Part shown: one piece after another, positions 1 through 42,511 of the stretch
How positions within the stretch are numbered: the first letter of the stretch is position 1
Layout: the number at the start of each line of letters is the position of its first letter
IMG/VR virus record: IMGVR_UViG_3300046703_000067
Location: 1 to 42,511 of that record
DNA: 42,511 nucleotides
Strand: one strand, 5' to 3'
DNA from: a virus
Notes under the pieces: generated by a model
Told to the model about the DNA's origin: nothing
The model's input: only the letters and a program-made list of their open reading frames with translations
Databases searched by the model: none
Translations under genes and position numbers: made by a program

Positions 1-172
1 GTCTTTCCTAGCCTAACGTTTCGCATGTGGGTACCCCACCGCCCCCTATTCGTTAGGCTACCTGCCCTCCTTGGCTTCTGTGCTGTAGGTTCTATCGCAT
101 CCCGTGACACTATCGCGTCTATGCACTCACTCGCTGCCTGCTGGATACTCTGTCGCCCTAGTGCATACGCGC
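1..172. other. Non-coding genome-junction region, left part
   Basis: No gene is supported here. If the genome is circular, this stretch joins 42441-42511 to give about 243 bases of non-coding DNA between the HNH endonuclease gene and the terminase small-subunit gene. Packaging sites often lie near terminase genes, so this is a reasonable place for a cos or pac signal, but that is inference. The first 60 bases hold a nested inverted repeat, listed separately. No obvious sigma70 promoter was recognised. Confidence 0.5.
9..60. repeat. Nested inverted repeat at the genome junction
   Basis: Positions 9-18 (TAGCCTAACG) are a perfect reverse complement of 51-60 (CGTTAGGCTA). Inside them, 27-31 (GTGGG) and 35-39 (CCCAC) form a second 5-bp stem with loop TAC. 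As RNA this would fold into two stacked or separated hairpins on either strand. It has no T tract, so it is not a textbook intrinsic terminator. Its place between the HNH and terminase small-subunit genes of a presumed circular genome also makes it a candidate packaging or processing element. Confidence 0.6.
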
Positions 173-598
173 TCATCCCAGGTACCTCAGCCTGAGCAGC
201 GCTCTCTCATCCAGCGCAACAGGGATACGTGGCGGGACACGTCCTGCCCGTAGTTCGTTGGCGAGCCGTGCGCCATTGGTGCTATTGCGTGACCTACAGA
301 GCACACGTGTGTTGGCGCGGTCGAGTAGGGCACCGCCCTCTTGTAGTTGCACGATGTGATCAGTGGTCAGGTCATGGCTCGGGTGGCTCGGATGCTCAGG
401 ACCATCACCTGGGCATACCCAGCCGTACTGCCCTACATGTGCACGGATCAGATGCGCAGATAGAAGCGTCCATGCTGGGTCGCTGTGTGCGGCGCTATTG
501 GCACCTGTTGAGCGCCTTGGATGCGCAAGGCATCGAGGGCCGCGTCTAGTCGTCTTGCCACAGACTGAGCAAATGCCTGCCATCAGCGCGTCCACCAT
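173..598 (-). CDS. HNH endonuclease (terminase-associated type)
   Basis: This 141-residue protein has an N-terminal CxxC knuckle near residues 10-13 (CSVC) and an HNH core further on. TTDHIVQLQEGG supplies the central Asp-His pair, followed by the Asn of RANTRVLC and the final RNSTNG. A short HNH protein just before the terminase genes is a well-known arrangement in cos-type phages, where it helps cut DNA at the packaging site together with the terminase. If the genome is circular, this gene reads directly into the terminase small-subunit gene at the right end. A second start six codons in (MAGICSVCGK) is possible. The HNH assignment is firm; the packaging role is inferred from context. Confidence 0.8.
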   Translation of the reverse strand: MVDALMAGICSVCGKTTRRGPRCLAHPRRSTGANSAAHSDPAWTLLSAHLIRAHVGQYGWVCPGDGPEHPSHPSHDLTTDHIVQLQEGGALLDRANTRVLCRSRNSTNGARLANELRAGRVPPRIPVALDERALLRLRYLG

Positions 599-756
599 CG
601 ACTGTGCTCATAGGTATCAGTAGGGGATGTGCGCGGATAACCCGCCGCGCCGGGGATCGCCACAGGAGTCGGCGGCATTACTCGGCTGCCACGATTAGGG
701 GCGTCATCCGAGGGGCCGTCTGTGTTTGCGCGATGCGCTGGGCGATCAGCATGTGA
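599..756. other. Intergenic gap, no recognised element
   Basis: About 158 bases separate the HNH gene from the holin gene. I see no gene, tRNA or clear terminator. It is one of the longer gaps in an otherwise tightly packed leftward gene series, so a promoter for the HNH-terminase transcript could lie here, but no convincing -35/-10 pair was found. Confidence 0.4.
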
Positions 757-1029
757 TTAGGCCGCCACGACAGCGGCGATGGGCGGCTTTGCGACGCTGT
801 ACAGCCCGACTGCGCTCGTGCCCGCTAGGAAACCTGTCAGCACCGCTTGTGCCGGATCCGCAGCCAGCACGAGCGCAACTGCGACAGCCACGATCACGCC
901 CAAGGCGACAGCCAGGCTCGGTGTCCACTTGGCGATCTGGTCGCCCGAGAGCAGGGGCTTGACGATCTGGAGAGCCAGGACGATGACGACGGCCAGGCCG
1001 CCGACGTTGAGTAGGTCCGCGAGTTGCAT
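757..1029 (-). CDS. Putative holin, two to three membrane segments
   Basis: The 90-residue protein is very hydrophobic. Likely membrane segments are residues 8-27 (VGGLAVVIVLALQIVKPLL), 39-58 (LAVALGVIVAVAVALVLAA) and possibly 63-82. It ends in a short tail without the usual strongly charged C-terminus. Small size, membrane topology and its place directly after a candidate lysin gene fit a class I holin, which opens the cytoplasmic membrane at lysis. An AAAGGAG ribosome site lies six bases before the ATG. No family-specific motif was recognised, so the call rests on topology and context. Confidence 0.7.
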   Translation of the reverse strand: MQLADLLNVGGLAVVIVLALQIVKPLLSGDQIAKWTPSLAVALGVIVAVAVALVLAADPAQAVLTGFLAGTSAVGLYSVAKPPIAAVVAA

Positions 1030-1044
1030 GGGTTGCTCCTTTGG

Positions 1045-2082
1045 TTATCCGAGGCCATCGACATCGAAGACGACGTCGCACTCGGCTGTGGACATGACGT
1101 AGAACCCACCAGCCGCGTCGAGTAACTGGTTTGGGATGCCGGTGGCGAGCGCCCCATTGGGACTGCCTACAGGCATCGCGGGGAAGTTGATCCGGCTAGA
1201 CCGACGCAATGTCGGCAGATCGCCCTTGGCGCTGCAGCTGGCATTGCCAACCGCAGCCGCGCCGACGATTACGAGGCTGCCGCTGATTGCCTTGGTTGTG
1301 GCCGGGACTACAGCGCCGTCGAGAGTCTTGCCCGTGACCTGTACGCGGACCGGGACATTGACCTGGAGCCGGCCAACCGGAAGCCCGCCCGCGGAGACGT
1401 AACCGGAGCGTGTATCGACCAAGCGGTCGATGTTGATGGCCTTCATCGTGTCCTCGATTTCGATTTCTGGAATGACAAACGAGTTGAGCAGGAGAGCTTC
1501 GACGCGGGGATAGCCCCCAGCCTGTGAGTCCCATACGAACTTCAGCGCGGCGTCGATGGTTACGATGGGCTCGGCAGCACCCGCGAACTTCTCCGGGTTG
1601 CCCCAGATGACGCCCTTGCCGTCGCCGACGCCCTGACCGAGGATGCTGTGGGCGTTCGCGCCCGTCCGGTCGTAGAACCGCGGGTCGTATGCCCGGTCGC
1701 TCACAGGGGCGTCCGACTCCCAGCCCGCCATGACGGCCATGCCGCCAGCGGCCAGATGCGCTCGGAACTCGGCCTGTGTCGGTCGAGAGGAGTACCACGT
1801 GCCCGCCGGAGCGAGCTTGCCGAGGGCCGTGATCTGGCTAGCCAGAGTGCCACCGTCGGCTATCCCGGCACGGTCCGGGACTCCAGCGGCGTCGCGGATT
1901 ACGCGCTCGACAGTCTTGCCGGGGACGATGCAGGTAACCTTGCCACCTGTCGTGGCGTTGATGGCGCGTGCGAGGCTCCATGCCCAGCAGCCGTCCCAGA
2001 GAGAGCGGAGTGCGGGGTCCGGGTCTTGGGCCTCTTGGCGCTCGCTGTACGGGTCGAACGGGGGCCGGTAGAGGTTCGTCAT
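1045..2082 (-). CDS. Papain/C39-like cysteine peptidase with C-terminal DTR-type beta-sandwich domain; candidate endolysin
   Basis: Residues 31-36 (GCWAWS) closely resemble the active-site block of papain-fold peptidases (CWAFS), giving candidate nucleophile Cys32. GANAHSILGQ offers His145, and VIWGNP offers Asn162 in the place of the catalytic Asn/Asp. The first about 205 residues would be the peptidase. Residues about 217-345 look different: they begin DRLVDTRSGY and end with CDVVFDVDGLG. This resembles the DTR beta-sandwich domain found at the ends of Actinobacterial and Chloroflexota surface proteins and lysins, often thought to bind cell envelopes. The gene lies just upstream of the holin, so an endolysin or virion-associated wall peptidase is likely. 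A usual papain oxyanion Gln six residues before the Cys is not seen, which lowers certainty. Confidence 0.55.
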   Translation of the reverse strand: MTNLYRPPFDPYSERQEAQDPDPALRSLWDGCWAWSLARAINATTGGKVTCIVPGKTVERVIRDAAGVPDRAGIADGGTLASQITALGKLAPAGTWYSSRPTQAEFRAHLAAGGMAVMAGWESDAPVSDRAYDPRFYDRTGANAHSILGQGVGDGKGVIWGNPEKFAGAAEPIVTIDAALKFVWDSQAGGYPRVEALLLNSFVIPEIEIEDTMKAINIDRLVDTRSGYVSAGGLPVGRLQVNVPVRVQVTGKTLDGAVVPATTKAISGSLVIVGAAAVGNASCSAKGDLPTLRRSSRINFPAMPVGSPNGALATGIPNQLLDAAGGFYVMSTAECDVVFDVDGLG

Positions 2083-2090
2083 ACCTTTGT

Positions 2091-2107
2091 CGCCGCGTCG
2101 TGCGGCG
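2091..2107. repeat. GC-rich stem-loop before the peptidase gene
   Basis: CGCCGC at 2091-2096 and GCGGCG at 2102-2107 form a perfect 6-bp stem with a five-base loop. On the minus strand it lies eight bases before the ATG at 2082, where a ribosome site would be, and no good Shine-Dalgarno is seen. It could slow translation of the lysin, but a chance GC-rich hairpin is also possible. Confidence 0.35.
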
Positions 2108-2131
2108 CCTTCAATTCGCGGTCGGCATGGG

Positions 2132-2620
2132 TCATGACAAGAAGCCCCCCGGAATCGGTCCGCGTTCCTGCGATCGAAGGAGGACAGCCGTGATCTCGGC
2201 CCGTTGCTCGTCGCTCAGGTGGTGGGTCTTGAACTTGGAAACCTGCCTATCGCCCGGCGCGTTGACGTAGACCTTGTAGCCCTTGTCGGTGCCCGAGATG
2301 CTGTAGCCCTCTTCTCGCATGAGGCGAATGAGATCGTCGGGGTTGAGAGAGCCGCAGAACGAGCAGTGACGGGCCACGAGGCCGCCGTGGAACTGCTCGC
2401 GAATGTCCCATGTATCCGCGTTCTCTGTCCGTGGCCAGGGACCGAGATCGACCATCCGATAAGGGCATGTCTGCGTCCAGGGACCCCCCGCCTCTACGGT
2501 CGCCTGCTTCTCCCGAGTTCGCTTTTCGGCCTCAGCCTCAGCCCAGTGCTTATCGCACCAGTACCCGATCCGATCTCCGATGTGGGACTCAGCGCCACAG
2601 AGGTGGCATACGTCGCTCAC
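2132..2620 (-). CDS. Hypothetical protein with two zinc knuckles
   Basis: The 162-residue protein has an N-terminal CHLCG knuckle at residues 5-9, paired with C22 and H25 (WCDKHW), and a second CSFCG knuckle near residue 86. The segment after it (LNPDDLIRLMREEGYSISGTDKGYKVYVNAPG) looks like a small folded domain seen in other phage hypotheticals. Zinc binding is inferred from Cys/His spacing. The start codon overlaps the stop of the next gene upstream by four bases (ATGA), so translation is coupled. No function is recognised. Confidence 0.75.
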   Translation of the reverse strand: MSDVCHLCGAESHIGDRIGYWCDKHWAEAEAEKRTREKQATVEAGGPWTQTCPYRMVDLGPWPRTENADTWDIREQFHGGLVARHCSFCGSLNPDDLIRLMREEGYSISGTDKGYKVYVNAPGDRQVSKFKTHHLSDEQRAEITAVLLRSQERGPIPGGFLS

Positions 2621-3081
2621 GGCAGTCTCTCCAATCGCACGATCTCGTCGCCCTGCTCACTCCGGGCGATCGCCTCTTCTTGCAGTCCAGCGATCGCGTC
2701 GTACTCGGCGAGGGTGTGGTGGTCGGGCGGGTGAGCCGTTGCCATGTGGTCCCGGAACAGGACGGCAGCGGCCTCGGCGGTTACCATCGTTGCCGGGAAC
2801 TCGACTGAGCAATAGGCGCAAGTGAACGGGTGAACTGGCTGGTCGCGGTACAACTGGTCGCCGCAGCCGCCCGACACGGACGGCACGGTGTTGTCTGGAC
2901 GCCACATCGTTGGGACGTAGTACTCAGGGCCGTACTTCCCAGCGCAGCCGCCTGCCGTCCTGGCGGGGTCGTGGTAGGGGGCGGGTTCCTCGGGAGTCCT
3001 ATCAAGCCAGAGCGCCCAGACGCACATCGCAAGCACCACGACGATTACTGCGAGGGGCCAGAGGGAGACAAGGGCGGTCAC
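2617..3081 (-). CDS. Membrane-anchored zinc-finger protein, hypothetical
   Basis: Residues 5-26 (VSLWPLAVIVVVLAMCVWALWL) form one membrane segment or signal anchor. The soluble part carries CAYC near residue 88 and a following HMATAHPPDHH cluster, a C2H2-like arrangement. The protein has 154 residues. Four-base ATGA overlaps link it to genes on both sides. Lying next to lytic genes, it could be a lysis accessory factor, but nothing in the sequence shows this, and I assign no function. Confidence 0.7.
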   Translation of the reverse strand: MTALVSLWPLAVIVVVLAMCVWALWLDRTPEEPAPYHDPARTAGGCAGKYGPEYYVPTMWRPDNTVPSVSGGCGDQLYRDQPVHPFTCAYCSVEFPATMVTAEAAAVLFRDHMATAHPPDHHTLAEYDAIAGLQEEAIARSEQGDEIVRLERLP

Positions 3082-3344
3082 CGGACGAAGCTCGGGATAT
3101 GTGCGATGCCCGCCGCGTGCTCGGCTTCGATCCGCTCCACGAGCTGCAAGACGGCCTCACCCTGGCGCTCGCTGAACTGGTTTGGATTGGTCAGGTCGCC
3201 ATACTTGCTGGCGGTCTGATTGCTGGCGTTGCGGTTGCTCCGGCACGCCCGGTCCTTTTCCCAATGGGCATCGAGCGCGACGCGGCTGGCGCAGACAAGG
3301 GCGCACCAGGTACAGACAAAGCCGCTCACGTCAGTACCACCCAT
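3078..3344 (-). CDS. Small zinc-finger-like hypothetical protein
   Basis: From the ATG at 3344 the product is about 88 residues and begins MGGTDVSGFVCTWC. CTWC and a later His and Cys (DAHWEKDRAC) make a C2HC-like finger. The rest is a helical segment ending in EAEHAAGIAHIPSFVR. The start is uncertain: the ATG at 3344 overlaps the transglycosylase stop by 14 bases, and a GTG at 3329 directly after that stop has a weak GGGTGG site before it. No function is recognised. Confidence 0.6.
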   Translation of the reverse strand: MGGTDVSGFVCTWCALVCASRVALDAHWEKDRACRSNRNASNQTASKYGDLTNPNQFSERQGEAVLQLVERIEAEHAAGIAHIPSFVR

Positions 3345-3843
3345 GGGTGGCGCGGAACGCCGCTGCCCCACACGCTGAGCCGTACTTCTTGGCGGTGTAC
3401 CCGATCACGAATTTGACCTGCGTAACCGGGTTGGTCATGTAGTCCGCGCCGTAGGGAGCCATCTTTGACGCGGGCTTCGCCTGCCCAAGGCCGTACGCAC
3501 CGCTGCCTTTCGTGTTCCAAACGTAGGGCCGCCAGCGTGACTCGCCTTGGATGATTCCGAAGAGGCATCGGTATTCGGTCGCACCCAGAACCGCCAGCGC
3601 GTACGCCTGGGCGTCCTGCACGGTCGGCGCGGGCGTCGGGGCCAGCTCGTATACATGGGCGATGGCGACCGTGGGCTCCGGGGTAGGCGTCGGAGTCGGA
3701 ACGCTGACGATCAAAGTGGGGAGCGATGCCGAGGTCACAACAAACGCGGGCGGAGCCTTGACCGGAGGCGGGCTGGCAAGGACGGGCGCCGCAAACGAAG
3801 CGGCGAGGAGAGCGGCGAGGGCGCAACGGCACAGCCTTTTCAT
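3331..3843 (-). CDS. Secreted lytic transglycosylase (SLT/lysozyme-like)
   Basis: The start at 3843 gives a 170-residue protein with a typical signal peptide: MKRLCRC, a hydrophobic core ALAALLAASFAAP, then a cleavage-like VLAS site. A Pro/Thr-rich linker (PTPTPTPEPT) follows at about residues 49-58. The catalytic domain covers about 85-170. IIQGESRW contains the expected catalytic Glu (E101), GAYGLGQA at 115-122 matches the SLT GxxGLxQ motif, and the end HGWY matches the usual SLT finish. The enzyme would cut the glycan strands of peptidoglycan outside the membrane. Signal peptide and linker suggest export independent of the holin. A GTG start at 3852 is an alternative. Confidence 0.85.
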   Translation of the reverse strand: MKRLCRCALAALLAASFAAPVLASPPPVKAPPAFVVTSASLPTLIVSVPTPTPTPEPTVAIAHVYELAPTPAPTVQDAQAYALAVLGATEYRCLFGIIQGESRWRPYVWNTKGSGAYGLGQAKPASKMAPYGADYMTNPVTQVKFVIGYTAKKYGSACGAAAFRATHGWY

Positions 3844-3844
3844 G

Positions 3845-4204
3845 TCAGCCACCAGCCGTCGGAGGATGTACGGCTACAGAGCGCTTGGCCGGACGAATCT
3901 CCTCCAGCAGTTGCATCTGGCGAACGAGGGCTGTGAGGTCGGTGATCTGCTGATTAGCCTCGCGGAGGCACTTTTCGAGCTCTAAGATCCTTTGCCCCTG
4001 CGAAATGATCAAAGCCGCTTGGTCGCCAACGTTGCGGCGAAGGGTCGCGTCATTGGAAACCACAACGGCGGCGCTCCTGACTTGTCGAGTCGACCAAATG
4101 GCAAGAGCGACTAGGCAGGCGGTGACCGCACCTGCGACGGCGTTGAGGATGGGCGTCGGGATGTCTGTCACGCCGCTACCCAACCTGTCGAGGTGCGAAC
4201 CCAT
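3845..4204 (-). CDS. Single-pass membrane protein with coiled coil (possible lysis accessory)
   Basis: From the ATG at 4204 the product is about 119 residues. Residues 19-37 form one membrane segment (ILNAVAGAVTACLVALAIW). Residues about 55-95 (DQAALIISQGQRILELEKCLREANQQITDLTALVRQMQLLEE) have a heptad-like coiled coil. This is the shape of inner-membrane spanins and of some phage membrane scaffolds, and its place before the transglycosylase gene supports a lysis link. A GTG start at 4171 (VTDIPTPILN) is also possible. The reading frame runs up to 4297, but its upstream part borders the tRNA-like element and is probably not translated. Confidence 0.55.
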   Translation of the reverse strand: MGSHLDRLGSGVTDIPTPILNAVAGAVTACLVALAIWSTRQVRSAAVVVSNDATLRRNVGDQAALIISQGQRILELEKCLREANQQITDLTALVRQMQLLEEIRPAKRSVAVHPPTAGG

Positions 4205-4301
4205 CCCGATGCGAGCGCCGGGATCAGCACCTCGCCCTTGACCCCGTAGGCCCTCGGCCAGCCGCCGGAGGAGTCGCCCGGCTCGGACGCCGCCCACTTC
4301 A

Positions 4302-4384
4302 CCCCGAGCCCCGGATTCGAACCGGAGACCTCCCGCCCTTGCCGAAAGGCCGGACGGGCGCTCTGCCGCTGAGCTACCTCGGAG
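4302..4384 (-). tRNA. Degenerate tRNA-like element with an expanded anticodon arm
   Basis: The minus strand reads like a tRNA. The acceptor arms 4384-4378 (CTCCGAG) and 4308-4302 (CTCGGGG) pair over seven bases. The D arm is GCTC-AGCGGCA-GAGC. A TTCGAAT T loop sits inside a CCGG stem, preceded by AGGTC. The anticodon arm is abnormal: the stem CCCGT/GCGGG encloses 17 bases instead of seven, and these can form an inner GCC-TTTC-GGC hairpin. The spacer before the D arm also has one extra base, and no CCA is encoded. The amino-acid identity cannot be assigned. It may be a decayed tRNA or a tRNA mimic. Confidence 0.6.
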
Positions 4385-4423
4385 TCTTGGGCGGTGGCTG
4401 ACCTACCCCGCAGGGCAACATCA

Positions 4424-4518
4424 GCGCCGGGCATGAGATCGTCCTGACGATCCCAGACGGCCTGCTGGAGATCGGAGGTGGCCGCAGGGAAGTAGGCGCC
4501 GGACATGAGTTCGTCCTG
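4424..4518. repeat. Imperfect direct repeat, two 23-bp copies
   Basis: Copies at 4424-4446 and 4496-4518 start GCGCCGG and end TCGTCCTG. They match at 21 of 23 positions and are 72 bases apart start to start. They lie in the gene-free stretch. Two copies are too few to call an iteron array, but short repeats in a non-coding region are worth noting. Confidence 0.6.
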
Positions 4519-4776
4519 GCTCCGGCTCGGTGCGCTGGCGGCTAACCCAGACGACTTGCTACGGCCTCGGACTAAGGGAGACGCGGCCCCACTATTCCTA
4601 GAACGTTCGGCCCCTGCTGAAGCTGGGGGGTTCGGAATAGAGCACCGCGCGGCCCCAACCGTGGGAGCCAGGACGGGCCGGATGCCAACCGGCACAGATG
4701 GGCTAGGGAGCGTGCTGGAGCCGGCCGTCACCCCGATTGCAGCCAACGCCCGAGGAGGAGAGGGCAATTGAGATCG

Positions 4777-4922
4777 CTTCAGCATGAGAACGAGCCTGCC
4801 GTTTCCGCACCCCGAGAGGCTGGCCGTTGACCAGGACTTTGGCGGCCATTTGACAGATCACGAGCTAACGCAACAACCGAGGGTGCACCCTGGTTCGCTC
4901 CCGGCTCGTTCTCATGCTGAAG
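4777..4922. repeat. Perfect 20-bp inverted repeat around a 106-bp spacer
   Basis: The arm at 4777-4796 (CTTCAGCATGAGAACGAGCC) is the exact reverse complement of 4903-4922. The bases just outside and just inside the arms do not pair, so the repeat has sharp ends. It does not resemble a transposon end with a transposase, as the spacer has no transposase. As RNA, either strand could make a long stable stem. Possible roles include a replication origin hairpin, a recombinase site, or a structured RNA. None is proven. Confidence 0.8.
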
Positions 4923-5033
4923 TGAACGCCCGTCCGACAGGCTGGCCGGGGCTGCGATGCAGCCGGGGCGGGCTTTGTGCGAGAGAGCGACGGTCCGCAT
5001 GCCGAAAATCGTAGCTTGGCGATTCCGTGATAG

Positions 5034-5285
5034 CTACCCCCGTGACGCTTTGGCGCGGTATCGCCTTTGGCGTAGCCGGTGCGCCTCGCGCCGATGGGTA
5101 AGGTCGGGCGGGATCGGCACGCCTCCCGGCGTACCGTCACAGCGTCCCTCAGCCAGACGCGCCAGATGCCAGTCAGGCAGGCAGTCACGACAGGGAGAGT
5201 CCGTCTTGCTCAGGGGACCGGAGTCCCAGAGGTCGTAATCGGCCGGAGCCATGCAGGCGGGGATGGTGCGGACGTGGGCGGTCAT
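5034..5285 (-). CDS. Small Cys-containing hypothetical protein
   Basis: The 83-residue protein has CRDC near residues 32-35 and a further Cys in RCDGTPGG. It ends in a basic tail (REAHRLRQRRYRAKASRG) that could bind nucleic acid. The start overlaps the stop of the upstream nuclease-like gene by four bases (ATGA), which supports the frame. It is the last gene of the long leftward operon before the gene-free stretch. No function is recognised. Confidence 0.6.
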   Translation of the reverse strand: MTAHVRTIPACMAPADYDLWDSGPLSKTDSPCRDCLPDWHLARLAEGRCDGTPGGVPIPPDLTHRREAHRLRQRRYRAKASRG

Positions 5286-5590
5286 CTCAACAGCCGTTCA
5301 ATCCAATCGAGGGCCTGCCCGCTGTCCACCTGGCCCGTGGTCACACGCAAAACGCGCCAGCCCAGACACATCGCCTCGGCGTCCCTCTCCCGGTCATCGG
5401 TGTAGGCCGCGCCTCGGTTGTGGCCTCCGGCGATGTATACGCCGCCATCGACTTCGACCAGGAGCATCTGAGCAGGCCACGCGAAGTCAGCCGCCCAACG
5501 TCGTGGAGGTGCAAAGCGAAACTGGCGCAGCGGCTCAGGCAAGCCGGCGGCTCGCAGGTGGAAAGCGAGAGCGGCTTCACCGTCGCTCAT
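5282..5590 (-). CDS. Restriction-endonuclease-fold protein (VSR/DUF559-like)
   Basis: From the ATG at 5590 the product is 102 residues. The pattern RRWAADFAWPAQMLLVEVDGG, then a HNRG...YTDDRERD segment and GWRVLRVT, matches small PD-(D/E)XK-like nucleases of the VSR/DUF559 group. The Asp in AADFAW and the E-x-D of LVEVDGG are the likely metal ligands. Such proteins in phages may nick or resolve DNA. The usual Lys of the motif is not obvious, so activity is uncertain. The start overlaps the upstream stop (ATGA). The frame extends further upstream but that part is arginine-rich and unlikely to be translated. Confidence 0.7.
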   Translation of the reverse strand: MSDGEAALAFHLRAAGLPEPLRQFRFAPPRRWAADFAWPAQMLLVEVDGGVYIAGGHNRGAAYTDDRERDAEAMCLGWRVLRVTTGQVDSGQALDWIERLLR

Positions 5591-6079
5591 GGCAGCGCAG
5601 CCGTAAGGGCAGCGAGAGCGGCGCGGGCGGCGCACGGATCGCACATCTCGTTCGCCGACATGTCGGGCCATCGCTCGGGGCAATACTGATCGCCTTGGCG
5701 ATACTCGCAACCATCCTGGGCCACACTCTCAACGACCCGTACGGCCGCTTCGAGGGCAGGGAGGGCGTTGACAGCGGCGACAATCAGAGCGGCGTCGGCG
5801 ACATGCTGGCCTGCACGGTTAGAGACTTGCCCGGCGAACAGATGGCCTTCCGGGTAGTCCTTCCGCCCGCCCGCGATACCCACGGCGTCGATCGGCGACG
5901 GTTCCAATATCCAGTTGTCGTGAACGCCAGTTCCCTGCCGCCAAACTCCCGGTGTAGCGGCCCGTCGTCTCCATGAAATGCGGCGCGTGGGCCTCCCAAA
6001 CTGCGTCCAGCGCCGCTTGAAGCGCGGCCGTCTGCGCGTCGGACTCTTGAAAGTCGCCGCACAGACGAAACGCTGCCAT
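5587..6079 (-). pseudogene. Hypothetical protein gene split by an apparent frameshift
   Basis: Two minus-strand frames each look coding over only part of this stretch. The frame from the ATG at 6079 starts MAAFRLCGDFQESDAQTAAL and is convincing for about 50 codons, to about TGRYTGSLAAG. It then turns arginine-rich and stops at 5819. The other frame is arginine-rich upstream, then becomes convincing from about 5940 (VHDNWILEPSPIDAVGIAG) through DAALIVAAVNALPALEAAV to its stop at 5587. Joining them needs one base to be skipped (+1) near 5935-5950. This may be a real mutation, a sequencing error, or less likely programmed frameshifting. The joined product resembles small phage proteins ending in CxxC (MCDPCAARAAL). 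Function is unknown. Confidence 0.6.
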
Positions 6080-6083
6080 CTGG

Positions 6084-6563
6084 TCATGCGTCACGCTCGG
6101 AAGCGGTAGCGACGTAGATGTGCAGGACTGGCCCCTCGGGCTCCTGGGGAGCAAGGACCGACAGAAACGCAGCCGCGATCCGGTCATCACCGCGCAACAC
6201 GGCCGTCAGGTAGTCCTCTTCCCAGCCGGTTCCCACCTTCGACTCGGGGACGTTGGGGAGGGCAGCTTTGAATCGAAGGACCGCCTCTGCCGCTCCCTTG
6301 GCGCGCTGCTGGGCGTCATGGGCGGCTCGGACTTCGGCTGCTTGCAGAACCCCCGAATGTTCCAGGAGAGCAAGGACCGGGCCATCGAGGTGGCCCCGTT
6401 CGATGGCGTCGGCCATGTCCTCTACCGCCTCACGCGCTACTCGGGCGTCACGCTCCGAGTCAACGACCGGCTCATACCAGTCCGAGCCGATGCGCGATCC
6501 CGTTGGGGGTGTGTATAGGTGGCAAGCCGTCCCGCAGGTCGGGCAGGTCGTAAGTTCAGACAT
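6084..6563 (-). CDS. Hypothetical protein with N-terminal zinc knuckle
   Basis: The 159-residue protein begins with CPTCGTAC at residues 7-14. Its middle is mainly helical and rich in Ala and charged residues (AREAVEDMADAIERGHLDGPVLALLEHSG). A strong GGAGGAGG site lies six bases before the ATG, inside the end of the upstream HNH gene, which fixes the start. The stop overlaps the next frame. No family was recognised. Confidence 0.7.
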   Translation of the reverse strand: MSELTTCPTCGTACHLYTPPTGSRIGSDWYEPVVDSERDARVAREAVEDMADAIERGHLDGPVLALLEHSGVLQAAEVRAAHDAQQRAKGAAEAVLRFKAALPNVPESKVGTGWEEDYLTAVLRGDDRIAAAFLSVLAPQEPEGPVLHIYVATASERDA

Positions 6564-7260
6564 TCGGGGCCTCCTCCGGGAACCTATAGGCGAGAGCCCG
6601 CCTGATCGTTTTGGTGCTTACGCCGTACTTGCGAGCAGCGGCGCTCAGCCCCCCTTGCTTACGACTGCCAGATTGGTTCGGGGTGACCGTCGCCTGTATC
6701 TCTCGCACCTGCTCCGACGTGAGCTTGAAGTACTGATGGTTGCCCCAGCGGCCCTTGCTAACGGAGTCCCGTGCGTTGTCCGACACCGTTCCAAGGAACA
6801 GGTGGGAGAGTTGGTAGCAGGGCGGGTTGTCACAGCGATGGCAGGCAAGTAGGCCGTCCGGGATTGGACCGTTGGCGGCCTCCCAGACCAGTCGGTGCAG
6901 GAGCGTCCCCCTGCCGACCATGCCGTAACCCCCGGTGCGACTTCCGGTCCAGACGAGGCAGGGCTTGTCGGTCCAGTTTGTCTTGGCGGCTTGGGAGAGG
7001 TCGGAGAGGACTGTTTCAAGGTCGCGCACAGCAGGACCGAGAACAGTCGAAACTGCGATGCCGTAACGGATCGCCGTCAGGGCGACGAGTACGTCCTCCG
7101 CTGCTCCGTGTACGACCGCGATAATGCCGTCCTTCTCAGCTAGAGCGGCGAGGGCTCTGGCGGCGTCACAGGGCCACGGGCGGCCACATTCATAACAGTG
7201 GACATTGATTTCGGCGTATGGCCGGTGCCGTTCCAGGTCCCGGCGTAGGTCACTGTCCAT
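6556..7260 (-). CDS. HNH homing-type endonuclease fused to a phage zinc-knuckle domain
   Basis: The 234-residue protein has three parts. Residues 1-95 contain CYEC near 22-25 and a helical segment (ARALAALAEKDG, TVLSDLSQAAK) resembling ordinary phage hypotheticals. Residues about 98-172 are an HNH_3 domain: CLVWTG, the LHRLVWEAANGPIP block, ACHRCDNPPCYQLSHLFLGT with the metal-binding His/Asn residues, then DNARDS. Residues about 178-228 (LTSEQVREIQA to GVSTKTIRRALAYR) are a helix-turn-helix for DNA recognition. Such free-standing homing enzymes cut DNA lacking them and spread by repair. The in-frame join suggests an HNH gene inserted into another gene. A GAAGGA site sits before the ATG. Confidence 0.85.
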   Translation of the reverse strand: MDSDLRRDLERHRPYAEINVHCYECGRPWPCDAARALAALAEKDGIIAVVHGAAEDVLVALTAIRYGIAVSTVLGPAVRDLETVLSDLSQAAKTNWTDKPCLVWTGSRTGGYGMVGRGTLLHRLVWEAANGPIPDGLLACHRCDNPPCYQLSHLFLGTVSDNARDSVSKGRWGNHQYFKLTSEQVREIQATVTPNQSGSRKQGGLSAAARKYGVSTKTIRRALAYRFPEEAPNV

Positions 7261-7816
7261 TGGGACGTCCTTCCAGGGCTGCGAGTCGGGTGTACTTCTC
7301 GCCCGTCGTATGGCCGTCCCACTTGCCCGCGTTCTTGGCGGTGTGATCCAGCCAGTCGGGCATGATCTCCTGCGCCTCCTCGGCCTTCATGTGCCAGGAG
7401 AGTTGGCCTTCGTCTGTTTCGAGGTAGACGATCACAAACCCCTCGGCGTCGGGCGCGTCGGCCCACCATGCAATCCCGAGAGGGAAGCCACGGAACAGGT
7501 GGGCGACCAATAGGTTTCGCTCGGTGTAGGCGTTATCGACCTCGGCTCGCAGCTTCTCGTTCTGGGCGGTGAGGTCGTCGCTTGCAACCAGCAACGCACC
7601 GAGGGTGTCGTTGGTGACTTGGAGGCGGGCGGTGAGGGAGGCGACGGCCTCGGCACGGCCTTCGAGCAGATCGACCACCATCGAAGCGAGGGTGTCCCAG
7701 CGGAGCGGACGCAACATCGCCTCATGCTTCGGACACAGGACGATCGGCCCGTCCTCATGGGAGTCGTCCTCCCGGTCACACATGCATTCGGTTGTGGGTG
7801 TCACATCATCGGGCAT
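7250..7816 (-). CDS. Hypothetical protein with coiled coil and conserved phage C-terminal domain
   Basis: The ATG at 7816 follows an AAGGAGGA site, giving 188 residues. The first 35 residues contain CMCDRE and LCPKHEAM, a likely zinc site. A coiled coil covers about 47-95 (AEAVASLTARLQVTNDTLGALLVASDDLTAQNEKLRAEVDN). The C-terminal part (LGIAWWADAPDAEGFVIVYLETDEGQLSWHM and GKWDGHTTGEKYTRLAAL) resembles a short domain often seen in phage hypotheticals. The frame is open 51 codons further upstream but lacks a ribosome site there. No function is recognised. Confidence 0.7.
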   Translation of the reverse strand: MPDDVTPTTECMCDREDDSHEDGPIVLCPKHEAMLRPLRWDTLASMVVDLLEGRAEAVASLTARLQVTNDTLGALLVASDDLTAQNEKLRAEVDNAYTERNLLVAHLFRGFPLGIAWWADAPDAEGFVIVYLETDEGQLSWHMKAEEAQEIMPDWLDHTAKNAGKWDGHTTGEKYTRLAALEGRPNGQ

Positions 7817-7902
7817 CGGGGTCCTCCTTCGGTACATCGGGTTCGGAGAGTGGCTCGGGGTAGGTTGCCCGCCATATCCCGGACGGGCTCGGGGAATGAG
7901 GG

Positions 7903-8088
7903 TTACTCCTTCGGGTAGTTGTCTTGGCCGCGGTGAATGTCCGCGACCATCCCGTGAGCCAGCGCCCATAGGTGCTTGATGTTGTCCTGGCTGGGGTCCT
8001 CGGCCTTGAGAACCCGGAAGGCGGCCACTACTTCAGCGGCGCGCTCGGATGCCTTTGCCGTTTGATCGGGGGCTTCCTTGGTGGTCAC
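7903..8088 (-). CDS. Small hypothetical protein
   Basis: This 61-residue product starts at a GTG preceded by AAAGGAG at a good distance, so translation is likely. It is charged and helical (ASERAAEVVAAFRVLKAEDPSQDNIKHLWALAHGMVADI). It overlaps the upstream gene by four bases (GTGA). No family was recognised. Confidence 0.65.
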   Translation of the reverse strand: MTTKEAPDQTAKASERAAEVVAAFRVLKAEDPSQDNIKHLWALAHGMVADIHRGQDNYPKE

Positions 8089-8432
8089 GATTTCTCCTTT
8101 ACTAAACTGTCCGGTGTGCCGGACTCATTGGGGTTACGCAGCAGGGCGAGAACGTCCTCACGCATGACGGCATCGACGCCGGGATAGGTGGCGGCGGACC
8201 GAACATACGGGTGGCCCACCGCGATTAGGCGGCGCAGCCTGTCTCGCTCTGCCTCAACCGCCTCAGCGGTTGCCTCCGCCTCGATGGCGCGGATTTCGCG
8301 GGTGACGCCGCACTCGCAGGCGGGCCAAACGAAACCGGACTTCGGTCCTTGGGCAAAAGGGCAAGCCGAAAAGTGGACGCTGAGGCGTCGGCTCATCGCA
8401 TCACCAGTCCTGGTTGTGGGTGTCTCAGACAT
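8085..8432 (-). CDS. Hypothetical protein with Cys/His cluster and coiled coil
   Basis: From the ATG at 8432, which follows a GAGGAG site, the product is 115 residues. It begins MSETPTTRTGDAMSRRLSVHF, then has FSACPF and WPACECG, a probable zinc site. A helix (REIRAIEAEATAEAVEAERDRLRRL) follows. A shorter start at 8396 (MSRRLSVHFSACPF) is possible. The upstream gene overlaps it by eight bases. No function is recognised. Confidence 0.65.
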   Translation of the reverse strand: MSETPTTRTGDAMSRRLSVHFSACPFAQGPKSGFVWPACECGVTREIRAIEAEATAEAVEAERDRLRRLIAVGHPYVRSAATYPGVDAVMREDVLALLRNPNESGTPDSLVKEKS

Positions 8433-8628
8433 TGGCTTGCTCCTCTTCGGGTTCGGACTGGCGCTGCTCGCAACCGAGTCGGTCCTTGCAGCGGTAGCCG
8501 GTGAAGTAGCGATAGCCCTCGCCCTGTGGCATCTCGATCGCGGATAGGCGCAGGTCGGTTTCAGCGCCACAGAACGCGCATTCGTAGGCCGGGAGTTCGG
8601 GCTCGGGGGAGTGGGCGATGCCGCTCAT
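8425..8628 (-). CDS. Small zinc-ribbon protein
   Basis: This 67-residue protein has CAFCGAE at residues 17-23 and a second pair C47/C53 (YRCKDRLGCEQ), a four-Cys zinc ribbon. A GGAG site lies five bases before the ATG. Many such tiny zinc proteins in this operon may bind nucleic acid or other proteins, but no specific role can be read from the sequence. Confidence 0.7.
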   Translation of the reverse strand: MSGIAHSPEPELPAYECAFCGAETDLRLSAIEMPQGEGYRYFTGYRCKDRLGCEQRQSEPEEEQANV

Positions 8629-8679
8629 GCCGTCTCCAATCCCAGGACGCCTTGCGAGCAGCGAGTGGCGGCTATCTCG

Positions 8680-9138
8680 CTAGATGTGCGTCCAAGCCTT
8701 TCGGCGGCGCACCAGAGAGACGAGAGACGGGCTGACGCCATAGCGGGCAGCAAGCGCAAGGCCGGACTGGTCCGAGGTTCGGATATCGCGGACGGCCGCA
8801 TCGGTGAGTTTCGCCTCGCCGTGTCGTTCGCCTCGGAGGAACGGAACCCGCTCACGGCCCTTGGCTGCCATGTCCCGGCTGTTCTCTGACTTCGTGCCGA
8901 CCCACAGGTGATCCGGCCGGACGCACGCCCGGTTGTCGCAGTGGTGGAGCACGGCCAGTCCGGCAGGTACCGGACCGAAGTGGATGAGCCACGAATAGCG
9001 GTGGGTCGAATAGGCCCGACCGTCGTAGAAGGAGCCGTATCCGGTGTCGCTGCGAGCGCCCTGCCATTCCCAGCAGCCGCCCTCATGACGGGTCACCTTC
9101 GACCAAAAGCGTTCCCTGGGAGTAGTCCATCTTGGCAT
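8680..9138 (-). CDS. HNH homing-type endonuclease
   Basis: The 152-residue protein is a free-standing HNH_3 enzyme. GGCWEWQGARSDTGYG starts the domain. STHRYSWLIHFGPVPAGLAVLHHCDNRACVRPDHLWVGT carries the HNH residues, followed by SENSRDMAAKGRE. The C-terminal part (EAKLTDAAVRDIRTSDQSGLALAARYGVSPSLVSLVRR) is a helix-turn-helix. Its start overlaps the end of the methyltransferase gene by 56 bases, unlike the tidy four-base overlaps around it. That irregular join suggests a later insertion beside the methyltransferase. Confidence 0.88.
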   Translation of the reverse strand: MPRWTTPRERFWSKVTRHEGGCWEWQGARSDTGYGSFYDGRAYSTHRYSWLIHFGPVPAGLAVLHHCDNRACVRPDHLWVGTKSENSRDMAAKGRERVPFLRGERHGEAKLTDAAVRDIRTSDQSGLALAARYGVSPSLVSLVRRRKAWTHI

Positions 9139-9838
9139 GATCTGATTTTACCATTCCGTCCTCAATGTTGCCAAGGAGTAGAACCTCTTGGCGGCACCGG
9201 TTGGCGGCAATTTCCGCGTACCGTTCCTCGATCTCGATGCCGATGGCACGGCGACCGAGGGACTTCGCGGCGACGAGGGTCGAGCCGGAGCCCGCGAACG
9301 GATCGAACACGACGCCGAGCGGGCAGCGGTCCACGAGCGGAACCATCACGTCCAGCGGCTTGGCGTGCGGGTGGCCGATGTCTTGGATGCCGCCGCGGGA
9401 ATTGAGGGCAACGGCAGAGCGAAGCACGCCGGACCATGCCGCATTGCGGACGGGCCAGCGGCCAGTCAAGAACACCATCTCCCAATCGTTCCGGTAGCCC
9501 GTGGTGGAACCGACTATCCCGGTGTCGAGCGTCTTCTGAAAGACGAGGGCCTGATAGGTCCGGGCGGGTTTCTCTGAGCGCCACGTCCCGAATACCACCG
9601 CGGGCCGGTCGCCCCACCAATCGAGTACGCCATCGCGCATCGAAGTGTCGGTGTCGCCCACGATCCCGGGGTGCAGCCGCGACCCTCGCATCTTGCCCTT
9701 GCGGCCCTTGCCGTGGAGTCCCCAGCCGATCCCATACGGCGGGTCCGTCACGATCACGTCGGCCTCGATCGAGGCCAGCATCTCCCGACAGTCGCCGTGG
9801 TAGATCGTCACGAGGTCGTCGGAGTAGTACGGCTTCAT
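9083..9838 (-). CDS. DNA methyltransferase, N6/N4 group beta type
   Basis: The 251-residue protein has the catalytic motif TDPPYG at residues 31-36 and the AdoMet-binding motif FDPFAGSGST at about 178-187. This order (catalytic motif first) is group beta of amino methyltransferases (N6_N4_Mtase family). DPPY favours adenine N6 as the target, though N4-cytosine cannot be excluded. No restriction partner lies nearby, so it is probably an orphan enzyme that protects phage DNA from host restriction. Its first residues (MKPYYSD) and 23 bases around its start equal those of the second methyltransferase at 11071-12576. The start overlaps the upstream stop (ATGA). Confidence 0.9.
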   Translation of the reverse strand: MKPYYSDDLVTIYHGDCREMLASIEADVIVTDPPYGIGWGLHGKGRKGKMRGSRLHPGIVGDTDTSMRDGVLDWWGDRPAVVFGTWRSEKPARTYQALVFQKTLDTGIVGSTTGYRNDWEMVFLTGRWPVRNAAWSGVLRSAVALNSRGGIQDIGHPHAKPLDVMVPLVDRCPLGVVFDPFAGSGSTLVAAKSLGRRAIGIEIEERYAEIAANRCRQEVLLLGNIEDGMVKSDHAKMDYSQGTLLVEGDPS

Positions 9839-10473
9839 GCGTCACCCCGGACAGGTAGTGGGTCATTTGGGTGCGTGGCGTTCCATGCTGCCGTGCGCTC
9901 TTCGAGACTCGTCAAGACCTTGGCATCGATCGATGGGTTGCCCTCCCGCAGTTGTCTCGGCCCTTGGCCGTTCTTTCGTCGTGATCTATCACGAGCCCCC
10001 TTTGGGGGTAAGGGGGAATCCTTCGGACGGACGGACGGACGGACGGACGGTATCGCCCCGGTATCCGCGTGGTTACCGCGCGGTGGCAACGCTGTAGAGC
10101 CGCTGTTATTCACGCTCTCCGCGAGGCGCTTCTCATTGGCTCGACGCCATCGCTCACGGGTCGCCTTGCGTCTTTTCTGTGCCGGTGTGAACCATCCGAT
10201 CCAGGTTTTTGAGGGGATGAGGCCCTTTGAGTCGAGCAATTCAGCGGCCTCCATCGACGCGATTACGGCCGCGTCGAATGGGAGGATGACGGGCCAGGAG
10301 TCAACGATGGGGACGCGGCGTCCGGCCTTCCAGGACTCCCCCAGGATCGCAACGTAGGCCAGGAAGCCGGCCAGGACGTGCTCTGGGTTCTGCCGGTGCA
10401 GGCGTCGGAACTTCGGGTCGTTGACGATATCCGTGGACACGTCCATGACCGCGAAACCATCATCTCGGCTCAC
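9835..10473 (-). CDS. Candidate replication protein (winged-helix-like N-terminus)
   Basis: The GTG at 10473 overlaps the upstream stop (GTGA) and has GGAG eight bases before it. It gives 212 residues; an ATG at 10446 is an alternative. The N-terminal part (MDVSTDIVNDPKFRRLHRQNPEHVLAGFLAYVAILGESW, later LLDSKGLIPSKTWIGWFTPAQKRRKATRERWRRANEKR) resembles the winged-helix head of phage replication initiator or helicase-loader proteins. The middle is disordered and encoded by a tetranucleotide repeat (SVRPSVRPK). No helicase or polymerase is present in the genome, so host recruitment would be needed. The assignment is based on pattern, not on a diagnostic motif. Confidence 0.5.
   Translation of the reverse strand: MSRDDGFAVMDVSTDIVNDPKFRRLHRQNPEHVLAGFLAYVAILGESWKAGRRVPIVDSWPVILPFDAAVIASMEAAELLDSKGLIPSKTWIGWFTPAQKRRKATRERWRRANEKRLAESVNNSGSTALPPRGNHADTGAIPSVRPSVRPKDSPLPPKGARDRSRRKNGQGPRQLREGNPSIDAKVLTSLEERTAAWNATHPNDPLPVRGDA
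10024..10050. repeat. Tetranucleotide repeat tract inside a coding gene
   Basis: Six full CGGA units and a partial unit (27 bases) lie inside the candidate replication gene, where they encode the SVRPSVRP segment. Because the unit is four bases, loss or gain of one copy would shift the reading frame of everything downstream (about 62 codons). Such tracts mutate by slippage. Confidence 0.9.
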
Positions 10474-10790
10474 GAGACGGACTCCGAAGGCTGCCAAAGA
10501 CTAACTTGGCGCGCCTCGATGCGGCTCCAGATGAGCGGCCGATATGGGCTGTCCTCTGGGCCTTTGGCGAGTTCCGCCCACTTCTCGCCCCACGTCTTGC
10601 CGCCACAGCCGCACTGCCAATCGTCGCAGCAGACGTAGGCATCGGTCTTCATTCCGGGGTAGGCGTCTTCGTATCGGCCCTGAACGAACGCCAAGCAACG
10701 TTCAGCTTTGGCGCGACTGTTGCCGCAGTTCCTGGCTCGCGGCGCGGCCTGATCCTCTCGGAGCCAGGCCACTCGAAACATCGTTCTCAT
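10470..10790 (-). CDS. Cys-rich hypothetical protein
   Basis: The 106-residue protein has the cluster VCCDDWQCGCGGK near residues 53-65 and starts with basic, helical sequence (MRTMFRVAWLRED, SRAKAERCLAFVQGRYEDAY). The Cys cluster suggests zinc or disulfide. It overlaps both neighbours by four bases at ATGA/GTGA junctions, which supports the frame. No function is recognised. Confidence 0.65.
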   Translation of the reverse strand: MRTMFRVAWLREDQAAPRARNCGNSRAKAERCLAFVQGRYEDAYPGMKTDAYVCCDDWQCGCGGKTWGEKWAELAKGPEDSPYRPLIWSRIEARQVSLWQPSESVS

Positions 10791-11074
10791 CTGGAGCTAC
10801 TACCTCCGCTAGACGCGACGACGCCCGCACTTCGGGTAGTAGCCGAAACACGGGCGTCGTTCGCAATTCTAGCCGACTCGCTGCTACTACCAGCCAATGA
10901 ATCGTAGCTGGTACCGAGCGTCGGCGCAAGGGTAAACCGGCCTTTTGTTCGGGGTACGTGCCGCAAGTAAGCCACGACGAACTGGCGCTGCTCTACCCAA
11001 ACGATCCGTCGATGGCAGATGTCACACGTCTCGTTGTTGGGATTGATCGAGAGGCGTGGGCGATGGGGCTTCAT
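10787..11074 (-). CDS. Small zinc-knuckle protein with a hairpin-encoded tail
   Basis: From the ATG at 11074 the product is 95 residues. It has CDICHRR near residues 17-23 and then ordinary sequence to about residue 60. The tail (SESARIANDARVSATTRSAG and on to SGGSSSR) is low complexity and is encoded by the strong inverted repeat at 10818-10860. ATGA junctions on both sides suggest it is translated to the end. It is possible that the true protein once ended earlier and that the hairpin is the functional element here. Confidence 0.6.
   Translation of the reverse strand: MKPHRPRLSINPNNETCDICHRRIVWVEQRQFVVAYLRHVPRTKGRFTLAPTLGTSYDSLAGSSSESARIANDARVSATTRSAGVVASSGGSSSR
10818..10860. repeat. Two-step stem-loop inside a gene
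   Basis: ACGACGCCCG (10818-10827) pairs perfectly with 10851-10860. Inside, TTCGG (10831-10835) pairs with CCGAA (10843-10847) around loop GTAGTAG. The two stems are separated by a symmetric three-by-three internal loop. The structure works as RNA on either strand. Lacking a T tract, it may act as an RNA processing or protein-binding site rather than as a terminator. Confidence 0.7.
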
Positions 11075-12576
11075 GCCGTCCACAACCCCTCGGCTGGCAC
11101 GTCAGCCACCGGCTCATCCTCGCGGTCCCACCGCGCCGTCGCTCGTTGGAGCATCTGCCCGCAGTAGTCCGGTGAGAGGTCGATCAGAACCGACTTGCGA
11201 CCGAGCGTGCGGCTGACCTGGCCCACGGTTCCACTGCCTCCGAAGGGGTCCAGGACGGTGCAGGGGATGGGTTCGGCGTCGTGCTTGCAGGTAGGACGCC
11301 AGCCGGTCGTTTCCTTCGGGTGGGCGTTGAGCCACGCCTGGTAGCGCCCGCCCAGGTTGCGATGCGTGCCGGGGCCATCGGGCAGGGCGCCAGACTCAGC
11401 GATGGCGAGTGGCGCGAACTCCGGCCCCGTGCCATCTCGGTCGGCGATCCGCTCCCACGGAGCGCCGCACTCCGGGCAGCAGCCGCGCTCCGACGTACCG
11501 GCCAGGATCATCGGCTCAATCAGTTTCGGCGGGAACGTGGCGAAGTGGGCGTCGGGGTAGGGTGCGGTGGCTATGCGCCAGACCGATCTCTTGTTGCGGC
11601 CGACCACGGGCGTCGTGTCAGTGCGGTCGCTTCGATGTTGGGCGGCGGACTGCCCAGGCAGGACGTGGCCAGCCACCGCGCCATCTCGGGCGAACGTGTC
11701 GCGTCGCGTCCGGCCGTAGCGCCCACCCTCCGAGTGCTGGCCGCGCTCATTCCACGCAGTCCCGCCGATCACGTCATCACGAACTCGGCCAACCTGCGAC
11801 GGAGCCACGTCCTCCCGCACCGCCTCCGCGTCGTAGAAGTACCGCGCGCTCCGCGTCAGCAGGTACACCATCTCGTGAGCGGGCGTCGTGCGATCCGTGA
11901 CGGAGGACGGCATCGGGTTAGGCTTGGCCCACACGATCTCATCGCGTAAGAACCAGCCGTCAGCCTGCAACGCCAGAGCGACGCGGGCCGGGACCATCAT
12001 GCGGTCCTTGGGTTTGAGGCCGGGAGGCGGCCTGCGTAGATCGCCGGGAGCATCGCCGCGGCCGACCGCGCCATCCGTTGACCCGTAGGCCCGAGCGCCG
12101 CCTGCCGTGGCATACGAGTCTCCGAGGTTCAGCCAGACCGTGCCGTCCTTCCGCAGCACGCGCCGGACCGCCTGAAAGACCTCGGTCATGTGCGCGACGT
12201 ACAGCCCGACCGTGGGCTCCAGCCCCAGGACGCCGAGCCATGCGCCGCAGGGGCAGAAGCCGGTTGTGAAGGTTCCAAAGACCCGCTCGTCATCCGGGTC
12301 TGTCCCGGCGTTGTGGAAGCGGTTGTGCCCGTTGCCGCCCTCGAGGTGCTGCCAGCGGGCATTGTTGGTCTGTTCGGTCTTGCGGGCTGCCGTCGCCCAC
12401 TCGTGCTCGTGCGCCTCGCCGCCCCATACGCTCGGCTCGATGCCGTAGTCCCGGAGGCCGAAGTAGGGCGGGCTCGTCACGACACTCTGGACGGACTCGG
12501 GCTCCATCGCGGCCATGACGGCGCGGCAGTCACCCGCCATGACGGTCAACATTCGGTCGGAGTAGTACGGCTTCAT
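11071..12576 (-). CDS. DNA methyltransferase, N4-cytosine/N6-adenine type with zinc site
   Basis: The 501-residue protein has TSPPYFG at residues 34-40 and LDPFGGSGT at about 442-450, again group beta order. SPPY favours N4-cytosine methylation. Between them lie a long recognition region and Cys pairs (CPCG near 108-111, CCPEC near 366-370, and C430/H432), which probably hold zinc. A role in protecting phage DNA is likely. It begins with the same MKPYYSD as the methyltransferase at 9083-9838, so the two are distant paralogues or share an acquired start. The start overlaps the upstream stop (ATGA). Confidence 0.9.
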   Translation of the reverse strand: MKPYYSDRMLTVMAGDCRAVMAAMEPESVQSVVTSPPYFGLRDYGIEPSVWGGEAHEHEWATAARKTEQTNNARWQHLEGGNGHNRFHNAGTDPDDERVFGTFTTGFCPCGAWLGVLGLEPTVGLYVAHMTEVFQAVRRVLRKDGTVWLNLGDSYATAGGARAYGSTDGAVGRGDAPGDLRRPPPGLKPKDRMMVPARVALALQADGWFLRDEIVWAKPNPMPSSVTDRTTPAHEMVYLLTRSARYFYDAEAVREDVAPSQVGRVRDDVIGGTAWNERGQHSEGGRYGRTRRDTFARDGAVAGHVLPGQSAAQHRSDRTDTTPVVGRNKRSVWRIATAPYPDAHFATFPPKLIEPMILAGTSERGCCPECGAPWERIADRDGTGPEFAPLAIAESGALPDGPGTHRNLGGRYQAWLNAHPKETTGWRPTCKHDAEPIPCTVLDPFGGSGTVGQVSRTLGRKSVLIDLSPDYCGQMLQRATARWDREDEPVADVPAEGLWTA

Positions 12577-12875
12577 GCCGCCCTCCGAGTGCGCTGACGT
12601 TCGCGCTCCTTGAACCGGACGGTCCGCAGGTTGGCCGCGCGGTACTTCGACTGCGCAGCCTTACGGCGAACCCTGGCGTCAAGACTCGCGAAGTGACGGC
12701 GCGCGTTGGCGTTGTGGCAGGCCCGGCAACGTGCGAATGACAGCCGGCGCTGCCTGTCAGGGGCGGAGCGGGGCCAGAACTCAGCCGTGGCCGGCCAGAA
12801 GTCCGCACAGGCGTCGCACATGACCTCGATGCCGTCCGGGGTTTCGCGGATGCCGTGACGGGCGATGGGGCTCAT
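12573..12875 (-). CDS. Zinc-binding hypothetical protein
   Basis: The ATG at 12875 overlaps the stop of the Gp37/Gp68-like gene (ATGA), giving 100 residues. CDACADFWPATAEFW and CRACHNANARRHFA form two CxxC pairs, a pattern seen in phage zinc proteins related to HNH recruits but without a clear HNH core. The C-terminus is very basic (RVRRKAAQSKYRAANLRTVRFKERERQR, in two helices), which suggests nucleic-acid binding. Function is unknown. Confidence 0.7.
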   Translation of the reverse strand: MSPIARHGIRETPDGIEVMCDACADFWPATAEFWPRSAPDRQRRLSFARCRACHNANARRHFASLDARVRRKAAQSKYRAANLRTVRFKERERQRTRRAA

Positions 12876-13666
12876 GGCGGGTACTCGCGGATGTTGAACT
12901 CGTCCGGCAACGGTCCGCCGGGTCGTAGCCCGCCCATCTGCTTGACGAACACAGCCGTACCGGCCGCTCGTGCCGCCGCGATCAGGTCGCGCGCCCATTG
13001 CGGGTCCATTGGGCGCGCGTGAGGGCCGGACTCGCCGCCGATGATGAGCCAGTCGATGCCGGTCAGGTCAAGGTTCCGGTACCGTTCTCGGGGGTCGCCT
13101 ACCAGCGGCCCGAGTAGGGGTTCGGCACTGACGAAGCGCACGGCGGCCGGAGTCTGGCGCAGGATGTCGGCGCGTTCGATGAAGCGGGCATCCTCGATTG
13201 ACACGCCGAGCCAGAGGTTCGGCAGCGGCCACCGGTCATAGTTCTTTCGCCAGACCACATCCCAATCCAGGCCGTTGTCGTCTGCGAAGGGCAGGGCCAT
13301 CCGGCCAACCTTCACTTCCGCATCCACGCGGGTCAGGTGGGTCAAGGCCCGGTCTGGTCGCTTGGTGAGAACTTGGAATGTATGGCGCCTTGCCAGCGCC
13401 ATGACCGCCCACACCTGAGCGATGAAGGGGTCGTCCACCTGCTCATGGAACAGGTCGGCCATCGAGCAGACGAACACCCGGCGCGGCTTGCGCCAGTGCA
13501 GCGGCTCGTCCAGACGTTCGGGATGCAGCGTGACCTCGAAGGAGCGGCCGAACCTCTTGGACAGCGCCTCCGCGTAGCAATGGGCGCAGCCGGGACTCAC
13601 CTTGGAGCAGCCCGTCACCGGGTTCCATGTCGCGTCAGTCCAGGCGATGCCGGTCTTGTCGCTCAT
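12872..13666 (-). CDS. Phage Gp37/Gp68 family protein (DUF5131)
   Basis: The 264-residue protein begins MSDKTGIAWTDATWNPVTGC and has Cys20, Cys27 and Cys30 in TGCSKVSPGCAHCYAE, the hallmark of the family. The spacing recalls iron-sulfur sites of radical SAM-like proteins. Other family signatures are VFVCSMADLFHEQV, FQVLTKRP, NLWLGVSIED, RFVSAEPLLGP and DWLIIGGESG. The family is common in phages and mobile elements but its reaction is not established to my knowledge. It lies between DNA modification genes, so a nucleic-acid modification role is possible. Confidence 0.92.
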   Translation of the reverse strand: MSDKTGIAWTDATWNPVTGCSKVSPGCAHCYAEALSKRFGRSFEVTLHPERLDEPLHWRKPRRVFVCSMADLFHEQVDDPFIAQVWAVMALARRHTFQVLTKRPDRALTHLTRVDAEVKVGRMALPFADDNGLDWDVVWRKNYDRWPLPNLWLGVSIEDARFIERADILRQTPAAVRFVSAEPLLGPLVGDPRERYRNLDLTGIDWLIIGGESGPHARPMDPQWARDLIAAARAAGTAVFVKQMGGLRPGGPLPDEFNIREYPP

Positions 13667-13896
13667 GGCTCAACCGCGTGGGTTTCGAGCCAGGCGTCAA
13701 AGTCGGCCTGGTCGGCATCGGTCAGCCCCCAGCGTCCCGACAGCCCCACTGAGGCACGCCACTCGGCGAGCTTGGATGGCAGCCACGTCATGTAGCCCGT
13801 ATTTGGCCCGCCTGGGTAGCGCATAGTGTCGTATGCCCGCATCTCTTCCGGGGTTCGGCCGTGGGCACGGCAGTAGGCGGCGTAGCGGGGGTTCAT
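13663..13896 (-). CDS. Small conserved phage hypothetical protein
   Basis: The 77-residue protein starts MNPRYAAYCRAHGRTPEEMR and has conserved aromatic residues (GYMTWLPSKLAEWRA, RWGLTDADQADFDAWL). It looks like a small folded protein seen in other phages beside the Gp37/Gp68-type gene. ATGA overlaps join it to both neighbours. No function is recognised. Confidence 0.75.
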   Translation of the reverse strand: MNPRYAAYCRAHGRTPEEMRAYDTMRYPGGPNTGYMTWLPSKLAEWRASVGLSGRWGLTDADQADFDAWLETHAVEP

Positions 13897-14078
13897 GCCG
13901 TCCTCCGCAGATCGGCCAATGCCCGCGTTAGGTCCATCGAGGCACGCCTGAGGGCGGCTGTCGCGGGCGAGCCGAGGAACACCATTCGATCCGCTTGGGC
14001 GGCCTTCTCAACGGCATTGGCGGCAGCGAGGAACCGCTTAGCCTCTTGCCGCGCCTTGGCGATGGTTTCAATGTTCAT
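13893..14078 (-). CDS. Small helical hypothetical protein
   Basis: This 61-residue product is almost entirely helical and basic (IAKARQEAKRFLAAANAVEKAAQADR, then AALRRASMDLTRALADLRR). ATGA overlaps on both sides support translation. It could be a small DNA- or protein-binding helix bundle, but nothing more can be said. Confidence 0.7.
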   Translation of the reverse strand: MNIETIAKARQEAKRFLAAANAVEKAAQADRMVFLGSPATAALRRASMDLTRALADLRRTA

Positions 14079-14422
14079 GCCGTCGCCTCGACGTACTCAA
14101 AGGCGATTCGGTTGACCCACTCGCCCACGTCGCAGCGATTGGCACGGCAGAACATCGCCATGAAACCGGCCGTCGTCAGTTCGGGGAAACCTTCTCGGAC
14201 TGGGTCCTCACGACGGATGGCGATGAGCCGTTCCCGCCGCACGCTCACCACCCGGATCAGGCAGATCGGCTTGACGTGCTCGCCTTTTCGTAGCCCCTGC
14301 GCCTTCTCAACGGCTTGCAGGATCGTGCCGGGCTTGAGGTTCCACCAACCCAGGCGGCGGGTGACGGTTTTGGAGTGGTCTCGGACGGCCTCGGTGGCCA
14401 TGCTGAAAGACATATTTCTCAT
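14075..14422 (-). CDS. ASCH/PUA-like domain protein
   Basis: From the ATG at 14422, overlapping the upstream stop (ATGA), the product is 115 residues. MRNMSFSMATEAVRDHSKTV, then TRRLGWWNLKPGTILQAVEK and KGEHVKPICLIRVVSVRRE, follow the pattern of the phage ASCH-domain group. ASCH domains are RNA-binding folds related to PUA. The Arg pair after the Thr (VTRRLGW) is typical. The role in phages is unknown; RNA or modified-nucleotide binding is the best guess. The longer upstream frame lacks a ribosome site. Confidence 0.75.
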   Translation of the reverse strand: MRNMSFSMATEAVRDHSKTVTRRLGWWNLKPGTILQAVEKAQGLRKGEHVKPICLIRVVSVRRERLIAIRREDPVREGFPELTTAGFMAMFCRANRCDVGEWVNRIAFEYVEATA

Positions 14423-14688
14423 ATCAGCCGCCTCGCCATGCACTTTTCTGCCAGTTCCCAAGTGGTAATCGGGATTGCCCCGAGAGTGATCGCCCGCTCT
14501 CGCTTGGAGTCCATGACATCGAAGTGGAATTGGTAGGTGCCGGGGTGCTGTAGCCACTCGGGCCGCATCCCGATCTTCGCTCCGAAGTCGCGCAACTCGG
14601 CCTCGGTGTCGGCGGTCAGGTGCGACCAGCGCCCACGGAGCCGCCCCACTGTCGCCTGGAGATGCATGTCATCGACGTAGACGCTCAC
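14419..14688 (-). CDS. DUF4031 family protein
   Basis: The GTG at 14688 overlaps the upstream stop and has GAGG eight bases before it, giving 89 residues. VYVDDMHLQATVGRLRGRWS, HLTADTEAELRDFGAKIGM and the HFDVMDSKRERAITLGA block match the small DUF4031 family found in phages and bacteria. The conserved Asp-Asp, His and Arg residues suggest an enzyme or metal site, but function is not known. Confidence 0.85.
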   Translation of the reverse strand: MSVYVDDMHLQATVGRLRGRWSHLTADTEAELRDFGAKIGMRPEWLQHPGTYQFHFDVMDSKRERAITLGAIPITTWELAEKCMARRLI

Positions 14689-14903
14689 AGGTGATCCTCT
14701 TCCCACACCTTGGCGTCCACCGTCAGGCCCGCCGCGAGTTGCGCGATGCAGTGCCGGCAGAAACCCAGGTCGCGGTCGGTGCGCGTCTCTCGCCAGTTGG
14801 TGATGATCGCGAGTGTCACCGTGCCATGCGCTACGCCGCCACAGGCCGCACAGACAGCCCTGGGCCGCAGTGGGGGCATCACGTCGAAGACGGGGCGGGT
14901 CAT
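14685..14903 (-). CDS. Small zinc-ribbon protein
   Basis: The ATG at 14903 overlaps the upstream stop (ATGA) and gives 72 residues. CAACGG (residues 18-23) and CRHC (near 49-52) form a four-Cys zinc ribbon around a short beta segment. It ends VDAKVWEEDHL. No function is recognised. Confidence 0.7.
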   Translation of the reverse strand: MTRPVFDVMPPLRPRAVCAACGGVAHGTVTLAIITNWRETRTDRDLGFCRHCIAQLAAGLTVDAKVWEEDHL

Positions 14904-15247
14904 GCTCGGCTCCTGAGAGCCACGCCCAGAGCCAGGACGGCAGCGAGCATGGTGGGGCCTGTCGCTCCGGTCATCCGGTTGTTGCGGTCGTGCATCGGCT
15001 CGGCCCATGCCATGTATCGCCCGTGCGACATTCTCTCGACGGTGAGCGTCCAGCCCTCCGGCAGCGGCAACTCGTCAATGGCTACCGGTAGGCGGGCGGC
15101 GGCGATGATGTCTACGCCGAGACACGGCCACTCTTTGTCGCAACGGCGGCAGAACCCAGGAGCGTCGCCGACGTTGGGGGAATAGCCGGAGACGTGTTCG
15201 TGGCGCTCGGCCTCCCGGTCCAGATCGGCCGTGGTTAGCCCGCTCAT
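14900..15247 (-). CDS. Hypothetical protein with zinc knuckle
   Basis: The 115-residue protein has CRRCDKEWPC near residues 33-42 and a short beta-rich part (GWTLTVERMSHGRYMAWAE). It ends in a hydrophobic helix (GPTMLAAVLALGVALRSRA), which may be a membrane or packing helix. ATGA overlaps join it to both neighbours. No function is recognised. Confidence 0.68.
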   Translation of the reverse strand: MSGLTTADLDREAERHEHVSGYSPNVGDAPGFCRRCDKEWPCLGVDIIAAARLPVAIDELPLPEGWTLTVERMSHGRYMAWAEPMHDRNNRMTGATGPTMLAAVLALGVALRSRA

Positions 15248-15432
15248 CGGTCAGTCGTCAAGCAGATCGGATGGGCGGCGACATGTCGGTAGGTCTTGCG
15301 GACGCCAATGCGAGGCCCTGACTCGATCTTTTCCAGGGTCACGAAGGCTAGGCCGCCACGGCGCAGACACTTGGCGCAGGATGGCCCGAAGTCTTCATCG
15401 ATTACCACGTCGGTTGCGATTGGGCGGCTCAT
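15244..15432 (-). CDS. Small hypothetical protein with CxxC
   Basis: This 62-residue protein has CAKC near residues 19-22 and a late Cys (HPICLTTDR), with a basic beta-rich middle. ATGA junctions with both neighbours support the frame. No function is recognised. Confidence 0.65.
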   Translation of the reverse strand: MSRPIATDVVIDEDFGPSCAKCLRRGGLAFVTLEKIESGPRIGVRKTYRHVAAHPICLTTDR

Positions 15433-16220
15433 TCGACCATGCCGAGCTTCACAGCCAGGGCGTACCGCTTGGCTTCATCGAACCGGGACCAGGCCACGAC
15501 GGGGGACACCTCAAGGCAGGCGGCGGTGAAGTCGGGACCGAACGAGATGCCCTTCTCACCTTTGAGGATCATGAAGTCAGAAAGCGTCATTACCTGTTCG
15601 GCTACCCGTGCCGCGCGATGCTCTACGACTCGCTCGGCTGCCTGGGACGCGACGGTGGGCGGTCGCAGGACTGCGGTGTTGGTGGCTACCACTCCGGCGA
15701 GGGAGTCCAGTTCGGCGTCGCTGATCTCTGGCGGCTCGTTTGTTGGGGCGGCTTTAGCCACCGCCCCCTGGGATCCACTAGCGGACCGGGCATCGCTCGC
15801 TACACCGTCTCGGGAGGCGCGGGCGGTTTGATTGGGAGCGACCGCTGGACGGGGCGCGGGCTTGGCCGGTTGCGCCTTGGACTCGATCTCGTGCTGCGAC
15901 GCAATCGACACGTCGATCAGGATGCCGAGTGAACCGATGGCGCGGCCCCATGCGCTCGTCTCCGCGTTCTCCAATTCGGAGCCACGGGTGAAGTTCGTAC
16001 TGCCCGGCAGTTCGAGCCAACTCCACCCGACGCCCGGTAGCGGATCATCAACGGTCCGATACGCCTTGGCTTCGACCCAGACGCGCGGCTTGCCGTCCGG
16101 CTCGGAGGTAGCGCGAACGTCGGTAGTGACCAACCGCCCCCCGCCGAAGAGTTCGTAGAACTTGGCGATCCGGTCCTTGACCTGGACGTAGCCGCCAAGG
16201 TCGATACCTTTGTCACTCAT
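15429..16220 (-). CDS. Probable ssDNA-annealing/recombination protein
   Basis: From the ATG at 16220 the product is 263 residues. The N-terminal about 110 residues are a compact beta-alpha domain: YVQVKDRIAKFYELFGGG, VTTDVRATS, RVWVEAKAYR and ELENAETSAWGRAIGSLGI at 82-100. The NAETSA-GRA motif recurs in phage single-strand annealing and Rad52/Erf-like proteins. A disordered Ala/Pro-rich linker follows, then a C-terminal helical domain from about 215. Its neighbour at 16699-17556 is a nuclease, the usual pairing of exonuclease and annealing protein, separated here only by an HNH gene. The assignment to a particular annealing family is uncertain. Confidence 0.6.
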   Translation of the reverse strand: MSDKGIDLGGYVQVKDRIAKFYELFGGGRLVTTDVRATSEPDGKPRVWVEAKAYRTVDDPLPGVGWSWLELPGSTNFTRGSELENAETSAWGRAIGSLGILIDVSIASQHEIESKAQPAKPAPRPAVAPNQTARASRDGVASDARSASGSQGAVAKAAPTNEPPEISDAELDSLAGVVATNTAVLRPPTVASQAAERVVEHRAARVAEQVMTLSDFMILKGEKGISFGPDFTAACLEVSPVVAWSRFDEAKRYALAVKLGMVE

Positions 16221-16698
16221 CAAAGCCTCCCGGTAGCCAAGTCCACGACTGGCCCCGCTTGATACGCCCAACGGTGGATTTGCCAACGCCGTACGCGCTT
16301 TCTATGAAGCGGCGCGGTCGTGAGTCGCGGCGAATGGCCTGAACTTCGGCGGCTGTTAGGCGAGCGGCCGGGTTTCTTTCGCCGACCATGCGCGGCGGCG
16401 GGCAGTCGCGGCCCTTAGCGTGGGCATCCGCCCAGTTGTCCGCCCGTGTGCCGAGAAACAGGTGGTCCGGGCGTACGCATGGCGGGTTGTCGCAGCGATG
16501 CAATACGCATAGCCCCTCAGGGATCGGGCCAACGGCCATCTGCCACGCGAAGCGATGGGCCTGCATCGGCCTATCTGGGGTCACGCCAAACGCGCCATAA
16601 CCCCGCTGGTTGCGCCATCCCGTCCACAGCCAGCAGCCATCGGACTTCTGCACATGCCGATCAAAGCGCCACTCGGGGGTGCCGTGAAAGCCGCCCAT
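16213..16698 (-). CDS. HNH homing-type endonuclease between the recombination genes
   Basis: The 161-residue protein is a third HNH_3 enzyme. GCWLWTGWRNQRGYGAFG starts the domain. MQAHRFAWQMAVGPIPEGLC, CDNPPCVRPDHLFLGT and DNWADAHAKGRD hold the metal-binding residues. The end (RLTAAEVQAIRRDSRPRRFIESAYGVGKSTVGRIKRG) is a helix-turn-helix. It sits between the exonuclease and annealing genes that normally adjoin, overlapping the latter by eight bases, which looks like a homing insertion that left both genes intact. Confidence 0.9.
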   Translation of the reverse strand: MGGFHGTPEWRFDRHVQKSDGCWLWTGWRNQRGYGAFGVTPDRPMQAHRFAWQMAVGPIPEGLCVLHRCDNPPCVRPDHLFLGTRADNWADAHAKGRDCPPPRMVGERNPAARLTAAEVQAIRRDSRPRRFIESAYGVGKSTVGRIKRGQSWTWLPGGFDE

Positions 16699-17556
16699 CT
16701 ATTCCTCCCCGCCCGGCAGTGGCTCGACGACCGCCATCTGGCAGCGGCCCCCCAGCGCGGGGGAATATTCGCAAGTCCTACAGCGTTTGCCGTTCACAGC
16801 AGAACCTGGGAATGAGTAGTTCTCGGGCGGTAGGCCACGCTCGGCGCGTTTGCGGTTGAGCAGGTCGTCGGTGTTGTTGGCGCGGACGAAGCCGCCCCAC
16901 CGTGCCCGCGTCCACTCGCGGAACTCGTCATTGAACTCGGCGGAGATGTACTGCCAACCGGGCGTGCGTAGCCGCCGGACATAGCACAAGTACCCGACTC
17001 GGGAGATGGATTTCCCCGTCTCCTCTTCGACCATGAGCCCATACGTCCCGAGCTCTACGGTGCGCGCGGTTTCCTTCGCGCGGGTGGACGTTTTCACGTC
17101 GTCCACTTCGACGGGCAGGATGATGTCCGGGTGGCCGTCTATCTCGCCGATGCCATCGACCGTGACGTGGACGTGAGCCTGTAGGCGGGCGTAGGACCAA
17201 TCGAACTGAGTAGCCAGCGGCGGCTCTTTGCGTCCCGCCTCGCCGTTCAGGAAGCCTTCTAACGCCACCTGGACCTCGGCCATATCAATCTCTACACCGT
17301 TGCGCGCCCGGCCTTCTTCGGCCGCCAGCATCGCGTGGAGTAGGTCCGGCTCCTGACCGGAGCGCAGATACCCGATGATGTTCTCGACGCCCGCGTCAAC
17401 CGCCGAGCCGAACGTGGTGGCGGGGCTCGGGACGAACGGCCGGCGCTCCCACTTGGCGAACCAGGACGCCTGTTGGCACCACTCGAAAGACACGAAGGCG
17501 CTCTTGCTCAGACCTTGGCGCTGGCTCAGATCCTCGCGGACTGCGATGGCGGTCAT
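16699..17556 (-). CDS. PD-(D/E)XK exonuclease with probable Fe-S site (Cas4/AddB/RecB-like)
   Basis: The ATG at 17556 overlaps the upstream stop (ATGA) and gives 285 residues. The nuclease core is clear: GEIDGHPD at 137-144 and VEVDDVKTS at 149-157 give the Asp...Asp-x-Lys site, and ELGTYGL at 169-174 is the QxxxY-like helix. Cys27 near the N-terminus and Cys259, Cys262 and Cys272 near the end match the one-plus-three layout of Cas4 and AddB iron-sulfur nucleases. It would chew DNA ends to make single strands for the annealing protein nearby. Confidence 0.87.
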   Translation of the reverse strand: MTAIAVREDLSQRQGLSKSAFVSFEWCQQASWFAKWERRPFVPSPATTFGSAVDAGVENIIGYLRSGQEPDLLHAMLAAEEGRARNGVEIDMAEVQVALEGFLNGEAGRKEPPLATQFDWSYARLQAHVHVTVDGIGEIDGHPDIILPVEVDDVKTSTRAKETARTVELGTYGLMVEEETGKSISRVGYLCYVRRLRTPGWQYISAEFNDEFREWTRARWGGFVRANNTDDLLNRKRAERGLPPENYSFPGSAVNGKRCRTCEYSPALGGRCQMAVVEPLPGGEE

Positions 17557-18056
17557 AGCGCGCCTTCCATTTCCTCTTCGGTCAGAGTCGGGCGCATCTC
17601 GCCGCACTCGCACCACTCCATCGCGTCGTGAATTGACCACTGCCAGACATGGACGTGCTCGTGCTGCGCCAACGCCGCGAGGTAGTCGCGTTCCGCAACT
17701 CGTTCGTCGTGGGAGGGCGGCTTGTCATTTCCCCACCAACACATCGCAACCAGATGGGCGGCGTCTGACTTCGCCCGCTTGCCCAGAACCGGCCCGTCAA
17801 GGTGGACGTGATCGAGCGTCAGCTTGTCGAGTTCGGTTGGGAAGTGAACGACCCCGAACCGGTCCCGGCAGCAATGCGCGGACCCGTGCATCCGGTCCAG
17901 GAAACAGCGGCCATCGCGCGCCAGGACGAACCGGCGCGTCTCGGGGCTCACCTGATCCTCTGGCTTACGACGCCACGGCTTGCGGCGGAAGTCGCGCAAC
18001 TTCTCTGGGCGTGGGGCTCTGTGGGTACCAGGCAGGACGGCGCGGCTGGCTGTCAT
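17553..18056 (-). CDS. HNH endonuclease, operon type
   Basis: The ATG at 18056 overlaps the upstream stop (ATGA), giving 167 residues. An HNH core is visible: FVLARDGRCFLDRM, LDKLTLDHVHLDG with the central Asp-His, and HLVAMCWWGNDKPPS with the final Asn. There is no helix-turn-helix tail and both gene junctions are tidy, so this is an integrated phage gene rather than a recent homing insertion. It may act in replication, recombination or host DNA degradation. Confidence 0.82.
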   Translation of the reverse strand: MTASRAVLPGTHRAPRPEKLRDFRRKPWRRKPEDQVSPETRRFVLARDGRCFLDRMHGSAHCCRDRFGVVHFPTELDKLTLDHVHLDGPVLGKRAKSDAAHLVAMCWWGNDKPPSHDERVAERDYLAALAQHEHVHVWQWSIHDAMEWCECGEMRPTLTEEEMEGAL

Positions 18057-18220
18057 CGGGGCAACTGCTTCCCGTCGCGGGTGACGAGGAACACCAAGGC
18101 GCTGGCGCTGATCGTTCCGATCATCAAGGCCCAGACGGAACAGCCCATCCAAGCGCAGACAGCAGTGGTTAGGCCGCTGCACAGCCAGCAGGTGGCTGCA
18201 TACGATCTGCGGGTCATCAT
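18053..18220 (-). CDS. Small two-pass membrane protein
   Basis: From the ATG at 18220 the product has about 55 residues and two hydrophobic stretches: TCWLCSGLTTAVCAWMGC and VWALMIGTISASALVFLV. ATGA junctions on both sides support translation. Several such membrane peptides occur in this operon; they could modulate host membranes or exclude other phages, but no role is shown. Confidence 0.65.
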   Translation of the reverse strand: MMTRRSYAATCWLCSGLTTAVCAWMGCSVWALMIGTISASALVFLVTRDGKQLPR

Positions 18221-18450
18221 CGCTGGCCGTCCAGGAAGTAGCGCGCCATCTCGCCTGCCTTGCGGGGTCCGGTCCGAATGGCATAGCCCGCCTGTTTGAG
18301 ATTCCAAATTCGAGCAGCCGGCCGAGCGATACCCGCCCGGTACACCACGTCGTGAGCGGAGACGCCCTCAGAGCCCGCCTCGCGCAACATCCTGAGCAAT
18401 GCGGCGGACTGCGTGGGTCGCGCGTCTGGGGCCGTTACGTTGGCGCTCAT
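18217..18450 (-). CDS. Winged-helix/HTH DNA-binding protein
   Basis: The 77-residue protein is a single winged helix: SAALLRMLREAGSEGVSAHD, VVYRAGIARPAARIWNLKQAGY (recognition helix), then the wing AIRTGPRKAGEMARYFLDG. Small proteins of this type are common in phages as transcription regulators. It lies within the early operon and has ATGA overlaps with both neighbours. Confidence 0.8.
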   Translation of the reverse strand: MSANVTAPDARPTQSAALLRMLREAGSEGVSAHDVVYRAGIARPAARIWNLKQAGYAIRTGPRKAGEMARYFLDGQR

Positions 18451-18779
18451 CGTGAGCCCGGCTTATCAGCGTCGGGCAGCAGGCGTCTTGGCTCGGCTTC
18501 GTGCCAGTGCGAGTCCGGGTCCGCGCACCGGCAGGGCGCGAGGTTTCCGTCGCTCGGCGCGGCATGCTCTTTGGGCTGCGCGTGACGAGCGCGGACCGTA
18601 TCAACCGCATCCATGAGCGCGGCAGCGTCACGCCATGCTGTCTCGTCGGGGTGCTGAGCGCAGTCGCCAAGGATCAGGTTGATGAGGTATTCGGCACCAT
18701 GAAGCCTCATCGTGAACACGATGTCATCCTGCGGCGTGACCTCCACAGAACCCTCAAGGGGTTGCTTCAGCGTCTTCAT
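18447..18779 (-). CDS. Hypothetical protein
   Basis: The 110-residue protein has a beta-rich start (MKTLKQPLEGSVEVTPQDDI), a helical middle (GAEYLINLILGDCAQHPDE, AALMDAVDTVRARHA) and a late CRCADPDSHWH cluster that could bind a metal. ATGA overlaps join it to both neighbours. No family was recognised. Confidence 0.65.
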   Translation of the reverse strand: MKTLKQPLEGSVEVTPQDDIVFTMRLHGAEYLINLILGDCAQHPDETAWRDAAALMDAVDTVRARHAQPKEHAAPSDGNLAPCRCADPDSHWHEAEPRRLLPDADKPGSR

Positions 18780-18958
18780 GCGTCCACTCGCAGACTCGCC
18801 CGGATCCGCTCCGCCTCAGCCCGATAGCGTTCCGCGATGTCAGGCGGTACGTCCGGCTTAGACGCGAGACGGTCCAGGCCGCGGGCCATGTCGAACTTCA
18901 GGGAGCGGGGGAGGTTGGTTCTTTCGACGGCAATGAGGAGCGCGAGTGCGATGGTCAT
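18776..18958 (-). CDS. Small helical hypothetical protein
   Basis: The ATG at 18958 overlaps the upstream stop (ATGA), giving 60 residues in helices (MTIALALLIAVERTNLPRSL, DIAERYRAEAERIRASLRVDA). The frame is open far upstream, but that part is arginine-rich and out of keeping with coding sequence here. No function is recognised. Confidence 0.62.
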   Translation of the reverse strand: MTIALALLIAVERTNLPRSLKFDMARGLDRLASKPDVPPDIAERYRAEAERIRASLRVDA

Positions 18959-19275
18959 GACGCCACGGCCTTCGGAGCTACGGTGACGCCGCAGTTTGCG
19001 CAGTACGCCTCGCCGTCTTCGGTGTACGTCTCCCATGTCCGGTGACACTGGTCGCACACGGTTTCGATGACGCGCTCGACCGTGATCGAGATGTTGTCCT
19101 GGCTTCGATGGTCCCGGATGAACTCCTCCAGTTCGCGCGCCCACAGGTCGAGACTCTTGCCGTACGCCTCCATCGTCTGGTAGGCGCGCATCGGCACCCG
19201 CCCGTCCAGAACGATCCGCAGGTCCGTGACGACCTTCACGGGTTTGGCGAGTTTCGCCACGGCAACATCAGTCAT
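18955..19275 (-). CDS. Hypothetical protein with C-terminal zinc ribbon
   Basis: The ATG at 19275 overlaps the upstream stop, giving 106 residues. The first about 70 residues are helical and charged (YQTMEAYGKSLDLWARELEE). The end carries CDQCHRTWETY and CANCGVTV, a four-Cys zinc ribbon. It may bind nucleic acid. No family was recognised. Confidence 0.68.
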   Translation of the reverse strand: MTDVAVAKLAKPVKVVTDLRIVLDGRVPMRAYQTMEAYGKSLDLWARELEEFIRDHRSQDNISITVERVIETVCDQCHRTWETYTEDGEAYCANCGVTVAPKAVAS

Positions 19276-19541
19276 GCCGACTCCTCTTCGTGGCGCTTGA
19301 TCCACGCGGCGACCTTCTCAGGGGAGCCCCAACAGTTGCCGGGTGCCTCCCATTTGAGCCAGATAGCCCAGTCTTGGATGCGCGCGGCGTTGATCGGATC
19401 GGCGCGTTCCAAGGCCCCAACCAAGTCGTTGCTCAGCACCGCGACCATAAAGTCGCCCGGCTTTGTGCCGTCTTCGACGTAACGCCTCGCGCCGTCTTGC
19501 ATGTGTTCGGGCAAGTCGCTGTAGTTCACTTCGACGGTCAT
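19272..19541 (-). CDS. Conserved small phage protein
   Basis: From the ATG at 19541, preceded by AAAGGGAG, the product has 89 residues. YSDLPEHMQDGARRYVEDG, then FMVAVLSNDLVGALERADP, DWAIWLKWEAPGNCWGSPEKV and AWIKRH, follow a pattern I recognise as very common in phages and prophages of many hosts. Its function is not known. Confidence 0.8.
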   Translation of the reverse strand: MTVEVNYSDLPEHMQDGARRYVEDGTKPGDFMVAVLSNDLVGALERADPINAARIQDWAIWLKWEAPGNCWGSPEKVAAWIKRHEEESA

Positions 19542-19564
19542 GACGACGGACTCCCTTTCGACGG

Positions 19565-19687
19565 CTAGTTGGCTGGTCCCAACATCAGCAGGACCACAGC
19601 GACACACATGGCGACTAGACCGAGGGCGCCCAGGAAGTCGCCCAACGCGATCACGGGGGGCTCGGTGCGACGGTGGGCCTGTCTCAT
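19565..19687 (-). CDS. 40-residue single-pass membrane peptide
   Basis: The ATG at 19687 overlaps the stop of the upstream microprotein (ATGA). The product is MRQAHRRTEPPVIALGDFLG followed by the hydrophobic helix ALGLVAMCVAVVLLMLGPAN. A basic N-terminus followed by one membrane segment fits a small inner-membrane peptide. Function is unknown. Confidence 0.6.
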   Translation of the reverse strand: MRQAHRRTEPPVIALGDFLGALGLVAMCVAVVLLMLGPAN

Positions 19688-19767
19688 CGGACGGCTCGCC
19701 AGCGCAACAGGACGAAGGCCACGTTGAGCCCGATCCAGATGACGAAGGCCAGGACGAAGGGGTTCAC
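19684..19767 (-). CDS. 27-residue membrane microprotein
   Basis: The GTG at 19767 overlaps the upstream stop as GTGA, and its own stop overlaps the next start as ATGA. The product begins VNPFVLAFVIWIGLNVAFVL and ends LRWRAVR: one membrane helix with a basic end. The perfect junctions on both sides and the pure membrane-helix sequence make it likely to be translated, although it is shorter than most gene finders accept. Confidence 0.6.
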   Translation of the reverse strand: MNPFVLAFVIWIGLNVAFVLLRWRAVR

Positions 19768-19982
19768 AGTTCGGCCTTCTGACGGAGCGCATACAGCGCG
19801 GCCATGTGCCGCGACGGTGCGGCCCTGTGCTGGTCCGTGGCGACGGTGCGGGCGAATACCACGCAATGGCCCCAGCCATGCCCTGTGAGCCGTGTAGGGC
19901 GGCCACAGTGGATGCAGAGAGGGGTGCCCGCCGTCACCGGGAGAGAAGCAACGGCGGGCGAGGAAAGAGATCGGCCGTTCAT
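19764..19982 (-). CDS. Small zinc-knuckle hypothetical protein
   Basis: The ATG at 19982 overlaps the upstream stop (ATGA), giving 72 residues. CIHCGRPTRLTGHGWGHC gives a possible CxxC...H...C zinc site. The end is helical and basic (SRHMAALYALRQKAEL). No function is recognised. Confidence 0.65.
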   Translation of the reverse strand: MNGRSLSSPAVASLPVTAGTPLCIHCGRPTRLTGHGWGHCVVFARTVATDQHRAAPSRHMAALYALRQKAEL

Positions 19983-20512
19983 GCGGCCGCCGCCTTCTGG
20001 CGCTTTTGGTATTCGGCGTTGCGACGTCGGGTGCAAGTTCGACACGCACGCCAACCGCACCGCATGTATGTGTTGGTTTCGTCGAAGGGATGCCCATGGC
20101 CGCAGTGGGTCTTACGGGAGTTGGAGGCCGCGAAACTGACCCCCCGTAGCCCGTTCTCGCGGTTGGTTACTGGCTCCAGATGGGCCGGGTTGACACAGGC
20201 TCGATTGCGGCAGAGATGATCGAGCTGTAGGCCGTCCGGGATTTGTCCGACCAGCAATTTGTAGACCGCCCGGTGAGCCTGCCCGCCGTCATATCTGCCG
20301 TATCCGTCCTTGCCCATGGACCCCTTCCAGGGCCAGCAGCCCGGGCCTTGAACGACGTATGAGTCGAACGATGCTCGCGACAAAACCCGGTCATGCGCCT
20401 TCCACCAAGCGGCCTTTCGACACGTATCGCCGCAGAATCTGGCGGTTCGTTGCATCCCCACCCAGAGCACGTCTCCACAGTTCTGGCATCTCGGCCGCGT
20501 CATTGAGGTCAT
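19979..20512 (-). CDS. HNH endonuclease with two zinc sites
   Basis: The ATG at 20512 overlaps the upstream stop (ATGA), giving 177 residues. The N-terminus has CQNCG and FCGDTCRKAAWW, a zinc ribbon. The HNH core follows: GCWPWKGSMGKDGYGRYDGG, AHRAVYKLLVGQIPDGLQ, LDHLCRNRACVNPAHLEPVT and RENGLRG. The end has CGHGHPFDETNTYMRCG and CRTCTRRRNAEYQKRQ, a second Cys-rich site often seen in phage HNH enzymes of this type. Tidy junctions suggest it is well established in the operon. Confidence 0.9.
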   Translation of the reverse strand: MTSMTRPRCQNCGDVLWVGMQRTARFCGDTCRKAAWWKAHDRVLSRASFDSYVVQGPGCWPWKGSMGKDGYGRYDGGQAHRAVYKLLVGQIPDGLQLDHLCRNRACVNPAHLEPVTNRENGLRGVSFAASNSRKTHCGHGHPFDETNTYMRCGWRACRTCTRRRNAEYQKRQKAAAA

Positions 20513-20868
20513 GCGGCCCTCCGGAAGTACCGCGTCGTGTGGCAGGCATCGCAGCGGCCTTGGCCCATGCCACCCAGGACGGGGCGCACGGTCAGGATGG
20601 CCGCGGATCCGCAATCGAGACAGCGCCACGTCAGACACTCAGGAGCGGAGCGAAGCCTGTAGGTTGCGAGCGCTCCGGCATCTTCCGTGTCGATGTCCAT
20701 ACCGTCGGCGCGAAGGTCGCAGATGATGGCGGCGAGGCGCGTAATCGAGCACTTCAGCCCATCGTCATAGGCCAGCTGGTAGAGTACTTCGTAGGTGTCG
20801 ATGCGGCCCTCATCACGAAGCACGCGGGATACGAACGCCCGCTGTGACTCGCCGAGATGGCGCCTCAT
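20509..20868 (-). CDS. Winged-helix-like protein with C-terminal zinc ribbon
   Basis: The ATG at 20868 overlaps the upstream stop (ATGA), giving 119 residues. The N-terminal part (GESQRAFVSRVLRDEGRIDT, YEVLYQLAYDDGLKCSITRLAAIICDLRADG) is typical of a small winged helix. The end has CLDCGSA and CDACHTTRYFRRA, a four-Cys ribbon. A transcription regulator is likely. Confidence 0.72.
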   Translation of the reverse strand: MRRHLGESQRAFVSRVLRDEGRIDTYEVLYQLAYDDGLKCSITRLAAIICDLRADGMDIDTEDAGALATYRLRSAPECLTWRCLDCGSAAILTVRPVLGGMGQGRCDACHTTRYFRRAA

Positions 20869-21416
20869 GACGCCACTTCCGCGAACATCGGGACCTGTGT
20901 CCGCGCTTCGCTCTCGGGCGGCGCTTCGTAGCCCCACACGTCCCAACCGACACGGCGGCGGCGCGCGAACATCTCCAGGCGCGGTTCAGGGCTGACCTGT
21001 TCAACGATTTCGTAGAATCGGGGAGGCTTCTCCGAGTGCCGTCCGCGGTGAGCGGCAATCAGCGTCGAGAGGCGGCGAGCCGGTGCAATGGGCGCGGATC
21101 CGCGGACGCCGAATAGCACGTGTTCGGTCTGGCCCCGGAAGTACTGACCGAGCCCGATGCTCTGCTTGGCCCACGTCAGCGTCGTGATGTAACGGAACCC
21201 GAGTCGTGCCAGCAGTTCGAGTCCGGCGGGCAGGTGCGTGTTCGTCGCCCACAGGTACAAGTGGCAGTCGGGATCGGGGCGCCACGGATCCGCGGCGAGG
21301 ATTACGTCCGCGATCTCGGACGTATCGAGCAGGTCGTAGTGCTCTTGGGCTCCACGTCCTCCGCCGCCACGCTCCGGCCAGGGCGGGTCGATCACGATGG
21401 TCCGATAGGTGGTCAT
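20865..21416 (-). CDS. MT-A70 family adenine-N6 methyltransferase
   Basis: The ATG at 21416 overlaps the upstream stop (ATGA), giving 183 residues. DPPW at residues 10-13 is the catalytic motif of the MT-A70 family. LYLWATNTHLPAGLELLARLG, then GLGQYFRGQTEHVLFGVRG, SEKPPRFYEIVEQVSPEPRLEMFAR and GWDVWG complete the family pattern. It would methylate adenine in DNA. It is the second gene of the early operon, so early expression before host restriction acts is plausible. The frame is open upstream, but the ATGA junction fixes the start. Confidence 0.93.
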   Translation of the reverse strand: MTTYRTIVIDPPWPERGGGGRGAQEHYDLLDTSEIADVILAADPWRPDPDCHLYLWATNTHLPAGLELLARLGFRYITTLTWAKQSIGLGQYFRGQTEHVLFGVRGSAPIAPARRLSTLIAAHRGRHSEKPPRFYEIVEQVSPEPRLEMFARRRRVGWDVWGYEAPPESEARTQVPMFAEVAS

Positions 21417-21700
21417 GCTGAGCGGCTTAGGTCCGCGAGCGCCCGCCGGAAGGCATCTGCTTCTTCCTGGCTCACTAACCCATCGGCGGGGTGGTAGTGC
21501 TCGTAATAGGTCGGGCGCGAGATGCCGAGATGCTTGGCGAGGGCCTTGATTGCGACAGGCCGCCGCACGCGCTGGGAGGTCGGGGAGACCGTCGTCAGCC
21601 GCTCCAGCTCGAGGGCATCGGCCGAGACGCCTGGCGGTGGGGGAGTCGGGGCCGCGGCAGTGCGCGCCCGCTCCAGCCGTAGGTTTCGTTCGTTGCTCAT
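21413..21700 (-). CDS. HTH protein, first gene of the early operon
   Basis: The ATG at 21700 gives 95 residues. The first about 45 residues are disordered (RTAAAPTPPPPG). Residues about 55-80 (RRPVAIKALAKHLGISRPTY, YEHYHPADG) are a helix-turn-helix, and SQEEADAFRRALADL ends the protein. As the first gene of the operon it is a candidate regulator, possibly acting on the promoter just upstream. There is no ribosome site: only six bases separate the -10 box and the ATG, so a leaderless mRNA is likely. Confidence 0.75.
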   Translation of the reverse strand: MSNERNLRLERARTAAAPTPPPPGVSADALELERLTTVSPTSQRVRRPVAIKALAKHLGISRPTYYEHYHPADGLVSQEEADAFRRALADLSRSA

Positions 21701-21706
21701 GGCGGG

Positions 21707-21736
21707 AGAATAGAGCGGGGGACAGATACTTGTCAA
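21707..21736 (-). promoter_or_regulatory. Early promoter, leaderless, with overlapping operator-like site
   Basis: On the minus strand, TTGACA at 21736-21731 is followed after 18 bases by TATTCT at 21712-21707, a good sigma70-like pair. Transcription would start about at the A of the ATG at 21700. Overlapping the -35 box, 21721-21734 reads GACAGATACTTGTC, an imperfect dyad (GACA-N6-TGTC, 10 of 14 symmetric), which may bind a repressor. The site lies between divergent genes. A weaker plus-strand pair (TTGTCA at 21730, TACCGT at 21753, spacing 17) may serve the rightward genes. Confidence 0.6.
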
Positions 21737-21817
21737 GCGCTATTTGTGGGTGTACCGTGGCAGCCAGCGAAGGCGCGGGACGCTCCACTTTCCGCGCGAA
21801 ACCTTAGAGGTGAGGAC

Positions 21818-22027
21818 GTGGCTCAAGTTCCGGTAGTGTCTCAGTGTCCAGCTTGTGGCGGCATGGTGGCCTCGACAGCAGCGGCCTGTCCGCACTGCGG
21901 CTATCGGGCGGGTGGCTCCATCGGGGCAACGCAGACGTTCCACCCGCTTCGGGCGATCGGCTACGTCTGCGCGACGATCCTCTTCTTCGTGGTCTTGTTC
22001 AATGTCTGGCAGAGCATCGCAGGGTGA
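21818..22027 (+). CDS. Zinc-ribbon membrane protein
   Basis: A GTG at 21818 follows GAGGTGAGGAC and gives 69 residues: VAQVPVVSQCPACGG, then CPHCGYRAGG (a four-Cys zinc ribbon), and a C-terminal membrane helix (AIGYVCATILFFVVLFNVWQ). Zinc-ribbon plus membrane-anchor proteins are common in bacteria. It is transcribed away from the early operon, next to the lipoprotein gene. A host-membrane or exclusion function is possible but not shown. Confidence 0.7.
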   Translation: MAQVPVVSQCPACGGMVASTAAACPHCGYRAGGSIGATQTFHPLRAIGYVCATILFFVVLFNVWQSIAG

Positions 22028-22145
22028 GCCCTAGCCGTGCCTACCCATCCCTGGCCTGAAGTACCACCCGATTGATGTTGCAAGCCAGGCGCGGAGGGGT
22101 AGGATGATTCGCAACGAGGAACCATCGAAGCTCGGGGGAACCGTC
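22028..22145. other. Short intergenic region before the lipoprotein gene
   Basis: About 118 bases separate the two plus-strand genes. The end holds a purine-rich GGGGGAA ribosome site five bases before the lipoprotein ATG. No clear promoter or terminator was recognised, so the two genes may share a transcript. Confidence 0.4.
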
Positions 22146-22766
22146 ATGCGCAAGGTCATCGCAACAGTAGCCGCCATCGCTCTAATCGCCGCCAGTCTCG
22201 CGGGTTGTGTCCGCGCCGAATCGAGCGCGAGTCCTGATAATCTCGCGGCCGTGGCCGCCGGGGATACCGTGACGATGCAGCCCACGGACATGCCGACGCT
22301 GGCTCCGACCGCGACGGAGACGCCGACCCCGACCGCCATTCCGACCGTGCGGCCCACGGTGCGGCCTACTGTTCAGTCCGTGCCGACCGTCGCGCCTGCG
22401 ATGCCAGTGGCGCCTCAGACCGCCGAGGCTACCGCGGTTGTCTCCGCGCCGCCGCAGCCCGTCAATGTCAACCCGACGCTGGAGCCGGGCGCGACGCTGA
22501 CTCCCCGGCCGCTGCCTACCGGCAGGTTAGGATGGTGGAGCGGGACTGGACCGGCCGTTGTACAGGTGACCGGGGACGCCTGGACTGAGGCCCGGATGAG
22601 CTGGGCCTGTGCGGTGCCAGGCGTCTTCGAAATGCAGCCGTTGATAAGCACCAACAGTCAAAGCGGCGGCAGCGACATAATGCTCATCAATCCGGGCCAG
22701 CCGACCATCGGCCCCGTGACGATAACCGGGGACGCTAGCTGCGCGTGGGTTTTGTCTATCTCCTAG
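22146..22766 (+). CDS. Secreted lipoprotein with Pro/Thr-rich stalk
   Basis: The ATG at 22146 gives 206 residues. MRKVIATVAAIALIAASLAG followed by Cys21 is a classic lipoprotein signal with LAGC lipobox, so the protein would be lipid-anchored on the outer face of the membrane. A Pro/Thr/Val-rich stalk (about 40-115, with TETPTPTAIPTVRPTVRPTV) lifts a C-terminal beta domain of about 85 residues with two Cys (SWACAVPG and DASCAWVLS) that may form a disulfide. Phage lipoproteins on this plan often block superinfection, but the sequence alone does not show that. Confidence 0.8.
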   Translation: MRKVIATVAAIALIAASLAGCVRAESSASPDNLAAVAAGDTVTMQPTDMPTLAPTATETPTPTAIPTVRPTVRPTVQSVPTVAPAMPVAPQTAEATAVVSAPPQPVNVNPTLEPGATLTPRPLPTGRLGWWSGTGPAVVQVTGDAWTEARMSWACAVPGVFEMQPLISTNSQSGGSDIMLINPGQPTIGPVTITGDASCAWVLSIS

Positions 22767-22781
22767 CCCGGCCGTGGGAGG

Positions 22782-23267
22782 TCATTGGCGCGGGGCTGGG
22801 CCGACGTGCTTGTCGATGTTGAGCGGCCGATCTGGGCCGCCCACGATGTCACGAATGTCAGCCGGTGCGCCCCTGGCCTTGGCGATGCGGTCAGCAATGG
22901 CCGACTCGATAGCCGCTCGCTCGCGCCGATGGCCGCTCTCCTTGTGAACTAGGGCCTCGATCCGCTTCTTACCGGCCTTGCCCGCCAGTTCGACGCGGAA
23001 CTCGGCAGCGCGCGAACCTAGCCACTCGGGCCAAACCTTCGAGCCCTTGACGGGGCTGGGGGAGCCGTCGGCGGAGCTTATCGTCCAACTGCCATGCCCG
23101 ATCCTCCAGGGCTCGGGATCATTGGGGTCCGGCGCATGAGGCCGCCCGTTGGCTTCATCGTCCGCGAAGTCCTCCAACCCGAGGCACTCTCCTGTGTCCG
23201 GGTGGTATTTCACGAGCTGAGTGAGACCGCCCAGCACGTTTCCATCGGCGTCATAGGCAAGCAACAT
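22782..23267 (-). CDS. Late-operon hypothetical protein, end of structural operon
   Basis: The ATG at 23267 overlaps the upstream stop as TGATG, giving 161 residues. MLLAYDADGNVLGGLTQLVK is beta-like. A Pro/Asp linker and a charged helical C-terminal half (RVELAGKAGKKRIEALVHKE, RERAAIESAIADRIAKARG) follow. Being last after the tail tip and in the same frame series, it is probably a virion or tail accessory protein. It converges on the lipoprotein gene with only 15 bases between stops. No terminator was recognised. Confidence 0.65.
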   Translation of the reverse strand: MLLAYDADGNVLGGLTQLVKYHPDTGECLGLEDFADDEANGRPHAPDPNDPEPWRIGHGSWTISSADGSPSPVKGSKVWPEWLGSRAAEFRVELAGKAGKKRIEALVHKESGHRRERAAIESAIADRIAKARGAPADIRDIVGGPDRPLNIDKHVGPAPRQ

Positions 23268-25249
23268 CAGATCACCGACTCCTTGAAGATGAAGAAGTCC
23301 ACCCGCCAGGCCAAGGCAGATCGGTTGTAGCCGCTGGACCATGCCGCCTGCACCCTGGTCTGGTTGGTGGAGACAATGGTCGTGTGGAGCACAATCTGGT
23401 CGGCAACCGACATCGGCGTGCCGCCCACGATCGCCGTCATTAAGAGATATGGCAGTTGCCCGTACGCGAAGCCGCAGTAGCCTTGGTGGGCGGGCGCTGC
23501 GGTTAGACCGTTCGGGTAATCCGTCTGGAGCGTCATGGTGGTGGCGTTGGGGCCAGACGCCGAACTCAGGAATGATTTGGTAGCCACCTTCAGCATGTTG
23601 CTCTGGCCATCGATGATGACGACCGAACTTCCGTTGGTGACGGTCAACGCGCCGTTGGTGATCGCGACGCCCGTCGAGTCGATCTTGACCTCGGCCGTGG
23701 TGTTTAGGACCTGCTGCACGACGCCGCCCGAAACGGTCGTGGTGCCTGCGGCGTTCTTGACGCTCAACTTGCCGCCCGTGATCGTCTCGCCGGTTGAGTC
23801 AATGGTGACCGTGCCGCCGATGTTGGCGACGTTGGCGACCACGACGGTAGCGGCCAGAGCCGCGGTTGAGATGGAGCCCGCGATGATGTGCGAGCCGTCA
23901 ACGTTGATGACCCAAGCCGTACCCGACGAGATGTAGAGCATGCGGTCCGTGGTCAGGACGATGGGGAAGCCATTGGGGAACGCGGCATCCGGCAGGGTCG
24001 GGAGGCTGTTGACGATGGGGATCTTCGTCAGTCCATTCGCGAAGTCGAGCGCGATCTGATTCGCGAGGCTGCCATCGATCTGCGCCTGGACGGGAACGGC
24101 CTTTTGGGCGAGCTTTGCCATAGTGCCGCCGAGCGTCGCCGGGCGGTCGCCGATCGCCACATCGAAGCTCACGTAGCTGTCGGCCATAGTCTCGCCCGCC
24201 TGGATCAGACGAGTTGTCACCGAGACGATTGCGAACGGCGCAGCGGACAGGCCATCGTCCGCGCTGGTGATGTTGATCCACATCCCGCCGCGCAGCCCCG
24301 GCTGCCAGCAGGTAAAGGAGCCGGGGTGCTTCTTTGCGTTGGCCGTCAGGAATGCCGCGCCGTAGGAGTCGAGGGTCGCCTGGACGGTGATCCGGTCGTC
24401 TCGCTCACACGCCTCGCGCCGCCCGTTGTCGCCACAGGCTGCGGCAGTCGCGGCAATCGAAGCCGGGTCGGTGTACCACGTCGGGACCGCGTCGCCGCCT
24501 TCGCCGGGGATGTAGAGCACGGCGTTCTTGAGGTCGATCGAGTCTTCGGGCAGCGAGAGTCCATCGCAGAAGAAGGTCGTCACGTTGTCCGCGGAGTCGG
24601 CAGAGACAGCGAACGGCGCGAGCTCCGACTCGGTCAGGAAGTAGTGCAGGTGTCGGGAGTAATCGACGTACCAACTGCCGCCGGTCAGAGCGCAGAGCGC
24701 GTCGAGGAATTCGGCCAGGGTGTTGCCGAGGTACGTCGCCGTTGAGGTGACGGACGTCGCGAGCACCTGGCACTCGGTCCCGATGATGACGCCCTTCGTG
24801 CCGTGGGCCGCAAAGGCCGCGGTGATGATCTGCTTGTCCGTCAGTCCGGTTAGGACCGGTTCGCTGTCGATCACGTCCATGCCGGGAAGCACGGTGTAGT
24901 CCTGGCATTCGATGTCCAGCACGCGCCAGCCGGGAGTGCATTCGCCCGGAGTCACCGTCTTGACCAGGCCGCCGTAGTAGATCGTCCCCGTCCACGAATC
25001 GCGGAAGACGATCGGATTCTCCGCGACGATCGCAAGGTCGCCGGGTGCGCCTTCCACGCGGAACGACATGGTTCCGCACTGCCGGTAGGCGGTGTTTGTT
25101 ACCGTCGGCTCGCCGGTCACGAATAGACCGCCCAGGAGATCGACGCCAGCGACTTCGAGCCGGAAAACGCTCTCCAGGGTCAGAACGCCCGAGCCATCTT
25201 CGAGCAGATAGCCGCCGGTACCGTCTTCGAGGAGGAGGATGTCAGGCAT
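23267..25249 (-). CDS. Tail tip / minor tail protein
   Basis: The 660-residue protein follows the tape measure and fibre-like genes. The N-terminal about 380 residues are beta-rich and resemble distal-tail and baseplate hub proteins: FRDSWTGTIYYGGLVKTVTP, GWRVLDIECQDYTVLPGM and a CERDDRITVQATLDSYG block. From about residue 430 there are beta repeats (TVTIDSTGETITGGKLSVKN, then AEVKIDSTGVAITNGALTVT) typical of tail-tip carbohydrate-binding or fibre-like segments. Role: host recognition or tail-tip structure. The exact family is not certain. Confidence 0.75.
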   Translation of the reverse strand: MPDILLLEDGTGGYLLEDGSGVLTLESVFRLEVAGVDLLGGLFVTGEPTVTNTAYRQCGTMSFRVEGAPGDLAIVAENPIVFRDSWTGTIYYGGLVKTVTPGECTPGWRVLDIECQDYTVLPGMDVIDSEPVLTGLTDKQIITAAFAAHGTKGVIIGTECQVLATSVTSTATYLGNTLAEFLDALCALTGGSWYVDYSRHLHYFLTESELAPFAVSADSADNVTTFFCDGLSLPEDSIDLKNAVLYIPGEGGDAVPTWYTDPASIAATAAACGDNGRREACERDDRITVQATLDSYGAAFLTANAKKHPGSFTCWQPGLRGGMWINITSADDGLSAAPFAIVSVTTRLIQAGETMADSYVSFDVAIGDRPATLGGTMAKLAQKAVPVQAQIDGSLANQIALDFANGLTKIPIVNSLPTLPDAAFPNGFPIVLTTDRMLYISSGTAWVINVDGSHIIAGSISTAALAATVVVANVANIGGTVTIDSTGETITGGKLSVKNAAGTTTVSGGVVQQVLNTTAEVKIDSTGVAITNGALTVTNGSSVVIIDGQSNMLKVATKSFLSSASGPNATTMTLQTDYPNGLTAAPAHQGYCGFAYGQLPYLLMTAIVGGTPMSVADQIVLHTTIVSTNQTRVQAAWSSGYNRSALAWRVDFFIFKESVI

Positions 25250-25264
25250 CGAAGTGACCCAGTG

Positions 25265-26044
25265 TCATGTGCGGATCGGGCGGATCGTCACGCCGGCCGT
25301 GAAGTAGGCCGCGCCCGCTGATGCCTGGGGGTACGCTCCAAGGTGGAGAGCGTTGACCCCGGCAGCGATCACCAGCGGGGTGCCCCCGAGCCAGCCGACG
25401 TTCATGCGAACGTAGGCATTGCGGGCCAGAAGGTGGTCGTCCCCTCTCGCCAACGCGCTCGATGTCGTGACGCCCGTCAAAGAGTAGAGGTTCAGTTGCC
25501 AGTACATAGGGTTGTTGTTGGCCGACGCGTCATAGATATCGAAGTCGCAGTCTGTGATGACGAACGACTCGGCGGGACAAGGGGCCATCGCCCACTGCGT
25601 GGCATTTGCTGCGATGGAGCGGAAGTCGGTGGCATATGACGGGACGATGGCGTGCATGAAGTTCAGCGTGCGCTTCGGCCCGAGCCACCGCGTCCCGTCG
25701 TGATAGCACGACTCTCCGAGGTCGGTGCGCCAGAACGGGCGGTTGGCGCCGTAGGCCGTGAGCGCCGCGCCCGTAGGGAACGCCGTGCCGGAGGTGAGCG
25801 CCGTGAGGTCGGAAGCCCCCGCCATTGCCAGAAACGCTCGCCCGTAGGCAGTCGTGGAGAGCGCCGCGATGGCCGTGAGGTCGGAGTCGAGCGGCTGAGC
25901 GTTGATGAGAGTCTGGATCTGCGCGACCGTCAGCCTCTCGGATGCGCCCGCGTTGTTGGTGGGTAGTTGGGTCGTGCCGAGGGCCGCAGCCGCAGCGGGC
26001 AGCTCGCTAATCTTGGTGAGGACGAGATCGGCTAGTGTTGTCAT
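25265..26044 (-). CDS. Tail fibre-like protein
   Basis: The 259-residue protein starts after an AAGGAG site. Residues about 50-72 (PLDSDLTAIAALSTTAYGRA) are a motif I recognise from phage tail fibres, where it forms part of a trimeric shaft. A compact C-terminal domain (about 100-259) could be the receptor-binding head. It lies between tape measure and tail-tip genes, which fits a host-recognition fibre, although the length is short. Confidence 0.75.
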   Translation of the reverse strand: MTTLADLVLTKISELPAAAAALGTTQLPTNNAGASERLTVAQIQTLINAQPLDSDLTAIAALSTTAYGRAFLAMAGASDLTALTSGTAFPTGAALTAYGANRPFWRTDLGESCYHDGTRWLGPKRTLNFMHAIVPSYATDFRSIAANATQWAMAPCPAESFVITDCDFDIYDASANNNPMYWQLNLYSLTGVTTSSALARGDDHLLARNAYVRMNVGWLGGTPLVIAAGVNALHLGAYPQASAGAAYFTAGVTIRPIRT

Positions 26045-26056
26045 GGGGTGGACTCC

Positions 26057-28555
26057 TTAGCCGCCGACCAGGCGGAGTTCTTGGGCGATGGCTTTGGACA
26101 ACTCGCCGCGCGCCCCGACGTAGTGCGGGAAGTTGAAGTTGTTGACGACGCCGCCGAACCCGCCTGCGGGGACGATCGTGCCGGCCGTCTGCGGGACGAA
26201 TATCTCAGAGCGGGCGGTATTCTCGTTGACGAGGTAGGGCATCCCCGCCTCGACAGGGCCGCCGAGTGCGCGGGCCTTTGGTGAGTACCGCGAGGTGACG
26301 CTGATGTCGATGTCTTTGATCTGACCGTTTAGCGCCGTGAACCACGCCTTGCCCGCGTTCGTGCCAGCCGTGTTCATGATGCCGTTGAGCGCGTCCATCT
26401 GGGTTTGGGTTTTGGCGCCGAAGTCCGCCCAGTACAGCGCGGTGTCCTGGTCCTTCGAAGCGAGGCCGTCGAGGTAGTACTGGCTGTGCAAGAGGCCGTT
26501 GAGCTTGGCGATCTTCTGGTCATTGGTGCCGTAGGTGGCCTCTTCGGCCAGCAGCGCGAAGTTCTTGGCCTCGAGTGCCGCCATTTCCTCGACCGCGAGG
26601 TTGTGTTTCATTGACGCCGTGCTTCCGCCGTCGGCCGCGATCCGGGCAAGGAGGTCTTTGGAGTTCATCTCGGCGGCGAGCGTGGCCTTCTCACGGGCGA
26701 TCTCAGCCGGGCGGGTGAGGGCATCGGACGCTGCCGTCGCTGCCGACATGATCTCCGAGCGGCTGTTGCTGATCTTGCTCAGCAGGTCGTCCAGGCCCTT
26801 CCGGTATTCCATGCTGGCTTCGAACTGCGCCGCCTGCATGGCCGTGGGGATGCCGACGTAGCCATCCTTGGCGGCCTTGTCGATCATGTCCCTATCGGCC
26901 TGGGTCTGGGCGACGATGGCATCGTCCCCAGCCTTGACGATTTCGGCTGCCTTCGTGGCCATGACCGTCTTCATCTCGTCCAGGCCGACCACGAGGTTGC
27001 GGGTGCTCTCCTGCTGCATGAACGGGTCGACCTTCAGCGCGTCGCCGAGCTGCGCCTTCATGTCATCGAACTTCGCCTGGAGTTCCGGCTTACTCAGGCC
27101 CTCGATTTCGCGGTCTACCATCCCGCGAGTCAGCCCGTCTATCGTCTGGTTGATCTTGCCCTTGGCGTCGAAGATCCACCCGAACATTCCGACCGTGAGG
27201 CTGTCTTTCTGCTTGTTCGCCTCATCACGCGCTGCCTTGATCTCCGCGGCCGTCGCGGCCTTGGCGAATACCCTGGCCTTCTCCGCCAGTTCGTCGGCCT
27301 GTTTCGACAGGTCGGCGTTTACCTGCATCCACGTATAGGCGATGGCGATTACCCCGGCGGCCGCCACACCGCCCGCGAACGCCTTGCCGAAGGACATCCC
27401 ACCGGCTCGCCCGAGTCCCTCCGCGCCCTTCAGGACTGGCCCCTGGACGGCATCGCCTGCGAATTGTGCGGCGAGCATCGCACCCATCTTCGGGCCGAGC
27501 GCACCTAGGCCGGTGGTTATCGCAACGGTCATCTTCTCCGGGAGCATCCGGGCCACGCTCATGACCGGACCCATTGCGCTGCCGATTTCTGCAAGTGCGC
27601 CTGAGAACTCGTGATATGCCTTGACCGCTCGGTTGCCCCATTCGTCTTCGATGGCCTGAGCGGCTTTCTCGGTGGCCCCTTGGTAGTCCTTCACGTCCTC
27701 GGTGTACTGCGCCACGTTGCCCTGAGCGAGAAGCGCCGCCATCTGGGGGCCGGCCTTCTTGCCGAAGAGGTCCACGGCCATCTGTGCCCGCTTGAACGGG
27801 TCCTCGGTGTTCGAGATGTCCACCATGAGCTTCTGAAGCTCTTCGGGGCTCTTGACCTTCGAGAGTGCCGTCGTCATCGCGACGGTTGCCTTCGAGGCGT
27901 CGAGGCCCGCCGCTTGGAACATGTTGAGGAGACCGAGGCCATCCTTCCACGTCATGTTGGCTGCCGTCAGCGTGGGCGCGAGCTTCGCGAGCATGTCCTG
28001 GTTCTCGGCGATGTTCGTGCCGTACTTCTGGTGGCTGTAGACCAGGGCGTCCATGACGATGCCGGCCGCTCCGGCGGTCAGGTTCCATGCCTTGAGCACC
28101 TTGCTCACCGCATCGACCGCGTCGGCGGTCTGCTTTGTCGCCGTCTCGTACTTGACGAACTTCTCGCTGGTCCTGTTGGCGGCGTCACCCGTGAGGTCGA
28201 GGTCGCTCCGAACCTTCGCCATCGTGGCGCCGATCTGGTCCATGCTCTGGATGCCGCCCTGATACATGCCGACCAGTGCGTGCTTGGCGTTCTCCGCCTC
28301 GTCGCCGACCATGCCGGTGTCGGCCTTGAGCTGGCCCATCGCCTTGTCGAGGTCGGCCCCGGCCGTGACGGCCACGCCGAACATCGCGCCGATAGCGGCA
28401 CCGCCAGCCGACTTGAGGGCATCGTTGAGGTTCTTGCTCAGGCGGTCGCCGACGTTCTTGCCGGACTTGTCGGCGAGCGCGACGGCTTGCGCCTCGAAGC
28501 CCGTGCCGTCGAGAGCCAGGCGGCAAACCGCGAAGATATCGGCGAGGGCGGCCAC
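26057..28555 (-). CDS. Tail tape measure protein
   Basis: The 832-residue protein begins at a GTG with GGGAG seven bases before it. It is helical and Ala-rich. It has the tape-measure core (ADLDKAMGQLKADTGMVGDE, GIQSMDQIGATMAKVRSDL, ITTGLGALGPKMGAMLAAQF), a hydrophobic segment near residues 393-412 (GGVAAAGVIAIAYTWMQV), and the classic end ARALGGPVEAGMPYLVNENT, SEIFVPQTAGTIVP. It sets tail length and helps DNA entry. At about 0.15 nm per residue the tail would be about 120 nm. Confidence 0.93.
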   Translation of the reverse strand: MAALADIFAVCRLALDGTGFEAQAVALADKSGKNVGDRLSKNLNDALKSAGGAAIGAMFGVAVTAGADLDKAMGQLKADTGMVGDEAENAKHALVGMYQGGIQSMDQIGATMAKVRSDLDLTGDAANRTSEKFVKYETATKQTADAVDAVSKVLKAWNLTAGAAGIVMDALVYSHQKYGTNIAENQDMLAKLAPTLTAANMTWKDGLGLLNMFQAAGLDASKATVAMTTALSKVKSPEELQKLMVDISNTEDPFKRAQMAVDLFGKKAGPQMAALLAQGNVAQYTEDVKDYQGATEKAAQAIEDEWGNRAVKAYHEFSGALAEIGSAMGPVMSVARMLPEKMTVAITTGLGALGPKMGAMLAAQFAGDAVQGPVLKGAEGLGRAGGMSFGKAFAGGVAAAGVIAIAYTWMQVNADLSKQADELAEKARVFAKAATAAEIKAARDEANKQKDSLTVGMFGWIFDAKGKINQTIDGLTRGMVDREIEGLSKPELQAKFDDMKAQLGDALKVDPFMQQESTRNLVVGLDEMKTVMATKAAEIVKAGDDAIVAQTQADRDMIDKAAKDGYVGIPTAMQAAQFEASMEYRKGLDDLLSKISNSRSEIMSAATAASDALTRPAEIAREKATLAAEMNSKDLLARIAADGGSTASMKHNLAVEEMAALEAKNFALLAEEATYGTNDQKIAKLNGLLHSQYYLDGLASKDQDTALYWADFGAKTQTQMDALNGIMNTAGTNAGKAWFTALNGQIKDIDISVTSRYSPKARALGGPVEAGMPYLVNENTARSEIFVPQTAGTIVPAGGFGGVVNNFNFPHYVGARGELSKAIAQELRLVGG

Positions 28556-28558
28556 TGG

Positions 28559-28774
28559 CTAGCTCCCTTCCTTCCGGGTGCGCATGTTTCGCGGATAGCG
28601 CGCAACCAGGGCAGCCACCTGTGCGCGGCCCTTGGCTAGATCGGGCTTCTGGGCCGTAGGCTCGGGCAAGTACCAAGGCGTGGCGAGTTTCGGCAGGGCC
28701 TCTGGCTTCATCTGCACCACTGGCACAACGGAGCGCAGAAGCGCGTCCTGAACGGCCGCGAAGATCTCGATCAT
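28559..28774 (-). CDS. Tail assembly chaperone, second (T-like) protein
   Basis: The 71-residue protein (MIEIFAAVQDALLRSVVPVV, PEALPKLATPWYLPEPTAQK) lies between the G-like chaperone and the tape measure. That is the place of the T part of the G/GT pair in many siphophages. It starts by ATGA overlap with the G-like gene and its frame is -1 relative to it. No standard slippery heptamer was found near the junction, so coupled translation rather than frameshifting is more likely here. Confidence 0.6.
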   Translation of the reverse strand: MIEIFAAVQDALLRSVVPVVQMKPEALPKLATPWYLPEPTAQKPDLAKGRAQVAALVARYPRNMRTRKEGS

Positions 28775-29343
28775 GCGAGCGCGTCGCTCTTCCGCGCGCC
28801 CTGCCTGGTCTTTCGTCCAGAGGAGGGCGATTTGGGAGTCGGTGAATCGCTCGTCAAGTTCGGCAGGACCAACGCGCCAGTTGACAAGCGCGAACCGATA
28901 AAGCTCACCTGGCGTAAGGCGATGGCCTCGATCAGGGCCACTGCCTGCAACATCGCCAGCGCCTTTGTTGCCTGCGGGCTCAGGCCCGCCGGCAGTAAAG
29001 GGGCGAATGCCTCTTCCGCGATCGCGTCGTAGAGCGCGCGAATCTCGCGGTCGGACGCGGTTTCGTCGATTTCGTCACGAGTACCGAGGTAGCCCGTCCG
29101 GTCATAGGCGACGATCAGATCGAGCAGCACGTCACCCGTGAGCTCGGCCGCCTCGCCGAACGACCGCCCGAGATCCTCGGCGGACGTCTCTGCGGCCAGA
29201 CGCTCCCGCCAGAGGGCACGCCATTCACGCGCCGCCTTGCGGGGTAGGATCGGTAGCCGGCGAGCTACGCCGGCTACCTTGACGGGGAGGACGGCCGCCA
29301 TGACCGTCCCCTCCTGTTCCGGGGTGAGGTTATCGGCGTCCAT
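28771..29343 (-). CDS. Tail assembly chaperone, G-like
   Basis: The ATG at 29343 overlaps the major tail protein stop as TGATG, giving 190 residues. VKVAGVARRLPILPRKAARE, WRALWRERLAAETSAEDLGR and a helical middle (ELTGDVLLDLIVAYDRTG, EIRALYDAIAEEAFAPL) fit tail chaperones, which coat the tape measure during assembly. The end is disordered (SPTPKSPSSGRKTRQGARK). Gene position between major tail protein and tape measure is the strongest support. Confidence 0.7.
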   Translation of the reverse strand: MDADNLTPEQEGTVMAAVLPVKVAGVARRLPILPRKAAREWRALWRERLAAETSAEDLGRSFGEAAELTGDVLLDLIVAYDRTGYLGTRDEIDETASDREIRALYDAIAEEAFAPLLPAGLSPQATKALAMLQAVALIEAIALRQVSFIGSRLSTGALVLPNLTSDSPTPKSPSSGRKTRQGARKSDALA

Positions 29344-30344
29344 CAGGGCGTCAGTCGTTCCCAGGACCACGGCGCAAGCGTCGGGTCGGTCTTGCTGGCG
29401 TAGCCGGTGAACGTCACCACGCTGCCTGCCGGGCCCGTCTCGCCCAGTTCGAACTCCAAGTTACCGTCGCTCAGGGCATTGAAGATCGTGACGACGGACG
29501 GCTCGCCGTCGGGGCCCACTGCCTGGAAGACGAAGTCGTGATGGTCGGCCTCGGCGATGATGCCGATGCGCTGCTGGAGGATGGTGGTGCCCGCGTCCGC
29601 CACCTGAAGGATCGCATCGCCAGAGTCGTGGGCGCGGATCAGCGGGGTCGTGAAAGTGATGCCGGTCCCACCGCTACCGGAGGTTCCGACCGTCTGGATG
29701 ATGGCGAGTTCGGTCTCGCCGCTGTCGCCGATCTTGAGGTACTCGGCCGCGGCGTAGGCCGGGACGAGCACACCTGCGGTCATATCTGTGGTGAAGGTGG
29801 CCGCAGCACCCGCCAGGGTGAGCGACACCTGGAGCGTGGTGGCCGCGAGGTTCGCCGCGATCACGAAGTACGTGGTCCCGACTACGATGCCGGTGCCGCC
29901 CGTGAGGCTCTCGAACTTCACGCGCTGGCCGGCGGTGAAGCCGTGTGCCGTGGCGGTGTCCACGATGTCATCAGCCTCAGCGGAGGTCGCCAGAGCGACG
30001 CCTGGGAACTTGATGACGCTCGCAGCAGCAGCCGCATCGGCAGCGAGGACCTGGGAGTAGCCGTTGGCCGTGGCGGCTGCCGTGCCGACGACTGGGGTGA
30101 TGTTGTGCAGAAGCCACTGCACCTTGGCGAGGGAGAACTCGTTGAGCGTGACAATCCCCGATACAGCCGTCTCGATCACCCGGCTGAACCCTGCGATTGG
30201 CGACGCCGCGCCAAGCGGTCGATGGTCGACCTTGGTTTCCTTGATGGAGATCTTGGCAGCGGCATCCGAACCGCCGAGTTCGACCCCGTTGAACTTCTGG
30301 CTGGTGGGGGGACCGAACAGATAATCGGTCACTGAAATACTCAT
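29343..30344 (-). CDS. Major tail protein with inserted beta modules
   Basis: The ATG at 30344 follows AGGAG by eight bases, giving 333 residues. The start SISVTDYLFGPPTSQKFNGV and the end GPAGSVVTFTGYASKTDPTL look like a tube-forming tail protein. Two insert-like beta modules stand out. One at about 128-182 (TATAHGFTAGQRVKFESLTG, TTYFVIAANLAATTLQV) recalls domains that decorate many structural proteins. One at about 202-253 (YLKIGDSGETELAIIQTVGT to VADAGT) is shared with the connector protein at 32830-33417. Confidence 0.85.
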   Translation of the reverse strand: MSISVTDYLFGPPTSQKFNGVELGGSDAAAKISIKETKVDHRPLGAASPIAGFSRVIETAVSGIVTLNEFSLAKVQWLLHNITPVVGTAAATANGYSQVLAADAAAAASVIKFPGVALATSAEADDIVDTATAHGFTAGQRVKFESLTGGTGIVVGTTYFVIAANLAATTLQVSLTLAGAAATFTTDMTAGVLVPAYAAAEYLKIGDSGETELAIIQTVGTSGSGGTGITFTTPLIRAHDSGDAILQVADAGTTILQQRIGIIAEADHHDFVFQAVGPDGEPSVVTIFNALSDGNLEFELGETGPAGSVVTFTGYASKTDPTLAPWSWERLTP

Positions 30345-30512
30345 GTCGTGCACTCCTGTCGTGATGTGGAGGGGATGAAGGGGCGTGCAGATCTACCCAA
30401 GGGCTGCCTGCCTTCGGGTGTACAATGGTCGAGTCGGCTGTTGTGTAGCCGCTTCCTTATGCCCCTTCGTCGGACACAACCCGGCGAGGGGGCTACCTGT
30501 CTGGAGACGGTT
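30345..30512. promoter_or_regulatory. Divergent region between major tail protein and HNH gene
   Basis: This stretch holds the ribosome site of the leftward major tail gene. On the plus strand it has TACAAT at 30421-30426, a strong -10 match (five of six), about 87 bases before the HNH start. No good -35 was found at the usual distance. GGAG at 30503-30506 is the HNH ribosome site. The HNH gene therefore probably has its own promoter. Confidence 0.45.
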
Positions 30513-31028
30513 GTGAAAGATCCCGCGAAGGCGAGGGCCCGAGCTGCGACCTGGCGCGCCGCGCATCTTGACGAGGTTCGGACGGCCGAGCGAACTCGTG
30601 CCGCTGAACGTCGTCCCATGCATCGCGAGGAAGCGAGGGCCTACGCCCGAGTTTATCGGACGGCGCACCCCGAGAAGGTGAAGGCTGACAATCGAGCCTA
30701 CGCCGACACGCACCGCGAGGAGGCAAAGGCGTACCAGGTGGCCTATCGAGCCGCGCACCGCGACGTAGCCCGTGAGTATTACCGGAAGGCCAAGGCCAAG
30801 CGTCGCGGTGCGCGTTTCTGCGACCATCCGGCTTGTCTGGCCATCGGCGCTGACCGGCTCGCATGGCAATCCAATCCGCACACCTGCTACCTGTGTGGAG
30901 CGACCGTCGACTCCATCGCGTGGATGGATCACGTCGTGCCGATCTCCAAGGGAGGCATTCACTGCGCCGACAATCTCCGGCCAGCGTGCGGGCCGTGCAA
31001 CGTGCGAAAGGGCGCCAAAGTCGCCTAA
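30513..31028 (+). CDS. HNH endonuclease inserted against the late operon
   Basis: The GTG at 30513 follows GGAG by six bases, giving 171 residues. The N-terminal about 105 residues are repeated basic helices with recurring YRxAHR-like units (RVYRTAHPEK, AYADTHREEA, VAYRAAHRDV), which look like DNA-binding repeats. The HNH core is at the end: CYLCGATVDSIAWMDHVVPI with the Asp-His pair, SKGGIHCADNLRPACGPCNV with the Asn, and KGAK. Being on the opposite strand between two structural genes, it is a probable mobile homing insertion. It converges on the gene at 31039-31323 with ten bases between stops. Confidence 0.88.
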   Translation: MKDPAKARARAATWRAAHLDEVRTAERTRAAERRPMHREEARAYARVYRTAHPEKVKADNRAYADTHREEAKAYQVAYRAAHRDVAREYYRKAKAKRRGARFCDHPACLAIGADRLAWQSNPHTCYLCGATVDSIAWMDHVVPISKGGIHCADNLRPACGPCNVRKGAKVA

Positions 31029-31038
31029 CACTGGCTGG

Positions 31039-31323
31039 CTACTCCTGTTCTGCGCTCTCGGCCTCCGGGGCCGTGATGGACTCGATGGCCGGCGCGACTG
31101 CGCCAGCATTGGCTTCCGCGACCTGCTCGCGGGGCGTGTAGTCGGCCGGAACTCGGCGACGGCGAGCTTGGGGGACAATGATCCCCGAAGCCTCGCGTTC
31201 GAGTTCGAGCACGCGCTGGGCAGCAACTTCGGCGGCTTGCCGCTCCGCTTCCTGCGCCGCCTCCCGCATCTTCTGTCGGTCGCCTCGTGTGTTCCACAAC
31301 GAGGGATTTCCGAGGTATGGCAT
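31039..31323 (-). CDS. Late-operon hypothetical protein
   Basis: The ATG at 31323 follows AGGAG. The 94-residue protein has a helical start (PSLWNTRGDRQKMREAAQEA, ERQAAEVAAQRVLELEREAS) and a disordered acidic end (ITAPEAESAEQE). It lies between tail terminator-like and major tail genes. No family was recognised; a tail-assembly role is possible from place alone. Confidence 0.65.
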   Translation of the reverse strand: MPYLGNPSLWNTRGDRQKMREAAQEAERQAAEVAAQRVLELEREASGIIVPQARRRRVPADYTPREQVAEANAGAVAPAIESITAPEAESAEQE

Positions 31324-31332
31324 GGGCTGCTC

Positions 31333-31758
31333 CTAACTGATTGCCGCGAGGGTGGTGGGAAACTTCACGACCAGCTGCCAGAGCGGCTGGCCGGTTCCGG
31401 TCGGGGGGTACGGGTCGTGATCGATCCCAGACGAGATGACTTGGCTGTGCCAGATACCTAGGCCCGATGCGGCCTTGCGGGCCCCGACGTTGCGGAAGAC
31501 CGCCTCGCCCAGCATCCCGAACGTCTCAGCGTCGGCGTAGGTCGTGCCGTAGAACCGGATGTAGAGCGTCACGTCCCGGATCGGCATATGTGAACGGGGC
31601 GGACCGTCGCCCCAGGCCACCACCACGAAGCGCTGGAATGGGCTCTTGGAGTCGCCCGCTGCCGGCTCGTGCGCCCGGATGCGGTTGGCGCACGTCGAGC
31701 CCACGGCTGCTAGCAGTTCCGCGATGGCGGCAGCGATGGGACTGAGGGCCTCGGTCAT
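31333..31758 (-). CDS. Tail terminator-like protein
   Basis: The ATG at 31758 follows a GGAGGG site, giving 141 residues. Its beta-alpha layout (an N-terminal helix, FQRFVVVAWGDGPPRSHMPI, then DVTLYIRFYGTTYADAETFG and a late WQLVVKFPTTL strand) and its place between connector genes and the major tail protein fit the tail-terminator group (HK97 gp10-neighbour/DUF3168-like). These proteins cap the tail tube and join it to the head. Confidence 0.65.
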   Translation of the reverse strand: MTEALSPIAAAIAELLAAVGSTCANRIRAHEPAAGDSKSPFQRFVVVAWGDGPPRSHMPIRDVTLYIRFYGTTYADAETFGMLGEAVFRNVGARKAASGLGIWHSQVISSGIDHDPYPPTGTGQPLWQLVVKFPTTLAAIS

Positions 31759-31789
31759 GCCGCCCTCCGCAAACTGATACGCAGGGGGC

Positions 31790-31827
31790 TTGCAATGCTC
31801 GCGCCGTGGTGATACGGTACGCGTACC
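31790..31827 (+). promoter_or_regulatory. Promoter and palindromic operator for the rightward HTH unit
   Basis: TTGCAA at 31790-31795 and TACGGT at 31813-31818 are 17 bases apart, a plausible sigma70-like pair. Overlapping the -10 box and the likely start point, GGTACGCGTACC at 31816-31827 is a perfect 12-bp palindrome. A dimeric repressor bound here would block transcription. The HTH protein encoded downstream is the natural candidate. An AAGGAG ribosome site and ATG follow at 31848. Confidence 0.5.
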
Positions 31828-31847
31828 AACCCACGAAGGAGAGCACC

Positions 31848-32108
31848 ATGCTTGAAGTAGTCCGGCAGCACCTCCCGACCCTCGAAGACATGATCAGCGA
31901 GCCGATCGGGATTGACGCGGCCCGCGACATAGTCCAGACCGCTCAGGACATCATCGACCGAATGGACGGCCGGAGAATGACCGAGAGCGAGCGTCGCGCC
32001 ACCCTGGCCGATGCTTTCGACCTCGCGTACTACATCGTCGGAAACCGCTCGCTCCCGGATGCCGGCGCTATCGAGTACCGGGCGCGCGTGATCGCGGGCG
32101 TGGCATAG
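31848..32108 (+). CDS. Small hypothetical protein of the rightward HTH unit
   Basis: The ATG at 31848 follows an AAGGAGAG site, giving 86 residues, mostly helices (MLEVVRQHLPTLEDMISEPI, AARDIVQTAQDIIDRMDG, TLADAFDLAYYIVGN). It ends at TAG directly followed by the start of the HTH gene, so the two form an operon. No family was recognised. As a partner of a small DNA-binding protein it could be an effector or a co-regulator. Confidence 0.7.
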   Translation: MLEVVRQHLPTLEDMISEPIGIDAARDIVQTAQDIIDRMDGRRMTESERRATLADAFDLAYYIVGNRSLPDAGAIEYRARVIAGVA

Positions 32109-32303
32109 ATGGTCGACCTCGTTGGCCTCACCGAACTCGCGCAGCGAGCCGGAACCAGCCCCGGATACATTCGCGTCCTGCGTCGGCGTCACGCCGATTT
32201 CCCGGCTCCGATTGTCGAGCTGGCGATGGGGCCGGTGTGGGATTACGCCACCGTCGAGGCGTGGCTCACGCAGAGGCGACCGAACGGCAGACCGCGCGGC
32301 TAG
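32109..32303 (+). CDS. MerR/AlpA-like helix-turn-helix protein
   Basis: The 64-residue protein is a single small DNA-binding domain: LTELAQRAGTSPGYIRVLRR is the helix-turn-helix, DFPAPIVELAMGPVWDY is the wing, and ATVEAWLTQRRPN is the last helix. This is the excisionase/AlpA/MerR-type fold used by phage regulators. With the palindrome before its operon it may regulate itself. Without an integrase in the genome an excisionase role is unlikely. Confidence 0.8.
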   Translation: MVDLVGLTELAQRAGTSPGYIRVLRRRHADFPAPIVELAMGPVWDYATVEAWLTQRRPNGRPRG

Positions 32304-32305
32304 GG

Positions 32306-32833
32306 TCATTTCGGCACCGCGGCGATACGCTTGGAGATCGATGGCAATATGCACTTGGCCGCGTCCTGAATGTGCCTGTTGAAGGCTGGCAATAGAAATG
32401 GCCGGGCCGGTTCACGGATGGTCCCGAGTTCCTTGAAGTGCGCGATTGGCGAGTCGAACATGACGAACCCCACGACCTGATCCGCGGGGGTCTTTGCGCC
32501 CTTCGGCTTGTTGCCGGCCGCCGTTCGGTCGCCGGTCCCGGAGACGAGCTTGCCCATCGCATAGACCGCCACCCGTGCCGTGTCCGCCATCATCGGCACG
32601 CCACGCTTGGCGCGCAGCGCGGCGGCCTCCTCCGGGAACAGTTCGGCGCGTGCGGCCACAGAGGCGTCGTCTCGGATGGTCGCGCAGAGTTCAATCACGC
32701 CATCGGCGACCCCGGCGTACAGCGCATCGACGGCAGCTTTGTTGTAGACGATCTTCGTCTCGCGTCGTGTGACCGTGCGGAACGTAGTCCCCGGTCCCGC
32801 GATGACCTCGCCGAATGCGGACTTAGCCATCAC
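32306..32833 (-). CDS. HK97 gp10-like neck protein
   Basis: The 175-residue protein (GTG at 32833 or ATG at 32830) has a helical N-terminal half and the typical family end: VVGFVMFDSPIAHFKELGTI followed by REPARPFLLPAFNRHIQDA. This E-x-G...RPFLxPA block marks gp10-type head-tail joining proteins. The start overlaps the upstream connector gene. The stop is two bases from the stop of the rightward HTH gene. Confidence 0.8.
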   Translation of the reverse strand: MMAKSAFGEVIAGPGTTFRTVTRRETKIVYNKAAVDALYAGVADGVIELCATIRDDASVAARAELFPEEAAALRAKRGVPMMADTARVAVYAMGKLVSGTGDRTAAGNKPKGAKTPADQVVGFVMFDSPIAHFKELGTIREPARPFLLPAFNRHIQDAAKCILPSISKRIAAVPK

Positions 32834-33417
32834 GCCACCTTCGTCAAAGCGAGTTCGAGGTGATGACCCGCACCAGCGCCGTCAAAGATGCCCGTGATGT
32901 CGTACCGCACGCCGGCCATCTCAATCCAGTCGCCTGTAGCCAGCCCGGCCAGCGGCCAGATGTAGCCTCGGTGGGTGGAGACGACCGCCCCGCCCTGGCT
33001 GAACAGCGGTACCTCGCGCGCCGTCAGCGGCCGGATGCGCCCATCGACCGTGGCGACCGTCACAGGGGCGACGATGGGGTTGTATGAGTCGTCCAGCTGC
33101 GCCGTGCCCGCGCCGTCAACCTCGCGCACCTGGTCCCCGGAGTCGTGTGGCAGCACGAGCGGCGTGACGAGCGGTACGGTGAGCCCGCTGACGTAGGTGG
33201 CGATCTGCGCGATCTCCGTCTCGCCAACATCGCCGAACCGCAGGTAGCGGCCCGTGGCCACGTGCGTGGCGGCCGCCACGGCGACAGAGAGCGCACCCGG
33301 CGCAGTGTCCGCGGTAAGCGTCGTATTCGTGCCACCGACCGTCTCAGCGGCGCTGGAGAGGACAGGCGCCAGCCGCTTGATCGTCAACGTCTGGTTCAAC
33401 AGGTCGTCAAAGCTCAT
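32830..33417 (-). CDS. Head-tail connector (stopper-like) with inserted beta module
   Basis: The ATG at 33417 follows GGGAG, giving 195 residues. The start (MSFDDLLNQTLTIKRLAPVL) and the end (AGLATGDWIEMAGVRYDITG) fit small head-closure proteins, which have a beta-barrel. An extra module at about 58-105 (YLRFGDVGETEIAQIATYV to DGAGT) matches one in the major tail protein of this phage. This makes the protein larger than usual (about 110 residues). It closes the head after packaging. Confidence 0.72.
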   Translation of the reverse strand: MSFDDLLNQTLTIKRLAPVLSSAAETVGGTNTTLTADTAPGALSVAVAAATHVATGRYLRFGDVGETEIAQIATYVSGLTVPLVTPLVLPHDSGDQVREVDGAGTAQLDDSYNPIVAPVTVATVDGRIRPLTAREVPLFSQGGAVVSTHRGYIWPLAGLATGDWIEMAGVRYDITGIFDGAGAGHHLELALTKVA

Positions 33418-33419
33418 GC

Positions 33420-33447
33420 TTGACTCCCGGCCGGGAAGCGGTAGGAT
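33420..33447 (+). promoter_or_regulatory. Promoter of the rightward accessory gene pair
   Basis: TTGACT at 33420-33425 (five of six) and TAGGAT at 33442-33447 (four of six) are 16 bases apart. Transcription would start about 33455 and run through a structured leader into the gene at 33570. The same stretch includes the ribosome site of the leftward connector gene, so the two transcripts are divergent but overlap. Confidence 0.5.
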
Positions 33448-33454
33448 GTAAGCA

Positions 33455-33569
33455 GGCAGTTTGGTTGCCGGTTTTTCATGCCCCGCTGGCAGACCAAACC
33501 TGCTGGCGGGGCTTTCCCGTTTCTAGGCCAGGCATACGGGGCACCAATAGCGCGGAGGTTTGGTCTCCA
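33455..33569 (+). ncRNA. Structured leader RNA with mutually exclusive pairings
   Basis: Three elements can pair in different ways. A (33459-33469, GTTTGGTTGCC) can pair with B (33488-33499, GGCAGACCAAAC) with one bulge. B lies in the loop side of a strong hairpin: GCCCCGC (33479-33485) pairs with GCGGGGC (33506-33512), with inner GCAG/CTGC, and TTTCCCGTTT follows, like an intrinsic terminator. C (33556-33566, AGGTTTGGTCT) is an exact complement of 33491-33501 and contains the ribosome site. C also forms its own small hairpin, GGAG-GTTTGGT-CTCC, whose loop is the exact complement of the B loop ACCAAAC. Attenuation or kissing-loop control of the next gene is plausible. Confidence 0.6.
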
Positions 33570-34214
33570 ATGGCTCCTAGATCCGCTCCTACCGGCATCG
33601 TGGGCATCTCGCCCGCGAACTTCCAGGTAGCTCAGTTCACCCTGCGAGGCGAGACGCCCTACATGCAGGCCCGGTTCACCGCGAAGGCGATGCAGGCGAT
33701 GCGATCCAAGCAAGCCGCCGGCTCGGTCGCCAAGAAGGGCGTCAAGCGCGAGGCCCGCGACTTCGACCGCGACTTCGTAGAAGCGCTGCACCGCTCGGAG
33801 GCCGGTTGGGTCGGCGTCCCGGCCAGTTGCATCCGCAATGCGTGCATCGACGCCTGCCGCATGGTCGGGTTCGAGATGACCCGCGCCAAGATGAGCGTTT
33901 TCGTCCTGAATGATGGCCTCGATGCCATCGACGGAACCCCTCTCGTCAAGCTCGACGCTCCCGAACCGGAGCGGAGCGAGATGATCGTCCGCAATGCCAC
34001 GGGCGTGGCCGACATTCGTGTCCGGCCGCTGTGGCGTCAGTGGGGCCTCACCGTCAAGATCCGCTTTGACGCGGACCAGTTCACCCTCACAGACGTGGCT
34101 AACCTGCTCGAACGGGCTGGCCAGCAGGTCGGAATCGGCGAGGGTCGGCCGTTCTCCAAGCGGAGCAACGGAATGGACTTCGGCCGCTTCACGATCACAG
34201 CGAAGGAAGGCTGA
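33570..34214 (+). CDS. Conserved phage protein of unknown function, RAMP/Cas7-like pattern
   Basis: The ATG at 33570 lies after the structured leader and gives 214 residues. I recognise the family as a recurring phage hypothetical but know no function. The layout FQVAQFTLRGETPYMQARFT near the N-terminus, GWVGVPASCIRNACIDACRM in the middle, and VGIGEGRPFSKRSNGMDFGR near the end recalls RAMP/Cas7 RNA-binding folds: a first strand ending in TP, the IPGSSLRGAxR-like helix, and a glycine-rich loop with a G-x-GR turn before the last strand. This is a pattern match by eye, not a proven homology. The gene is on the opposite strand to the late operon and pairs with 34218-34739. Confidence 0.7.
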   Translation: MAPRSAPTGIVGISPANFQVAQFTLRGETPYMQARFTAKAMQAMRSKQAAGSVAKKGVKREARDFDRDFVEALHRSEAGWVGVPASCIRNACIDACRMVGFEMTRAKMSVFVLNDGLDAIDGTPLVKLDAPEPERSEMIVRNATGVADIRVRPLWRQWGLTVKIRFDADQFTLTDVANLLERAGQQVGIGEGRPFSKRSNGMDFGRFTITAKEG

Positions 34215-34217
34215 GCA

Positions 34218-34739
34218 ATGGCCAAGACCAAGGCCGTGTTCAAGTACCGGAAGGGCGCCCGCGTTGCGGGCGTCCCTGCCCCGGTCGCCGGAGCCGAATT
34301 GCTCCGTATCCAACGCGAGGCCGGCGCTCTCCGGCCCGAAGATGTGGTCGCGTCGGCCGAGCCCGAAGACGCCCCGTTGCATCCCGCTTTCGAGTGGGAC
34401 GATACCGCGGCAGGCGTCGAGCATCGGCTCTGGCAGGCGCGGCAACTGATCCGCGCTCTCGTCATTGACGACGGCAGGAACCAGTCTCAGGTCTACGTCC
34501 ACGTGCCCATGATCTCGGGCGGCGACTACCAGCCGCTGGCGGTCGTGGTCGCCAACCCTGACCGCTACGCCCTGGCTCTCGCCGAGCTGGAGCGGAAGAT
34601 CGAAGGCATCCAGCGGACCATTGACGAGTTGCGCCAGCTCGCCTCTCAGAGCAACGACGCGGACGCGCTCGCTCGCATCTCGGTCGCCATTGCGGCGTTC
34701 CGGGCTGCGGGTGAAGCCGTCCACGCTCTCGCGCACTGA
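34218..34739 (+). CDS. Conserved phage protein, partner of the RAMP-like gene
   Basis: The 173-residue protein starts three bases after the previous stop. It begins basic (MAKTKAVFKYRKGARVAGVP). The signature HPAFEWDDTAAGVEHRLWQARQLIRALVI lies at about 55-83, a block I recall from many phage hypotheticals that occur with the upstream gene. A beta segment (SQVYVHVPMISGGDYQPLAV) and a coiled coil (ELERKIEGIQRTIDELRQLA) follow. Function is unknown. The steady pairing of the two genes suggests that they act together. Confidence 0.75.
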   Translation: MAKTKAVFKYRKGARVAGVPAPVAGAELLRIQREAGALRPEDVVASAEPEDAPLHPAFEWDDTAAGVEHRLWQARQLIRALVIDDGRNQSQVYVHVPMISGGDYQPLAVVVANPDRYALALAELERKIEGIQRTIDELRQLASQSNDADALARISVAIAAFRAAGEAVHALAH

Positions 34740-34972
34740 CCGTTCGGACAAGGCACGGCAGGCTGGGCGCGCCATGGCTGGGCGCGGCCGGGACCGGACT
34801 GGCGGGGTCAGGCACGGCAGGCGTGGCACGACGTGGCCCGGCGGGGCGAGGCGAGGGCCGGCAGGCGAGGATGGGCCTGACAGGGTGCGACTGGGCAAGG
34901 CGGGGCACGGCTGGGCAGGCGTGGCACGACGTGGCCCGGCACGGCGCGGCGGGGCACGGCGCGGCGCGACCA
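34740..34972 (+). repeat. G-rich, strand-biased repeat region after the gene pair
   Basis: This non-coding stretch is made of short G-rich units. GGCACGG occurs five times (34752, 34811, 34904, 34938, 34953) with many TGGGC and GGCAGG variants between. A perfect 27-bp direct repeat lies at 34816-34842 and 34914-34940. T is scarce and the plus strand carries most of the G. As RNA it would be very G-rich and could form G-quadruplex-like structure or bind proteins. Similar stretches follow this gene pair in other phages as far as I recall, but that must be checked. Confidence 0.7.
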
Positions 34973-34984
34973 TCATGGTCGCGC
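34964..34984. terminator. Perfect hairpin at the convergent gene junction
   Basis: GCGCGACCA (34964-34972) pairs perfectly with TGGTCGCGC (34976-34984) around the three-base loop TCA. The loop is the stop codon of the leftward connector gene (34973-34975). The hairpin sits between convergent transcripts and is symmetric, so it could end or stabilise both. It lacks a T tract. Confidence 0.55.
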
Positions 34985-35551
34985 CTCCGCCGTCGAGCGC
35001 AGACTCAGGCTATATGCCTGCCGCCTGAGCAAGATGCTGCGGACTACGCCCGCGCGGCTGATACGGCCAGCAGATGCGCCCCTTGAATACTGATAATCGC
35101 CGATCGTCTCGCTGTCGAAACCCGTCTCGGTGGTCGTCAGTCGGACCAGGTCGATAACGCCCTTCGTGACAGCCGCCCCGTCGCTCGGCGTCCAGCAGAC
35201 CGTGACAGCGCCCTGCCAGGACGGGTACCACGTCTCCGGCGGCGGGTAGGGCCAGGGGTAGACGCCGACCACGCGCCGCAGACAGCCGGTCGACGGCGTG
35301 AAGATCAGATCGGCCGCCGCGACAGCCACTCCGTTATCCGTGACGCTGACGGAGTCCGTGAGGCGCGAGAGGTAGAGCGGCGTGTTCGTGACGCCCGGTT
35401 GGAACGTGTCGGTCCGCTCGCCGGTGAGAACGCCGACCTTGGTGGCCAGCCAGTCCTCTTCGCGGTCGATTACGTCCTGAAGATCGGCGTCGCTGAGGCG
35501 CGAGCGCACGAGCGCCTTGACCTCAGCGATCGTCACGAACGAAGTGGTCAC
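34973..35551 (-). CDS. Head-tail connector/adaptor protein (gp6-like)
   Basis: The 192-residue protein has the family start VTIAEVKALVRSRLSDADLQ with DVIDREEDWLATKVGVL, a helical bundle typical of the HK97 gp6/SPP1 gp15-type adaptors. A beta insert follows (TPLYLSRLTDSVSVTDNGVA, WQGAVTVCWTPSDGAAVTKG) and then a last helical part with IGDYQYSRG. It binds below the portal. The start overlaps the upstream stop (ATGA). Confidence 0.8.
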   Translation of the reverse strand: MTTSFVTIAEVKALVRSRLSDADLQDVIDREEDWLATKVGVLTGERTDTFQPGVTNTPLYLSRLTDSVSVTDNGVAVAAADLIFTPSTGCLRRVVGVYPWPYPPPETWYPSWQGAVTVCWTPSDGAAVTKGVIDLVRLTTTETGFDSETIGDYQYSRGASAGRISRAGVVRSILLRRQAYSLSLRSTAEARP

Positions 35552-35886
35552 TTCCGCCCGGTCCTACGGGTAGCACGCCTCTGCGTGGCCCTGACGGGCT
35601 TGGGGGCGGCCGGAATGGCGGCCGGTGGGCCGGGTGCGAAGGGCGAATCCGCCACCGCGAAGCTGCCATCCTCAAGGGCGGCGCCGAGAGATGCCCGAAG
35701 GCCGGTGATCTTCTCCGGTTCGGTCGGAGACTCGAGCACGTCCGCGCCGTCCGGCAGGATGCCGTAACCCGCCTTGCGGAAGTACGCAAGCGCGGCCGGG
35801 CGGTCGGTCTGGCCGACGCCCGCAGTGAAGCGGACGCCGGCCGAGATGCCGTTGTGCTGCTTGTTGGGAGAGAGGATCGTGGCCAT
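35548..35886 (-). CDS. Conserved head-region hypothetical protein
   Basis: The 112-residue protein starts MATILSPNKQHNGISAGVRF with TAGVGQTDRPAALAYFRKAG, a pattern I have seen in other phages right after capsid genes. The C-terminal half is disordered and ends very basic (RATQRRATRRTGRK). It may be a minor head protein. The next gene starts by ATGA overlap. Confidence 0.7.
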   Translation of the reverse strand: MATILSPNKQHNGISAGVRFTAGVGQTDRPAALAYFRKAGYGILPDGADVLESPTEPEKITGLRASLGAALEDGSFAVADSPFAPGPPAAIPAAPKPVRATQRRATRRTGRK

Positions 35887-35889
35887 GTC

Positions 35890-36690
35890 TCAGCCGTTCG
35901 CCGTGTCGACGAATGCGGAGCACACGCCCGCGTCCGTCTGATCGATGCAGCCGGCATTGCTGGAGAGCCACTGGGTTGCGATTGACAGGCCGTCCTTGAG
36001 CATTACGACGCCCATGAGCGTCGACTCCGCCGTCACGGCTCCGGTGGTGGTGAGGCCGCCCATGAGTTCGGATTGACTGACACGCAGGCGGCTACCTGCG
36101 TCGTTGGCCGTGAAGTGGAGCAGGCCTTCGAGGTTGAGGTTCTTCGCGTAGACGCGAATCGCCTGCCCGGCGACGGTGCCGTCGATGGAGATGGAGTCGC
36201 CGCTCGTGGTCTGTTCGCAAGAGAGCCCGTCGATCTCGACGATGAGCTTCTTGGTCATGGCCGCGTTGGCGATCTCAAGGCCGATCTGGGCCTTGGCGTT
36301 GAGGTTGATTGGCCCCTTGATGAAAGCTTCGAAGCTCTCGGCGGTGTACGTCGGGGCGATGGTCAGCACGGCTGCTGAGGGGTCTCCAATCGTCAGCCAG
36401 GCAGCGGCCTCACTGATGTTGACCTCGCCGCCCAGTGCCGCGAGTGTCAGGCCGTTGATGTTCGGCCAGGTGAGGGCGACCTCGCTGTAGTCGCCAGCCA
36501 GCGCGATGATCTTGTTCCGTGCGACGGTCGCGGAGGCGAGCCCCTTGGTAATGGTCAGGTAGGGATCGCCGAATGTCCCGTTGCCGTTGGTGTCGTCGCC
36601 GTCCTTGGAAACGATGACCAGGTTCGCTGAGACCGGGTAGGTGATCTCCGTCTCCTGGACACCGCCTCGGTGGATTCCGTCATCCGCCAT
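35890..36690 (-). CDS. Beta-helix protein next to the capsid gene (candidate head decoration)
   Basis: The 266-residue protein has an early SKDGDDTNGNGTFGDPYLTI segment followed by repeated short strands (KIIALAGDYSEVALTWPNIN, GLTLAALGGEVNISEAAAWL, and later LIVEIDGLSCEQTTSGDS), typical of right-handed parallel beta-helices of the pectate-lyase kind. It sits directly after the major capsid gene, where head decoration or fibre genes are found. No catalytic residues were recognised, so binding or structure is more likely than cleavage. A distant AGGAG lies before the ATG. Confidence 0.7.
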   Translation of the reverse strand: MADDGIHRGGVQETEITYPVSANLVIVSKDGDDTNGNGTFGDPYLTITKGLASATVARNKIIALAGDYSEVALTWPNINGLTLAALGGEVNISEAAAWLTIGDPSAAVLTIAPTYTAESFEAFIKGPINLNAKAQIGLEIANAAMTKKLIVEIDGLSCEQTTSGDSISIDGTVAGQAIRVYAKNLNLEGLLHFTANDAGSRLRVSQSELMGGLTTTGAVTAESTLMGVVMLKDGLSIATQWLSSNAGCIDQTDAGVCSAFVDTANG

Positions 36691-36710
36691 GGCTTTGTGT
36701 GCTCCTGTTC

Positions 36711-36738
36711 TGTCGGGCCGCCCGAAGACGGCCCGACA
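36711..36738 (-). terminator. Stem-loop after the major capsid gene
   Basis: TGTCGGGCCG (36711-36720) pairs perfectly with 36729-36738 around an eight-base loop that reads TCTTCGGG on the minus strand. It lies in the gap between the capsid and beta-helix genes, before the latter's ribosome site. It lacks a T tract. A partial terminator or RNA-stabilising element that lets capsid mRNA outnumber downstream message is plausible and known in other phages. Confidence 0.6.
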
Positions 36739-36754
36739 CTCATTCGGCTAGGGG

Positions 36755-38017
36755 TTAGGCGGCGATCTTCACGTTGCGGAGCACTCCGCACGACTTGCTC
36801 GCCTTGAGCGCGACCGCGACGGGGCCCATCTCGACCTCGCCCTTCTTCACGGCGCCGGCCGTGGTGAAGTCGGGCAGCCAGGTCTGGATGAGCTGGCCGG
36901 GAACCGCGACGCCGTGGAAGGCATCGAGCCCGAAGCGCACGGCGTAGATGTCCGTGAGCCCGCCGGTGCCCGTGCCGCCCTTGGTCGTCTGCACGACGGT
37001 GACCGCGTGCGCGGTCCCGACGAGATCGACGTCCGTCGCGACGAGCATCGGGACGTTGACCCCGGCGTAGTCCTGGGCGAACGTCACGACGTAACTCACG
37101 CCGGGCGTGCCGGTGATCGTCACATCGCCCGAACGCACATTCGACAGGTTGTTGAGCGCCGTGACCATGTTTGCCGTGGAGACGTCGTGCTCCATGGCGG
37201 CGGTGATCTGACCATTGAAGGTCAGCGTGAACGTGCCGCTGTCGGCCGAGACGGTGATCGTCTGGACTTCGCTCGTGGTCCCGTAGGTCGGGATGATGAG
37301 GTCGGAGGAGCCGGCCTTCTCGCCCACGTCGATGAGCGGAATGTCGCGGTAGGTCTCCTGCGGCCGACCGAAGGCATCCTGAGCCGAGCGGAGCTGGCCG
37401 CTGAACGCAGCCGCGAGGCTGAACCAGGACTTGGCCATGCCGTTCATGAGCAGCGCGTCCGGCGTGCCGTCCATGAGGTACAGCCAGGCGTTGATGCGCT
37501 GGATCACCGCGAGAGCGGTGGCCTGCGTGGTGATGCCGGTGAAGTCGAGCACCGGACCCGCGATCTCGGTCGAGGAGTCGGTGAGCGCCACGTTCAGGCC
37601 GTCGAAGCCGTTGGTGGTGACGCCGACGTCGCCGTTGATGACCTGATCGGCGAAGTACGCCTTCGTCGCCTTGACCAGCTGGGCGAGCTGGAAGCTCACC
37701 TCGGACACGGCGCCGATGCCGGTCAGGACGCGGTCGATCTCGAACTGGCCGCCGAGCGGCCGGAGGTTGACCGTGTACTGCGCCTTCTCGACCTGAGTCG
37801 GGGTGTATTCGCTGTTGATGGTGCGGAAGGCCGCGGCGCGCTGCGTGGTCTGGCGGGTGTACCCGTAGACCAGAGTCGAGCCGCCGCCGGCCGGGTTGAC
37901 CGACTGCTCGAACGGCAGACGGTCCATGAGGAAGCTCGACTTGCGGAACTCGTCGATGATGTTCCGGTCGATGTCGCTGGCGGCGTTCAGAGACGCCTGG
38001 GCGAGAGTGACAGCCAT
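36755..38017 (-). CDS. Major capsid protein, HK97-like, with inserted surface domain
   Basis: The 420-residue protein starts after AAAGGA at a workable distance. Residues 1-248 and 350-420 look like an HK97-fold capsid (LAQASLNAASDIDRNIIDEF, then FEIDRVLTGIG, VINGDVG, and a late AVRFGLDAFHGVAVPGQLIQ). Residues about 249-347 are a separate beta-sandwich (SEVQTITVSADSGTFTLTFN to VTVVQTTKGGTG), a domain common in bacterial surface proteins and here inserted into the capsid. It would project from the shell and could bind cells or glycans. The scaffold gene just upstream supports the call. Confidence 0.9.
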   Translation of the reverse strand: MAVTLAQASLNAASDIDRNIIDEFRKSSFLMDRLPFEQSVNPAGGGSTLVYGYTRQTTQRAAAFRTINSEYTPTQVEKAQYTVNLRPLGGQFEIDRVLTGIGAVSEVSFQLAQLVKATKAYFADQVINGDVGVTTNGFDGLNVALTDSSTEIAGPVLDFTGITTQATALAVIQRINAWLYLMDGTPDALLMNGMAKSWFSLAAAFSGQLRSAQDAFGRPQETYRDIPLIDVGEKAGSSDLIIPTYGTTSEVQTITVSADSGTFTLTFNGQITAAMEHDVSTANMVTALNNLSNVRSGDVTITGTPGVSYVVTFAQDYAGVNVPMLVATDVDLVGTAHAVTVVQTTKGGTGTGGLTDIYAVRFGLDAFHGVAVPGQLIQTWLPDFTTAGAVKKGEVEMGPVAVALKASKSCGVLRNVKIAA

Positions 38018-38038
38018 TTCGGTTGTTCCTTTCTATCG

Positions 38039-38054
38039 CCCAGGATGCTGGGCT
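38039..38054 (-). promoter_or_regulatory. Small hairpin before the capsid ribosome site
   Basis: GCCCAG (38039-38044) and CTGGGC (38049-38054) form a 6-bp stem with a four-base loop at the end of the scaffold gene, just before the AAAGGA ribosome site of the capsid gene. It may protect the capsid message or block ribosomes coming from the scaffold gene. Confidence 0.45.
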
Positions 38055-38778
38055 AGTGCTTGGCGCTGTAGTGGCCGGCCACGGCCTCTTCGAGGGTCTT
38101 GGCCCCGGTCCCCTGTGCTGTCTGGACGCCTCGGGTGACCGTTCCCGGCCCGGTCGGGGCGAACATCTCGGGGATGTCTTTCTTGAGTTGCTCGACCGCC
38201 TCGGTGAGCTTTTCGACCTTGCCCGCGTCGTCCACCTTCAGGGCGGTGATGACGCTCGAGCGAAGCGCCAGATCGATCAGGGTTTCGTTACTCGCCCCGG
38301 CCACTCGAAGAGCGGCTTCGACGCGGACCTCGCGGATGATCGACTGGTTCTTGGCCCGTTCCGCAGCCGTCGCGGCGTTGGTGGCCTCTTTGATCGCCTT
38401 CTCTGAGTCGCTCAGACCGGCGGCCTTGAGGGTTTCGAGTTCGGTCTGTGCCGTCTTGAGCGCGTCCTGGGCTTCCTTGGCGGTCTTCCGCTCCGCGGCG
38501 ATGGCCTTCTTGCCGGCCTCTCCGAGTTCGGGATCGCCCGTCGCAGGCGTCACGGGAGTAGCAGGCGGGACGGCCGGCGGTGCGGGAGTCGCGGGCGGCG
38601 TGGTGGCTGCAATCGCTGCGCCGGCCTCGCCCTCGAAACAGACCCCGAGTTCGCGGGCTCCGATCGCACCTGGGAAGGGGAGCCGGTAGGCTGCCCAGAC
38701 AGGTCCGATCGGGTAGCTCTGGGTAGGCATCGCGCCTACCGCGACGGGCATCGCGCCCGCATAGGTGGTTTCGCTCAT
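38053..38778 (-). CDS. Capsid scaffolding protein
   Basis: The 241-residue protein has an Ala/Pro-rich middle (about 55-85) and a long coiled-coil core (AGKKAIAAERKTAKEAQDAL, KTAQTELETLKAAGLSDSEK). A helical end (KVEKLTEAVEQLKKDIPEMF) and a basic tip (HYSAKH) follow. This is the usual plan of scaffold proteins, which hold capsid subunits during shell assembly and leave before packaging. Position between portal and capsid genes is decisive. Confidence 0.85.
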   Translation of the reverse strand: MSETTYAGAMPVAVGAMPTQSYPIGPVWAAYRLPFPGAIGARELGVCFEGEAGAAIAATTPPATPAPPAVPPATPVTPATGDPELGEAGKKAIAAERKTAKEAQDALKTAQTELETLKAAGLSDSEKAIKEATNAATAAERAKNQSIIREVRVEAALRVAGASNETLIDLALRSSVITALKVDDAGKVEKLTEAVEQLKKDIPEMFAPTGPGTVTRGVQTAQGTGAKTLEEAVAGHYSAKH

Positions 38779-38808
38779 GTTATTCCCGGTTCCTTTCGGT
38801 TACAAGGG

Positions 38809-40368
38809 CTATTTAGGGGGAATATTCGGGGCTGGTGGGGCTGCTACTGGCGGTGTCGGAGGGACGTTGGCGGGTGGAGTCGTGTCGATTGGCGGGGGTG
38901 GAGGCGGTGCGGCAGCCTCGGCTTCGGCCAGTGCCTTGATGATCGCCTTGATACGGGCGATCTCGCGCTCTGAATAGCCGAAGCCTTCCCATAGAACCTC
39001 ATCCGGGATGCCAGTGGCCTTCTGCTTCACCAGTGCGTCGGTATGAACACCTTCGGCCAGGCTCTCAGTGTTGGCCCAGATGATCTCGGCGCCGTAGTCA
39101 GTGGCGCGGTCGTCGCCCTCGAAGGCGTACTTGAGGCGGAAGACCTCTTCGAGCCCCTCACCCTTGTAGAGTTGCGAGTCCTTGACCTTGGCCACGAGTC
39201 CGGTCTCTGAACTCTTCAAGCTCTCGCCGCTAGGTGGCTGGCCGCTCTGCGGCAGCAAGTAGTGGTATGGCGTCTGGCTGATCGCGCCGAGCTGTTGGAC
39301 CTCCGCTTGGATGCCCTCGATAATCGGGTGGAGATCGGTCGCCTCGAACTCACCGAGTTCGAGCGGGGCATCCTTGGCATTCGGATCATCGGGATCGGGG
39401 GGGCCAAAGATCCACAGCCGATCCACGCCGGCCTTCAGGCCCTCAATTGGCTGGCCTGTCTTCTCGTCGATCTTCTCTTCGTAGTTTTTGATCCATCGCT
39501 GGCGGAATGCCGCGAGGTCCGAGGCGTTGACCAGGTCGGCGCGAAGCTTGTTGATGACGTCCTGGTTGCTCATCACTGACGCCATCTCGGACCGGCCATC
39601 GTCGGGTAGCACCGCGCCGTTCGCGACGCGCACCGTGTCATACAGGCCGCTCGGGTTCGTGCCGTTCAATCGCGGGCGGTTGACCAGCGGCACGATGGGG
39701 ATGACGCCGAGCGGGTTCTTGACCGGCCACGCTTCACCCTTGACGGTCTCGGGGTTCCACTGCGCGACGCTGCCCCAATTCATGAGCGTGAAGTCGGCGC
39801 CGGACTGGGCACTGACGTACTTGTAGATGCCATCGGGCAGGTAGAGCTCCGCGTGGTACTTACCGTCTTCGCCGAGCCAGCGCTTCATGGCAGCACGGCG
39901 CTTCCAACTCTGGCCGGGGGCTGTCTCGACCACGACTTGCAGCGGCGACTCAATCGAGGTTTCGGGCTCGCCCTTTTCGTTGGGCCAGACCAGGACGTAC
40001 GCGATGCCCTTGACCAGCGACTCGGTAAACGCGGTCTGCGACTCGGCATCCAGACGGTTGCGCTGCCACCAATTCCAGGCATCGACCGCGCCCTTGGTGT
40101 GGTCGCCGATCCTGATGCCCTGCACCTGAAGCCGCTGACGGTGTGTGTCCACGACCAGGCTCATGAAGTTGGCGGAAAAGATACGGAAGCGGTCGCCGAA
40201 CGCGGCCTTGAATGTGTCGGAGACGAAGGCCAGAGGCTGCCGGCCGCAGTAATACGATTCGAGTTGCTCCATTCGTACTTGCCGGTCGTCGAGCCGCTTC
40301 CCGAGACGCGCGAGCCACCATTCGCGGCTGTTCACGATCAGTGTCCGTGTAACCCCTGGGTCGTACAT
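38809..40368 (-). CDS. Portal protein (SPP1 gp6/DUF1073-like)
   Basis: The 519-residue protein has the portal layout: an N-terminal wing (LDDRQVRMEQLESYYCGRQP, FRIFSANFMSLVVDTHRQRL), a mixed middle (GIAYVLVWPNEKGEPETSIE, GVIPIVPLVNRPRLNGTNPS, GRSEMASVMSNQDVINKLRA) and a late helical stem (LGAISQTPYHYLLPQSGQPP, SGESLKSSETGLVAKVKDSQ). The end is a disordered Pro-rich tail. It forms the ring through which DNA enters and leaves the head. It starts two bases after the terminase stop. Confidence 0.93.
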   Translation of the reverse strand: MYDPGVTRTLIVNSREWWLARLGKRLDDRQVRMEQLESYYCGRQPLAFVSDTFKAAFGDRFRIFSANFMSLVVDTHRQRLQVQGIRIGDHTKGAVDAWNWWQRNRLDAESQTAFTESLVKGIAYVLVWPNEKGEPETSIESPLQVVVETAPGQSWKRRAAMKRWLGEDGKYHAELYLPDGIYKYVSAQSGADFTLMNWGSVAQWNPETVKGEAWPVKNPLGVIPIVPLVNRPRLNGTNPSGLYDTVRVANGAVLPDDGRSEMASVMSNQDVINKLRADLVNASDLAAFRQRWIKNYEEKIDEKTGQPIEGLKAGVDRLWIFGPPDPDDPNAKDAPLELGEFEATDLHPIIEGIQAEVQQLGAISQTPYHYLLPQSGQPPSGESLKSSETGLVAKVKDSQLYKGEGLEEVFRLKYAFEGDDRATDYGAEIIWANTESLAEGVHTDALVKQKATGIPDEVLWEGFGYSEREIARIKAIIKALAEAEAAAPPPPPPIDTTPPANVPPTPPVAAPPAPNIPPK

Positions 40369-40370
40369 GG

Positions 40371-41897
40371 TCAGTACCCCACTACGTGGCGTGGCTTGCG
40401 GATGAATGGTTTGGGCGCGTCCTGCATCGCCATCGCCACGGCGCGGACCAGGGCCACAGCCAGCACATTCGGGCGCGCCGAGTGCTTGGATCGCAGGACC
40501 TTCATGCCGCGATCCGTGAGCGTCGCCGTCGTGTTGGCGACGTGTTCAGCGAAGACCGGATCGTCGGTGTGGACGAGACGCCCGGTGGTGATGAGTTCGT
40601 AGGTCATCATCGACGGCGGAGCCATGACACCCGCAGTCATCCCCACTTCGACCATGTTCAGGCCCTCCCCGCTGAGCGCGTCCGCGAAATCCGGGAGGCT
40701 CGCAGGATCGAAGCCGTAGGCCGGGCCCGGAATGGCGCGCTTGGTCTTTTCGTCGGCCGTCTGTGGCAGCGGGTAAGTCAGTCGGAGCTCGCGGCACGCG
40801 ACGCGCACGGCCTCCGTGCTGGCCATGCCGGTGGACTCGGGAGCGAACAACTGCGCCCGCGTCACGACGCGATCCCCCTGCTTCTGGGCGACCACGACGC
40901 CGATCTGTTCGCCGTCAGGGTCGCGGTCGATGCCCACGCCGATGGGGTATGCGGTGTCGAGCGCGAGATCGCCGACCGTCGCAGCCCAAGTACCCGACTT
41001 GAGCCAGGTGTCCTCGTCGGCGTTGAACTGGTTGAGGTGGTAGCGGCGCCATACGCCCAGCGCGCCGCGGGCGCCGAGTTTGACGTATTGCTTGCCGAGG
41101 TACTTGAGGTCCTGAAGGTACGAGATCGGGTTGACCAGCCGCCAAATCGCGGGGTCTGCAATATCGGCGTCCTTCGGAGCGCCGTACCAGTAGATGAGCG
41201 TGCCGTTGACCTTGTCTCGGTAAATGAGCAGCGTCCCGTCGTGACGGACCTCCAGGGTGCCCACGCCGCTGAACATCGATTCGTAGAGATCGGCCAGGAT
41301 GCCCTCGCCGGCAGCTCCAGCGGCAGAGAACCAGAACGTGAGGCCCTGTTCGCGGGCGCCGCCGCCGGTTGTGAGGGCGGTGTAGAGCGCGCCTTCGTCG
41401 GTGTGGGCGTGCATCTCGTCAACGAGGCCGAGGGACGGGTTGAGGCCGTGCTGTAGAGCGGCAGCGGAAGACAGCGACCGCATGACGCCGCTGTTGAGCG
41501 GGCAGTCAATGCGGTACTTGGTCGGTCTGAACCGCTCCCGTAGGCTGGGAGATCGGAGGGCCATGCTGACGGACTGGCCCATGACGATCCCCGCCTGCCC
41601 CTTGGCGGCTGCGGCGACGTAGACCTCGGGCTCGTTCTCTCCCTCTCCGAACGGGTCGAGGAAGTACAGACCAAGATGGCTGGCCATTGCGGATTTGCCG
41701 TTCTTCCGCGGCAGACCGAGCCCAACCTCGCTGTAGACGCGGAGTCCGGTGTCCGGGTCGCACTCCAGGGCTTCATTCCAGAAGTCCCGCTGCCAGGTTT
41801 CGTAGATGAGCGGCTGGCCGGCCCACCTCCCCTTCGTGTGCCGAACGTACTTCTCGCCGTAGAGGCAGAAGCGCTTGCCACCGAGGTAGGGGTCCAT
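40371..41897 (-). CDS. Terminase large subunit
   Basis: The 508-residue protein has the ATPase Walker A loop GLPRKNGKSA at 61-70 and the Walker B/catalytic Glu in LGLVDEMHA at 156-164. The nuclease part begins at about 315: VGIDRDPDG gives D324 and YGFDPASLPDFADAL gives D397, with NVLAVALVRA near the end. It powers DNA packaging and cuts concatemers. The ATG follows the small-subunit stop directly (TAG-ATG). Confidence 0.95.
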   Translation of the reverse strand: MDPYLGGKRFCLYGEKYVRHTKGRWAGQPLIYETWQRDFWNEALECDPDTGLRVYSEVGLGLPRKNGKSAMASHLGLYFLDPFGEGENEPEVYVAAAAKGQAGIVMGQSVSMALRSPSLRERFRPTKYRIDCPLNSGVMRSLSSAAALQHGLNPSLGLVDEMHAHTDEGALYTALTTGGGAREQGLTFWFSAAGAAGEGILADLYESMFSGVGTLEVRHDGTLLIYRDKVNGTLIYWYGAPKDADIADPAIWRLVNPISYLQDLKYLGKQYVKLGARGALGVWRRYHLNQFNADEDTWLKSGTWAATVGDLALDTAYPIGVGIDRDPDGEQIGVVVAQKQGDRVVTRAQLFAPESTGMASTEAVRVACRELRLTYPLPQTADEKTKRAIPGPAYGFDPASLPDFADALSGEGLNMVEVGMTAGVMAPPSMMTYELITTGRLVHTDDPVFAEHVANTTATLTDRGMKVLRSKHSARPNVLAVALVRAVAMAMQDAPKPFIRKPRHVVGY

Positions 41898-42440
41898 CTA
41901 GTCGCCATTGCCGACCGCCCGGAGACGCGGGGGAAGGCCAAGGTCGTTGTCAACCTGGTTGGGCGCGTGCTCCGGCTCGACCGACAGCCCCGACTGCGCC
42001 GAGGGCGACAGGCCGAACTCGCGGGCGTAGAGCCGGACTTGTTCGCGGGACTCGCGGACGATCTGCCAGAGCGGGTTCTTGACCAGCGGCCCCTGCTTGC
42101 CTTCGTCCTTGGACTGATCCTCAGAGGCCCGCGCCGACTCACGGGCGAAGCCTCGAACAAGCGGCCCGGTTTGGGCGTAGAGCCGGGCAGCCTCGTTGGA
42201 ATCAGCGATCGCTTCGCAGAGACAGCGCAGTGTGTCCGTGTGCGAGGCGCGAATGACGCCCTTGGCGCTTGTAGCAACGATCCGCTTCCAAATGACTTTC
42301 GCTGCTGGGCTCATGTCGGCGGGCATCGCGGGGAGCTTCGCGGAGGGCAGCGGCTCGCGGTAGTTCACGCGGCTGGGGCGGGTTTCGCCGCGCAGCAGCT
42401 TGACCTTGGTGGGAGCGGGAGCGAAGCCTTTGCCGCCCAT
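41898..42440 (-). CDS. Terminase small subunit (P27-like)
   Basis: The 180-residue protein has the small-subunit pattern. A basic start is followed by LPAMPADMSPAAKVIWKRIV with ATSAKGVIRASHTDTLRCLC, then a helical EAIADSNEAARLYAQTGPLV, and later KNPLWQIVRESREQVRLYAR and EFGLSPSAQSGL, which marks the P27 group. It recognises phage DNA for packaging. An AGGTG site lies before the ATG. Upstream is the presumed junction to the left end. Confidence 0.88.
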   Translation of the reverse strand: MGGKGFAPAPTKVKLLRGETRPSRVNYREPLPSAKLPAMPADMSPAAKVIWKRIVATSAKGVIRASHTDTLRCLCEAIADSNEAARLYAQTGPLVRGFARESARASEDQSKDEGKQGPLVKNPLWQIVRESREQVRLYAREFGLSPSAQSGLSVEPEHAPNQVDNDLGLPPRLRAVGNGD

Positions 42441-42511
42441 TTCTATGCACCTGCCGTTATGGAGTGAATAGGAAAACGGCCAGAGTCGTCCGCGTGCGCG
42501 AAAAGGGTGAG
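42441..42511. other. Non-coding genome-junction region, right part
   Basis: These 71 bases hold the terminase ribosome site and no gene. No direct terminal repeat with the left end was seen by eye. If the genome is circular they continue into 1-172. Confidence 0.5.

Follow-up and report, generated by a model that had tools for sequence, protein, structure and literature searches.

The locus raises the question of how a leader RNA that carries one seven-base sequence twice, with its complement in between, might control the two genes that follow it in a viral DNA of 42,511 nucleotides (the whole stretch analysed, referred to below as the window). In the preliminary description, this leader was seen as an arrangement of three mutually exclusive pairing elements, A, B and C, placed before a two-gene unit in the manner of an attenuator or a riboswitch-like control. 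The leader (33455-33568) and its promoter-like region consist of the following parts:

33420-33447, plus strand: promoter-like pair TTGACT-16-TAGGAT, from the promoter scan
33455-33469, plus strand: hairpin A, GGCA[GTTTGGT]TGCC
33480-33512, plus strand: hairpin B, 13 bp, with the loop ACCAAAC (33493-33499)
33554-33568, plus strand: hairpin C, GGAG[GTTTGGT]CTCC, carrying the Shine-Dalgarno sequence GGAGGT

The three 7-mers were confirmed at these positions, each making up the whole of a seven-base loop. They are the only copies in the 42.5-kb window with both strands counted, against 2.45 expected anywhere in it, and all three fell within 106 bases. The exact complementarity of B and C over 11 bases (33491-33501 with 33556-33566) also held, and the promoter-like pair proved to be the sole one in the region (1 found, 0.0 expected). 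An RNA start about 7 nt 3' of this pair would make hairpin A the 5' end of the RNA. Element A had been placed correctly, but its being a hairpin in its own right had been missed. Hairpin C is followed by a single A and then by the ATG of gene 1 at position 33570.

The folding energy of the leader was unremarkable by itself (z = -1.55). Hairpin B is strong (-27 to -35 kcal/mol), and hairpin C, taken by itself, is weak (about -5 kcal/mol). The structure prediction suggested earlier as a check did not recover hairpin C: in the minimum free energy fold of the whole leader, its stretch pairs with 33525-33533, which also hides the start.

The arrangement was far from what chance produces. Four hairpin pairs with complementary seven-base loops were found in the window versus a mean of 0.07 in 60 dinucleotide shuffles, which never held two, and a rescan of 60 shuffled windows gave zero pairs or trios. 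No trio was detected in 3.29 Mb of control loci, and none of the 64 other viral stretches that share the three 7-mers at a similar spacing had hairpins around all of them. The kissing-hairpin scan exposed a second trio in the window, at 10894-10793 on the minus strand, and a third leader was found on the plus strand:

10901-10929, minus strand: promoter-like pair TTGCGC-17-TACGAT of the second leader, from the sequence and below the scan cut-off
10880-10894, minus strand: hairpin A of the second leader, GCTG[GTAGTAG]CAGC
10818-10860, minus strand: hairpin B of the second leader, 18 pairs, with the loop CTACTAC (10842-10836)
10793-10807, minus strand: hairpin C of the second leader, GGAG[GTAGTAG]CTCC
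30421-30426, plus strand: -10-like box TACAAT of the third leader, from the sequence; the whole promoter was uncalled by the scan
30436-30450, plus strand: hairpin A of the third leader, GGCT[GTTGTGT]AGCC
30461-30493, plus strand: hairpin B of the third leader, 13 bp, with the loop ACACAAC (30474-30480)
30503-30515, plus strand: GGAG and the GTG start of an HNH gene, third leader

Hairpin C of the second leader is followed by AG and then by the ATG (10790) of a gene for a 106-aa protein. Its scaffold is the same as that of the first leader, the loops of the two being unrelated although both lie in one genome. An open frame of 98 aa (10787-11083, minus strand), possibly a gene, runs straight across this leader. 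The third leader comprises only the A:B pair, without a C hairpin, and lies upstream of a plus-strand gene resembling those of HNH endonucleases. The sequence GGTTGTG over its GTG start complements the B loop, a match which is not kept in relatives.

The HNH-like genes (30513-31028 in the window; 7823-8546 and 9259-10111 in the related contig L335) have their HNH part preceded by numerous repeats of the AYRAAH type. They are antisense insertions in structural genes, at differing sites in related phages, and each sits behind an A-B kissing leader. Another plus-strand pair at 31806-32303, encoding a 100-aa protein and a 64-aa excisionase-like wHTH protein, also lies between structural genes in antisense orientation and has no kissing leader.

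The recurrence of the design, which the preliminary description had missed, extends to related phages, where four further distinct leaders were found among the matches listed. One (G002, contigs L088 and L182; GTACCAG/CTGGTAC/GTACCAG) is followed by a frame of 48 aa and a gene for a DnaB-like helicase, and another (G012, contig L184; GTCCTAG/CTAGGAC/GTCCTAG) by a gene whose small product is predicted to be a membrane peptide. The A-B leaders of G001-G003, with the loops GTTGTGT and GGCTTGG, lie ahead of HNH-like genes. All three HNH-gene leaders keep A:B and lack the C hairpin. The sample thus comprises seven distinct A-B cores, drawn from three or four lineages of phages, with the HNH leaders kin by descent. 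Since the collections were scanned with fixed patterns, counts of leaders apply to the matches listed.

Two spacing types could be distinguished. Loops A and B are 34 nt apart in the first window leader and the HNH leaders, in which the B stem starts with ATGCCCC, and 46-48 nt apart in the remaining leaders, in which it starts with CGACGCCC. The first window leader combines the 13-bp, 34-nt A/B type with the C scaffold otherwise found with the 46-48-nt type. A -10-like box was seen by eye 8-13 nt ahead of loop A in all seven leaders. In the 34-nt-spaced leaders, a pyrimidine-rich linker (GGTTTTTCAT, GCTTCCTTAT) follows hairpin A (30435-30458 and 33455-33478) and was called terminator-like by a simple scan.

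The comparison of homologous leaders, which had been named as a check, spoke for the proposed pairing, in that the other leaders retained it despite completely different loops. In the alignment of the seven A-B cores, all 105 of 105 cells were standard pairs and 11 of the 15 pairs had changed on both sides. The covariation score was 0.94 versus 0.26 in shuffles (reached by none of 500) and dropped to 0.21 or less once the partners were slid by one column; the cores were cut by hand in register, which biases the alignment towards structure, a bias that the slid, shuffled and empty-scan controls answer only in part. The stems changed as well, with a compensatory difference, GGCT/AGCC versus GGCA/TGCC, between orthologous leaders. 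For B-C, 60 of 60 cells were paired in the four leaders that have C, with seven covarying pairs. The B loop pairs with A in all seven leaders and with C in all four. Loop-loop pairing in the leaders is therefore well supported by the compared sequences, and the proposed mutual exclusivity of A:B and B:C, with a kissing loop as one of its forms, agrees with a pairing kept while the loops changed wholly.

The same data bear on the possibility that the repeats act as DNA, as repressor sites overlapping the promoter and the ribosome site. Operators are typically inverted repeats of 7-11 bp, and A sits at the expected transcription start, which would suit such sites. The loops, however, differ among the leaders of one phage, each being exactly flanked by a stem, and the stems covary as RNA helices. 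The covariation of the loops makes repressor sites unlikely, and, taken with the rest, this explanation is considered extremely improbable.

A classical transcription attenuator with B as the terminator, as first proposed, fares little better. Hairpin B is strong and is followed by TTTCCCGTTT, which would fit a terminator, but this holds for the first leader alone; the other leaders have no notable T-run. The terminator scan called none at B in the three leaders of the window, and on this ground the attenuator is rejected as very improbable. Moreover, the complementarity in the HNH leaders ends at the loop edges, so that A would be unable to strand-displace the B stem. The idea of a riboswitch-like ligand pocket also found no support, as little is conserved outside the stems and the scaffold in the seven leaders and Rfam gave no match.

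Control at the ribosome site, also part of the preliminary description, is supported by the C scaffold beside the ATG in four leaders. The scaffold GGAG-N7-CTCC lies 1-2 bases ahead of the start codon in each of them, its GGAG/CTCC stem being invariant over the four B-C cores, while N7 differs each time and is retuned to match the leader's own B. Such a fixed scaffold with a loop that tracks B is the strongest sign, at the level of sequence, that C belongs to the device. This bears on an alternative in which A:B is the main device, a kissing structure at the 5' terminus that would stabilise the transcript or insulate it, either to ward off 5' decay or to the benefit of RNA polymerase, with C as an add-on in some leaders. 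The presence of A:B in all seven leaders, each time at the presumed 5' end and even where the C hairpin is lacking, speaks for it, and in the three HNH leaders, which have no C, A:B must act alone. It would, however, leave unexplained why loop A equals loop C in all four C-bearing leaders, whose loops are unrelated, and it is regarded as unlikely.

Rough geometry was used to evaluate which contacts could form within one RNA. A:B in cis appeared sterically possible in all leaders, at the cost of no more than a single opened base pair. B:C in cis was free in the first window leader, whereas in the three longer-spaced leaders about 2-4 base pairs at the base of B must open. Owing to this strain, C might pair in trans in those three. 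A general action in trans, either through mRNA dimers or through a short RNA made of A and B that targets hairpin C in the full-length mRNA, with private codes averting cross-talk, could accommodate the strained geometry, and the three leaders of the window cross-pair over no more than four contiguous bases. Seven-base, fully complementary loops are known from antisense RNA pairs, which the leaders resemble. Neutral divergence of the loops would be expected under a constraint in cis as well, and no terminator that would yield a short RNA was found after B in the window leaders scanned. Action in trans is considered quite unlikely.

Translational control by competing kissing loops, with the first leader belonging to a family of such leaders, is the preferred reading, with moderate confidence, from the compared sequences. 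In this mechanism, A would serve as a decoy that repeats the loop at the ribosome site, with B as the partner common to both. Transcription would begin just ahead of hairpin A; A and B, being synthesised first, would kiss, and hairpin C would stay weak and let ribosomes load. A new transcript should thus begin in the A:B state, accessible to ribosomes. Should A become unavailable, through 5' processing, a bound factor or melting in a read-through transcript, B would kiss C, the GGAG stem would be locked and translation would be off. The direction (A:B on, B:C off) and the triggers named are presumed. One partner loop lies inside the ribosome-site hairpin in four leaders and not in the three HNH leaders.

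Searches beyond the related phages gave few further candidates. The whole window had no match in Rfam at the gathering score, and DNA similarity searches with the leader against phages and plasmids returned nothing useful. A 14-base C pattern recovered G002 and L184 among the matches listed. A 16-base C pattern gave 11 matches in viral contigs, none with an upstream complement. The combined B and C pattern gave eight matches in viral contigs, among them the two known cases and the contig L323, and no true case among at least 118 matches listed in genomes. In 796 genomes from two phyla, those to which an actinobacterial MAG and a Chloroflexota MAG belong, the pattern of leader type I matched twice versus six times for the reversed control, and these matches were put down to chance. 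No such leader was found upstream of homologs of gene 1 or of the 106-aa protein gene (L001-L004, L087), and no trio in phiC31, SV1, GMA1 or Darolandstone.

In L323, paired hairpins are present without a clear ribosome site. This contig (G013) has two hairpin pairs on the plus strand, at about 1500-1580 and 370-440, with complementary seven-base loops and GGAG/CTCC stems. The larger hairpins are followed by TTTG or TTTC, and one pair lies just ahead of a primase-like frame; such pairs also occur in L360. The hairpin pairs of L323 and L360 may represent a remote variant of this kissing device.

The identity of the gene pair, which had gone unrecognised in the preliminary description, was addressed next to that of the DNA downstream of it:

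33570-34214, plus strand: gene 1, a Vipr-like RAMP protein of 214 aa, phrog_4652
34218-34739, plus strand: gene 2, a candidate vipr-accessory (vap) gene, 173 aa, phrog_15946
34745-34969, plus strand: GGY/NN array, likely vrRNA, 80% GC
34960-34990, plus strand: hairpin at the array's 3' end, perhaps the tail of the vrRNA (-30.9 kcal/mol for 34955-34995)

The family of gene 1 (phrog_4652) is listed as of unknown function. A profile search of PDB sequences with gene 1 pointed to the SUSP1 Vipr protein (36pp_D, E = 5e-4), and its AlphaFold model of moderate quality (pLDDT 69.7) resembled the Cas7/Csm3 subunits of type III CRISPR systems, with 42 PDB matches at E ≤ 0.001 and a TM score of about 0.45. 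Homologs of gene 2 adjoin homologs of gene 1 in the window, L001 and L002. With both strands counted, the window has four runs of at least four GGYNN units, all inside the array; they comprise 4, 4, 5 and 7 units and are interrupted by odd spacings. Elsewhere the runs reach 10 (L001) and 12 (L002), and VIPR guide RNAs have 9-16 YNNGG repeats each. GGYNN arrays lie beside gene 1 homologs in quite different phages (L001:4672-4895 and L002:5607-5870). In Mycobacterium phage Donkeykong, array-like DNA (36975-37201) lies just upstream of the gene 1 homolog; the mycobacteriophage homolog is only 32% identical.

The site is empty in L069-L071, whose head gene is closely related to the one flanking the unit, so the region from 33418 to about 34972 can be viewed as a cargo unit antisense to the structural genes. 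On the sequence and the model, the most fitting reading of the downstream unit is a VIPR system, with an ancestral Cas7-like/RAMP protein, a partner and an array, inserted antisense between head genes. In VIPR systems, which are phage-encoded and RNA-guided, an ancestral RAMP protein is accompanied by an accessory gene and by guide RNAs of the GGY/NN kind (PMC13142463, a 2026 preprint). The window unit shares with them the RAMP protein, the partner gene and the GGY/NN array (PMC13142463). It differs in its kissing leader, as the main text of the preprint mentions no leader, hairpin or kissing element (PMC13142463).

Individual features of the leaders have parallels in known systems. The seven-base, fully complementary loops on short stems are shared with RNAI-RNAII of ColE1, but there the loops belong to two RNAs from opposite strands, whereas all loops of a leader lie on one strand of one leader. 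In OxyS-fhlA, kissing beside the Shine-Dalgarno sequence blocks translation, similarly to the kissing at the ribosome site proposed here; OxyS is, however, a trans-acting sRNA without a decoy copy of the target loop, which the leader has in A. In the L5-L13 interaction of the cobalamin riboswitch, a hairpin close to the translation start forms a kissing contact in cis with a loop upstream of it, and in mycobacterial metE L13 overlaps the regulatory sequence of the initiation region (PMC11260477). Kissing in cis near the translation start is thus common to both, but the window leader has no B12 aptamer or Rfam match, its 5' decoy A repeats the ribosome-site loop and the loops of the leaders vary freely provided that all partners match. 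The combination of decoy, partner and ribosome site was absent from Rfam and from the literature searched, which is weak evidence as few subscription journals were covered. What appears new is a 5' decoy matching the ribosome-site loop, together with one common partner, repeated within one genome with private codes, and this pattern in the sequences points to an undescribed RNA control device.

If this is true, a ribosome site governed by a hairpin loop that chooses between two identical partners would be a compact, re-programmable switch without a recognisable ligand pocket. The leaders already represent a natural set of six loop codes in one architecture. Tentatively, each transcript may have its own private seven-base code, used three times (decoy, partner and ribosome site), so that one genome would run several independent kissing switches in parallel, including one that governs an RNA-guided inter-phage weapon of a lineage proposed to precede CRISPR. 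The finding would bear on why phage cargo genes antisense to structural genes have elaborate leaders, and the leader would be a first handle on how the host phage may keep its VIPR system on or off.
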